NCBI GenBank assembly: GCA_014654705.1
Contig: JACVZY010000045.1
Coordinates: 1-48,331, forward strand
Direction: 5' to 3'
Length of the DNA stretch: 48,331 bases
From: Ignavibacteria bacterium
Lineage (GTDB): Bacteria > Bacteroidota > Ignavibacteria > Kapaibacteriales > UBA4661
The stretch's first letter is position 1; each line of letters begins with the position of its first letter. The notes under the pieces are model-generated. The model worked only from the letters and a program-made list of their open reading frames with translations. It made no database searches and was not told the DNA's origin. Made by a program: the position numbers and the translations under genes. Below, one piece after another: positions 1 through 48,331 of the stretch.

Positions 1-268
1 CAAACTTACGCAAACTCATACAAATAAACATTTTGTACTTAAATTTTGTCTAATGAAAAAAAAATTCATAATTTTCCTTGTTCTGCCAAATCTTTGCTAT
101 ATTGCTTGTGTTATCGGAGTTCAGTCGTTGTCTGACGGTGTGCAAAAAAGACAACTTTCCGCGACTTTTTTGTGCTTTGCAAATTGTGTTGATTGCAAAT
201 CAATTTTGAAATCACTGACTCTTTAGAGTCCGCGCTATTCTTTACTCACGTCCAATTTAGGAGGATTT

Positions 269-2860
269 ATGAATCGCCTCTATACCACTATTGGAGTGGT
301 TTTACTTTTGTGTCTTTTTGCATGGCAACCACCAACAAGCTATGCTCAAACACAAACAAAAGATACCCTCAATGCCTTTGAATCTCTATCTCTTGAAGAA
401 TTGCTAAGTGTCGAGATTGTTACCGCCACAAAAACGGCAGTAAAATTGACCGATGTTCCGGCTGCCAGTTCAGTTATTACTCGGCAGGACATTCTGCGCT
501 ACGGCTATCGTAATCTTGCCGAAGCACTTGCCCGATCACCCGAAGCGTACACGCACTTTGAGGGAAACAATTCCAGTGTGGACTTTCGCGGTTTTTTTGC
601 GAATAATATTTCTCGAAGAACGCTCTATCTTGTGAACGGACACCGTATCAACGACCGTTTTCACTTTGGGGACTTTTACCCCGATGTGGTAGGGGACTTG
701 CAGGACGTGGAGCAAATTGAGGTTTTGCGTGGTCCCGGTGCTGCGCTCTATGGGAGCGTTGCGATGCTGGGTGTGGTCAATATCATCACGCGCGATGCCA
801 AAAACCAGAAAGAGCAAACCGATTGGGATATGAGCGCCACTGCCGATGAATTTGGTGCAGGTGGATTGGTAACAAAATATCAGTTCGGGATGCGGCATAA
901 ATTTTCCGACAATGTCTCTCTGTCGGCAAGTCTATATTGGTACAACGGCGAAAGCGTCTATGATTCGCGCACCAGCAGCACGTCGCGTCCATGGACGAGC
1001 CTCGACACCCGCAATGGTGCGGGCATTTACAATTATCTCCAGCGCACCGATGCCTACTTTGACTTGCCACGCACTACCATCAACGGCTTTAGCAGCCAGC
1101 GTTTTACAGGCGGTGTGCAGCTTCCGAACTACAATATCCGCTTGAACGCGGGCGATTTCACATTTGGCAGCGCCCTCCACACAAGACTTAGTTCCTGGAT
1201 TCCGCCCAAGGATAATGCTACGCCGAATCATCCCGATAACATTCGCTCATGGGGAACACACAATATCTTTGCCGAGTGGAAGCCGAAAGGTGCGCTTGAT
1301 AATCTTGATATTATGATTCGTGCCAGCTACAACGTGAACACGAACCGCGAAATTGCAGACTTCAGCCTCGCCGACTCCATTCGCGGCGCAAACGGCATCG
1401 GTACGTCATCGCTGAACGCGGGGCGTATTCCGGGACAGTTCAGCAACGGCAATATTTTCGTGCGTGATAGCCGCACGGGGCGCTACATTCAATACGTCAA
1501 TTCGATTGACCGCACACAACTCACCGACGATGCGGCACGGCGCAACGGCGGCGGCTCACAGTTCAATTACGCCGGAGTCGATAAATCCTTTGGTTTAGAA
1601 GGACAGATTGCGCCGGTCAAAACGAAAGAATTGTACATCTCACTTGGTGGCAATTATGAAAATGCTGACTATGAAAACATCCAGTGGTTCTCGCATCGCA
1701 ACGGTAATTTTATTGGCTGGGCGCCCGGCGGTGGCATCTACGACAAAGGTTTTTATTTTGGAGTATGGGCGCAAGCTATCTGGACTCCGATTGAGGCATT
1801 AACCGTTACGGCAGGAGCACGGTACGACTACCAAAACATTGGCGATGTCGGGCGGCAAGTCGGGCGCGATTTGCGCTACGACCGTGTTATTCGCGGGACC
1901 GACACAAGCTACTTACCATTCCGCGTAAGCAATCGTATCGCGCAAGACTTCACGCCGCGTGTGGCGGTTAATTACCGCCTTAGCAAAGATGCAAATTTGC
2001 GTCTTATTTATGCACAAGCATTTCGTGCCGTGCCGCCGCAGGAGGTGATTCGCCTTCCACGCGATGCCAATACGGGCGACATTCCCAATGCAGAATCAGA
2101 AAAGACGAATAATATCGATGCTATTTTTTCCTTCAAAGCCAGTGAAAATCTGAGTTTGACAGTGAACGGCTTTTACATGGATGGTAATGTCGTGTATTCC
2201 TTTGCTCCGGCGACGCAGAGTTTCAATCGTGGGAGCGGTTGGACGAATATCGGCGGCTCGGTGGCGGCAAATCTGGTCTTGAATAATGGCTTAGAAGTTT
2301 GGGCAAATGCAACCTACTACATACTTGGGCGCTCAAGTGATACCTACAATTTCATGCGCGACTGGAAAGATACGACCACTGCTGACGGCACGCCCGTTGC
2401 ACCCTTTTTGGCAAATCAGCGTTTGCCGATTGATTCCCCGACACTTCTTGCCAAAGCAGGAGCTTCCTACTTTTTCCCTTCGCAAACGTCTATTGCGGCT
2501 GAGTTCTACTATAATGGCTCTATTCAAATTCTTACCCCCACCAATAATAATTTGAACGAACTCTCGCCCGTTCCTACGCGCGGCGGGGTGGCGGGTGTGA
2601 ACTTTGATACGCGGAATTATGTGCAATACCAGGTTCCAAGCAGTTTCGCAATGAATCTGACCATTCGCCAAGATTTGGAAGTAATCGGAATGAAGGGCTT
2701 TTACATTCTGGCAAAAGCCCGCAATCTCTTAGGTACTGACGTATGGGGTGTTTTGCAAATGGATGCACAAGGTGCATGGAATAGCAACACTTACAATCGC
2801 CCGAATCAACTACCTGACTTCGGACGGCAGTTCTATGTGCAGTTCGGCTACACCATGTAA
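269..2860 (+). CDS. TonB-dependent outer-membrane receptor
   Basis: 863 residues. Outer-membrane, TonB-energised uptake channel; the substrate cannot be read from the sequence. A signal peptide ends near residue 27 (...TSYAQ). The plug domain spans about residues 50-175, with VTATKTAVKLTDVPAASSVI, the LVNGHRIND loop, and IEVLRGPGAALYGSVAMLGV followed by VNIITR, all typical of Plug domains. The rest is rich in aromatic and alternating strands (22-strand barrel) and ends in an aromatic strand (QFYVQFGYTM). It lacks the N-terminal CarboxypepD_reg domain of SusC proteins and has no SusD neighbour, so it resembles CirA/BtuB-type receptors more than a glycan transporter. The start is fixed by a strong AGGAGG at 259-264, four bases before the ATG. 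A terminator follows, so it is probably monocistronic. Confidence 0.93.
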   Translation: MNRLYTTIGVVLLLCLFAWQPPTSYAQTQTKDTLNAFESLSLEELLSVEIVTATKTAVKLTDVPAASSVITRQDILRYGYRNLAEALARSPEAYTHFEGNNSSVDFRGFFANNISRRTLYLVNGHRINDRFHFGDFYPDVVGDLQDVEQIEVLRGPGAALYGSVAMLGVVNIITRDAKNQKEQTDWDMSATADEFGAGGLVTKYQFGMRHKFSDNVSLSASLYWYNGESVYDSRTSSTSRPWTSLDTRNGAGIYNYLQRTDAYFDLPRTTINGFSSQRFTGGVQLPNYNIRLNAGDFTFGSALHTRLSSWIPPKDNATPNHPDNIRSWGTHNIFAEWKPKGALDNLDIMIRASYNVNTNREIADFSLADSIRGANGIGTSSLNAGRIPGQFSNGNIFVRDSRTGRYIQYVNSIDRTQLTDDAARRNGGGSQFNYAGVDKSFGLEGQIAPVKTKELYISLGGNYENADYENIQWFSHRNGNFIGWAPGGGIYDKGFYFGVWAQAIWTPIEALTVTAGARYDYQNIGDVGRQVGRDLRYDRVIRGTDTSYLPFRVSNRIAQDFTPRVAVNYRLSKDANLRLIYAQAFRAVPPQEVIRLPRDANTGDIPNAESEKTNNIDAIFSFKASENLSLTVNGFYMDGNVVYSFAPATQSFNRGSGWTNIGGSVAANLVLNNGLEVWANATYYILGRSSDTYNFMRDWKDTTTADGTPVAPFLANQRLPIDSPTLLAKAGASYFFPSQTSIAAEFYYNGSIQILTPTNNNLNELSPVPTRGGVAGVNFDTRNYVQYQVPSSFAMNLTIRQDLEVIGMKGFYILAKARNLLGTDVWGVLQMDAQGAWNSNTYNRPNQLPDFGRQFYVQFGYTM

Positions 2861-2905
2861 AACTCACGATGTAAGCAGTAGAAATACCAACTACTCGAAC
2901 ACAAC

Positions 2906-2957
2906 AAGCAAACCACACTCTCAATCAAGCGAGGGAATGTGGTTTGCTTTTTTTTTT
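2906..2957 (+). terminator. Rho-independent terminator after the TonB receptor
   Basis: A perfect 12-bp stem (2906-2917 with 2938-2949, AAGCAAACCACA/TGTGGTTTGCTT) with a 20-base loop runs into a T tract ending at 2957. Confidence 0.9.
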
Positions 2958-3043
2958 GCGATAGCCCGAGAGCTTCTCCATCCACTGTACACTATACCAT
3001 CACCAAATTGTAAACTGTTATGCCCACAATTCTAAAAACTGTA

Positions 3044-3076
3044 TCTGTTCTTTAGTACAATTTTTCCGTAGATTTG
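3044..3076 (+). promoter_or_regulatory. Candidate Bacteroidetes-type promoter for the EamA gene
   Basis: A perfect TAnnTTTG (-7) element, TAGATTTG, lies at 3069-3076. A near-match to the -33 TTTG (TCTG at 3044-3047) lies 21 bases upstream. Transcription would start near 3083, about 30 bases before the ATG. The -33 mismatch lowers confidence. Confidence 0.45.
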
Positions 3077-3114
3077 CCTTTACCCAATCTTCATTTTCAC
3101 GGGAAAGGTCGTTT

Positions 3115-4155
3115 ATGACTTCATCACCAAAAGAGGCAGCGCTGCCAATCAAAGCGATGCTCACCGAAGAAACATTGAGCGAAATGTTTGCAGAAAAAAC
3201 ACCACCACAGTCGGCTCCGCACGTTCCGCGCCAGCGCAGTTCTCGCACCACCTTCTATATCGCTTTCAGCGCCGTCTGCCTGATTTGGGGTTCGACGTAT
3301 TTAGGTGTGCGCTTTGCGATTGAAACACTGCCACCGCTTTTGATGGCGGGTGTGCGCTTTACGATTGCGGGCTGTATCATGTTTGCATGGGCACGTGCCT
3401 CCGGCTCGGCTATGCCAAGCTGGCAGGAATGGCGCTCTGCTTCTATCGTGGGCGCAATGCTGGTAACATTTTGCAATGGCGCTTTTACGCTCGCCATGGG
3501 ACGTGTTCCGTCTAGTCTTGGTGCGCTCGTCGCTACGTCTCTGCCGATTTGGATGGTGCTCTTGGATTGGCTGCGTCCTGAAGGGAAGCGCCCCACTGGA
3601 GGCGTAATGATTGGCATTGCGCTTGGTTTTTCTGGAATTGTTGTCCTCGTGCAGCCATGGCATTATTTTATGCAATCCGCCAATGACGCAAGCAGCCATC
3701 CGCTTGATTTCATCGGCTTTGTGTTAATGTTTTTCGGTACCATCGCGTGGGCTGTCGGCTCCATTTACGCTCGCCATGCAAATCTCCCCGCCACCCCCCG
3801 CATGACGACTGCCATTGAGCTGCTTTCGGGTGGTGTCATTATGCTCGTCATCGCACTCTTTGCTGGTGAGGCTTCCCAAATTCATCCGGACAAAATTAGT
3901 CTCAAATCCTTCACGGCATTTTTATATTTGATAGTCTTTGGCTCTATTGCTGCCTTCAGCGCCTATACGTGGTTGCTGCAAAACGTCTCTGCTGCACTGG
4001 CATCGTCCTACACCTACGTCAATCCCGTTATCGCAATGCTTCTGGGGGCGACGCTTGGCGGCGAAAGTATCACGGCAAACATGATTGCAGCAATGATTGT
4101 GATTATGATGGCAGTGGGCATGATTGCGAAGTATCGAACGCCAAACGCCTCGTAG
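3115..4155 (+). CDS. EamA/DMT-family transporter
   Basis: 346 residues. Inner-membrane protein of the drug/metabolite transporter superfamily (RhaT/YdcZ/RarD-like), usually a metabolite or amino-acid exporter; substrate unknown. After a hydrophilic N-terminal extension of about 45 residues there are ten hydrophobic segments in two EamA repeats (about 47-185 and 200-340). The hallmark LIWGSTYLGVRFAIETLPP lies at the start of the first repeat, and the second ends in the family-typical pattern around SAALASSYTYVNPVIAMLLG. The start at 3115 is supported by AAAGG at 3104-3108. The bases between this site and the ATG contain TCGTT, a motif shared with two other genes in the window. Flanked by terminators, so a single-gene unit. 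Confidence 0.9.
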   Translation: MTSSPKEAALPIKAMLTEETLSEMFAEKTPPQSAPHVPRQRSSRTTFYIAFSAVCLIWGSTYLGVRFAIETLPPLLMAGVRFTIAGCIMFAWARASGSAMPSWQEWRSASIVGAMLVTFCNGAFTLAMGRVPSSLGALVATSLPIWMVLLDWLRPEGKRPTGGVMIGIALGFSGIVVLVQPWHYFMQSANDASSHPLDFIGFVLMFFGTIAWAVGSIYARHANLPATPRMTTAIELLSGGVIMLVIALFAGEASQIHPDKISLKSFTAFLYLIVFGSIAAFSAYTWLLQNVSAALASSYTYVNPVIAMLLGATLGGESITANMIAAMIVIMMAVGMIAKYRTPNAS

Positions 4156-4222
4156 CGACTCCCATAGCAATGCTTCGTAAGCGGGTATTGATAGAAATTA
4201 TCAGCACAATCTATTTTTTGTG

Positions 4223-4260
4223 AGTAGAGCACGGGTTGACCGCCGCTCTACTTTTTTTTT
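4223..4260 (+). terminator. Rho-independent terminator after the EamA gene
   Basis: Stem AGTAGAGC/GCTCTACT (4223-4230 with 4245-4252), then an uninterrupted run of T to 4260. It lies inside the open-frame extension upstream of the next gene, which argues against any dacB start before 4260. Confidence 0.88.
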
Positions 4261-4363
4261 CTCATACCAAAAAAATTCTCTAAATTCAGGGAATTATACT
4301 CTTCAGCACAAAAACTCTTTGCACCATTTGAAGACGACCAATCGCGCAATTCTGAATCACATT

Positions 4364-5953
4364 ATGGATATACATTTGGATAGATATTCTCAACGAACTG
4401 CGGGTTTATTCCGCAGCGTTGGCATCGCGCTTGTTCTGTGCTTGCTTCTACTGCCCCTTGGCGCTCGCAGCCAAAGCTCGCTACCACCTTCGCTGAGAGC
4501 ACTTCTCGCACAAGCACAGTCTGATACCGTTGGCGTACGCGGGATTGCGGAACTCCGCTCCGAGTTAGCGACAATTCTCAGCGATTCTATCTTGAGTGGC
4601 GCATCGGTAGGCTTTTACGTGGCTTCGCTAAAAACAAAAGAAGTGATTTTTACGCAAAACGAGCAAAAAGCACTCGTCCCGGCGTCAAACATGAAAATCA
4701 TCTCCTCAGCCGCCGCAATGGACTTTTTGGGCGCAGATTTCACCTACACTACGACGCTCTTTCTGGACGGGCTTCTCAAAAAGTCGAGTGGTGAATTTGT
4801 CGGGAACGTAATCATCCGCGGAGCCGGCGACCCCTCGATGTCCACATATTTCTACGACGACCCGCTTTCAATTTTACGTCAGTGGTGTGGTGTCTTGGAT
4901 TCTCTCGGTGTACGTTCCATTCGCGGGAATTTGGTGGGTGACGATTCCTATTTCAACGATGACCCTTGGGGACAAGGCTGGTCGTGGGATGATTTCCCCT
5001 ACGCCTTTGCTGCGCAAATCTCCGCGCTGTCCTTCAATGATAACAAAGTGGATGTCGTGGTCAAGCCTGCTTTTTCCATCGGACAACCCGCCGAAATCAA
5101 GGTTCTTCCGCCGACAAGCTACGTGAATGTAGTCAATACTGCCAGAACCGTCCCGCGTGATTCCGCAGCATCGGTCAGCATTACACGGCAGTCGTACTCA
5201 AATGTCATCTACGTCTCGGGGACAATCGCTGCCGATACAAGTGAGAGCGGCACACGCATCTCATCAGTGGCAGTGGATAATCCCACGCTTTTTACGCTGT
5301 CGCTTTTCAAAAAAACTCTTGAGGAACAAGGCATCAAGGTTCGTGGCGGGATGTTTGATTCAAAGCAATGGGGTGATAAAATTGCCTATGCCGAGATGCG
5401 CCCCGTCTGCTATCACACCTCGCCGCCGCTCCGCGATATTGTCCGCATCGAAAATACCATTAGCCATAACCTCTGCGCAGAGCAGATATGGCGCACTGCG
5501 GCGAAGGAATTTAACGGCAAAGGTAATGCAGATCAAGCGGCTGATATGACGCGGCAGTTCGGCGTAAAAAATGGTATCTCACTCAAGGGTGCATCGCTTG
5601 CCGATGGGTCGGGGCTTTCGCGGTTCAATCTCATTTCGCCGAAGCACGTAGCGGAAGTTCTCACGGCGGTCTATGCCTCCAAGAACCGCAATAACTTCAT
5701 GCGCTCTCTGGCAGTGCCGGGCGAGCGCGGAACACTGCAAAACCGCTTAAAAGGAACGATTGCTGAAAAAAATCTGAAAGCAAAAACCGGAACACTGACC
5801 AATGTTTCCGCTCTCTCCGGCTTTATCACCACCCGCGACCAAGAGCCGCTTGTTTTCTCGCTGATGTTCAATGGCTATACGTTGCCCGCAAGCACCATCC
5901 GTGCTTATCAGGACATTATTGCCTTGCGTTTGGCAGGCTTTGCGCGGAAGTAA
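4364..5953 (+). CDS. dacB: D-alanyl-D-alanine carboxypeptidase/endopeptidase (PBP4 family, S13)
   Basis: 529 residues from the chosen start. Periplasmic class C penicillin-binding protein that trims or cleaves peptidoglycan cross-links. The three serine-transferase motifs are present: SNMK (residues 98-101, nucleophile Ser98), SHN in the ENTISHNLCAEQ context, and KTG (474-476). The long insertion between the first two motifs is typical of the PBP4/S13 family. The signal peptide is clear (VGIALVLCLLLLPLGARSQ). The frame is open back to 4220, but that stretch contains the previous gene's terminator and adds a non-signal N-terminus. The ATG at 4364 puts the signal peptide in the normal place, although there is no good ribosome-binding site. 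Confidence 0.92.
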   Translation: MDIHLDRYSQRTAGLFRSVGIALVLCLLLLPLGARSQSSLPPSLRALLAQAQSDTVGVRGIAELRSELATILSDSILSGASVGFYVASLKTKEVIFTQNEQKALVPASNMKIISSAAAMDFLGADFTYTTTLFLDGLLKKSSGEFVGNVIIRGAGDPSMSTYFYDDPLSILRQWCGVLDSLGVRSIRGNLVGDDSYFNDDPWGQGWSWDDFPYAFAAQISALSFNDNKVDVVVKPAFSIGQPAEIKVLPPTSYVNVVNTARTVPRDSAASVSITRQSYSNVIYVSGTIAADTSESGTRISSVAVDNPTLFTLSLFKKTLEEQGIKVRGGMFDSKQWGDKIAYAEMRPVCYHTSPPLRDIVRIENTISHNLCAEQIWRTAAKEFNGKGNADQAADMTRQFGVKNGISLKGASLADGSGLSRFNLISPKHVAEVLTAVYASKNRNNFMRSLAVPGERGTLQNRLKGTIAEKNLKAKTGTLTNVSALSGFITTRDQEPLVFSLMFNGYTLPASTIRAYQDIIALRLAGFARK

Positions 5954-6014
5954 TTCACCCTCTTAGCCTTGGCAACAATTTTTCTCTCACATTTATTTAC
6001 CTCCCCCAGACACT

Positions 6015-7094
6015 ATGACCGAAACCCCGGAAGCCTGTTCGCTGCTTGACTTTGACCGCAGCAATATGTTTGAAGTCTTGAAAAATTTCCCCGCCCAAGT
6101 CCGTGAGGGAATTGCTATTGGCGAAGCAGCCCCGTATTTCCACGATTCTTCGCGCTTTCCGCTTCTCGTCTTTGCCGGTATGGGTGGTTCGGCAATCGCA
6201 GGAGACCTCCTTCGATGCACCCTTCAGGGCTATGGCGCAGATGATTTTGCCGTGATTGTTAATCGTACTTACGGCTTACCAAGCGGCGTGAACAGCAATA
6301 CAGCATTTATCGGCAGCAGTTATTCGGGTAACACAGAGGAAACACTCGCCGCCTACCAAGCCGCGCTAGGCAAAACCAAACGCCTTCTCTGCATAGCCAC
6401 AGGTGGCGAACTCAAAAAACGCGCCGAAGCAGACGGAGTGCCACTCATCACGATTCCCGATGGTTTGCAACCGCGCTGTGCTGTCGGATATTCGCTTATG
6501 CCTGTGCTCGTGACCTTGCTTTCACACGGCGCTATTACAGGCGAAGCGCACAAGGCTTTATCGCAATCCTTACGCACACTACCAGAGTTTTTGGATACGA
6601 AAGCGCTAGAATACTCGCAACCTAACGCAAACAATCCCGCCTTTGCGCTGGCGGAGCGGCTTCGTGGCACGATTCCCGTATTCTATTCCGCTCCTGTACT
6701 GGAGGCTGTGAATTTACGCTGGCGCGGGCAGATACAAGAGAACGGAAAACATTTGGCTTTTGGCAATATCGTGCCGGAGATGAATCACAACGAAATCAAT
6801 AGCTGGGTGCTACCCGGCGACCTCACAAAGCGCTTCAGTATTGTGTTCTTGCGCACTCCCGATACGCTCAATCGTATGGCGGTGCGCTTCCAAGCCACAA
6901 AAAATATTCTGCAAGAACGGGCAAAAAATTTCATTGAAATTCATGCTGAAGGCAGTAATCTCCTCGAACAAATGTTCTCGCTTGTTTACCTTGCCGATTG
7001 GACAAGTTACTGGCTTGCGCTTTTGAATGACCAAGACCCCACGGAAATCAAAGATATTCTGGCACTCAAAGCCGCCATGACAGCAAACAGCTAA
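6015..7094 (+). CDS. Bifunctional phosphoglucose/phosphomannose isomerase
   Basis: 359 residues, the usual length for the archaeal/bacterial bifunctional PGI/PMI family. It interconverts glucose-6-P or mannose-6-P with fructose-6-P, feeding glycolysis and GDP-mannose synthesis. The N-terminal SIS domain shows the phosphosugar-binding AGMGGSAIAGDLLR (near residue 55) and SSYSGNTEETL (near 105). The C-terminal half carries the conserved PEMNHNEINSW segment (near 255) with the catalytic Glu/His region. A GDP-L-fucose synthase lies two genes downstream; mannose-6-P is the precursor of that pathway, which is consistent with a shared role in surface-sugar supply (inference). The ATG has no obvious Shine-Dalgarno site. 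Confidence 0.92.
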   Translation: MTETPEACSLLDFDRSNMFEVLKNFPAQVREGIAIGEAAPYFHDSSRFPLLVFAGMGGSAIAGDLLRCTLQGYGADDFAVIVNRTYGLPSGVNSNTAFIGSSYSGNTEETLAAYQAALGKTKRLLCIATGGELKKRAEADGVPLITIPDGLQPRCAVGYSLMPVLVTLLSHGAITGEAHKALSQSLRTLPEFLDTKALEYSQPNANNPAFALAERLRGTIPVFYSAPVLEAVNLRWRGQIQENGKHLAFGNIVPEMNHNEINSWVLPGDLTKRFSIVFLRTPDTLNRMAVRFQATKNILQERAKNFIEIHAEGSNLLEQMFSLVYLADWTSYWLALLNDQDPTEIKDILALKAAMTANS

Positions 7095-7117
7095 CACAGC
7101 CATTTACACGTATCTCT

Positions 7118-9670
7118 ATGCGCCTCAGAACAAAGCATAACTCTTTCTTCCGTCATCTGGTCGTCGCTTGCCTTCGAGCTACGACAAGCGATGCTGTAAG
7201 GCAGCTTGCATGGCGCATGGTGGTAGTATGTGTTTTCGCGCTGGCTTTTGCGAAGAGTTCTTTTGCCCAGACCCGACCGCCGCAAATTGGTCGCCAAGAT
7301 TGGGTACAAGTGCAGGTTCCGCCTGCGCCGGACGGTGTCCCGGATTACTGGTTGGAAGCGCAATTTCTGGCAAGTAACCCGCGCTATGGCTGGATTGTGG
7401 GATTTTACCGCAGAACGATGTTCACCACTGATAGTGGGCGTACGTGGACGCGCTCGCAGATTCCGGGCAGGCTCAATTACAACCAAGGTGATTTCCGCAA
7501 TCACTTGGAAGGTGTGTGGTTTCCTGATTCTACGGTCGGCTATGCAACAGGTCCAGGCGGCGTGTTCAAATCTGCTGACGGCGGGCGTACGTGGCGCGAC
7601 ATTACGCCGCTTGCTCTGAACGGTATTGAATCTCGCACGTGGGGCTGCTACTTTACACACCGCGATTCAGGCGTTGTCATGTCGGGCGGTTGCGGCGACC
7701 AGCAGCTTTTTCTTCGCACTACCAATGGTGGCAATACGTGGACTGTATTCTCCGGTCCCGATGATGATTCCGGCTTGAGCGATGCCATTATCTATTCCTC
7801 CAAAGGCTTAGGATACGCTGTGTCGAGCGGGCAAATTTTTCGCACCTTGAATGGTGGCATTTCATGGAATGTCTTCGCACAATCCTATCCAACCACAGTT
7901 AGCGCCGGTAAAGTCTGGCAGGAAGACCTTTCTATCAGTAACAACGTATTTCTTGTGCCATACTCCGGCACAACGTGTGGCGGTGGTGGTGGGGGAGGTG
8001 GTATGCGTGCTTCCACGAATGGAGCACAGACGTGGAATGATTTTGCAACCGGTCAGCCAATGTTCGGCACATTTTTACTCAATGATTCTATCGGCTGGGC
8101 GGCGGGATTGAACGCATCGGCTTATTACACGAGGAATTCCGGCAGAACATGGGAGTTGCGTAATTGTGGGATTCCGCCCGGTGCAGACCTTGACGATGTC
8201 TATTTTGTCAACGATACGCTTGGTTTTATCATTGGTGAAGGAGTCTATCGCTACGTGCCGCCGTCGGAGCGTGAACTGAAGATTCAGCCCATTCCGCCGT
8301 CGCCGTTTTATTGCCAAGGGGACAGCGTAGAATTGCGTGTTTCTAACGGCTTTGCTCAATATCGCTGGTCGAATGGTGCGACAACAGCTTCTATCATTGT
8401 CCGGCAAACCGGACTCTATCGCGTTACGGCAACAGTGTACGACTGCGTAAGCCTGAGCGATTCGGTGCAAGTTACCTTCCTCCCACGCCCTGAAGCCCGC
8501 GTTAGTCTGAGCGGTCCACCGCGCGCTTGTGAAGGCACAACGATTCGTCTCACATCGGAACTTCAAACCCCTGACTTTGGTTATGAATGGTCAGACGGGC
8601 GAACAATACTAAGCCGCACTACAAGTCTTAATGTGACAACCTCCGGCAGATATACGCTTTCGGTGCGCAACCCCAACGGCTGTGTGGCAAGTTCTTCCAC
8701 GACAATTACCATCTTTCCGCGACCAAATACGGATATTGTCTCGGTGCGGCAAACGCGCTTTTGTATTGGTGACAGCGCTGTACTGCAAGCTCCCGCAGGT
8801 TTTGTGCAATATCGTTGGCGCGAAGGAATGCGGAGCAATATCGGCTCAGCTCGGCAGCTCGTTACGCGCTCTTCGGGCGCATACAGTGTAGAATTAACCG
8901 ACAATAATGGTTGCGTTTGGACATCAAATACCATCAATCTACAAGCGCTCGATTTCGGTAAACAGCTTTTTGTACAATCCACATCGGGGGAATTCCAGTT
9001 CGACACAACGGGACTGAACCGCGTAACTTGCGCCAACATTGTCTTGCAGAACGTAGATTCTGTGCGAGCAGTTGTTTTAAGAACAATTCCGATTGTACGA
9101 AATATCGAGTTTTCGCTTGCTCTGAGCCAGATACCCCTTGTTCTACCGCCTCGCTCCACACGACAGTTGACTGTCTGTTTTTCGCCGCGAGACTTAGGTA
9201 CACGGCGTGATACAATCTACGTGGAGGATTCTTGTGGGGTGGTCGCAATACCGCTTGCGGGTGAGGCAGTCTCGAATAATTTTGCCGGGGATTCGCGTTG
9301 TTCGACGCGCGTGATTCTGCGAACGGTTGGCTCACAAGTGCTTGCCGCAAATCCATCAGCCATAGAAGTAGTGCGCCTTGCAGAACCCAAACCCAATCCG
9401 GCTTCCAGCGACGTAGCAATTACTATCGAACGCCTTCTCGACCCGCTCACCGACGAGCCTGTCAGCACACGCTGTATTCTGAAAGACATTTTGGGCAATA
9501 CCGTTGCCGAAGGCGAGTATACACAGCAAACCCGCTTTGCCGAAGGTGCGAGGCAATACGAACGGGGCGAATATCGCCTTCTGACGCAGCAGGTGGCATC
9601 GGGCGCGTATATGCTCATTGTGCAGACCGCACAAGGCGTTGCAGTACTTCCAGTCGTTATCCAGCGATAA
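7118..9670 (+). CDS. T9SS-exported BNR/YCF48-repeat protein with C-terminal sorting domain
   Basis: 850 residues. Predicted secreted or surface protein exported by the type IX system. The N-terminal signal sequence ends near residue 52 (LAFAKSSFAQ). An internal Met at 7217 would give a more standard signal peptide and is an alternative start. Residues about 90-420 contain at least five sialidase/YCF48-like repeats with the signature GGxTW (GRTWTRSQIPG, GGRTWRDITP, GNTWTVFSG, GGISWNVF, GRTWELRNCG). They form a predicted beta-propeller. Then come cysteine-containing Ig/PKD-like modules (QYRWSNGATTASI and similar, about 425-640) and a choice-anchor-like segment. The tail (about 765-850, EPKPNPASSDVAITI ... 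GAYMLIVQT) is a type A sorting domain. A Gly run (GGGGGGGG) sits near residue 290. Ligand unknown. Confidence 0.85.
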   Translation: MRLRTKHNSFFRHLVVACLRATTSDAVRQLAWRMVVVCVFALAFAKSSFAQTRPPQIGRQDWVQVQVPPAPDGVPDYWLEAQFLASNPRYGWIVGFYRRTMFTTDSGRTWTRSQIPGRLNYNQGDFRNHLEGVWFPDSTVGYATGPGGVFKSADGGRTWRDITPLALNGIESRTWGCYFTHRDSGVVMSGGCGDQQLFLRTTNGGNTWTVFSGPDDDSGLSDAIIYSSKGLGYAVSSGQIFRTLNGGISWNVFAQSYPTTVSAGKVWQEDLSISNNVFLVPYSGTTCGGGGGGGGMRASTNGAQTWNDFATGQPMFGTFLLNDSIGWAAGLNASAYYTRNSGRTWELRNCGIPPGADLDDVYFVNDTLGFIIGEGVYRYVPPSERELKIQPIPPSPFYCQGDSVELRVSNGFAQYRWSNGATTASIIVRQTGLYRVTATVYDCVSLSDSVQVTFLPRPEARVSLSGPPRACEGTTIRLTSELQTPDFGYEWSDGRTILSRTTSLNVTTSGRYTLSVRNPNGCVASSSTTITIFPRPNTDIVSVRQTRFCIGDSAVLQAPAGFVQYRWREGMRSNIGSARQLVTRSSGAYSVELTDNNGCVWTSNTINLQALDFGKQLFVQSTSGEFQFDTTGLNRVTCANIVLQNVDSVRAVVLRTIPIVRNIEFSLALSQIPLVLPPRSTRQLTVCFSPRDLGTRRDTIYVEDSCGVVAIPLAGEAVSNNFAGDSRCSTRVILRTVGSQVLAANPSAIEVVRLAEPKPNPASSDVAITIERLLDPLTDEPVSTRCILKDILGNTVAEGEYTQQTRFAEGARQYERGEYRLLTQQVASGAYMLIVQTAQGVAVLPVVIQR

Positions 9671-9706
9671 CCGTAACTCAAGATTTCCCTATTCTTCATT
9701 CTTTTC

Positions 9707-10651
9707 ATGGACAAGAACAGCACAATATACGTTGCCGGGCACCGAGGATTAGTCGGCTCGGCAATCGTTCATAAGCTCACCGAACAAGGCTTTACCAATA
9801 TTCTGACTCGTACCTCGCAAGAAATGGACTTGCGCCGTCAGGCAGACGTAGAGCGCTTTTTCGAGACGCATCGCCCCGAATATGTGTTCGATGCGGCTGC
9901 GAAAGTAGGCGGTATCTACGCAAATAACACGTATCGTGCGGATTTCCTCTACGAAAATCTTGCTATCCAAAACAATATCATCCATTCTGCTTACCGTTTT
10001 GGTGCAAAAAAACTTCTCTTTTTGGGAAGTTCCTGCATTTATCCCAAACTTGCCCCACAACCGCTCCACGAGGATGCTTTGCTGACGGGTCCCTTGGAAC
10101 CGACGAATGAGCCGTATGCGATTGCTAAAATCGCCGGAATCAAACTCTGCGAAGCGCTCTACGACCAATACCAATTCAATGCGGTGTCGTGTATGCCCAC
10201 GAATCTTTACGGACCAAACGACAATTTCGACCTCACAACCTCGCACGTCCTTCCGGCACTGATTCGCAAGTTTGTAGAAGCGAAGGAGCAGGGCGCAAAA
10301 GAAGTAGTTGCGTGGGGTACAGGCTCACCGCTCCGCGAGTTCCTGCACTCCTACGATGCAGCAGACGCAATGATTTTTCTCATGAAAAACTATGACGGTC
10401 GTGATTTCCTGAACATCGGCACGGGCGAAGAAATCAGTATTAAAGCACTGACCGAGATGATTGCGGGTATTGTTGGCTTTCAAGGAGAAATAGTATGGGA
10501 TACGACAAAACCTGACGGTACGCCGCGTAAGCTCATGCACGTCGGCAAACTTCATGCGCTCGGCTGGCGGCACAAAATTGAGTTGCGCGACGGCATTGCA
10601 AGCGTTGTGGCGTGGTTTCATCAAGCTCGGAAAGAAGGTCGTTATGCCTAA
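9707..10651 (+). CDS. fcl: GDP-L-fucose synthase
   Basis: 314 residues, normal for the family. NADPH-dependent 3,5-epimerase/4-reductase that turns GDP-4-keto-6-deoxymannose into GDP-L-fucose for surface glycans. Short-chain dehydrogenase fold: glycine-rich [13 protein letters not shown] at residues 9-21, the conserved [11 protein letters not shown] (Ser/Cys near residue 107) and the catalytic Tyr-x3-Lys in [10 protein letters not shown]. The partner GDP-mannose 4,6-dehydratase is not in the window. The stop codon overlaps the start of the ATP-grasp gene by eight bases, so the two are translationally coupled. Confidence 0.95.
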
Positions 10652-11570
10652 TCCGATGTTCAAATGCGCTCACCTTTCAATGGAGAACAGTGGCGATTTC
10701 GTGATAGACGATGTCCTTGCTGACCCACATTTTAACGCGCTCGGCTGGGAAATAGACCGAATACCGTGGCGACGTGAAAATGTTGACTGGAGCGCGTATA
10801 ACCTTGTTCTTATCCGCACCCCATGGGATTATCAACAAGACCCAGCGGCGTTTCTGACAACACTGGAACGCATTGCAAAAAGCGGAACGATTCTGCAAAA
10901 TCCGCTCCGTATAGTGCGCTGGAACATGGATAAAACCTATCTGCGCGACCTCGCTAGTGTCGGCGTACCGATTGTGCCGACACTCTGGGGCGAAGCAAGT
11001 TCAGAAATGCCCCTCCAATCATGGTTTGAGACACTTGGCACGGATGAAATTGTCGTGAAGCCCACCGTCAGCGCCAACGCTGACCATACGTACCGCGTCC
11101 GTCCCGAAACCGCATCAGAAATGCTTCCGATGCTGCATGAAGTTTTTTGTACGCGCAATTTCATGGTGCAGCCCTTTCTTCGTGCGGTTCTTACCGAAGG
11201 CGAGTTCTCAGTATTTTATTTCAATGGGAAGTTCAGCCATGCCATTATCAAAACACCTGCAAGCGGTGATTTTCGCGTTCAAGAAGAGCATGGCGGCGAC
11301 ATCCGGGAGGCAAAAGCAGACGCAACGCCGCATTACAAGGCGCTTTTGGAGGAGACTGATAAAGTAATGCAAGCACTCAAAGACCTCAAATTCGGTTCGC
11401 CGATGTACGCGCGAGTAGATGTAGTGAGGCTTTCCGACTATGGCAAGCCTGAAGAATTTGCGCTCATGGAATTGGAGTTAATTGAGCCGTCGCTCTACTT
11501 ACGCACCAGCGAAGGCGCACCGGAACGCTTCGCACAAGCAGTTCACGACTGGATGAATCAAAAGTGTTGA
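10644..11570 (+). CDS. ATP-grasp ligase, DcsG/cyclo-ligase-like
   Basis: 308 residues from the chosen start. ATP-grasp family enzyme that would join a carboxylate to an amine or thiol through an acyl-phosphate; substrate unknown. The segments [37 protein letters not shown] and the nucleotide-binding [18 protein letters not shown] are the arrangement I know from the DcsG-like (O-ureido-serine cyclo-ligase) and RimK-like ATP-grasp proteins. The ATG at 10644 overlaps the fcl stop by eight bases and is preceded by GAAGG. The frame stays open to 10554, but that part lies inside fcl. Identity as ATP-grasp is good; the DcsG comparison is from memory and does not fix a reaction. Confidence 0.75.
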
Positions 11571-11619
11571 TGACATTCTCCATTGATTGACGGTAGCCAT
11601 TTGGATGGCGGAGCACAGA

Positions 11620-11637
11620 TTTCAGGATTTTCAGGAT
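11620..11637 (+). repeat. Two tandem copies of TTTCAGGAT
   Basis: A perfect 9-base tandem duplication between the ATP-grasp gene and ppa. Short repeats of this kind (CAGGAT/ATCCTG units) are scattered through many Bacteroidetes intergenic regions. Here it has only two copies and no clear role. Confidence 0.6.
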
Positions 11638-11706
11638 AGTCCGTGTAACTGTGAAATTCTCTTCAATCCAGTTCAATATCTCTTCATCTATATTTTCTTA
11701 CCCAAA

Positions 11707-12372
11707 ATGAAATCAAGCCAACAGCACTCCCGCGCTAATCTCAATCTGATGAAGCTCCTTTTCAAACCGCACCCGTGGCATGGCATTGAAATCGGTGATG
11801 ATGCGCCGGAGCGGGTGATTGCGTTTATTGAGATTGTCCCCAACGACACGCTCAAATACGAGATTGACAAGGCGTCCGGCTACCTCAAGGTTGATCGCCC
11901 ACAGCGCTTCTCGAATGTTTGCCCCGCGCTTTATGGGCTGATTCCACAGACGTATTGTGGGGAAGGAGTGGGAGCGTTTTGTGCAGAAAAAGTAGGCAGA
12001 GCAACGATTATCGGCGACGGCGACCCGCTCGATATCTGCGTTCTGGCGGAAAAGAACATCCCGCACGGAGACCTTATCTTGGAAGCGCTTCCTATTGGCG
12101 GTTTTCGCATGATTGACGACAATGAAGCGGACGACAAAATTATCGCCGTGATGAAGGGCGATGCGGTCTATGGCGACATGAAAGACATTGCTGACTGCCC
12201 CGAAGACGTAGTGGAGCGCCTTCGACACTATTTCCTGACATATAAGAGCATTCCGGGCAAAGGCAAAAAATCAGTCGAAATTCCGCACGTGTATGGACGC
12301 GAGGAAGCATACGAGGTCATTCGCCGCAGTCAAGATGACTACTGGTCGAAGTTCCCATATTTTGAAGTGTAA
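11707..12372 (+). CDS. ppa: Inorganic pyrophosphatase (family I)
   Basis: 221 residues from 11707. Soluble cytoplasmic enzyme that hydrolyses pyrophosphate to phosphate and so drives biosynthesis. The signature IGDGDPLDICVL (near residues 101-112) carries the Mg-binding aspartates, and the substrate-contact Tyr/Lys/Arg segments (KYEIDKASGYLKVDRP) are intact. The frame is open from 11587. An ATG at 11749 gives a 207-residue protein beginning MKLLFKPHPWHGIE, equally plausible by family length. Neither site has a clear Shine-Dalgarno sequence. Confidence 0.92.
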   Translation: MKSSQQHSRANLNLMKLLFKPHPWHGIEIGDDAPERVIAFIEIVPNDTLKYEIDKASGYLKVDRPQRFSNVCPALYGLIPQTYCGEGVGAFCAEKVGRATIIGDGDPLDICVLAEKNIPHGDLILEALPIGGFRMIDDNEADDKIIAVMKGDAVYGDMKDIADCPEDVVERLRHYFLTYKSIPGKGKKSVEIPHVYGREEAYEVIRRSQDDYWSKFPYFEV

Positions 12373-12542
12373 CAAATAAAAGTCAGTGGTGCCAATTTGA
12401 TGATGAGTCTTGGAACTTTTGTTTGGCTGCCATCTATCCGTCCGTAAGCTACTTGTTTGCGAAAGTTCTATTATTATCAGATTGTTGCGCCTATCTCGTC
12501 AAAACAGTATTTTAGCATCTTCGTCTGTTTTTTTATTCTTGT

Positions 12543-13565
12543 ATGAACCTCCATCCCCAGCCCATTGCTCCGCTCCCTATCACCGTTCAAGAAATGATAG
12601 AGTCTCCTATGCTCCGCTTGCCGCTTGAGCAAATCAACAAAAGCGTAGAGCCAAACCGCAAAATCACGGACAAAAACATACACCGTCCGCAACTTGCATT
12701 GGCAGGTTATGTGGGGCTTTTTACCTATCATCGTGTTCAGATTTTCGGCAATACCGAAATGTATTATTTGGAAAGCATAACACCCAAAAAACGGCAGCAA
12801 GCATTTCGCACCATGGCGCAGTTCGAGATTCCTTGCATCATCCTGACCAATAATCATACGCTCGACGAAGAAATTATCACACTTGCCACCGAATACAAGA
12901 TTCCGCTTTTTGTCACACCATTCGAGACCACGCGAGTTACCTACATTCTGTCGGAATTTCTCGACACCCATTTTGCTCCGCAGGTCTCATTGCACGGCTC
13001 GTTTATGGATGTGTATGGTGTGGGTATTATGTTCATCGGTAAAAGTGGTATCGGCAAAAGCGAAATTGCTCTTGACCTGATTGAACGCGGACACAGGTTA
13101 GTGGCTGATGACGTGGTGATTCTTACCCAAAAGCGCGATGATATTTTGATTGGTGCCGGTACGCAATTAGTGCAGCATTTCATGGAAGTACGGGGCTTGG
13201 GACTGATTGACATTCGTCAAATGTTCGGTATTCGTGCTGTGCGCTACCAAAAACGCTTAGAAATCGTTGTCGAACTGGAACATTGGGACGATACGAAGCC
13301 CTATACCCGCACGGGACTTGACCCGGAGACAATCCAAATTCTCGAAGCGCCGATTTCCTACGTGCGCTTGCCAATTTTACCGGGCAAAAACATTACGGTC
13401 ATCGCGGAGGTGATTGCACTAAACTATCTCCTTCGTGCATATGGATATGATGCAGCCACAGCCTTCACCCAGCGCCTCGAAGCAGAAATCAGTCGTAAAA
13501 CAAAAGGCACGACAGTGGAACGCTTCCGTCGCAATCTCTCGCAGTATCACAATGATTTTGAGTAA
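12543..13565 (+). CDS. hprK: HPr kinase/phosphorylase
   Basis: 340 residues. Bifunctional enzyme that phosphorylates, and dephosphorylates by phosphorolysis, a regulatory serine of HPr. The N-terminal Hpr_kinase_N domain covers about residues 10-135. The C-terminal catalytic domain has the P-loop GKSGIGKS (166-173), the VADDVV segment after it, and the family signature MEVRGLGLIDIRQMFG (near 215-230). Length is slightly above the 310-320 usual in Firmicutes. No PTS or HPr gene lies nearby; outside Firmicutes HprK often serves in regulation without a full sugar PTS (established for Proteobacteria, inferred here). Confidence 0.93.
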   Translation: MNLHPQPIAPLPITVQEMIESPMLRLPLEQINKSVEPNRKITDKNIHRPQLALAGYVGLFTYHRVQIFGNTEMYYLESITPKKRQQAFRTMAQFEIPCIILTNNHTLDEEIITLATEYKIPLFVTPFETTRVTYILSEFLDTHFAPQVSLHGSFMDVYGVGIMFIGKSGIGKSEIALDLIERGHRLVADDVVILTQKRDDILIGAGTQLVQHFMEVRGLGLIDIRQMFGIRAVRYQKRLEIVVELEHWDDTKPYTRTGLDPETIQILEAPISYVRLPILPGKNITVIAEVIALNYLLRAYGYDAATAFTQRLEAEISRKTKGTTVERFRRNLSQYHNDFE

Positions 13566-13755
13566 TGGCGTTGAGACTTACCCAGACTGCAGACACTACT
13601 CTTGGTGCAGGAACACGCTATTATTCCAAAATACTCCCTGATTTCCCGCTTGAAATCTCATACCGTTTATGTAACTTAGCGATTATTTTTTCGTTACACG
13701 ACCAGCAACACAGATTAACTCCAAATTTTTCACACCGCATCTTTTTCACTTCGCC

Positions 13756-16143
13756 ATGAATAGACGTTTTCGCACGCTTTGCAGCGCACTTGCGCTTGCT
13801 GCTTTACTGGGGACAACACTTTTGACCAATGCTTCGGCACAGTACGTCCTCGATGGTAATCAGAACCGTAAATTTGAGCCTCTGGGAAATATTCTACCCA
13901 CTCCAAACGGCTACCGCACAGCGTCCGGTGCTCCCGGACATCAGTACTGGCAGCAAAAAGCTGACTATGTTATTAACGTTGAGCTTAACGACGACAAGCA
14001 AAGTATTGCAGGATCGGAAACGATTACTTATACCAATAATTCTCCCGATGCGCTGGATTATTTATGGGTGCAACTCGACCAGAACGCCTTTGCAAAGACC
14101 TCTGAAACCTACCTCACCGAGACAGGTTCCATGAGCAATATGCAGAATAATACTATGTCGCTGGGGCAGATTAAACGCCGTTTGGAGAAACAAAACTTTG
14201 ATGGCGGTTATATGCTCAAATCTGTGAAAGACCAAGCAGGAAAGCCTCTAAAGTACACGATAGTGGCGACAATGATGCGTATTGACTTGCCAACGCCGCT
14301 TCGCACGGGACAGAAATTTTCATTTTCGGTAGAATGGAATTTCAATATCGTTCCCAAAGACTTTGGTGCTCGTTCCAACTATGAAGCCTTCGACGACGGT
14401 CGTATTTACGGCATTGCGCAGTTCTTTCCGCGCATGGCGGTCTATGGCGATGCTACGGGCTGGCAGCACAAGCAATTTCTTGGTGAAGGCGAATTTACGC
14501 TGCCTTTCGGTGATTACAAAGTTAGCATCACTGTGCCGGATGACCAAATTGTCGGCGCAACGGGCGTGCTCCAGAATGCAGCTCAAGTCCTTACTGCCGA
14601 CCAACGCAACCGACTGAAGCAAGCAGAAACAGCTTCTGCGCCCGTAAAAATCGTGACCAACGAAGAAATGGACAAAAACACAAAAGCTGCACCGACAAAA
14701 GGCAAAAAAACATGGGTTTTTCAGGCAAATAATGTTCGTGATTTTGCTTTTACTTCCTCACGGAAGTATATCTGGGATGCAATGGGCGTGAACGTAGAGG
14801 GCAAGCGCGTGATGGCGATGTCATTCTATTCCAAAGAAGGAAACCCGCTTTGGGAACAATACTCCACTCGCGCTGTGGCGCACACGCTCAAGGTCTATTC
14901 CAAGTACACGTTCCCCTATCCATATCCCGTTGCCATTTCTGCCAATGTTGATATTGGCGGCGGTATGGAATACCCGATGATTAGCTTTAATGCTCCCCGC
15001 CCTGACGCAGACGGGACGTACTCACCCCGCACGAAATCTGCTTTGCTATTTATTATCTTCCACGAAGTCGGTCACAACTACTTCCCGATGATTGTCAATT
15101 CCGATGAACGCCAGTGGACATGGATGGATGAGGGATTAAACTCCTTTTTGCAGTTTCTTGCCGAGCAGGAATGGGATAGAAATTTCCCGTCGCTCGCAGG
15201 TTTTCCGCGTCTTATCACCGATTACATGAGCGCCGACAAATCGAAACTAACCTCCATTATGACCACCTCCGACAACATCCCTCCGCGTGAATTCGGCAGC
15301 CAGTCATATGACAAACCCGCAACAGGTCTCAATATCTTGCGCGAGACTATTCTGGGGCGTGAAGTATTCGATTATGCCTTCAAGAAATACGCCCAACGCT
15401 GGATGTTCAAACACCCGCAACCGGCTGACTTTTTCCGTACCATGGAAGACGCTTCGGGTGTGGATTTAGATTGGTTCTGGCGCGGTTGGTTCTTTACCAC
15501 CGACCATTGCGATATTGCTCTCAATGGTGTACAGCGTTTTGTGATGGACACACGTAATCCCGAGGTAGAGTTGGCAAATAAGAAACAAGATAAAACGATG
15601 CTGCCGCCCGACCTGACTGTGATGCGCAATCAGAACGATATTCCCAAAACTCTGGTCGAGCAAGACAGTGCTGCGCTGGACTACTACAATAGAAACGACC
15701 CTTTTGCAGTACGCCCATGGCAGCAACGCGCTTTTGATAATTTCATAAAAGGCTTGAATGAGAGTGAGAAAAAAATTATCACCTCTAATACCAATTTCTA
15801 CGAAATTGAGTTGGAAAATATCGGCGGATTGACCATGCCCGTTATTTTGGAAATGACCTTTGCTGACAGCACCAAGGAAGTACGCCGTATTCCGGCTGAA
15901 ATCTGGCGCTACAACAACCAAAAAGTGAGCAAAGTCATTTCTACCGACAAGCCTGTTATCTCTTTCGTCGTTGACCCGTATCTGGAAACCGCCGATACCG
16001 ACCTTTCCAACAATGCATACCCACGCAAGCAGGTTCAATCACGCTTTCAGCTCTTCAAGAACCGCCAAGCATCTGCTCCGAACCCAATGCAATTGGAACG
16101 CCAAGAGCAGCAAAAGCCTGATGTAAACAAAGGGACAAATTAA
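13756..16143 (+). CDS. Secreted M1-family zinc metallopeptidase, copy 1
   Basis: 795 residues. Signal peptide to about residue 29 (LLTNASAQ). The gluzincin site is HEVGH (436-440) followed 18 residues later by Glu459 in WMDEGLNSF, the HExxH-x18-E of M1 aminopeptidases. Upstream lies GGGMEYPMI, equivalent to the GxMEN exopeptidase motif (MEYP instead of MEN). The N-terminal beta-domain carries the TASGAPGHQYWQQKADYVI block shared with copy 2. Probably exported to the periplasm or outside and degrading peptides. No T9SS tail is seen; the C-terminus is Gln-rich and ends NKGTN. Paralogue of the gene at 16825, with one small gene between. Confidence 0.9.
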   Translation: MNRRFRTLCSALALAALLGTTLLTNASAQYVLDGNQNRKFEPLGNILPTPNGYRTASGAPGHQYWQQKADYVINVELNDDKQSIAGSETITYTNNSPDALDYLWVQLDQNAFAKTSETYLTETGSMSNMQNNTMSLGQIKRRLEKQNFDGGYMLKSVKDQAGKPLKYTIVATMMRIDLPTPLRTGQKFSFSVEWNFNIVPKDFGARSNYEAFDDGRIYGIAQFFPRMAVYGDATGWQHKQFLGEGEFTLPFGDYKVSITVPDDQIVGATGVLQNAAQVLTADQRNRLKQAETASAPVKIVTNEEMDKNTKAAPTKGKKTWVFQANNVRDFAFTSSRKYIWDAMGVNVEGKRVMAMSFYSKEGNPLWEQYSTRAVAHTLKVYSKYTFPYPYPVAISANVDIGGGMEYPMISFNAPRPDADGTYSPRTKSALLFIIFHEVGHNYFPMIVNSDERQWTWMDEGLNSFLQFLAEQEWDRNFPSLAGFPRLITDYMSADKSKLTSIMTTSDNIPPREFGSQSYDKPATGLNILRETILGREVFDYAFKKYAQRWMFKHPQPADFFRTMEDASGVDLDWFWRGWFFTTDHCDIALNGVQRFVMDTRNPEVELANKKQDKTMLPPDLTVMRNQNDIPKTLVEQDSAALDYYNRNDPFAVRPWQQRAFDNFIKGLNESEKKIITSNTNFYEIELENIGGLTMPVILEMTFADSTKEVRRIPAEIWRYNNQKVSKVISTDKPVISFVVDPYLETADTDLSNNAYPRKQVQSRFQLFKNRQASAPNPMQLERQEQQKPDVNKGTN

Positions 16144-16185
16144 GGCGCGTTCACTCGCAGACAAGACGTAGAGGAAGGTCGTTGT

Positions 16186-16773
16186 ATGCCAATCAACAAG
16201 CCCGCTCAGAAGCGCACACCGCAAGGCACGTTCAAAACGATGATAGACGAACCCCTTGCTCGTGCAATGCATAAAGACTACGCCGACAATGGTGCGAGCT
16301 ACGGCGGGCTTTCGCAAAAATATGGTTTCTCACGGAGTAGTATTTTTGAGGCGTTCCAACGCTATGGCTTCAAAACACAGTCCGCTCGTACCGCAAAACT
16401 TGATGCAAAGATTCTCCGCACGATGACGAAGCTATACAAAAGCGGTAAGACACTATCACAAATCCGCTCACAATTTGGCTTACGGATGCACAATTCTACT
16501 CTTGCCGCCCATCTTCGTGCCAATGGGGTAGAAATTCGCTCTCAAGCTCAAAATGCGGCATTGCGTTGGAAGTCTCACCGAGAGAAAATCCCTCGCATCC
16601 TTGAGGATTACAAAGAAGGTACTGGCGTAAGCGCTCTTGCAAAACGTTATGGAGTACATGAATCCTTTTGTCTGCGGTGGCTTCGGCGCAATGGCATTAC
16701 CATACGCCACTCCAACGACCCAATTTATTCGTTTGAAGGGCGGCAACAAAACCATAATCGCCCATCTGCGTAG
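16186..16773 (+). CDS. Small protein with three helix-turn-helix repeats
   Basis: 195 residues, basic. I do not recognise the family. Three similar segments can be aligned by eye: about 30-65 (GASYGGLSQKYGFSRSSIFE), 80-117 (GKTLSQIRSQFGL) and 140-175 (GTGVSALAKRYGVHESFCL). Each has the pattern Gly-x-Ser/Thr-x2-Leu/Ile-x3-Tyr/Phe-Gly that marks resolvase-, transposase- or NUMOD-type helix-turn-helix units. No catalytic domain, nuclease motif or sensor domain is visible, so it is probably a DNA-binding regulator or the remnant DNA-binding half of a mobile-element protein. The start has GGAAGG at 16173-16178 with the shared AAGGTCGTT motif. It lies between two paralogous peptidase genes on the same strand. 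Confidence 0.7.
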   Translation: MPINKPAQKRTPQGTFKTMIDEPLARAMHKDYADNGASYGGLSQKYGFSRSSIFEAFQRYGFKTQSARTAKLDAKILRTMTKLYKSGKTLSQIRSQFGLRMHNSTLAAHLRANGVEIRSQAQNAALRWKSHREKIPRILEDYKEGTGVSALAKRYGVHESFCLRWLRRNGITIRHSNDPIYSFEGRQQNHNRPSA

Positions 16774-16824
16774 GCTACTATTTTGATAAAACCACTCCAC
16801 TATCACAGTTCAATCTGAAATGTA

Positions 16825-19233
16825 ATGAAAAATTTCTCCTCCCATTTACTTCGCAAAGCCGCGCTTACCTTGGTCGTATCCGCCTCGGTGGCTACGTCGG
16901 TCTTTGCGCAGGGCATTAGCAATACTGCCGACCACATCACCGGCAAATTCGAGCAACTCGACCAGCTTCTGCCGACACCGAACACGTACCGCACGGCTTC
17001 CGGCGCTCCCGGACACCAGTATTGGCAGCAAAAAGCGGATTATGTTATCGCAATTGATCTGAACGACGAAAACCAAAGCATAAGCGGCACTGAGACAATT
17101 ACTTATACAAACAACTCACCCGACGCACTCACATATTTGTGGTTGCAACTTGACCAAAATCACTTTGCAAAAAACTCTGACACCTATCTAACGCAAACCG
17201 GCAAACTGCAAGGCGGAGCAAGTCGTGCGAACCCGGGCGGCAGTTCTTTCGATGGCGTCAAGGCACTTGTTTTTCAAGACACGTTTGATGGCGGTCATAA
17301 AATCAAGTCAATCAAAGACGCAGCAACGGGGCAGGCGCTTAAATTCACCGTCAACAAAACCATGATGCGCGTTGACCTTCCGGCGGCATTGCGTCAGGGG
17401 CAAAAATTCGCTTTTACAGTGGAGTGGTCATTTAATATCGTTCCCTCCGAAACCCGCGCCCGCTCTTGCTATGAGTACTTTCCCAAAGATAAAAACTACC
17501 TCTACGAAATAGCACAGTTTTTCCCACGCATGGCAGTCTATGCCGATTACTGCGGCTGGCAGCACAAGCAATTTTTGGGTGCAGGCGAGTTTACCTTGCC
17601 ATTTGGTGATTACAAAGTGAGTATTACAGCGCCTTCCGATATTGTCATCGGTGCTACGGGTGAGCTTCAGAACGCATCTGCCGTTTTGACTGCCGAGCAA
17701 ATAGCGCGCTTTGAGAAGGCAAAGGCTTCTAATACACCTGTCAAAATCATCACCAATGAAGAAGCATTGAAAAACGAGTCTTCACGCGCCACAAGCAAGA
17801 AAACATGGACATTTCAGGCAAGTAATGTGCGCGATTTCGCTTTCTGCGCGTCGCGTAAATTTGTGTGGGATGCCATGGGTGTGGATGTAGAAGGCAAGCG
17901 CGTTCTGGCGATGTCGTACTATCCCAAAGAAGGAAATCCACTCTGGGAGCAGTATTCCACACGGAGCGTTGCTCACACACTGCGCGTGTATTCGAAGCAC
18001 ACAATCGCCTATCCCTACCCGGTAGCAATCTCCGTCCATGGTCCGGTTTTCGGCATGGAATACCCGATGATTTGCTTTAATGGCGGTCGCCCTGCGCCCG
18101 ACGGAACATACCCAGAAGGCACAAAGTATGCGCTCATCTCTGTTATCATTCACGAAGTCGGTCATAACTTCTTCCCCATGATTATCAATTCCGATGAGCG
18201 CCAGTGGGCATGGATGGACGAAGGCTTGAATTCATTTGTGCAGTTCCTTGCCGAACAAGAATGGGACAGAAACTACCCTTCGCGCAGAGGTCCGGCTCGA
18301 AACATGGTTGACTACATGAAAGCGGACAAATCACGACTTGTGCCGATAATGACCAATTCCGAGCAGATTTTAGAGTTGGGTAACAATGCTTACGGCAAGC
18401 CCGCAACAGCACTCAATGTCTTGCGTGAAACCGTTATGGGACGCGAGCTTTTTGATTATGCCTTCAAAGAATATTCACGCCGTTGGGCATTCAAACACCC
18501 CACTCCTGCCGACCTTTTCCGCACCATGGAAGATGCTTCGGGCGTAGATTTGGATTGGTTCTGGCGCGGTTGGTTCTACACGACTGATTACTGTGATATT
18601 GCACTCGAAAACGTTACCCGGTACAACATCAACACACAAAATCCCGAAGTAGAAAAAGTTGCTGATAAAGTGGAAGCAGGAAAAGAGCCTCTGAACATAA
18701 CGCTTGAGCGCAACAAAAAAGACATTCCTAAAACATACGTCGAGCAGGACGCAGAAGCACTTGATTACTACAACAAAGCCGATAAATTTGCCGTCAAGCC
18801 TTGGGAAAAAGAGCGCTATGAGCAATACCTTTCGACGCTTTCGGAGGATGATCGTAAAATCATAAATTCCGGTAAACTTTTCTATGAACTCAGTTTCAAA
18901 AATAATGGCGGATTGATGATGCCAATTATTCTGGAAATGACCTACGAAGACGGAACCAAGGAAGTGCGTCGTTTCCCGGCAGAAATCTGGCGCTACAACA
19001 CGCAAAAAATCTCGAAAGTGCTGATGGTATCAAAGCCGGTGGCATCATTCCTTATTGACCCGTATCTGGAGACAACAGATATTGACGTGAGCAATAATGC
19101 ACTACCGCTTCAAGTACCGCCCACACGCTTCCAAGTGTTTAAGCAACAGCAAACACCACAGCCCAACGAACTGCGCACGCAGCGCGAGTACGAAGAGCGC
19201 ATGAAAGCAACGCCGGGCAAAGGCACGAAATAA
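16825..19233 (+). CDS. Secreted M1-family zinc metallopeptidase, copy 2
   Basis: 802 residues, similar along its whole length to copy 1 (same TASGAPGHQYWQQKADYVI block, same MEDASGVDLDWFWRGWF block). Signal peptide to about residue 29 (ATSVFAQ). Zinc site HEVGH (443-447) and Glu466 in WMDEGLNSF; the pre-site motif is FGMEYPMI. The two copies differ by small insertions near residue 130 and in the charged linker after residue 600, so the duplication is not recent. The tail ends GKGTK, without a sorting domain. A hairpin terminator follows. Confidence 0.9.
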   Translation: MKNFSSHLLRKAALTLVVSASVATSVFAQGISNTADHITGKFEQLDQLLPTPNTYRTASGAPGHQYWQQKADYVIAIDLNDENQSISGTETITYTNNSPDALTYLWLQLDQNHFAKNSDTYLTQTGKLQGGASRANPGGSSFDGVKALVFQDTFDGGHKIKSIKDAATGQALKFTVNKTMMRVDLPAALRQGQKFAFTVEWSFNIVPSETRARSCYEYFPKDKNYLYEIAQFFPRMAVYADYCGWQHKQFLGAGEFTLPFGDYKVSITAPSDIVIGATGELQNASAVLTAEQIARFEKAKASNTPVKIITNEEALKNESSRATSKKTWTFQASNVRDFAFCASRKFVWDAMGVDVEGKRVLAMSYYPKEGNPLWEQYSTRSVAHTLRVYSKHTIAYPYPVAISVHGPVFGMEYPMICFNGGRPAPDGTYPEGTKYALISVIIHEVGHNFFPMIINSDERQWAWMDEGLNSFVQFLAEQEWDRNYPSRRGPARNMVDYMKADKSRLVPIMTNSEQILELGNNAYGKPATALNVLRETVMGRELFDYAFKEYSRRWAFKHPTPADLFRTMEDASGVDLDWFWRGWFYTTDYCDIALENVTRYNINTQNPEVEKVADKVEAGKEPLNITLERNKKDIPKTYVEQDAEALDYYNKADKFAVKPWEKERYEQYLSTLSEDDRKIINSGKLFYELSFKNNGGLMMPIILEMTYEDGTKEVRRFPAEIWRYNTQKISKVLMVSKPVASFLIDPYLETTDIDVSNNALPLQVPPTRFQVFKQQQTPQPNELRTQREYEERMKATPGKGTK

Positions 19234-19262
19234 TATACCCTGCTCTTTAGAAATGGAAATGC

Positions 19263-19306
19263 ACTCGTCCGGCGGTCTCTCCCGCAGCCGCCGGATGAGT
19301 TTGTTG
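19263..19306 (+). terminator. Hairpin terminator after the second M1 peptidase
   Basis: A 13-bp stem (19263-19275 with 19288-19300, one G-U pair, GC-rich core CCGGCGG/CCGCCGG) with a 12-base loop is followed by TTGTT. The T tail is short, so termination may be partial. Confidence 0.65.
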
Positions 19307-19370
19307 CCGAGAATCTCTTTGTACTGCCTATTTTATCCCTTATCCTTTCGTTTCATTTTCTCTTGTCGCT

Positions 19371-20435
19371 ATGCTAGACCCCACAACACTTGAAGGCACG
19401 AACGTCCGCTTGGAACCGCTTTCCATGCGGCATTTGGACGACTTGTGTGAAGTCGGCTTGAATCCTGCTTTGTGGCGGCTTGCAGGCAGGACGATGATAA
19501 CCAGAGAAGATATGCAGCGCTATATTGAAGAGGCGTTTATGCCTGAGACAGCGGGAGAAGCCTTGCCCTTCGCAACGATTGACAAAGCGAGCGGTAAAGC
19601 GATCGGCTCCACACGATTTGGGAATGCAGCACTTGCGCACAAGCGAATTGAAATTGGCTGGACATGGCTTGGGAAGCCATTTCACAGAAGCAGTATCAAT
19701 ACAGAAGCTAAATATCTCATGTTGCGCTATGCCTTTGAAACACTTGGTTTGACGAGGGTAGAATTTAAAGCAAATGCCAAAAACGACCAATCGCGCCGTG
19801 CTATGGAGCGTATAGGCGCGAAGTATGAAGGTTTACTGCGGCAGCACACGGCTTTGCCCAATGGCACAATACGGGACACTGTTTATTACAGCATCCTCCG
19901 CAATGAATGGTCATCGGTGAAGGCGCACTTAGAAGAAGCGCTGAAACGAATATACGAAGACGTGCCGGAGGAAAGCGCACGAATTACAGTTCATCGTGCT
20001 GACACGCGGCATCTGGAACTTCTTCTGCCCCTTTTCGACGGCTATCGTCGATTCTATGAGCAACCATCCAACTTAGAAGCAGCAGAGGCTTTCCTCACTG
20101 AACGCATATTGAAACAGGAGTCCGTTATTTTTGTGGCACTTGTTGGCAATAAAGGCGCAGGATTCACGCAGTTGTACCCATCGTTTTCATCGGTAACAAT
20201 GCAGCGCCAATGGATTTTGAACGATCTATTTGTTGATACAGAGTTTCGTAAATCGGGTGTTGCTGATGCCATTATGCGGGCAGCAGAAGAATTTTCCTAT
20301 TTAGATAATGCCAAAGGGCTTGTGCTTTCGACAGCTGTGGACAATTATCCCGCACAAACACTCTACGAAAAACGTGGTTGGAAGCGCGACGAAGCCTTTT
20401 ACACGTACGAAAAATACTTTACACCACATTCTTAA
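19371..20435 (+). CDS. Protein with two fused GNAT acetyltransferase domains
   Basis: 354 residues. The first half (about 1-185) is a RimJ/RimL-type N-acetyltransferase: LEGTNVRLEPLSMRHLDDL at the start, then IEIGWTWLGKPFHRSSIN and TRVEFKANAKNDQSRRAMER with the acetyl-CoA-binding R-x-x-x-A-x-x-R-I-G signature. The second half (about 200-354) is a separate GNAT domain with LNDLFVDTEFRKSGVADAIM (motif A) and the C-terminal DNYPAQTLYEKRGWKRDEAF. Both halves keep the CoA-loop residues, so both may be active. Acceptors are unknown. The fusion lies in one unbroken frame. Confidence 0.88.
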   Translation: MLDPTTLEGTNVRLEPLSMRHLDDLCEVGLNPALWRLAGRTMITREDMQRYIEEAFMPETAGEALPFATIDKASGKAIGSTRFGNAALAHKRIEIGWTWLGKPFHRSSINTEAKYLMLRYAFETLGLTRVEFKANAKNDQSRRAMERIGAKYEGLLRQHTALPNGTIRDTVYYSILRNEWSSVKAHLEEALKRIYEDVPEESARITVHRADTRHLELLLPLFDGYRRFYEQPSNLEAAEAFLTERILKQESVIFVALVGNKGAGFTQLYPSFSSVTMQRQWILNDLFVDTEFRKSGVADAIMRAAEEFSYLDNAKGLVLSTAVDNYPAQTLYEKRGWKRDEAFYTYEKYFTPHS

Positions 20436-20456
20436 CGCTCATAAAATCAAAGTTGT

Positions 20457-20933
20457 ATGCTTACACAAGTCGAGCGCACAGCGCACATCAATAGTATCAA
20501 ATCCCTTCCTCAGCACCTCCGCAGTGCGGTTCAGAATCTTACCGATACCCAGCTAGACACGCCGTATCGCGATGGCGGCTGGACAGTACGCCAAGTAGTG
20601 CATCACCTAGCCGATTCCCATCTCAATGCTCACACACGGACACGGCTAGCTCTTACCGAGAACACTCCGACCATAAAACCATATAACCAAGACGCATGGG
20701 CGCTTTTAGCGGATTATGCCTTGCCGATCGAAATCTCACTGCAAATTATTGACGGACTGCATCTGCGCTGGTCGGTACTGTGGGAAAGTTTGTCTGCCGA
20801 TGCCTTCGCCCATACAGTACACCACCCTGATAACGGTATAATGTCATTGGACGACATTCTGCAAAGCTATGCCCGCCATGGTGAAAATCATGTGAAGCAA
20901 ATTATGGATTTGCGCGAGCGTAAAGGCTGGTAG
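20457..20933 (+). CDS. DinB-fold protein, YfiT/bacillithiol-transferase-like
   Basis: 158 residues. Four-helix DinB fold with a metal site. The stretch RDGGWTVRQVVHHLADSHLN and the following NTPTIKPYNQDAW match the YfiT family of putative metal-dependent hydrolases/thiol-S-transferases. Metal-ligand histidines are present in VVHHLADSH and in ARHGENHVKQI near the C-terminus. YfiT proteins usually have about 15-20 more N-terminal residues than this frame offers. Convergent with the histidine kinase gene, with 23 bases between stops. Confidence 0.85.
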   Translation: MLTQVERTAHINSIKSLPQHLRSAVQNLTDTQLDTPYRDGGWTVRQVVHHLADSHLNAHTRTRLALTENTPTIKPYNQDAWALLADYALPIEISLQIIDGLHLRWSVLWESLSADAFAHTVHHPDNGIMSLDDILQSYARHGENHVKQIMDLRERKGW

Positions 20934-20956
20934 TGATCTCGTCTCCCCATCTTTTT

Positions 20957-23152
20957 TTATTTTTCCGATTCAAATTCTTCTTCTGCCTGTGGTAACTCTA
21001 CTATAAACGTTGCTCCCTGCCCGTGTATGCTGTCACACCAGACTTCACCATTCATAGCCTCAACCATTTTTTTTACAATCGAAAGCCCCAGACCTGTTGA
21101 TTGTTCGCCGCTTGTGGGCTTGGCAGAAAGACGCTGAAATTTCCCGAAAAGTTTTTTCATGTCATCATCGGAAAGACCGGGACCTTCGTCTTGAACTTCA
21201 ATCCGCATACACAATTTCGTCGGATATTTGTGCAAATGACCAGCAAAGCCATTTGGAAGGCTCTTGGAGCCATTCTGTGCATCATTTTGCTCTGCACCTC
21301 TGCGCGTCCACGTCTTTTCTCCATAGATGCGGAACCAGACGTTTTTGTTCCCGGGCGAGTATTTGAGCGCGTTGGAAACGAGATTATCCATGACTTGTAA
21401 AATGGCTGTATGGTCGCCAAGACACTCGCCGTCGGTAAAACTCTCAAAATGCAGCGTAACATTTTTTGCTTCTGCACGTGGCGTGTATTCTTCAAAAACA
21501 GAATAGGCAGCAACTGATAAATTAAAGGGTGTAATATCAAGTGTTATTCCGCCCCGCTCAATCGCATTGACATTGAGAAGATTGCTAATAATCCGCGAAA
21601 GCTGGTCGGAGGAGGAGATAATGGTGTTCGTGAAGCGAATACGCTCGTCTTGGGCAACATTGGTATCGTGGAGAAGCTGTGCCAAGAGTTTAATAGACAG
21701 AATTGGGCTTTTGAGGTCGTGTGCCACAATACCGAGGAATTCATTTTTTTCATTGTTTAGTTCTTCAAGATGCTGATTCTTGAGGGCAATTTCTTGATTC
21801 GCCGATTCAAGTTCTGTATTCTTGTGCTGGAGCTGCAGTTCCGAGCGACGCTTTACCCGATAGCCATTGGCAAGCAAGCCAACGATAGCAAAGACCATCA
21901 CAAAACCAATCGCAAGAAAGATCAGTTGCTGATTTTGGAGTTGTAGTTGTTGCGTTTGCAACTGAAGCTGCTGGTCTTGAATTTGCTTGTCTTTGGTCAG
22001 AGTCCGAATGGAGTCTTCTTTGCGTTTGATTTCATAGCCGCGCACCGCGGAAACTAAGCGCTTATCGCTTTCTTCATTGAAAATAGTATCTTTCAGAAGA
22101 TTGTCGCGTTGAGAATATTCCAAAGCCAATTGGAAGTTGCCAAGGTCGCGATAAATATCAGATAGTATAGCATATGAAGCCTGCCGAAGCGGACGTAAAC
22201 CTGATGCTTGAGCGATTTCCAAAGCACGATTGACCTTTTGCAGAGCTTCTTTATACTGATGCTTGTGTAAGTAAGCAACGGCAATATTGTTATAAACATC
22301 GCCCAGTTTCATGCCGTCAACACCGTCTGACGCTGAAAAAATACGTTCAGCAGCATGTAGGAATTCAAGTGCGCTATTGTAATTGCCTAAATAAAAATAT
22401 GCCATACCTATGCCATTTAAGGCAGCAGCCACGCGTGCCGAGTCCCCAAATTCACGGTGCAGCGTCAGGGCTTTTTGGTAAAACGTTAACGCAATGCGGT
22501 CATCACCGTTATCAGAATAGAGACTGGCGAGATCCCCTAATGTTAATGCTAGCCCTTGCTTATCACTAACATCTGTATAAATTTTCCGCGCTTTTTCGTA
22601 ATTCTCAAGGGATTGTCTGATATTACCACGTTTGCTATATGCGATACCAAGTTTACTCAAAATAAGCGCCATACGTTTTTTTTCTGCTATCTCTTCATAC
22701 AGCTTAAGCGCTTCAAGGTAATGCTCAATAGCACGATCGTAATTCCCTTGTTGAGTATGGATATTACCCATATTGCTTACTGCCTCAGCAATACCACGTT
22801 TGTGGCCCAACTGGCGAGCATATTTTTGCGCCTGTTCGCAATAATCCAGTGCTTTGAAAGGGTTGGAAGTACGATATTCATTAGCGACATTATTGAGCAG
22901 GTTCACTATTGTCGTGTCCACAATCGTCCCCCACTCGCGGCGAATGGCATTGAGAACGGTCTCCAAGCTATCGCTCCGTTTCTGCTGCGCAATTCCTTGA
23001 CTGGGTGTTATTGAGACACCTATCAATACCATAGCAAAAAGACTCAAACCTCCACGACGCAAAGCCGCAAATAAGCGCTTTGGAAGCGGGAATGCTCGCC
23101 ATAGAAAAGTAGTAAGCAGCGAAACACAGAAAATTGAAGACGAGTGTATCAT
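20957..23152 (-). CDS. TPR-domain sensor histidine kinase
   Basis: 731 residues. Membrane-bound kinase. An N-terminal hydrophobic/signal segment precedes six or so tetratricopeptide repeats (about 80-355; for example NMGNIHTQQGNYDRAIEHYL) in the periplasm. A Gln-rich coiled stretch (QQLQLQ repeats, about 390-409), one transmembrane helix (about 410-431) and a second coiled coil (435-470) follow. The HisKA H-box EFLGIVAHDLKSPI has phosphoacceptor His478. The HATPase_c domain has DNLVSNALKYSP (N box), DEGPGLSDDDM (G1) and GLGLSIVKKM (G2). A 35-residue Gly/Asn/Lys-rich insertion lies between the N and G1 boxes. It is divergent from a LuxR-type response regulator, the likely partner. Confidence 0.93.
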   Translation of the reverse strand: MIHSSSIFCVSLLTTFLWRAFPLPKRLFAALRRGGLSLFAMVLIGVSITPSQGIAQQKRSDSLETVLNAIRREWGTIVDTTIVNLLNNVANEYRTSNPFKALDYCEQAQKYARQLGHKRGIAEAVSNMGNIHTQQGNYDRAIEHYLEALKLYEEIAEKKRMALILSKLGIAYSKRGNIRQSLENYEKARKIYTDVSDKQGLALTLGDLASLYSDNGDDRIALTFYQKALTLHREFGDSARVAAALNGIGMAYFYLGNYNSALEFLHAAERIFSASDGVDGMKLGDVYNNIAVAYLHKHQYKEALQKVNRALEIAQASGLRPLRQASYAILSDIYRDLGNFQLALEYSQRDNLLKDTIFNEESDKRLVSAVRGYEIKRKEDSIRTLTKDKQIQDQQLQLQTQQLQLQNQQLIFLAIGFVMVFAIVGLLANGYRVKRRSELQLQHKNTELESANQEIALKNQHLEELNNEKNEFLGIVAHDLKSPILSIKLLAQLLHDTNVAQDERIRFTNTIISSSDQLSRIISNLLNVNAIERGGITLDITPFNLSVAAYSVFEEYTPRAEAKNVTLHFESFTDGECLGDHTAILQVMDNLVSNALKYSPGNKNVWFRIYGEKTWTRRGAEQNDAQNGSKSLPNGFAGHLHKYPTKLCMRIEVQDEGPGLSDDDMKKLFGKFQRLSAKPTSGEQSTGLGLSIVKKMVEAMNGEVWCDSIHGQGATFIVELPQAEEEFESEK

Positions 23153-23154
23153 TC

Positions 23155-23188
23155 TTTGTGCGAAATGGATAGTGATTCTGTATATTTG
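23155..23188 (+). promoter_or_regulatory. Candidate promoter for the response-regulator gene
   Basis: TTTG at 23155-23158 and a perfect TAnnTTTG (TATATTTG) at 23181-23188 are separated by 22 bases, slightly longer than the usual 19-21. Transcription would start about 150 bases before the regulator ATG. Confidence 0.45.
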
Positions 23189-23210
23189 CCGGAATCATTG
23201 TTAAACGGTA

Positions 23211-23230
23211 AAATCTAGGAAAATCTACGA
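23211..23230. repeat. Two head-to-tail 10-base units (AAATCTAnGA)
   Basis: AAATCTAGGA is followed directly by AAATCTACGA in the divergent region between the histidine kinase and the response regulator. One helical turn separates the units, as expected for side-by-side binding of a regulator dimer. On the minus strand the same bases read TAGATTTT twice, close to a -7 element for the kinase gene. Confidence 0.5.
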
Positions 23231-23345
23231 ACTTTCGCTAAATTCGGCAATAGTATTCTGCCAAAACGATGGTTACTTAGATGCCAAACGGCTTTATACC
23301 GCGCTTGATGATTTTTTCTCCACCCCCAGATTCTCTCTCAAATCT

Positions 23346-24014
23346 ATGTATCAGGGCGATACTATCAATGTCTTTGTTACTGATGACCACGAAGCTGTGC
23401 GTTTTGCGCTGGAGTCGTGGATAAAAACTAAAGCCGGAGACGAAGCACCGTACATTAATCTTGCCGGCACAGCACCAACAGGTGCAGAGACCGTTACGGC
23501 ACTCAAAACGCTGAAGCCGGACGTGCTCTTGATTGATATGCAGCTTTCCGACACAACCGGCTTGGAAGTCATTAAGTCTCTGCGTCAAAAAGGTAACACA
23601 AGTGAGAAGCTAAGTATTCTCGCCATGACAGGCAATGAAAATGTTTCTGTTCACGATATACTTGCAAGCGGCGCGAATGGCTACCTTTCAAAAGCAGAAT
23701 CAGGCGACACCTTTATTGCTGCTATTCGTTGGATAGCGCAGCATCCAAGCGAATTGTGGTTGAGCTCCAGCGTAGCGCAGCAACTTGTTGTTATTGACCA
23801 TGCTCTCAATTCAGCCGGCATCACACCCGTAGAACGCAATGTGCTCCGTCTTATTCGCTTGCCGAATAAGGAAATCGCCGAACTTCTTTCCATTAGCGAA
23901 GGCACGGTTAAAAATTATATTTCGAGCATTTACCAAAAGCTCAATGTCGGTTCGCGGCTCGAAGCTACAAAATTTGCCGCCAGAATCGGGCTTATTCCAT
24001 CGGCACAACGATAA
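23346..24014 (+). CDS. LuxR/NarL-type response regulator
   Basis: 222 residues. Receiver domain (1-125) with the acidic pair DDH near residue 13, the phosphoacceptor Asp64 in LLIDMQLSD and the conserved Lys in YLSKAESG. The C-terminal LuxR helix-turn-helix (about 155-215) contains LIRLPNKEIAELLSISEGTV and the following NYISSIYQKLNV, a standard GerE recognition helix. It probably activates or represses transcription when phosphorylated by the divergently encoded TPR kinase. Confidence 0.93.
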   Translation: MYQGDTINVFVTDDHEAVRFALESWIKTKAGDEAPYINLAGTAPTGAETVTALKTLKPDVLLIDMQLSDTTGLEVIKSLRQKGNTSEKLSILAMTGNENVSVHDILASGANGYLSKAESGDTFIAAIRWIAQHPSELWLSSSVAQQLVVIDHALNSAGITPVERNVLRLIRLPNKEIAELLSISEGTVKNYISSIYQKLNVGSRLEATKFAARIGLIPSAQR

Positions 24015-24057
24015 GCGCTTCATCCTTTTCCAACACACCCGTTTTTTCTAGGTATTT

Positions 24058-24699
24058 ATGCTCACAATCGAAGACTGGGGCTTAATTGATTATCACGACG
24101 CATGGGAGCGCCAGCGCCATTTGCAGGGGCGTATTCAAGCAGGTGCAAAGGATAGCACACTCGTTTTTTGCCAACATCCAAGCGTTATCACGGTTGGGAA
24201 GAACGGAAGTCGTGATAATATTTTGCTCCCACAAACGCAATGGAATGAACGCGGCGTAGAAGTCGTCAATGTCAATCGCGGTGGCGATGTAACACTCCAC
24301 AATCCCGGTCAGATTGTAGGCTACACACTTTTTCGTCTTACAGATTTCACGCCGGACTTGCATTGGTTCTTGCGCGAAATAGAAGCCTGTATCATCGAAA
24401 CCATAGCCGAATACGGCTTGAACGGAGACCGCGTGGAGAGCCTAACAGGCGTTTGGCTGGAACAGAAGCGAAAGATATGCGCCATTGGTATTCACTGCTC
24501 GCGCTGGGTGACGGCACACGGCTTTGCATTAAACGTCAGTAATGACCTGAATGAATTTTCCTATATCATTCCCTGCGGCATCCACGACAAGGAAGTAACA
24601 TCAATCAATCAGGAACGACAAAAAAAAATACAAAATTCTGTATCGCTGGAAGATGTTCAAAACATTTGCACAAGACGATTTTTAGCGCATTTTTTGTAG
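24058..24699 (+). CDS. lipB: Octanoyl-[acyl-carrier-protein]:protein octanoyltransferase
   Basis: 213 residues, normal length. Transfers octanoate from ACP to lipoyl domains of 2-oxoacid dehydrogenases, the first step of lipoate synthesis. Family landmarks: VITVGKNGS, RGGDVTLHNPGQIVGY (the RGGxxTxHxPGQ signature), the catalytic Lys in RKICAIGIH and the catalytic Cys in YIIPCGI. lipA is not adjacent. There is no clear ribosome-binding site. Confidence 0.95.
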   Translation: MLTIEDWGLIDYHDAWERQRHLQGRIQAGAKDSTLVFCQHPSVITVGKNGSRDNILLPQTQWNERGVEVVNVNRGGDVTLHNPGQIVGYTLFRLTDFTPDLHWFLREIEACIIETIAEYGLNGDRVESLTGVWLEQKRKICAIGIHCSRWVTAHGFALNVSNDLNEFSYIIPCGIHDKEVTSINQERQKKIQNSVSLEDVQNICTRRFLAHFL

Positions 24700-24739
24700 C
24701 TTTTTTTTTGAACATTTTGCACTGTTTCAAAAAAAATAC

Positions 24740-24770
24740 TTGCGTGGTAAACATACTTCATGTATTTTTG
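24740..24770 (+). promoter_or_regulatory. Candidate Bacteroidetes-type promoter for tRNA-Gly
   Basis: TTG at 24740-24742 and TATTTTTG (TAnnTTTG) at 24763-24770 are 20 bases apart. The start point would be near 24777, about 50 bases before the tRNA. Confidence 0.55.
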
Positions 24771-24825
24771 TGCTCACTTAAAATGAAGCGGCACAACTTC
24801 TCTTTGTGCAGTTCGTTGACAAAAA

Positions 24826-24898
<73 letters not shown>

Positions 24899-25033
24899 CT
24901 CGGTTTCTTACAACCGAAATCCTCTTTATGCTGCATGCCTTGTCATCACATCCCCCCGGTGGCGAGGCATTTTTGTTTCTTCGCTTGACTTTTGCCCGAA
25001 CCATACGCCCTCACGCAAACGATTCATGCCATT

Positions 25034-25615
25034 ATGAGCCAGAAGCCTCAGATTGTCCCTCATTCTCTCGCAATTCAAGTAGCAGAGCCACACGAATCGC
25101 AGTCCCCACACCCACCTCTTGTTGGTATCATCATGGGCAGTGACTCCGATTTGCCGACGATGGAAGAAGCGGCTCGTGTGTGTGCTGAGTTTGATGTGCC
25201 CTTTGAAATACGAGTTATCTCAGCACATCGGACCCCGGCAGACATGGCGGAATATGCTGTAACAGCTCATACACGTGGGCTTCGCGTTATCATCGCAGGC
25301 GCAGGGGGCGCGGCGCACTTACCCGGCATGGTTGCCGCCTATTCACCCTTGCCCGTTATTGGGGTTCCAATCCTTTCCAAAGCCCTTGCCGGAGTAGATT
25401 CACTTCTGTCCATCGTACAAATGCCCGGCGGCGTACCGGTGGCGACAGTCGCCATTGGTGCAGGCAAAAATGCGGGCTTGCTGGCGGTGCAGATTCTTGG
25501 CACTCACGATGAAGAGTTTCAGGTAAAAATCATTGCCTACAAGGAGCGCATGGCTGAGGAGTCACGCCAAAAGAATCATGGACTCACCTCTGATATTACA
25601 GCCATTGTGCGGTAA
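25034..25615 (+). CDS. purE: N5-carboxyaminoimidazole ribonucleotide mutase
   Basis: 193 residues. Class I PurE of de novo purine synthesis, moving the carboxyl of N5-CAIR to give CAIR. Motifs: [26 protein letters not shown] with the catalytic His, and [20 protein letters not shown]. About 30 residues longer at the N-terminus than typical. The frame is open from 24992, but the ATG at 25034 (MSQKPQIV) seems the better start, and even that leaves an unusual His/Pro-rich leader before the core. purK is not adjacent. Confidence 0.93.
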
Positions 25616-25705
25616 TTAAAAACTGCAACTTTTCCTGTTCGTCAGCGTATATAGTTTTAGACAACAATCTGTGAAGATTCTTCTCCAACGTTATTTTTTT
25701 CTGCT

Positions 25706-26428
25706 ATGAGACGCTTTGCATTTCTTCTCGCGCTGACAATCGGTTTTATCGGCACCGCCCATACCGCTCTCAGCAATAATTTCTCTCATTCTGTATTCTC
25801 AACGAGCCTGCTCAATCGTAGTTTCGCAAGCATCCTCGCACGGGAAAATGGAACAGAAGAAATAGTGGAACAGCGCCGCGTCTCAAAAAATTTCACCGCA
25901 ATTGATGTCAGCGGTGGCGGTATCACGGTCGAAGTCGTATGCAGACAAGAGCCGAAGATTGAGGTCATTGGTGAACCGGAAGTTGTCAAATTTATCGAAA
26001 CAGATATTAGCGATGGGCGCTTGGAAATTAGCGGTGCGGCATGGAAATTCAGCAAACGTGCAGTTGTGGTACGTGTTTCAATGCAGACGCTGAACAGTAT
26101 TGAGATGTCGGGTGCAAACGTGATGAAAGCAAGCGCTATCAATAGCGACGTGCTGGATGTTGAGCTAAGCGGCGCTTGCGTACTAGAGGCGTCGGGAAAA
26201 GTAAAAAAACTCATGCTCGAGGTATCGGGCGCATCATCGGTCAACGTCAAAGACCTTATCGCCGAAAAAGTTATCGTCGAAGTAGATGGTGCTTGCAAGG
26301 CGGTCGTTTTTGCTGAAAAATATCTGTCCGCTTCCGCATCAGGCGTGTCGAAAGTTATCTATTTTGGCGAGCCTAAAGAAATCAACAAAGACGTTTGCGG
26401 ACTTGCAAAAGTAAGTCCTATGAAGTAA
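25706..26428 (+). CDS. DUF2807 (GIN-domain) secreted protein
   Basis: 240 residues. N-terminal signal sequence (FLLALTIGFIGTAHTALS), then a repetitive beta-helical domain, about 55-235, with the DUF2807 pattern: FTAIDVSGGGITVEVV, LNSIEMSGANVMKASAI, DVELSGACVLEASGKVKKL, EVSGASSVNVKDL. The recurrent SGA/SGG steps mark the turns of the helix. The family is common in Bacteroidetes and called putative auto-transporter adhesin head; the true role is unknown. It is 53 bases upstream of the propeller sensor gene and may be co-transcribed. Confidence 0.87.
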   Translation: MRRFAFLLALTIGFIGTAHTALSNNFSHSVFSTSLLNRSFASILARENGTEEIVEQRRVSKNFTAIDVSGGGITVEVVCRQEPKIEVIGEPEVVKFIETDISDGRLEISGAAWKFSKRAVVVRVSMQTLNSIEMSGANVMKASAINSDVLDVELSGACVLEASGKVKKLMLEVSGASSVNVKDLIAEKVIVEVDGACKAVVFAEKYLSASASGVSKVIYFGEPKEINKDVCGLAKVSPMK

Positions 26429-26481
26429 TTAAACTCGATTCACGGTTGAATTATCATCGTCATTTTGAATGGAGAGGGTAT

Positions 26482-29400
26482 ATGCTTGGACTTAGAAGTA
26501 TTCGCTGCCTACGCACCGGACTTCAAGCCCTTGAGCGATACCCTCTTTGCATTTCACACCTCTCCTCTGTTTTAGTGTTTTCGCTGGTGCTCTCTGCTCT
26601 CGTGTCATCATTTGCCGACGTTGCTTCCGCACAGAATCTGCTTTTTGAGCACCTTTCCTACGAGCAAGGTCTTTCTGAATCCAACGTCACAGCGATTCTT
26701 CAAGACAAGCAAGGCTTTTTGTGGATTGGCACAAGTAATGGGCTGAACCGTTATGATGGGTACTCCATTATCATTTATCGGAATGACCCCAACGATTCAA
26801 CATCACTTGCCAATAACGCCATAACGGCTCTCTACGAAGACGAAAGTGGTATTCTGTGGGTAGGAACACAGAATGGTCTGCATCGCTTTGACCGCATCAC
26901 AGGGCGCTTTACGGCATACCGCAATAATCCTGATAATAGTAACTCTCTCAGCAGCAATCTAGTTCGCTCCATTATCGAAGCGCCACGCGGGATACTTTGG
27001 GTCAGCACTAAACGTGGGCTGAATCGCTTGGACGTTGCTCGCGGTGAATGGACGCTCTTCAAAGCAGATAAAAAAGGAAGGGGCAAGGGTCCGAGCGATA
27101 ACGATATTATGACGATACTCGCCGACCCCACGAACCGCGCTCATCTATGGTTGGGCACACGCGACGGCGGCTTGAACAAACTTCACTTGCCCACGACCAC
27201 CTTCAGCGTTTTCAAGCCTGATGCTTTCCCAACAGCAGACGAAATCAGCATCGGAATTACTGCTATGTCGTTCGACCCCAAAGGACATCTTTGGCTGGGG
27301 ACGCGCGACAATATGTTGTGGCGCTTTATCCCAGAGACAGGCGAATTTACCCCTATAGAGCCACTTGTCGCTATTGCTGAGCAGAGCATGAGCCAAGGCA
27401 ACCGCACCACGACCATTCAAACACTTGCCATCGACAAACATGGTACGCTCTGGGCTGGAACACGCATGGGGATTTTCTCAAGGAGTACCCTTGAAGATGA
27501 GACTGGGACATGGCAACAATACACAAGCAACCCAAATGACGCGCAAAGCCTGAGCGATGATAACGTAAGCGTCATTCGTCAGGACAAGTCGGGCGTGATG
27601 TGGTTCGGCACACAGGGCGGCGGGCTGAACAAATACGTTCCACAAACTTCCGCTTTCCGCAATGTTAAATACAACCCCCTACGCAAAGATATTCCCAGTC
27701 CAATCGTCAACGCCATTGCTCGCAAAATGAGCGGTGAAGCGTGGATCGGCACACAGAGCGGAGCCGTCGTTTATACCGGGAACTCTCCCTCACGTCTTAT
27801 TGCGTCGGAATATGCTGTGACGGCAATTTTGCATGATTCGCAGGGTGGAACGTGGCTTGGCACTGAGAGCGGTCTTATCTGGATACCGCGTAACGGTGCG
27901 GAAATACGATTTCAAAACTCCCCTGACGACAATAATAGTCTGGGCGACAACCTCGTAACGGCACTCGCTGAAGAAAAATCATCAGGCGATATCTGGATTG
28001 GCACGCAAGGCGGTGGTATATCACGCCTCAATCCTCGCACGAAGACCTTTACAAATTATTGGAGTGATGCCGGTATATCCGGAAGCATTAGTGACAATTT
28101 TGTCTTTTCAATGCTCGTAAGTCAAGATGGCACACTCTGGGTTGGAACAAGTAACGGTCTTAATCGCTATAATCCACAAACAAATACGTTCACTGCGTAT
28201 CTGCGAACACCCCAAAACGGGCTACCAGACGCTCCAATACTCACTCTCTACGAAGACGCTGGTGGAAATCTTTGGCTTGGGACTCTCGGTGGCGGTTTGT
28301 ATCGCTTCAATCCTCGCTCCGTCAGCAGCCTGCGTTTTAGCAAAAAAGACCGTTTGCCAAGTGAAACCATTTACGGAATTTTGGGCGATAAGAGTGGAAA
28401 ACTATGGCTTAGTACCAGTCGTGGTCTTGCTTCGCTCATGTTTCTGCAAGGGAACACCTCCACACCGATTGTCCGCACGTACGGTTCTGCTGACGGCTTA
28501 CAAAGCAGTGCATTCCGTAAAGGCGCATATTTTCGCGCTGCTGATGGAGTTATGTCCTTTGGTGTCGGCACGGGCTTTGTTTCCTTTCACCCTGATTCTT
28601 TGCGTGATAACCCTACCGCACCGCCCGTAGTACTTGTACGCTTTCGTGTCTTTGGTGATAGAAAAATCATTGACACCATTCCTCCACCAACGCAGACACG
28701 CTTTGAATTAGAGTACAATGATAATTTTGAGCTTGAATATGCTGCGCTCGATTTCACAAATTCCGCTCGTAACGAATACGCATATCGGATAGATGAAGTC
28801 CATAAAGACTGGCTTTATACCGGAGAAAACCGTCGTATCACCGGCACAAACTATGATCCGGGGACGTACACGCTCCACATTAAAGCCGCAAATAGTGATG
28901 GTGTTTGGAATAACGAAGGTGTAACGGTCAGTATTATCATTCATCCACCGTGGTGGGCTACATGGTGGTTCCACAGCCTAATCGTTGTTGTAGGCATTGG
29001 TTTTATTGTTCTCGCCTATCGCCTGCGTGTGCGGCGAATGATTGTTCTGAACAGCCGATTGCAAACTCTTGTCGAAGAGCGCACCAAAGAAATTTCAGAG
29101 CAAAAATATCTGTTGGAGGAACAAGCTGCAGAAATTCAAATGACCAATGGAGCATTGCAAGAAAAGAACGTTGAGCTGGAAAACGTTCTGAGCGTAAGCG
29201 AGAAAGAGCGGCAAGAATTAGAGCGGGCGTACAAACTCTTAGATATAGAAAATAATCGTAAATCGCAGGAATTAAATGACGCTCGCGCTTTCCAAATTTC
29301 GATGCTTCCTGCGCGTGTACCCCAGATACAAGGCTTGGATATTGCTTTTGTGCTGCGTACAGCAACGGAGGTGGGAGGCGATTATTATGACTACGTTCAA

Positions 29401-30009
29401 GACCCTGAAGGCGGATTAACGCTTGCTATTGGCGATGCGACAGGGCACGGAGTGCGTGCAGGAATGCTCGTATCACTGGTAAAAAGCAGCTTTCACGCGC
29501 TCGTACACGATTACACGTTGAGCGAGACCGTCGGTATGATTTCTCAAGCTATCAAGCAAATGCGCCTTCAGCGAATGTTTATGTGCCTTTCGCTTTTGCA
29601 TTTCCGCCGCAAACAGAACGACTGCGCTTGGCAAATTGATATGGCAGGCGCAGGAATGCCGCCTCTGATGGTCTTCAGGGCAAAAGATCACCGTGTGGAG
29701 TATATCCGTTCGCAGGGAATTGTACTGGGCGCAATGGAAAGCGCAGGGTATCCCCTGACTACATTTGATGTGCAAGCAGGGGATACGATACTGTTAATGT
29801 CCGATGGTATTCTTGAGCTTTTTAACGCTTCGGGCGATGAGCTTGGCACACAACGCCTTGAAGATTGTTTTGTACGCCTCTGCAAGCAGCAGAAACCAAT
29901 TACATCGGAAGCAATGCTAGATGAATTACATTTACTCACCGATAACTGGACTGACGGTGAACCTCTCCACGATGATATTGCGCTCATCGTCGTCAATGTC
30001 AAGGCTTAA
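26482..30009 (+). CDS. Two-component-regulator propeller sensor with SpoIIE-type phosphatase output
   Basis: 1175 residues from the chosen start. Signal/membrane segment to about residue 50. Some 13 Reg_prop repeats (about 60-715), each near GxLWIGTxxGLNRY (for example GFLWIGTSNGLNRYDGYS), predict two seven-bladed periplasmic propellers. A Y_Y_Y domain follows (about 745-822), then one membrane helix (about 831-850) and a long coiled coil to about 935. The PP2C/SpoIIE phosphatase domain has TATEVGGDYYDY, AIGDATGHGVRAGM, LMSDGILELF and a C-terminal HDDIALIVV, all with metal-binding aspartates. It would sense an outside signal and dephosphorylate a cytosolic partner such as an anti-sigma-factor antagonist; none is seen nearby. 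The ATG at 26482 has GGAGAGG upstream at 26471-26477; the frame is open from 26395. Confidence 0.9.
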   Translation: MLGLRSIRCLRTGLQALERYPLCISHLSSVLVFSLVLSALVSSFADVASAQNLLFEHLSYEQGLSESNVTAILQDKQGFLWIGTSNGLNRYDGYSIIIYRNDPNDSTSLANNAITALYEDESGILWVGTQNGLHRFDRITGRFTAYRNNPDNSNSLSSNLVRSIIEAPRGILWVSTKRGLNRLDVARGEWTLFKADKKGRGKGPSDNDIMTILADPTNRAHLWLGTRDGGLNKLHLPTTTFSVFKPDAFPTADEISIGITAMSFDPKGHLWLGTRDNMLWRFIPETGEFTPIEPLVAIAEQSMSQGNRTTTIQTLAIDKHGTLWAGTRMGIFSRSTLEDETGTWQQYTSNPNDAQSLSDDNVSVIRQDKSGVMWFGTQGGGLNKYVPQTSAFRNVKYNPLRKDIPSPIVNAIARKMSGEAWIGTQSGAVVYTGNSPSRLIASEYAVTAILHDSQGGTWLGTESGLIWIPRNGAEIRFQNSPDDNNSLGDNLVTALAEEKSSGDIWIGTQGGGISRLNPRTKTFTNYWSDAGISGSISDNFVFSMLVSQDGTLWVGTSNGLNRYNPQTNTFTAYLRTPQNGLPDAPILTLYEDAGGNLWLGTLGGGLYRFNPRSVSSLRFSKKDRLPSETIYGILGDKSGKLWLSTSRGLASLMFLQGNTSTPIVRTYGSADGLQSSAFRKGAYFRAADGVMSFGVGTGFVSFHPDSLRDNPTAPPVVLVRFRVFGDRKIIDTIPPPTQTRFELEYNDNFELEYAALDFTNSARNEYAYRIDEVHKDWLYTGENRRITGTNYDPGTYTLHIKAANSDGVWNNEGVTVSIIIHPPWWATWWFHSLIVVVGIGFIVLAYRLRVRRMIVLNSRLQTLVEERTKEISEQKYLLEEQAAEIQMTNGALQEKNVELENVLSVSEKERQELERAYKLLDIENNRKSQELNDARAFQISMLPARVPQIQGLDIAFVLRTATEVGGDYYDYVQDPEGGLTLAIGDATGHGVRAGMLVSLVKSSFHALVHDYTLSETVGMISQAIKQMRLQRMFMCLSLLHFRRKQNDCAWQIDMAGAGMPPLMVFRAKDHRVEYIRSQGIVLGAMESAGYPLTTFDVQAGDTILLMSDGILELFNASGDELGTQRLEDCFVRLCKQQKPITSEAMLDELHLLTDNWTDGEPLHDDIALIVVNVKA

Positions 30010-30024
30010 GCCATAGTGTGGAAT

Positions 30025-31383
30025 CTAGTGTTTCCCGTTTTTCGTATTCTCCGGCTGCCACGACCGATCAAAGGTTGATTTCAGTCCCTGCCAGCATTCA
30101 AAGTAGTCTCGCTGCAATGCACCCGTTTCTAAGGCATATTTCGTCGGCTTAACGGCAAAGCGTGTCTCAAACATAAACGCAAGGGTAGAATCAATGTAAT
30201 GCGGCTTCAGGTCAGCACTGGTCGCTTTCGTATATGTAGCACTATCGGGACCGTGCCCTGACATACAGTTGTGCAAACTGCAACCGCCCGGCACAAAACC
30301 TTCTTCTTTTGCGTCGTACACGCCATAAATCAAGCCCATGAACTCGTTCATGAAGTTGCGGTGGAACCAAGGCGGACGGAAGGTGTGCTCGGCAACCATC
30401 CAGCGCGGAGGGAAAATCACGAAGTCAATATTGGCAGTGCCGGGAGTCTCGGAGGGAGCTGTGAGAACGGTAAAAATGGATGGATCCGGGTGGTCGAAAC
30501 TCACAGTATTGATGGTCTGGAATTTATTCAAATCGTACTTGTACGGCGCATAGTTGCCGTGCCATGCCACAACGTTGAGTGGGGAATGGTCAATATTTGC
30601 TTGCCAGAGATTACCGTGAAACTTCGCAATGACACGAAAGTCACCATCTTTTTCTTCAAATGCTGCTACAGGGGTGTAGAAATCACGTGGATACGCTAGT
30701 CCGTTTGCGCCAATCGGTCCCAAGTCCGGCAGTCGAAACGTAGCACCATAATTTTCGCAAATATAGCCTCGTATTTCGCCATCATCAGGCACTTCCACTT
30801 GAAACTTAATACCGCGAGGAATTACGCAGATTTCGCCTGGCGACACTTCTAAAACACCCAACTCCGTTTTGAAAATATGTCGTCCTTTTTGTGCCACAAT
30901 CAGCATTTCGCCATCAGCATTATAGAAAAATCTATCGGTCATGGATGAATTAGCGACGTAGAGGTGGATAGCGCAGCCGTTATGCGTTTCGGCATCGCCA
31001 TTGCCGCCCATAGTAACCATACCGCTTACGAAATCCGTACCCGTCTTTGGCATGGGAAGCGGATTCCAGCGCAGTTGATTTGGCGAGGTTGGGGTCTCGT
31101 TGAATGGCGTGGAGCGAACAAGATTGTTATCTACTTGCTCAAACGGCGTATGCACCACCGAGGGACGAATCCGATACAGCCACGTACGACGGTTCTGCGA
31201 GCGCGGAGCCGTAAATGCCGTGCCACTCACCTGCTCAGCATAGAGATTGTAGGGAACTTTTTGCGGAGAATTCTGCCCCACAGGCAGAGCGTGTGGAAGA
31301 GCTTCAGAGGCAAATTCATTCCCAAAGCCTGATTGGTACTGCACACCGTTTAAGACTAGTGATTCAAGGGCTGTTGCTATCAT
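30025..31383 (-). CDS. hmgA: Homogentisate 1,2-dioxygenase
   Basis: 452 residues from ATG 31383. Fe(II) ring-cleaving dioxygenase that opens homogentisate to maleylacetoacetate in tyrosine/phenylalanine breakdown. Family landmarks: [15 protein letters not shown] at the N-terminus, [19 protein letters not shown] then [10 protein letters not shown] (iron-ligand His and Glu region), and [15 protein letters not shown]. The frame also begins at a TTG (31398), but the GGAG at 31393-31396 lies inside that extension and is correctly spaced for the ATG at 31383. The other genes of the pathway (hppD, fahA, maiA) are not in the window. Convergent with the sensor gene, 15 bases apart. Confidence 0.95.
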
Positions 31384-31535
31384 TGTGTGAATCTCCAAGC
31401 AAATTTATGACATAATTAGATCTCATATAGTCTCGTTGAGAGACACATAAATTACTGCTTTGGTGCGGATGGTACAAATATTTTCCGTATATTTTTCGCT
31501 TATGGCGAACTTGTTTAACCTTTTTCTCGTAGTAT

Positions 31536-32690
31536 ATGCGAACCAACTCCATTCACCATTGCTTCTTCGCACTCATATTTTTCATTGGGTGCGCTATGGA
31601 CTCATTTTCCATGCATAATTCTATGACGACCTTCTTCCCCGCAGATACGGCGACGAAGCCCATTGCTATTGCTATTCACGGTGGCGCAGGAACAATTCGC
31701 CGAAGCGCTATGACTCCAGAGGCAGAAACACAATATCGTGCTATCCTAACGCAAGCGCTCGAAGCGGGACACACGGTGCTCAAACGTGGCGGAAATAGTA
31801 TGGATGCTGTTTCGGCAGCCGTAATGATTATGGAAGATTCGCCGCTCTTTAATGCAGGAAAAGGCGCTGTCTTGACTGCTGACAGCACGGTGGAGCTGGA
31901 CGCGGCAATTATGGAGGGAAAAACACTCAAAGCTGGTACAATAGCGGGCGTGCGTGGCATTAAGAATCCAATACTTTTGGCTCGCCGCGTCATGGAACAC
32001 TCCGAACACGTTATGCTTACGGGCAAAGGTGCAGAACGCTTTGCTGCTGAACAAGGTTTTGCACGAATGCCTGATGAATACTTTATTACCGAGCGCCGAG
32101 CGCAAGAATTAACACGAGCAAAGCAACAAGATGCCACTAAGCCGCTGTCGCCTGATGAAACTCCGGCAACAAAACCCTCGAAGAATGATTCTCTCGGCAA
32201 AAACAAGCGTAGCAGCCTTTACGATGGGAACGCCCCGCTTAATGAATGGTCACACGAAGGTAAAAAGTTCGGTACGGTCGGCGCGGTGGCGCTGGACAAG
32301 AATGGAGATATTGCAGCAGCCACATCAACAGGGGGAATGACCAATAAAAAGTATGGGCGCGTTGGCGATGCGCCTATTATTGGTGCGGGTACATACGCCA
32401 ATAATGCGACGTGTGCGGTCTCTGCAACAGGACACGGCGAATATTTCATTCGGAGTGTCGTTGCGTACGATATTGCAGCACTTGTGGAATACAAGGGTAT
32501 GACGCTGCAAGAAGCAGCTGATGCTGTAGTGATGAAAAAACTTGTGGAGCGTGGCGGTTCGGGCGGCATTATTGCGCTGGATAAGAAAGGCAATATTGCG
32601 ATGCCCTTCAATAGCGAAGGAATGTATCGGGGATGTATTACAACGGACGGAAAAATAATTGTGGAAATCTTCCGAAACGAAAAGAAGTAA
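31536..32690 (+). CDS. Isoaspartyl peptidase/L-asparaginase (Ntn hydrolase)
   Basis: 384 residues. Plant-type asparaginase family: an inactive precursor cuts itself before a threonine that becomes the nucleophile. The start IAIHGGAGTIRRSAMTPE is typical, and the cleavage site is EGKKFGTVGAVALD, making Thr247 the nucleophile. Downstream GGMTNKKYGRVGDAPIIGAG and GHGEYFIRSVVAYDIAALVE line the active site. A hydrophilic linker (about 190-240) precedes the cut, as expected. The N-terminus is hydrophobic with a Cys (FFIGCAMD), so export or lipoprotein anchoring is likely. Clears isoaspartyl dipeptides or asparagine. Confidence 0.92.
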   Translation: MRTNSIHHCFFALIFFIGCAMDSFSMHNSMTTFFPADTATKPIAIAIHGGAGTIRRSAMTPEAETQYRAILTQALEAGHTVLKRGGNSMDAVSAAVMIMEDSPLFNAGKGAVLTADSTVELDAAIMEGKTLKAGTIAGVRGIKNPILLARRVMEHSEHVMLTGKGAERFAAEQGFARMPDEYFITERRAQELTRAKQQDATKPLSPDETPATKPSKNDSLGKNKRSSLYDGNAPLNEWSHEGKKFGTVGAVALDKNGDIAAATSTGGMTNKKYGRVGDAPIIGAGTYANNATCAVSATGHGEYFIRSVVAYDIAALVEYKGMTLQEAADAVVMKKLVERGGSGGIIALDKKGNIAMPFNSEGMYRGCITTDGKIIVEIFRNEKK

Positions 32691-33192
32691 ACATCTTAGG
32701 AGGGAGTCTGTGCTTTGTGCTAGGAGCGTAGGAGATTTTTTGTTTTTCTGTTTTAGGTCACTTTTGTATATTACGGCTTCGTGTTCTTTACCAAAAAAGT
32801 TTTCTGCCTTTTATTTCGGGCAGAAAGCAATATTATCGTTTTTATGAGACCAAGAAGTAATGCTCTTGTCTCAAGTGTATGCTCATTTCAAGCCAGAACT
32901 CTATCATTCTTGTTTTGTTATGAGACAGTCTGCACATTGTTTTCTCTTCATTGAAAAAACTCATCCTCGCTATGAGCATTGTTTTATTACGCTTGCTGAT
33001 GTAGATGCTACGCTAAGTATCTTCGCCGCAAAAGATATATTACAAAGTGTATGCCAGAGTTTTGTTCAATGACAGTTAGCACCAACACCGCATGAGTCGG
33101 GTATATGTTTTTGTCTTGATGTCGTCAAAAACCACCCAAAAGTGCTGTAATAATTTATAGGTTTTTCTGCATCATAATTCTCTGGAGGCGTA
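32691..33192. other. Intergenic stretch with no recognised feature
   Basis: About 500 bases between the asparaginase and NlpC/P60 genes. An AT-rich part with T runs (near 32735-32760) follows the asparaginase, but I see no convincing hairpin. A 70-codon open frame (32860-33072, plus strand, beginning MLLSQVYAHF) has no family resemblance that I can see and only a weak AAGAAG upstream. The last bases hold the GGAGG of the next gene. Confidence 0.5.
32860..33072 (+). CDS. Doubtful small open frame
   Basis: 70 codons in the middle of the intergenic stretch. Rich in Cys, His and Phe, without signal peptide or motif. It could be a small protein, a relic, or chance; I lean to chance because codon use looks unlike neighbours. 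Confidence 0.15.
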   Translation: MLLSQVYAHFKPELYHSCFVMRQSAHCFLFIEKTHPRYEHCFITLADVDATLSIFAAKDILQSVCQSFVQ

Positions 33193-34191
33193 ATGCATCG
33201 TTGGAAAAGTACTCTGTGGATGCTCATTACAGGCTTTGTTGCCATTTTTCTTATTCTTCCGTCATTACCGTTGCAAGCCGCAATGAAACTCAAGAAGAAA
33301 GCCACAAGCGCCCGTGCGAAATACAAAGCCAAGCATAAATACACCAAGCATAAATACAAGCGTCATCGTGTTGCGTGTAATACCACGCAAGGGAAAACTC
33401 AAGCGCTTGCCTTTCTTCAATCTAGCAAAGAAATTGCCGCTTTGGCGGGCGTAGAATATCGTCCCGACCCGAATCTTCAGCGTTATATGGATGATGACGG
33501 CGAAGAACTCGCAGACGAACTTGATTTTAACGGACTTCCCTCCGGAGATGATGAAGAAATCGAAAACGATATGTCTGAAGATTTCTCAGCCGATGTTAAT
33601 TCTTTTCAAAAGCTCTGGACATCCTATATGCGCACCGTTGACCCCGAAGCAAATAACTCGCGTGCTGAGATGATTACTCAATCCGGTTTGCGTAAACAGG
33701 AACTTATGGCAGCCGTAATGGATTGGGTAGGCACTCCCTACTACTACGGTGGAACGCAACGAAGCGGAATTGACTGCTCGGCATTTACGGGCGCTGTTCA
33801 CCGTATGGTCGCAAGCGTTGTCCTGCCACGCACCGCAGCAAGCCAATCAACCGTCGGTGAGCAGGTGCGTGAGGGCGATAAACTTGAATTCGGCGACCTT
33901 ATTTTCTTCAATACCCGCCGTGCTGTCTATGTTTCTCACGTGGGTATTTATCTTGGCGACAACCTTTTCGCTCACGCAAGTTCCCGTTATGGCGTAACGG
34001 TGTCCTCCTTGACTGCTGACTACTACAAAAAGCGCTTTATTGGTGCTCGTCGCCTTCGTCCAATTGACCTCGACAACCTTACACCGCAACGTCTTGGCAA
34101 CATACCAAGCACCCTCACACCAAATGGTGCGATTTTGAACGTCCGCTCCGGCGCGAAAATGCGTGGCTCAATGGCAGCAATGCAAGACTAA
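33193..34191 (+). CDS. NlpC/P60-family cell-wall hydrolase
   Basis: 332 residues. Signal peptide ending near residue 33 (LPLQAA). Next is a strongly basic Lys/Tyr/His segment (about 35-60, KYKAKHKYTKHKYKRHR) and then a strongly acidic one (about 97-135, with DDDGEELADELD and DDEEIENDMSED). The C-terminal NlpC/P60 domain covers about 170-295: YYYGGTQRSGIDCSAF with catalytic Cys195, SHVGIYLGDNLFAHAS with catalytic His249. An SH3-like remnant seems to begin at the end (GAILNVRSGAKMRGS). It probably cleaves peptidoglycan stem peptides. The start is certain: GGAGG at 33184-33188. A strong terminator follows. Confidence 0.92.
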   Translation: MHRWKSTLWMLITGFVAIFLILPSLPLQAAMKLKKKATSARAKYKAKHKYTKHKYKRHRVACNTTQGKTQALAFLQSSKEIAALAGVEYRPDPNLQRYMDDDGEELADELDFNGLPSGDDEEIENDMSEDFSADVNSFQKLWTSYMRTVDPEANNSRAEMITQSGLRKQELMAAVMDWVGTPYYYGGTQRSGIDCSAFTGAVHRMVASVVLPRTAASQSTVGEQVREGDKLEFGDLIFFNTRRAVYVSHVGIYLGDNLFAHASSRYGVTVSSLTADYYKKRFIGARRLRPIDLDNLTPQRLGNIPSTLTPNGAILNVRSGAKMRGSMAAMQD

Positions 34192-34236
34192 AACGCGCTT
34201 CCCACAACGTTTAGAAGTGCAAAAAAAAAACTCCCG

Positions 34237-34298
34237 ACTCATCGCCCAAGCAGCGTTTATGCCATAGTGCAACGCTGCACTGGGCGATGAGTTTTTTT
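34237..34298 (+). terminator. Strong terminator, possibly bidirectional
   Basis: A 12-bp outer stem ACTCATCGCCCA/TGGGCGATGAGT (34237-34248 with 34281-34292) and a 7-bp inner stem CAGCGTT/AACGCTG (34251-34257 with 34271-34277). A T run follows (34292-34298) and an A run precedes it (34221-34230). It ends the NlpC/P60 transcript. Confidence 0.93.
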
Positions 34299-34328
34299 TA
34301 TGATTCGCTTTTTATCGTGATAGTAATT

Positions 34329-35513
34329 ATGCTTTTTAATTACCGCATTCATACTTTCGCTCTTTTCGCCGCACTATGCTGTGCTTCTTTCTCTTGTGCT
34401 CATCTTTGTGCCCAATCTCTCTCGACACAAGCGACGACAAGAATTCGGCTGGCAGTGGTGGGTGATTTTATGTGCCATGACTCACAAGTGAGCGCGGCAT
34501 TACAAAAAGATGGAAGTTACGATTACACAGCATGTTATGCCCATATTGCACCGCTCATTGCCAAAGCTGACTTTGCTTTTGGCAATTTAGAAACCGTTCT
34601 GGCTGGGAAAGCGCAGAAATACACTGGTTATCCCGCTTTTAACTCGCCCGATTCGTATGCTGTCGCCATTAAACAAGCAGGATTCGATGCACTCACAACG
34701 GCAAATAATCACTCCTTTGACCGAGGATATATCGGCATAAAACGTACACTCACCGTGCTAGACAGTCTTGGCATACCGCACACGGGCACGACCGATTCAC
34801 AACAAGAGCGCTCAAAGCCCCTTGTGGTCAATGTGCACGGTGTCAATGTCGGTATTATTGCTTACACATACGGACTCAATGGCGGTGCTTTATCGGGGCA
34901 GAATCGCACGACGGTCAATATCGTGGACACCACAGCAATTCGCACTGATATTCAGTATTTACAGGAACTGCCCCAAGCGGAGCGTCCCGATATTATCCTC
35001 GCTTCCTTACATTGGGGCGCTGAATACCAATTACAGCCATCGCCGGAGCAGCGTAAATTTGCCGATTGGCTCTTTCGTGCCGGTGTTCATGCGCTTTTGG
35101 GAGCGCATCCACACGTCGTACAAACCGTTGAAAACAAAAGCGTTGTACGGGTAATGGAAGGACGTTTAGACACACTCCAGCGCCCAGCTATCTATTCAAT
35201 GGGCAATTTTATTTCGGGACAGCGCACAAAACCTCGTGAGACGGGAGTGGTTGTTTGGTTGGAAATAGAAAAGAGTGCTAGTGGTGGTGCAAAAATTGTC
35301 AGCTTGGGCTATACGCCAACGTATATTGACAAACGCCGTAATGATGAGGGACGCACGGAATATCGCGTACTCAATGTTCCCCAAGCCGTTAAAGAAGCAG
35401 ACCAAAACCCTACATTGTACCCGGCGAATATCACAAAACGATTGCGAGAAATTCTGAACGATATTGCAAAACAGTTTGCCACACAGAACAACTCCTTCCG
35501 GCTTGTGGAATGA
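34329..35513 (+). CDS. CapA-family metallophosphatase-like protein
   Basis: 394 residues from the chosen start. PGA_cap (CapA/PgsA) fold, related to calcineurin-like phosphoesterases and found in poly-gamma-glutamate synthesis and in unlinked surface roles. Motifs: LAVVGDFMCHDSQV, FAFGNLETVLAG, LTTANNHSFDRGY, ILASLHWGAEYQ, LLGAHPHVVQ, IYSMGNFISGQ, which supply the Asp, Asn and His metal ligands. Signal peptide IHTFALFAALCCASFSCA, perhaps a lipoprotein. The frame opens at 34287, inside the preceding terminator; the ATG at 34329 is therefore chosen. No capB/capC is present. Confidence 0.88.
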   Translation: MLFNYRIHTFALFAALCCASFSCAHLCAQSLSTQATTRIRLAVVGDFMCHDSQVSAALQKDGSYDYTACYAHIAPLIAKADFAFGNLETVLAGKAQKYTGYPAFNSPDSYAVAIKQAGFDALTTANNHSFDRGYIGIKRTLTVLDSLGIPHTGTTDSQQERSKPLVVNVHGVNVGIIAYTYGLNGGALSGQNRTTVNIVDTTAIRTDIQYLQELPQAERPDIILASLHWGAEYQLQPSPEQRKFADWLFRAGVHALLGAHPHVVQTVENKSVVRVMEGRLDTLQRPAIYSMGNFISGQRTKPRETGVVVWLEIEKSASGGAKIVSLGYTPTYIDKRRNDEGRTEYRVLNVPQAVKEADQNPTLYPANITKRLREILNDIAKQFATQNNSFRLVE

Positions 35514-35546
35514 CGTTATATGCTCTGCCGCCTGTTCTCTCAGCCT

Positions 35547-36488
35547 TCAAAGCGCTATGTCATAATATGCCACACTCGAATATGTTACCGCAGACCGCGT
35601 TGAGCGTTCGTGCCATTGTTCGTAAGCAAGGCTTGAGCCATTGGTACATCCGGCAAGCTCAAGCGTCGTATAAACAGGCGGTAGTCCACAAATTTTGTAA
35701 GCATCGTCCACTGCCGCAATTCGTTGAAAGTACGCGCTCGCATTGCTTGTTTCCATGGCGTGAAGTAAGTGCTTATCTTCTTCTTCGACCGTTAACAGCA
35801 TCGTTGCGGCATCATAGGGGTCATCAAATTTGCGTCCAATATGCGCCATATCACCACTTGCTATAAAAGCTACTTTCTTTCCTGACGCTGCCAGAATTTC
35901 CCGTAAAGCATCGCAAAAGCTCATAAAATCACCGTTTGCTGTCGGAAGTATCATACCATTTTTATAGGGCTGCATAAGCGGGTAAAATGAGGTAACAAGA
36001 ATGGGCAGAATAGAAAAATCACGAGACCCAAAAAAACGCTGTAAGAAAACGACCTCAAATTCGATGGAATGTTCTTCACGGTGTGCAGAATCATCCTTTG
36101 TGAGATGTGGTAGCTTTTCGTACAGTTTGCGCAAAAGTTCGTGGTCTGTTTTGACAACACCATGCGGCGTGGAGAAATGCTGAAACGTAGGAATGAAGAG
36201 GCTTCCCCAGCCATAATGCGACGTTGCCAGTACCACAAACACGTCCGCATCAGAGTCCGAAAGTGCATAATACGCCGGACCATAAGCGGAAAGCCCCACG
36301 CGAAAATCAATATGTGGAGCAATAATCGCTTGTGCAGATTTTCTGACACTTTCGCCTGAAAGTGTCAGGTGGTGTGGCGAAACAACCACACTGTCAAGTA
36401 AATCTGACAGTTTTTGCTCGTTTGCCGGATAGCATGAACCCGCAAAGTATGCGGGACGGATAATCGAAGAAGCTGTTTGAATCAGCAT
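35547..36488 (-). CDS. Memo-family protein (AmmeMemoRadiSam system protein B)
   Basis: 313 residues. Memo/LigB-like fold related to non-haem iron dioxygenases. IRPAYFAGSCYPANEQKL at the start, IIAPHIDFRVGLSAYGPAY and VLATSHYGWGS with the conserved metal-site histidines, then FIASGDMAHIGRKFDDPY. In other genomes it travels with an AMMECR1 and a radical-SAM protein (the AmmeMemoRadiSam system); neither is adjacent. The end of the gene converges with the CapA-like gene, 33 bases apart. Confidence 0.9.
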   Translation of the reverse strand: MLIQTASSIIRPAYFAGSCYPANEQKLSDLLDSVVVSPHHLTLSGESVRKSAQAIIAPHIDFRVGLSAYGPAYYALSDSDADVFVVLATSHYGWGSLFIPTFQHFSTPHGVVKTDHELLRKLYEKLPHLTKDDSAHREEHSIEFEVVFLQRFFGSRDFSILPILVTSFYPLMQPYKNGMILPTANGDFMSFCDALREILAASGKKVAFIASGDMAHIGRKFDDPYDAATMLLTVEEEDKHLLHAMETSNASAYFQRIAAVDDAYKICGLPPVYTTLELAGCTNGSSLAYEQWHERSTRSAVTYSSVAYYDIAL

Positions 36489-36664
36489 TATACCTCACGA
36501 AAAAATTTGACAAAACGCTGGGCGGCTTATGACACCGCACAATCAAGAGTAGAGTCGGCTGCTGAGTTTTGAATATGCTTGCCGAAAGGCTCGCCTGAGC
36601 TGGAATATGAGGCTTTTTCAGTTCAAAACCCAACCCTCAAACCCCACCGCTATCCCAATCCCAA

Positions 36665-39475
36665 TCACCCGGTATTCCTAAGCCCGCTTGAAATGGCGTT
36701 TATCGTCATAAAAAGTTGCATGAGCGAAGCGTCTGCTTCCGTCATATTGCCTTGCGTCTGCTCGTCACGCCACTGACGGAGTAGTGCCACCTGCTGCCGA
36801 TGCAAGGGCGCAAGCGCTTGGTCGCGAAGATGCAAGGAAATATGCAATCTGGGGCGGCGCTCCTCAAATTTCCCGCCCAGCAGTATCGTCAGCATAGTGC
36901 GGGTGCGGGCGTACTCCGAAAGAATCATCGTGTAGAAGCGGTCACGAATACCCAGATTCTCAACCAAATCAGCATACATCCGCATTACATCGGTGTTCAC
37001 CGAAGCAAGACCTGTTTCTACATTGCCCAGCACGTACCGAAGCAAATCCCACGTCGGAATCATTGTGCGGACACGGTCAAAATCGTCAGGTCGCTCGGTC
37101 ATCAGCATTTCAAAGGTGCTGCCCACGCCGTACCAACTCGGCAAGTAATACCGCGACTGGTTCCATGCAAATACCCACGGTATCGCCCGCAAGTCCGCCA
37201 GAGTACGCTTGCCTGTGCGCCGCGAGGGACGCGAACCAATGCGGTTCTGCTCCAAAGCGTCTATCGGTGTGGCTTGTCCGTAGAACGTCATAAAGTCCGG
37301 CGTGTGGATAAGCCCCTCGTACACACGACGGCTGTACGCCGCAAACTCGCTCAGGTACGGGTCAAATTCATGTGGCTTTTTGAGGTTGTGCGCATTGCGG
37401 AGGGTTGCATTTGTTACCCCGGCAAGCATCTGCTCCAGATTGTATGCGGCGGTCGGGATATTTGAGTATTTTTGCGCAATGGTTTCGCCTTGCTCGGTCA
37501 TACGAAAATCTCCCGTGAGCGCCAGTGGTGGCGAGGCATCCAGAAAACTATTCATCGGACCTGCACCACGACTGACCGTTCCGCCACGCCCATGGAAGAA
37601 ACGAATATCCACGTTCTTTTCCGCACCCACACGCGCTATTGCTTGCTGCGCGGTGTAGAGATTCCACTGACTTGCCAAAATACCACCGTCTTTGTTGCTG
37701 TCGCTGTAGCCCACCATCACTTGCTGCACCGCACGGCGCGGCTTGTGTACTTGCGTCGGCTCGTTTTTCTGAAATTCTAAACTCCTTTCGGTCATCGGAT
37801 GTTCCAAAAATGCCTTGACAATTCTCGCACCATTATTCAAATCATCAATCGTCTCCAGCAGTGGCACCACAGGCAGCCTACACACCAAGCCCTCAGGCGT
37901 GTTGAACGCTAGCCCGCTTTCCCGTGCGAGCAAATAAACCACAAGCAAATCCGACAAATTCCGCGTCATGCTCACAATGAGCGAACCCGCTCCGGCAACA
38001 CCGTACTTGTCGCAATGTTCCCGCACGACGCGGTAGCAGTCCAGCACGGCATCGGCTTCCTTGCCAATACGTGCGCCCGAAAGCGCAAAGGGACGCGGCG
38101 ATTCGAGTTCTTGCATCAAAAATTCGCACCTGCGCTCTTCCCGCCAACGCGGAAAATTTGCACCGTCTTCCACCCCGCAGCCAACAAGGAGTTGAGCAAC
38201 AGCGTTGTCGTGGAAGGTAGAATTTTGGCGGATGTCCAGCACCGCCAGATGAAAACCGAAGGTCTGCACTGCCCGCAACGTCGGACGCACGTCATTTTGC
38301 ACCAGCCGCGTAGCGCCGACACTTTCGAGGGATTCCATCAGCAAACGAATATCGGCTTCAAGTTCGGAAGCCATACGGTATGCGCCTTCGTGGTCGTTGA
38401 GTTGGGTAGCGTGGTCGCGCTGCACATCTACGGGAAACCGTGCCATGACGAGGTTCAGGAACTGCCGCCACGGTTCGTTTTGATTACGTGCAGCTGCCGC
38501 TTTCCCCCGTTCACCCAGAAGCGCCGTGTATTCTTCTATTTTCTGCACAAATGCTTCCGAAGGCGCATACATTCTCCCCGAAATGCTGAGTTTGAGCGTC
38601 AAATCAAGCATCCGCCGCCGAAGAACAATCATCCCCCGCAAACGCAAGTCCTGAAGCGTCGTGCGCGTAATATCGGCGGTAACAAACGGATGCCCGTCGC
38701 GGTCGCCGCCCACCCACGTCCCGAAGGAAAGACGCGGCACGGCATCATCCGTTTCCAGAAGGCTTGGTTCCAAGCCACATTCCCGCCAGACTTCTTCAAA
38801 ACGAGAATCAATAATCGGTAGCGTTTCGGGGAAAATGTTGGTAAGGTAATGCAGCATATTTCGGTGTTCCGAGCCGACATCAGGCTTTTCGAGAAAAATA
38901 TCGCCTGTGCGCCAAAGCCGCTCCAAGACTGCTTTCACGTCGCGGCGGATCATTTCGCGTTCAAAGGGAGTCCACATCTGGTTTTCGCGCCGGACGAGCA
39001 GCAGATACAGCTCGCGGTAATGCTCCAGCACGGTGGCGCGTTTTGCTTCGGTGGGATGCGCCGTGAGCACAGGTTCTATGCGGATGTGCGGTAATGCAGC
39101 GGCAATCTCTTTGCCCGAAATGCCTTCGCGTTGTAGCCCCGCGAGCACGGCTTTCCAAAGCCCGCGACCCGTTCCCACGCCTTTCTCGGTTTCTTGACGG
39201 CGGCGGTGCTGCACGGCGATGTTTTCTTCAATCATATTCAGAAGCTGGAACGCAATCGAATACATCTGCGGCATCCGCTTGGGAATCTCGACGCGGTGCG
39301 CTTCCACGCTTGAAAATACGCCGCTTGGGGGCTTGCTGTCGTCTTGCCACGGTAGCATGGCAGCAAGGTCGGCTTTGCCCAACTCGGTCAGCGTTTCGTG
39401 GAAACATTGAAAAATAAACGCCGCGTCCTCTTGGAATTTCCGCGACGGCGTATAGGAATCGGACGTAAAATTCAT
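36665..39475 (-). CDS. ppc: Phosphoenolpyruvate carboxylase
   Basis: 936 residues, close to the bacterial norm of 880-940. Cytosolic anaplerotic enzyme adding bicarbonate to PEP to make oxaloacetate. Catalytic motifs intact: VLTAHPTEAKR (essential His), FFHGRGGTVSRGAGP and VGYSDSNKDGGILASQW. The C-terminus is the conserved NTG. The ATG at 39475 gives the standard N-terminus; no good ribosome-binding site. An intergenic stretch of about 330 bases follows upstream. Confidence 0.96.
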   Translation of the reverse strand: MNFTSDSYTPSRKFQEDAAFIFQCFHETLTELGKADLAAMLPWQDDSKPPSGVFSSVEAHRVEIPKRMPQMYSIAFQLLNMIEENIAVQHRRRQETEKGVGTGRGLWKAVLAGLQREGISGKEIAAALPHIRIEPVLTAHPTEAKRATVLEHYRELYLLLVRRENQMWTPFEREMIRRDVKAVLERLWRTGDIFLEKPDVGSEHRNMLHYLTNIFPETLPIIDSRFEEVWRECGLEPSLLETDDAVPRLSFGTWVGGDRDGHPFVTADITRTTLQDLRLRGMIVLRRRMLDLTLKLSISGRMYAPSEAFVQKIEEYTALLGERGKAAAARNQNEPWRQFLNLVMARFPVDVQRDHATQLNDHEGAYRMASELEADIRLLMESLESVGATRLVQNDVRPTLRAVQTFGFHLAVLDIRQNSTFHDNAVAQLLVGCGVEDGANFPRWREERRCEFLMQELESPRPFALSGARIGKEADAVLDCYRVVREHCDKYGVAGAGSLIVSMTRNLSDLLVVYLLARESGLAFNTPEGLVCRLPVVPLLETIDDLNNGARIVKAFLEHPMTERSLEFQKNEPTQVHKPRRAVQQVMVGYSDSNKDGGILASQWNLYTAQQAIARVGAEKNVDIRFFHGRGGTVSRGAGPMNSFLDASPPLALTGDFRMTEQGETIAQKYSNIPTAAYNLEQMLAGVTNATLRNAHNLKKPHEFDPYLSEFAAYSRRVYEGLIHTPDFMTFYGQATPIDALEQNRIGSRPSRRTGKRTLADLRAIPWVFAWNQSRYYLPSWYGVGSTFEMLMTERPDDFDRVRTMIPTWDLLRYVLGNVETGLASVNTDVMRMYADLVENLGIRDRFYTMILSEYARTRTMLTILLGGKFEERRPRLHISLHLRDQALAPLHRQQVALLRQWRDEQTQGNMTEADASLMQLFMTINAISSGLRNTG

Positions 39476-39808
39476 TCGTCTGGGGGTGAGGTGTGAAGAT
39501 TATTTTATTCGTGCGAGCGAGTGAAAACTTTGGAAATCTTGCAAAAAGGTAGGTTTGAAGCAGCATTTACCTCGTGCCTATAACAATTTCCGTAGCAAGG
39601 AATCCGTAAGCAGCGAACCCGTAAGCGACATTCGTCAGCTACCAGTTTGTAATGTAACAATTTTTTTCATTTTCCAAATCTTTTCGTTGGTAGCGCTGCT
39701 CTTAGAGCCGAACATCTTCGCAGGGGCAGCACTTCTCAATCTGCTCTGTTCGAGTCTCCGTGCGTCTTCACGAGCACGGTTGGCATCGTGAGAAGATAAA
39801 ATTTGACG
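39476..39808. other. Intergenic region upstream of ppc
   Basis: No coding sequence that I can support; a 78-codon plus-strand frame (39555-39791) has no family resemblance. One short hairpin (CCGTGC/GCACGG, 39758-39763 with 39774-39779) without a T tail is present. The region must carry the ppc promoter on the minus strand, but I could not place it. Confidence 0.5.
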
Positions 39809-39839
39809 TTTGATACAGGATATATTTCTTGTACATTTG
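39809..39839 (+). promoter_or_regulatory. Promoter of ncRNA unit A
   Basis: Exact Bacteroidetes consensus: TTTG at 39809-39812, 19 bases, TACATTTG at 39832-39839. The same arrangement recurs at 40111-40141. Confidence 0.8.
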
Positions 39840-39843
39840 TGTA

Positions 39844-39918
39844 TAAGTCTGCTCTACATGAAGGTCGCCCATCGGCGTTGAAGCTAACTACTTCTTAGCG
39901 TAGTTGTGGGCTTTTTTT
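39844..39918 (+). ncRNA. Candidate small RNA, unit A
   Basis: A transcript starting about 39844 (TAAGTCTGC) would end at the T run 39912-39918 after a hairpin: outer GCCCAT/GTGGGC (39867-39872 with 39906-39911) and inner AACTAC/GTAGTT (39886-39891 with 39900-39905). The whole unit from the -33 box to about 39932 matches unit B. Conserved blocks are TTTGATACA, TAAGTCTGC, CATGAA, CTTCTTAG, GGGCTT and ATTTTGTGCCGTTA. The 45 bases between TGAA and GGGC are of equal length in both units but mostly different. The only open frame (MKVAHRR) is not shared with unit B, so coding is unlikely. I do not recognise a known RNA family. Confidence 0.6.
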
Positions 39919-40047
39919 ATTTTGTGCCGTTAGCCTGTTACAGCATTTAGGCAATACTTACATCATCGTCATTATCTTCGTTTAACACGTGTATCCCGTC
40001 AATACTGCATCGTCAACTTCGCGCTCAGTGCCAGAGACGAGTTCGAC

Positions 40048-40078
40048 CATTTTGCTAACGTCAGCAAAATGCTTTTTG
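40048..40078 (+). terminator. Hairpin between the two ncRNA units
   Basis: Perfect 9-bp stem CATTTTGCT/AGCAAAATG (40048-40056 with 40063-40071), 6-base loop, then CTTTTTG. It looks like a terminator, although no gene lies before it on the plus strand; it may end read-through from unit A or an unseen short transcript. Confidence 0.55.
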
Positions 40079-40110
40079 CATCGGTGTAAAGCGCATAATT
40101 AAGAGAGATA

Positions 40111-40141
40111 TTTGATACATGAACTATTTCACGTATATTTG
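40111..40141 (+). promoter_or_regulatory. Promoter of ncRNA unit B
   Basis: TTTG at 40111-40114, 19 bases, TATATTTG at 40134-40141; same boxes and same spacing as unit A. Confidence 0.8.
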
Positions 40142-40147
40142 CCGATG

Positions 40148-40227
40148 TAAGTCTGCGTTGCATGAATTCCGACTCCATGTCGTCGAAGGGTATCCTTCTT
40201 AGTGCATCGGCGGGCTTATTTTATTTT
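40148..40227 (+). ncRNA. Candidate small RNA, unit B
   Basis: Paralogue of unit A, about 303 bases downstream. Begins near TAAGTCTGC (40148). The interior contains a strong hairpin GAAGG/CCTTC with loop GTAT (40185-40189 with 40194-40198) and an outer CCGA/TCGG (40169-40172 with 40207-40210), then GGGCTTATTTTATTTT. Unit A has the counterpart GAAG...CTTC at the same place, so the hairpin is kept while its loop changed. A 39-codon frame starts at 40162 but has no equivalent in unit A. The 3' part is antisense to the last codons of the DUF3800 gene. Confidence 0.6.
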
Positions 40228-41019
40228 GTGCCGTTAATCTGTTTGTGCCTTTGTAATAATTTCGACTCCCCAAGTAATTAACCTTGTCGTACAAATCCAC
40301 GACAAGGGATATTTTCTCTCCTAAAAAATCGTAGTATCGCAATTCACCTCGCTCAAGAACTCGCTGCACCGCCCAACAGCAATAGTCAGATATATTCAAA
40401 AGTGGCTCAGTATAATGGTTCTGAACATTAAAACTACCTTTGTTTCAATCATTTTTTCGGGCTTTTTCAGTAAATGACGTTGAGTTGCCTTTTCTAAAGT
40501 GGTTTGGAAAGTTTTATGCTTCGTTGTGTTACTTCGTTCTGCTATATTCAAAATAAGTTCGCCACCCAATTGTAGCTTATTTTTGAGCAAATGTGAAAGC
40601 AAATCAGCATAAAACTCTGTGTCGCTGCCATTATGTTTATTGGCAAAAAGCGTATATATCTTGCGCCCAACAACTGCCTCAAAGCTAAAATCTAGTGTTT
40701 TGATAAACTTGAAAAATGTGCTCCGTACTTCCGGTACGTCATCCGTCGCATGAAAGAAAAAACCGCCACGTTGTTTTTTCTTTTGAATGCTTGGAATGCC
40801 GCTTAAATACTCATCTTGCTCAATCTCTTGCTGCAATGCCACGACCTTTTGACGAATAGGCTCAAGTGGCTTTTTGAATTTTACCATTCCTAGCATAAAA
40901 CAAAGCGAAACACCATTCTGTACGCCAATAATCGGCGTTTTACCCTTCCCGAAAAATGTCGTGTCTCCCGCTTCATCCCAAAAGCGGTGATAGGTCTCTA
41001 ATGCTAGTTTTGTACTCAT
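40199..41019 (-). pseudogene. DUF3800 gene broken by a one-base frameshift
   Basis: The first reading frame (41019 to 40396) begins MSTKLALETYHRFWDEAGDT, the Asp/Glu-containing start of DUF3800 proteins, and runs to a premature stop. From about 40437-40441 the -1 frame continues with family-like sequence to 40199: NVQNHYTEPLLNISDYCCWA, then VQRVLERGELRYYDFL, KISLVVDLYD and a terminal NKISPP. Adding one base in the short CC/TTT run at 40437-40441 restores a protein of about 273 residues. Everything on both sides looks intact, so this is a recent mutation or a sequencing error rather than old decay. DUF3800 has an RNase H-like fold and often lies in defence or mobile contexts; activity unproven. 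The start lies one base after the stop of the restriction-methylase gene. Confidence 0.8.
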
Positions 41020-41020
41020 A

Positions 41021-43828
41021 TCAATTTCCCTTTTTGCCCCGTTTCTTCCCGCCCGCTTTCGCTGCTGCCCGCTCCGCATCTGCCGTGAGCGGCGCTGTGT
41101 ACCGCTCATACAACTCGAATAAAAACGCTATCCGCTCCTCGTCCGTACCGAACGCCTTCTGGCGATAGCACTTCTCCACCGCTCTGTCCAAGTCCTGATG
41201 CGCCCTCACGAGCGCAGGCGGCATCGTGAGCGGGTCGTAGAGGTCGGCAAGCGAGGACTGAGGGAATGCCGAACGTGCGTCCAGCACCGCCTGTGCCGCC
41301 CGCTCTACGGCTTGCTTCTGGGCATCGGTTGGGCTTTCTGCCCACGGGAAATTGTTGTAAACAATCGTGTTGGAGTAACGAAAATCACTCTTCAAGCGCC
41401 CACACACGTACTTTACCCACGTCATATGCAGAAGCGACGAAAGTATGCCGAAGTGGTAGAGGGTGGCGTTGGGGACGATGAGCGCAAGATTACTGACGAT
41501 TGTCTCGGCATCCATGAAACCGATAGGAATATACATTCGTCGCTCCGATGATACCGACGGAACCAGCAAATACCGACGTTCCGGCTGCCGAATTTCATCA
41601 AACAGCGTTGCTATGGCTGCTTTTTTGCGCGTCGCTTCTTTGGTGCTTGCCAGCCGCATTGTGCGAACCTTTTCGACACGTTCCAGCACGTGCGGCATAG
41701 CACGAAGTTCTTGTGGTGAAGCGTCTTTCAGCCACAAGCACCAGCGCGTTGTGCCATTGATAAATTCATCTGAGCCAACAAAGGGGCGAATAAATTTCTC
41801 CGCATTCGGTTCTTGAGCGATAAATTCGTCGCGCTCTGCTTTTGCGGCAAAGAGTAAATTTCCGCCGTCGGTGGGCTGATTACCTTTACACATCTCCGGC
41901 ACATCGCAAAGCGGCGTAGAGCGGGCATGTACCAACGTATTTCCCGCAGGAATGAGATAGGGACTGATATTCGGAACTTCGGAAACGTGCGGTTCGCTTG
42001 TGGGCGTTTCGTATTCGTAGAGCAGGCGCGGAGCGGTTTCTAGGACTTCTTTTGCCGCAAAGCCAATTATCACACAATGCACAGCCGCTTTGCCCGGAGC
42101 CTCGTTTGTCCACTTGAACGTGCGGTGCGCGAAAGCAATAGCCATACCATGTTTGAAGAGTTCATTCCACAGTACGCCAACTTGTTCGCCTTGCGATATC
42201 GAGTTCGTCGAAACAAACGCAGCTTTAATGCGAGTTCCACCGATATATTCTGCGGCTTTTTTATGCCACGCTGTTACGAAATCAAGACTATTCGCCACTT
42301 TGTCATTACCAAAGACCGCACGAATATCAGCTTTTTGCTCAGAACTCTGCATTTGTGTTCCCACAAACGGCGGATTCCCAACAATATAGGAACACTCCGC
42401 AGGCGGCAGCACCTCACGCCAATCCGTGCGCAGCGCGTTCCCATGCAGGATGTGGGCAGATTCGGTGAGCGGCAGCCGTGTGAAATACGAGCCGAACTGC
42501 TGAGAGGCGTGGATGTTCATCTGGTGGTCAGCAAGCCACAGTGCGACTTCGGCGATACGCGCGGGAAATTCTTCCAGTTCAATACCGTAGAATTGCCCCA
42601 CGTTCACCCACGTCATCGCCGCAACGTCGGTGGCAAGCTGCCCCGTGCCCTTGAGCGTGTCCAGCGTCGTCAGCACGTCCAATTCGAGTTGGCGAAGTTC
42701 GCGGTAGGCTGTTACAAGGAAGTTTCCGCAACCGCAAGCGGGGTCGAACACGCGCACGGTTGCCAGACGGCGGTGGAATTCTTCCAATTTGGGGCGATTG
42801 CTTTTGGAGAGTTTCAAGGTTTCAAATTCCGCACGAAGGTCGTCCAGAAAAAGCGGTTTGAGTGCTTTCAGGATATTTTGCTCCGAGGTGTAATGCGCCC
42901 CCAAAGCACGGCGTTCTGCGGGATTCATAGCGGCTTGGAACATCGAGCCAAAAATTGCTGGCGAAATGCGGCTCCAATCCAGCGCACAGCATTCCAAGAG
43001 CGTTTCGCGCATGGTGCGGTCGAACTGCGCGATTTGAAGCGCGCCCGCGAATAAGCCGCCGTTCACGTAGGGCAGTGCTTGGAGCTGCTCGTCGAGTGTT
43101 TTCATGCGCTTTTCGGGCGCAGTATTCAGCACCTGAAAAATTTGGGAAAGGTGTATCCCCAAGTCGCTTCCATCCTCGTTTGTACGGGTTTCGATGAACT
43201 CCAAAAAGGCATTTTTCTCAAAAATCGCGGTGTCTTCGGCAAACATACAGAAGAGCAAGCGCACCAGCAGCATTTCGAGGTCGTGCCCCGCAAAGCCGCA
43301 ATCTCGGAGGCGGTCATGCAGTTTGCCCATGCGTGCGGCGGCTTCTATGTTCACGGGGTCTTCGGCGGAAAACGAGCGTTTTTCATAACCCGCCAGAAAG
43401 CCGAAATGGTGGATGTTTTGGGGGAACTCGGTAATAGAAAACTCGGTGAAGTGGTTTGGGTCGGCAGCATCCAAGTCGTAGAGCCGAAAGCGGGCAAAGT
43501 CAGACACGAGGACGTATTTGGGCAGTTGCGTGTCCTTCAGTCCCGGAAAATACTCCAGCGCTTGCGTGAAGGCGCGGTCAAGGTTTTTGCCCCGCGATTT
43601 GTGTTCCACCAGAATCACGCCCTTCCAAAGCAGGTCAATGAAGCCTTGCTTGCCGTCGTCTTTTTTGACAGGCTGCTCAAATGCCGCCACACGGCGGCGC
43701 GGCACACCAAACACATTGAAAAAAGCATCCCAGAAGGACTTTGCTTCTGCGTCTTCGCTTGATTCGTGCTGCCATTCACGCGAGAAGGCAAGCGAGCGGT
43801 CTTTGATTTCATTCCACGAAAGAGGCAT
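41021..43828 (-). CDS. MmeI-like fused restriction endonuclease/DNA methyltransferase (type IIG/IIL)
   Basis: 935 residues, close to MmeI (919). Single-chain enzyme: an N-terminal PD-(D/E)xK nuclease (IDLLWKGVILVEHKS, Asp65, Glu75, Lys77, with the same D-x9-E-x-K spacing as MmeI), then a helical linker. The N6-adenine methylase follows with motif I VFDPACGCGNFL (360-371) and motif IV VGNPPFVG (483-490); the lead-in ALGAHYTSEQNILKAL is typical. The remaining C-terminal part should hold the target-recognition domain, followed by a basic tail (KKRGKKGN). It would methylate one strand and cut at a distance from its site. The frame is open to 44038, but the 70 upstream residues are not family-like, so ATG 43828 is chosen. 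A DUF3800 gene follows in the same operon. Confidence 0.88.
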   Translation of the reverse strand: MPLSWNEIKDRSLAFSREWQHESSEDAEAKSFWDAFFNVFGVPRRRVAAFEQPVKKDDGKQGFIDLLWKGVILVEHKSRGKNLDRAFTQALEYFPGLKDTQLPKYVLVSDFARFRLYDLDAADPNHFTEFSITEFPQNIHHFGFLAGYEKRSFSAEDPVNIEAAARMGKLHDRLRDCGFAGHDLEMLLVRLLFCMFAEDTAIFEKNAFLEFIETRTNEDGSDLGIHLSQIFQVLNTAPEKRMKTLDEQLQALPYVNGGLFAGALQIAQFDRTMRETLLECCALDWSRISPAIFGSMFQAAMNPAERRALGAHYTSEQNILKALKPLFLDDLRAEFETLKLSKSNRPKLEEFHRRLATVRVFDPACGCGNFLVTAYRELRQLELDVLTTLDTLKGTGQLATDVAAMTWVNVGQFYGIELEEFPARIAEVALWLADHQMNIHASQQFGSYFTRLPLTESAHILHGNALRTDWREVLPPAECSYIVGNPPFVGTQMQSSEQKADIRAVFGNDKVANSLDFVTAWHKKAAEYIGGTRIKAAFVSTNSISQGEQVGVLWNELFKHGMAIAFAHRTFKWTNEAPGKAAVHCVIIGFAAKEVLETAPRLLYEYETPTSEPHVSEVPNISPYLIPAGNTLVHARSTPLCDVPEMCKGNQPTDGGNLLFAAKAERDEFIAQEPNAEKFIRPFVGSDEFINGTTRWCLWLKDASPQELRAMPHVLERVEKVRTMRLASTKEATRKKAAIATLFDEIRQPERRYLLVPSVSSERRMYIPIGFMDAETIVSNLALIVPNATLYHFGILSSLLHMTWVKYVCGRLKSDFRYSNTIVYNNFPWAESPTDAQKQAVERAAQAVLDARSAFPQSSLADLYDPLTMPPALVRAHQDLDRAVEKCYRQKAFGTDEERIAFLFELYERYTAPLTADAERAAAKAGGKKRGKKGN

Positions 43829-44138
43829 AGAATAGTGGGAGTAAAGCAAGTGAGACAAATAAGTGCGAGGCGCAATATACAACCAATACCGAAAACGCCC
43901 CAGCCTTGAAATTCTTTCCCTGCCCGCGTGTTTATACCTGTCAGTGTGTCCTGCCAAAATGTCTGTCTCCCTGCGCCCGTACCGACAGTTTGTCGTGTGG
44001 GCACTGATTTTCCTGCCAAAATGTCGTGAAAGCCGCATGAAATCTTGTCCAAAAACACTTTGGCACGCTTTTTCTTATTTCTCTTTGCGAAAACACAAAC
44101 CACGACTTCACACACATTCTCTCTAGGAGAAAACAATC
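43829..44138. promoter_or_regulatory. Divergent control region between the restriction enzyme and hsp20-1
   Basis: About 310 bases. It holds two identical 15-base direct repeats (TCCTGCCAAAATGTC at 43949-43963 and 44011-44025), each an imperfect dyad TGCCA-AAA-TGTC. Further on is TTGGCACG (44060-44067), which resembles a sigma-54 -24 element, but the -12 GC is missing. AGGAG at 44125-44129 is the ribosome-binding site for hsp20-1. Confidence 0.5.
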
Positions 44139-44627
44139 ATGCGGAACTTCCATTATAACATCGACCCCCGCGATTTCCAAAAATTCCAAGCATTCGCGGA
44201 AACAGCAGCAGAGCGCCTTGGCGATATTTTTACCGAGTTCGGCAAAAATGCGAACTTTAATAATCCCACTGCCAATACAGCGCAGCAACAACCGACGAAG
44301 GCAAAAATGCGCGTTGACCTTGCCGAAGACGACACGAATGTGTACGTGTTCGCCGAGCTTCCGGGCATTGCGAAGGAAGATGTGAACGTTACCATGAGCG
44401 AAGAGCGCGTGCTGACTATCAGCGGCAACAAACGCAAACTCTACGACGACAATCTCAAAGTTGTACGCGGCGAACGTGCCTACGGCGAGTTCTCACGCCA
44501 AGTAACCATCGAAAGCGAAATTCAGGCAGAAAAAATCTCGGCAACATTCCGCGATGGTGTTCTGACCGTAACGCTTCCACGAGTGGAGCCTGTTCGCCCG
44601 AAAACCGTGAATATCAACATCCAATAA
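44139..44627 (+). CDS. Small heat-shock protein (Hsp20), copy 1
   Basis: 162 residues. Alpha-crystallin-domain holdase that binds unfolded proteins without ATP. The domain covers about 55-155: MRVDLAEDDTNVYVFAELPG, VTMSEERVLTISGNKRK, and the final strand GVLTVTLPRVEP with the C-terminal IxI-like tail VNINIQ. A strong AGGAG precedes the start by ten bases. First of three tandem Hsp20 genes upstream of dnaK. Confidence 0.95.
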   Translation: MRNFHYNIDPRDFQKFQAFAETAAERLGDIFTEFGKNANFNNPTANTAQQQPTKAKMRVDLAEDDTNVYVFAELPGIAKEDVNVTMSEERVLTISGNKRKLYDDNLKVVRGERAYGEFSRQVTIESEIQAEKISATFRDGVLTVTLPRVEPVRPKTVNINIQ

Positions 44628-44633
44628 GAATAT

Positions 44634-44656
44634 CGGCTTGAAAAGCTTTCAAGCCG
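44634..44656 (+). repeat. Palindromic hairpin between hsp20-1 and hsp20-2
   Basis: 10-bp perfect stem CGGCTTGAAA/TTTCAAGCCG with a three-base loop. No T tail follows, so it is more likely an mRNA-stability or processing element than a terminator. Two copies of CAAAACTCAACA (44665-44676 and 44682-44693) follow before the next ATG. Confidence 0.6.
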
Positions 44657-44711
44657 CATTCTTCCAAAACTCAACATCATTCAAAACTCAACACTTTAAT
44701 TTTTTACAGCC

Positions 44712-45185
44712 ATGACAAAGAACATTTATAGCCCGATGACGCGCCTCGTCAATGAATTGAACTACCGCGTCAACAATATGCCTCGCTACGCCGACCAAGC
44801 ATTTGCCTTTGCAAATTCTTACGTTCCGGCGGTCAATGTCGAATTCAAAAACGTTATTCTCACACCGCGCGTTGATGCGGTCGAGAGCGACACCAACTAT
44901 ATGCTGCTTATTGAGCTGGCAGGCGTTGCCAAAGAAGACGTGCAGGTAACGGTCGAGAATAACGTTCTGACGATTAAAGGCGAGAAAAAACGCCCTGAAT
45001 CACAAAGTGAAGTAACCTTCGTAAGCAAAGGTCGCCGTTTTGGTAAATTCGAGCGTTCCTTCAAACTTGCGGAAAACGTTGATACTACTTCCATCGGCGC
45101 TGAGTTTGCCAATGGTATTCTCACGCTGACACTTCCCAAAATCGAAGTGAAAAAGCCTGAACCGATAACCGTAGAAATTAAGTAA
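44712..45185 (+). CDS. Small heat-shock protein (Hsp20), copy 2
   Basis: 157 residues. Crystallin domain about 50-150: LTPRVDAVESDTNYMLLIEL then AGVAKEDVQVTVENNVLTIK and FANGILTLTLPKIEV. The N-terminal arm (VNELNYRVNNMPRYADQ) differs from copies 1 and 3, so hetero-oligomers or different clients are possible. There is no Shine-Dalgarno sequence, unlike its neighbours, so it may be made in smaller amounts. Confidence 0.95.
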   Translation: MTKNIYSPMTRLVNELNYRVNNMPRYADQAFAFANSYVPAVNVEFKNVILTPRVDAVESDTNYMLLIELAGVAKEDVQVTVENNVLTIKGEKKRPESQSEVTFVSKGRRFGKFERSFKLAENVDTTSIGAEFANGILTLTLPKIEVKKPEPITVEIK

Positions 45186-45209
45186 TTATCAAGCAATGAT
45201 GCTGCATGA

Positions 45210-45233
45210 GGAGCGGAAAACACACTCCGCTCC
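45210..45233 (+). repeat. Hairpin between hsp20-2 and hsp20-3
   Basis: 8-bp GC-rich stem GGAGCGGA/TCCGCTCC with an 8-base loop and no T tail. Confidence 0.55.
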
Positions 45234-45294
45234 CCAAGCACGCACACCGAACAAAAACAACGATTCTCTCACTATATTCCTAAGGAGTACAGCC

Positions 45295-45780
45295 ATGAGT
45301 AATATCACGCGCTTCGAGCCGTTCCGCGAAATGGAACGCATGACCAACGAAATGAGCCGTCAAATGGATTCGCTCTTTCGCTCCTTCGACACTGATTTTG
45401 GTAATAATTCATTCCGCCGTTTTCTGAATGAAAACGTCATCAATCGCCCGTTTGCGCCCCGCGTGGACATTGCTGAAGATGCAACGAATATGTATCTTCA
45501 CATCGAACTGGCAGGTTTGTCCAAGGAAGACGTGCAGCTCACCGTGAGCGATGACCGTGTGCTGACCATCAAAGGCGAGCGCAAGAACGAACACAAAGAC
45601 GAAGGCAAGAACTACGTCCGTGTTGAGCGTGTCTATGGCGAGTTTTCGCGCTCCTTCCAGCTACCGGATAACGTGAAATCCGATGCTATTGATGCCAAAT
45701 TCGATAATGGCGTTTTGAACGTTACTCTTCCAAAAACGGAAGAATCCAAACCGAAGCAAATTGCGGTTGAAATCAAGTAA
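45295..45780 (+). CDS. Small heat-shock protein (Hsp20), copy 3
   Basis: 161 residues. N-terminal arm FEPFREMERMTNEMSRQMDS typical of class A bacterial Hsp20, crystallin domain about 55-155 (RVDIAEDATNMYLHIELAGL, VSDDRVLTIKGERKNE, FDNGVLNVTLPKTEES). The frame is open from 45196, but AAGGAG at 45282-45287 fixes the ATG at 45295. Confidence 0.95.
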   Translation: MSNITRFEPFREMERMTNEMSRQMDSLFRSFDTDFGNNSFRRFLNENVINRPFAPRVDIAEDATNMYLHIELAGLSKEDVQLTVSDDRVLTIKGERKNEHKDEGKNYVRVERVYGEFSRSFQLPDNVKSDAIDAKFDNGVLNVTLPKTEESKPKQIAVEIK

Positions 45781-45799
45781 CGAGGGATAAAGAATACAA

Positions 45800-45860
45800 C
45801 GGAGTGCAACCGCAGATTATGAACCGCGAGCGGTTACAAAAAAGATGCGTTTGCACTCCG
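45800..45860 (+). repeat. Nested inverted repeat after hsp20-3
   Basis: Outer 10-bp perfect arms CGGAGTGCAA/TTGCACTCCG (45800-45809 with 45851-45860) enclosing an inner AACCGC/GCGGTT (45822-45827 with 45830-45835). The RNA would form a two-tier stem. A TATATTTG (-7-like) box lies just after, at 45880-45887, without a well-placed -33 box. The half sites resemble CIRCE halves but in everted order, so this is not CIRCE. Confidence 0.6.
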
Positions 45861-46049
45861 ATATTTGCTTGAGATTCGTTATATTTGCTGTTCTGTACCG
45901 TATTCTCCCTTGATGTAGCATGAGAATGCGCCTCGTGGGAGAACGCACGTACACCAACCGTGCGATAAGCACACAAGGCAGTTGCTTGCAAAAATTGTAA
46001 CCAGTTTTCACAGCACTGCTTCTCAAAAACTTTTCAAAAGGATAGTATT

Positions 46050-46172
46050 ATGAACACGACCATGCTTTGCGAAACCGGTGAGTTCCTCCGGGACTTGCTT
46101 TTCGGTAGCACCAATGCCAGCGACTTGTGCAAAGAAGACACAATGTTCTATGGCGACGGTTTTTTGGCATAA
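46050..46172 (+). CDS. Possible 40-residue small protein
   Basis: ATG at 46050 with AAAAGGA ending about seven bases upstream; sequence begins MNTTMLCETGEFLRDLLF and ends DTMFYGDGFLA. Acidic, two Cys, with one amphipathic helix. No relative recognised. The good ribosome-binding site and the position between two heat-shock genes make it worth keeping, but chance is possible. Confidence 0.35.
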   Translation: MNTTMLCETGEFLRDLLFGSTNASDLCKEDTMFYGDGFLA

Positions 46173-46286
46173 GCCCCTTAAAGAGGCTAAAAGCCATAAG
46201 CATAGTGTTCTTCAGGAGTTGAATTTATCTAAATGTTATTCTGCCCTCGCACACCGAAGGCAGCATCCGTCGAAAAAGAAGCTGAT

Positions 46287-46337
46287 GAATGACGGATGAG
46301 AGCGCAAACCACGATTTTGCTCTGTCATCCGTCATTC
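46287..46337 (+). repeat. Large inverted repeat upstream of dnaK
   Basis: 13-bp perfect arms GAATGACGGATGA/TCATCCGTCATTC (46287-46299 with 46325-46337), extended inward by AGC/GCT-type pairs. No T tail. It sits 61 bases before the dnaK ATG and would fold in the dnaK leader or upstream of its promoter. Confidence 0.6.
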
Positions 46338-46353
46338 GCGTAAAATCCCTTAG

Positions 46354-48331
<1,978 letters not shown>

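Follow-up and report, generated by a model that had tools for sequence, protein, structure and literature searches.

The DNA analysed here (the window, 48,331 nucleotides) is one complete contig of a 5.7-Mb genome and carries two short RNA units on its plus strand, flanked on one side by a minus-strand gene of 936 amino acids, which by eye reads as a probable phosphoenolpyruvate carboxylase, and on the other by a minus-strand MmeI-like restriction enzyme (Table 1). An earlier note on this DNA had described a pair of small-RNA units, and direct reading of the promoter, core and T-rich tail of each confirmed this observation. Behind their promoters, both units continue with TAAGTCTGC, from 39844 in unit 1 and from 40148 in unit 2, a spacing of 304 bases, and both are followed downstream by the tail ATTTTGTGCCGTTA. 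A BLAST search of the own genome with unit 1 and its flanks (141 bases) returned only the query itself and unit 2 (73% identity, E 1.8e-11), and the exact core pattern was found in units 1 and 2 with no third occurrence in this genome. Units 1 and 2 are thus paralogous RNA genes of about 78 nt each, and their resemblance is not due to chance, because covariance models pick up relatives in other genomes. As had been remarked before, open frames are not common to both units when compared by eye, and a peptide-coding reading was dropped for this reason.

Table 1. Features of the window around the two RNA units.
Feature	Position	Strand	Evidence
Promoter of unit 1	39809-39839	+	TTTG 39809-39812, 19 bases, TACATTTG 39832-39839, read in the sequence
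RNA unit 1, extra copy	39842-39919	+	P1-P4 fold, T-rich tail; R1 89.2 bits (in R1 training), R2 56.6 bits (outside R2 training)
Near-copy of the DUF3800 C-terminal end	39895-39939	-	Beside/inside unit 1; antisense NRLTAQNKKSPQLR; stop 39895-39897; contains shared tail 39919-39932
Promoter of unit 2	40111-40141	+	TTTG 40111-40114, 19 bases, TATATTTG 40134-40141, read in the sequence
RNA unit 2, conserved place at DUF3800 3' end	40146-40223	+	R2 93.4 bits (R2 training sequence); family covariation
Stop codon, last frame of the DUF3800 reading	40199-40201	-	Within UUAG of unit 2; identical place in 47/80 relatives
DUF3800-family gene, frameshifted	40199-41019	-	tblastn: 40429-40992, and 40217-40408 in a different frame
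MmeI-like restriction-methylation enzyme	41021-44038	-	Immediately upstream of the DUF3800 gene; five MmeI Pfam domains

A pattern derived from both units led to a third member (L010) in another family of the same order, and a covariance model (R1) was built on these three sequences. With R1, 6 of the 123 genomes searched within the order and 23 of the 395 within the phylum turned out to contain members, the own genome being counted in both, and most of the phylum-level members fall in one genus of Chlorobiaceae. The phylum count includes L174 and L175, which were later dropped since a further model, R2, misses them at E ≤ 1; both counts are lower bounds, because a limited number of candidates was scored per genome. 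The proposal of a small-RNA gene family with Bacteroidota promoters and more copies in relatives was thus borne out. DNA BLAST against 61 genomes, including the own, gave five short matches of 22-35 bases outside the own genome, two of which were read and all of which were taken as chance, while a plasmid DNA search gave no match. At the gathering threshold of Rfam 15, neither unit matched any family, the sole hit of the window being a tRNA elsewhere; at the same threshold, 13 DUF3800 loci gave only one hit, a tRNA, and 20 RNA-bearing loci gave none, and at E up to 10 three short stretches returned no DUF3800 family. A search with RF02969 in 247 genomes had no match and was uninformative, as 14 controls were equally silent. 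R2 also gave a weak match (22.6 bits) at L153:1284-1365 (+), where UGAA and the P3 motif are present and a diverged DUF3800 gene (1363-2217, -) lies in convergent orientation; judging from this match, the RNA family may extend further.

The RNA folds into a closing helix P1, a strongly covarying P2 and two hairpins, P3 and P4, with the invariant joiners GAA and UYAG (model columns 3-11/65-73, 13-17/58-62, 25-28/34-37, and 40-44/49-53 for P1 to P4, respectively). In alignment A8, which holds 36 sequences picked for equal length and leaves out Flavobacteria with a longer P4, both-side changes were found in 20 of 23 pairs compared to 13.2 in shuffles, and covariation was 0.560 compared to 0.210, a value reached by 0 of 500 shuffles; when the structure was slid, covariation dropped to 0.09-0.15. 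Paired cells amounted to 94.1% versus 76.4% in shuffles, a figure that is biased upward by the drawing of the structure from the first three members and its extension by eye on relatives. G-U cells outnumbered A-C cells (82 versus 16), an indication that the RNA strand is the folding one. Single-sequence folding gave z values of -2.6 and -2.7 for unit 2 and unconvincing ones of -0.6 and -0.9 for unit 1, and it was the comparison of sequences that settled the fold. The T-rich tail after P1 has a T fraction of at least 0.6 in 60 of the 80 protein-selected loci described below, and since P1 leads straight into this tail, it may double as the terminator stem.

These results modify the description given in the earlier note, in which fixed ends enclosed a variable interior. 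The span from TGAA to GGGC does measure 45 bases in both units, with an ungapped identity of 18/45, but the equal length is a coincidence and not a fixed property: helix lengths differ between the units (in the fold read by eye, 12 versus 13 nt for P3 and 15 versus 14 nt for P4, unit 1 being given first), and some relatives exceed both units in length, L134 for instance with 83 nt. Likewise, the GAAG/CTTC hairpin exists, but it is one of four helices. The interior had been taken as the target-facing part of a guide-type regulatory RNA, and the interiors of the two units do differ; however, the differences lie mostly in helices with compensatory changes. On average, unpaired positions are no less conserved than paired ones (in the 36 sequences, the top base has a mean frequency of 0.79 at the former and 0.75 at the latter), G19, A20, A21, U54, A56, and G57 are invariant in 36/36, and variable unpaired positions are either single bases or one three-base run (22-24). 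As no variable single-stranded run exceeds three positions, which is too short for a guide, and given the covariation and the conservation of unpaired bases, this reading was rejected and is now highly improbable.

The earlier interpretation also overlooked a probable partner of the units, the minus-strand DUF3800 gene, which lies mostly outside the stretch that it had considered. The lead came from L136, in which two RNAs are placed tail-to-tail with a protein resembling the window ORF 40396-41109 (-); this protein belongs to DUF3800 by Pfam (PF12686, 33 bits against a cut-off of 21), as does relative L178 (27.3 bits). In the window, the reading frame of the gene shifts somewhere between about 40409 and 40450, through either a lesion or an assembly error; the gene is intact in all eight relatives of alignment A6. 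Pfam gave no match on the interrupted window ORF; this ORF shares 51% identity with L158, and the relatives match PF12686 (Pfam) and DUF3800_VII (PADLOC). Among 55 relatives, 38 match PF12686 at E ≤ 0.001 and 17 miss it.

A search by protein only, based on alignment A6 and scanning for the conserved peptides HR[FY][LW]DEAG and D[TI]TF[YF]GKG, gave 96 relatives in 84,980 species genomes, the best 80 of which were retained. R1 detected the RNA beside all of them (80/80), on the opposite strand and at the 3' end of the gene, in convergent orientation, with the lowest score in L233 (24.1 bits, E 0.0099). Eight of the loci had already been reached via the RNA (L178, L179, L180, L181, L198, L212, L219, and L244) and 72 are independent. 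A conserved, covarying RNA structure is thus consistently found near DUF3800 genes, in Bacteroidota as well as in records labelled Verrucomicrobia, Spirochaetes, Chloroflexi, and others, many of which are metagenome bins. The RNA is present once in 77 of the 80 loci and twice in L188, L219, and L231; these second copies account for three of the four further R1 matches at E ≤ 1, and the fourth, L254:8014-8052 (E 0.58), was treated as a chance match. As to the second copies L188:4285-4363 and L231:6997-7073, one is near a PIN-domain ORF and one follows an ORF of 316 amino acids without a Pfam match. The protein search of viral contigs returned one locus, L258, which is uninformative, its gene being cut by the end of the stretch and no RNA being found there.

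The geometry of the pair is nearly fixed. Measured from the stop codon to the end of the RNA model, 47 of the 80 loci have a gap of -25 nt, 5 one of -19 and 13 one of -3, and the gap stays within 25 nt in 77 (in L219 it was counted from the farther of the two copies, 158). At a gap of -25, the stop codon is the complement of U-Y-A in UYAG; because UYAG is kept where the stop lies elsewhere (e.g., L178), it is best read as a feature of the RNA that is used by the gene. The close fit of the two ends, with the stop codon inside the RNA model in more than half of the loci, would suit cis regulation, in which the convergent, overlapping RNA controls the DUF3800 mRNA through antisense pairing or transcription collision. 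However, the overlap with the coding region is just about 25 nt, the remainder is a covarying fold on the RNA strand that would be superfluous for antisense pairing, and RNA copies also occur without a nearby DUF3800 gene, and we consider this mode of control unlikely.

The best explanation of the window is that unit 2 is the resident partner of its DUF3800 gene and unit 1 an extra copy. The tail ATTTTGTGCCGTTA is indeed shared by both units, as the earlier note had it, but it lies outside the RNA fold and is the reverse complement of codons near the DUF3800 end, which are present beside unit 2 and, as a near-copy, beside unit 1. Unit 1 is probably either the product of a duplication taking in the final codons of the gene or the remnant of a second gene copy, and either origin would explain why the tail is common to both units. 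At the second DUF3800 match of the own genome (G000:C3:97000-97602, L150), neither R1 nor R2 detected this RNA.

The promoter pattern of the window recurs in relatives. TAnnTTTG was found at -18 to -4 of the RNA in 35 of the 80 protein-selected loci and sigma-70-like pairs in 17, so that 48 loci have either pattern and 32 have neither; these counts compare with shuffle means of 1.5 (TAnnTTTG) and 2.3. The sigma-70-like promoters that were read include some from Spirochaetes, Leptospiraceae, Chloroflexi, and Hydrogenedentota, as the records are labelled (L194, L200, L228, L231, and L234). On the simplest reading, the RNA would be transcribed independently, from a promoter of the kind that its host uses, and transcription of the window units is suggested by their promoters and T tract. 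In loci selected by the RNA, the exact TAnnTTTG box occurs in 3 of the 12 that lack the gene, in 3 of the 8 whose gene is a fragment and in 3 of the 8 whose gene is intact, rates that neither separate these groups nor prove that the lone copies are expressed.

The structure of the DUF3800 protein was predicted with AlphaFold for relative L178, together with 54 relatives (pLDDT 92, pTM 0.90). Foldseek gave RNase HII and H3 as the best solved matches to this model, both weak (E 1.7e-3 and 1.9e-3), and no match at E 0.001 or below, while the first 23 rows of a structural aligner were RNase HII, H2, HIII or complexes containing them. The best of these, RNase HII 1eke, was aligned with Z 10.1 over 163 residues at 3.5 Å, and Argonaute came next (Z 6.9). 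D142 and D215 are invariant among the 55 sequences, and D19 and E20, which belong to the DEAG motif, are nearly so; RNase HII carries a DEAG motif as well. The L178 model therefore combines an RNase HII-like predicted fold with conserved acidic residues, but the identity to 1eke is only 12%, and the DUF3800 profile had no sequence match to solved structures at E up to 1. For other DUF3800 proteins, a passage of PMC10910872 also reports an AlphaFold-based RNase H fold. The partner of the RNA is thus a predicted RNase HII-fold nuclease, for which we infer a harmful activity; the likeness of fold by itself shows no activity.

PADLOC placed four relatives best in its model DUF3800_VII (E 7e-14 to 1e-17), and one of them also weakly matched RT-DUF3800_VII-A1, names that presumably refer to type VII retrons. 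The locus would then consist of a DUF3800 effector, a reverse transcriptase and an msr-msd RNA. In type VII retrons, the reverse transcriptase gene is beside or fused to DUF3800; however, a crude regular-expression screen of 153 of the 154 nearest neighbours gave 0 Y.DD and three F.DD forms, the MmeI-like neighbour in the window is not a reverse transcriptase, and the RNA has only about 78 nt. A literature search for retron and DUF3800 returned no retron paper. We consider a retron of this type very improbable here.

RNA and protein differ in how often each is found alone. The RNA-selected set comprises 29 loci, with the window entered once and without L174 and L175. DUF3800 was matched at full length in 8 of them, was broken or partial in 9 (the window, L137, L155, L160, L165, L167, L169, L176, and L177, some possibly cut by contig ends) and was absent within the fetched flanks in 12. 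The gene is therefore broken, partial or absent in 21 of 29 loci (20 of 29 without the window), whereas 0 of the 80 protein-selected loci lack the RNA. R2 scored 17 of the 20 RNA copies with a partial or absent gene at 70-90 bits (L135 and L137 are training sequences); the 12 lone RNAs scored 70-85 bits in nine cases and 36-54 in L134, L138, and L259. The 31 genomes to which 32 of the 80 protein loci led contain 36 RNA copies, so that at most a few are extra there. Some RNA copies without an intact DUF3800 gene are located near toxin-antitoxin-like genes (L154, L156, L164, L168, L170, L171, L173, and L177); Pfam identified PemK-like (L154), HTH (L156), nucleotidyltransferase (L170), and SocA_Panacea (L173 and L177) domains there, and in L164, L168, and L171 the assignment is by similar ORFs alone.

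The asymmetric loss matches what a toxin-antitoxin pair predicts, although it would likewise be compatible with a second role of the RNA. We propose, with a probability of roughly one in two, that the RNA is a dedicated partner that binds and restrains the convergent DUF3800 nuclease. In such a mechanism, a folded RNA of about 75-80 nt would be made from its own promoter and would bind the nuclease via the invariant junction and loop bases, keeping it off; the nuclease would be set free once the RNA or the restriction operon is lost. The direct support in this analysis is the pairing, the fold, the promoter boxes, the fixed convergent place and the loss pattern, and an antitoxin role is plausible because the RCd22/AbiF pair works by an RNA neutralising a neighbouring toxic protein.

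The main rival is that the RNA serves as a cofactor, i.e., a structural or activating part of a DUF3800 effector that is inactive without it. A required cofactor would equally yield the pairing in 80/80 loci, the invariant unpaired bases are typical of a protein-binding core, and DUF3800 proteins also occur with CRISPR effectors, according to passages of PMC10910872 and PMC12669027. On the other hand, a pure cofactor need not persist where the gene is partial or absent, as the RNA does in the 20 RNA-selected loci outside the window, and we regard this alternative as rather doubtful, if well worth weighing.

The adjoining restriction locus mentioned in the earlier note was identified by Pfam as the MmeI-like enzyme, and similar neighbours are frequent among relatives. 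Neighbour clusters (BLAST E 1e-5, anchored by Pfam-named members) showed a restriction-modification neighbour in at least 24 of the 80 protein-selected loci, or 25 with one unanchored cluster, a plain count and not a measured enrichment. Among the families listed for the nearest upstream proteins (75 scanned) were ResIII (8), N6_Mtase (4), EcoEI_R_C (4), Eco57I (4), Methylase_S (2), and Peptidase_M24 (4), and among those for the nearest downstream proteins (78) N6_Mtase (8), HsdM_N (7), Eco57I (6), ResIII (4), Type_ISP_C (4), and SusD (4); these Pfam and PADLOC tallies are minimal totals from the top 25 of 80-239 families. The top PADLOC rows for the neighbours were restriction-modification models. 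In four Dyadobacter loci, the nearest neighbours are not restriction genes and formed clusters of their own on both sides.

In L201 (3121-7195), the DUF3800-RNA module separates the two halves of a type ISP enzyme. In L255, a relative of this enzyme is unbroken and has 1072 amino acids, and the break in L201 corresponds to about residue 640 of that protein. Similar split arrangements, at lower identity, were found in L223:3130-7227 and L254:1775-5796. These arrangements, together with the tandem or extra RNA copies in the window, L136, L188, and L231, could point to a mobile or selfish cassette, in which DUF3800 and the RNA spread as one unit into operons of restriction systems, the main part of the RNA being to mark or assist this movement. 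However, L201 was unmatched in 72,556 plasmid records (E 1e-20) and 50,697 phage records (E 1e-10), and such a cassette seems very unlikely as the main role. Returning to the restrained nuclease, we infer that the DUF3800 pair guards or rides on the adjoining restriction-modification operons. More tentatively, and with rather less than even confidence, these loci may represent a class of RNA-restrained toxin modules, in which a convergent junction RNA, having the stop-codon region in common with the gene, would hold an RNase HII-fold nuclease. The module would act as a guard in or beside many types of restriction-modification operon, freed when the operon or the cell is attacked, and lone RNAs would be leftover or protective antitoxins.

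Other DUF3800 subfamilies seem to carry convergent RNAs of their own and of different kinds. In another subfamily, represented by L141, L142, and L143 from the genus of the window, a different convergent element ends near the gene stop; it consists of a GAATCC...GGATTC helix round a CAGCCAGACT/CGGAGTAG-like core, followed by a GGGAC/GTCCC hairpin and a T run, and had no Rfam match in these three loci. In a third subfamily (L148 and L149), a convergent similar stretch follows a TAAATTTG box; it is foldable and differs from the family described here.

Among known systems, the ToxIN pair is alike in that an RNA restrains a neighbouring endoribonuclease, as proposed here for DUF3800. As far as passages of the literature describe it, the ToxIN antitoxin consists of RNA repeats, whereas the present RNA is single and non-repeated, forms a multi-helix junction and is encoded on the other strand. 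ToxIN repeats precede the toxin gene and share its strand, an arrangement that was not seen in the 80 protein-selected loci, where one RNA (77/80) lies on the opposite strand at the 3' end. The AbiF/RCd22 pair (abiF, RF03085) resembles the present one in that a short structured RNA, equipped with a promoter and a terminator of its own, adjoins the gene of a toxic protein, and PMC12373285 states that RCd22 neutralises the AbiF toxin through binding. AbiF, however, belongs to the Abi_2 proteins and is structurally linked to Cas13, whereas the DUF3800 protein here has a predicted RNase HII fold, and the AbiF RNA contains two abiF motifs, lies upstream and is partly co-transcribed with the gene, whereas the RNA here is convergent at the 3' end.

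The closest known relatives in kind are RNA motifs linked to DUF3800, of which a 2017 survey reportedly found about eleven. The association of structured RNAs with DUF3800 is mentioned in a passage of PMC10910872, and the families DUF3800-I (RF02969) and DUF3800-IX (RF02968) are given in a passage of PMC11701678. The RNA described here is like DUF3800-I and -IX in being a structured RNA tied to DUF3800 genes, and is set apart from the Rfam motifs by Rfam scores; without a match in Rfam 15, it is a new family of a known sort, the DUF3800-associated RNAs. These have been known as motifs, for which the literature passages at hand give no tested function. In the present family, the fixed geometry, the 80/80 pairing, the predicted nuclease fold and the restriction-modification neighbours in at least 24 of 80 loci make the role of the RNA directly testable with two short genes.
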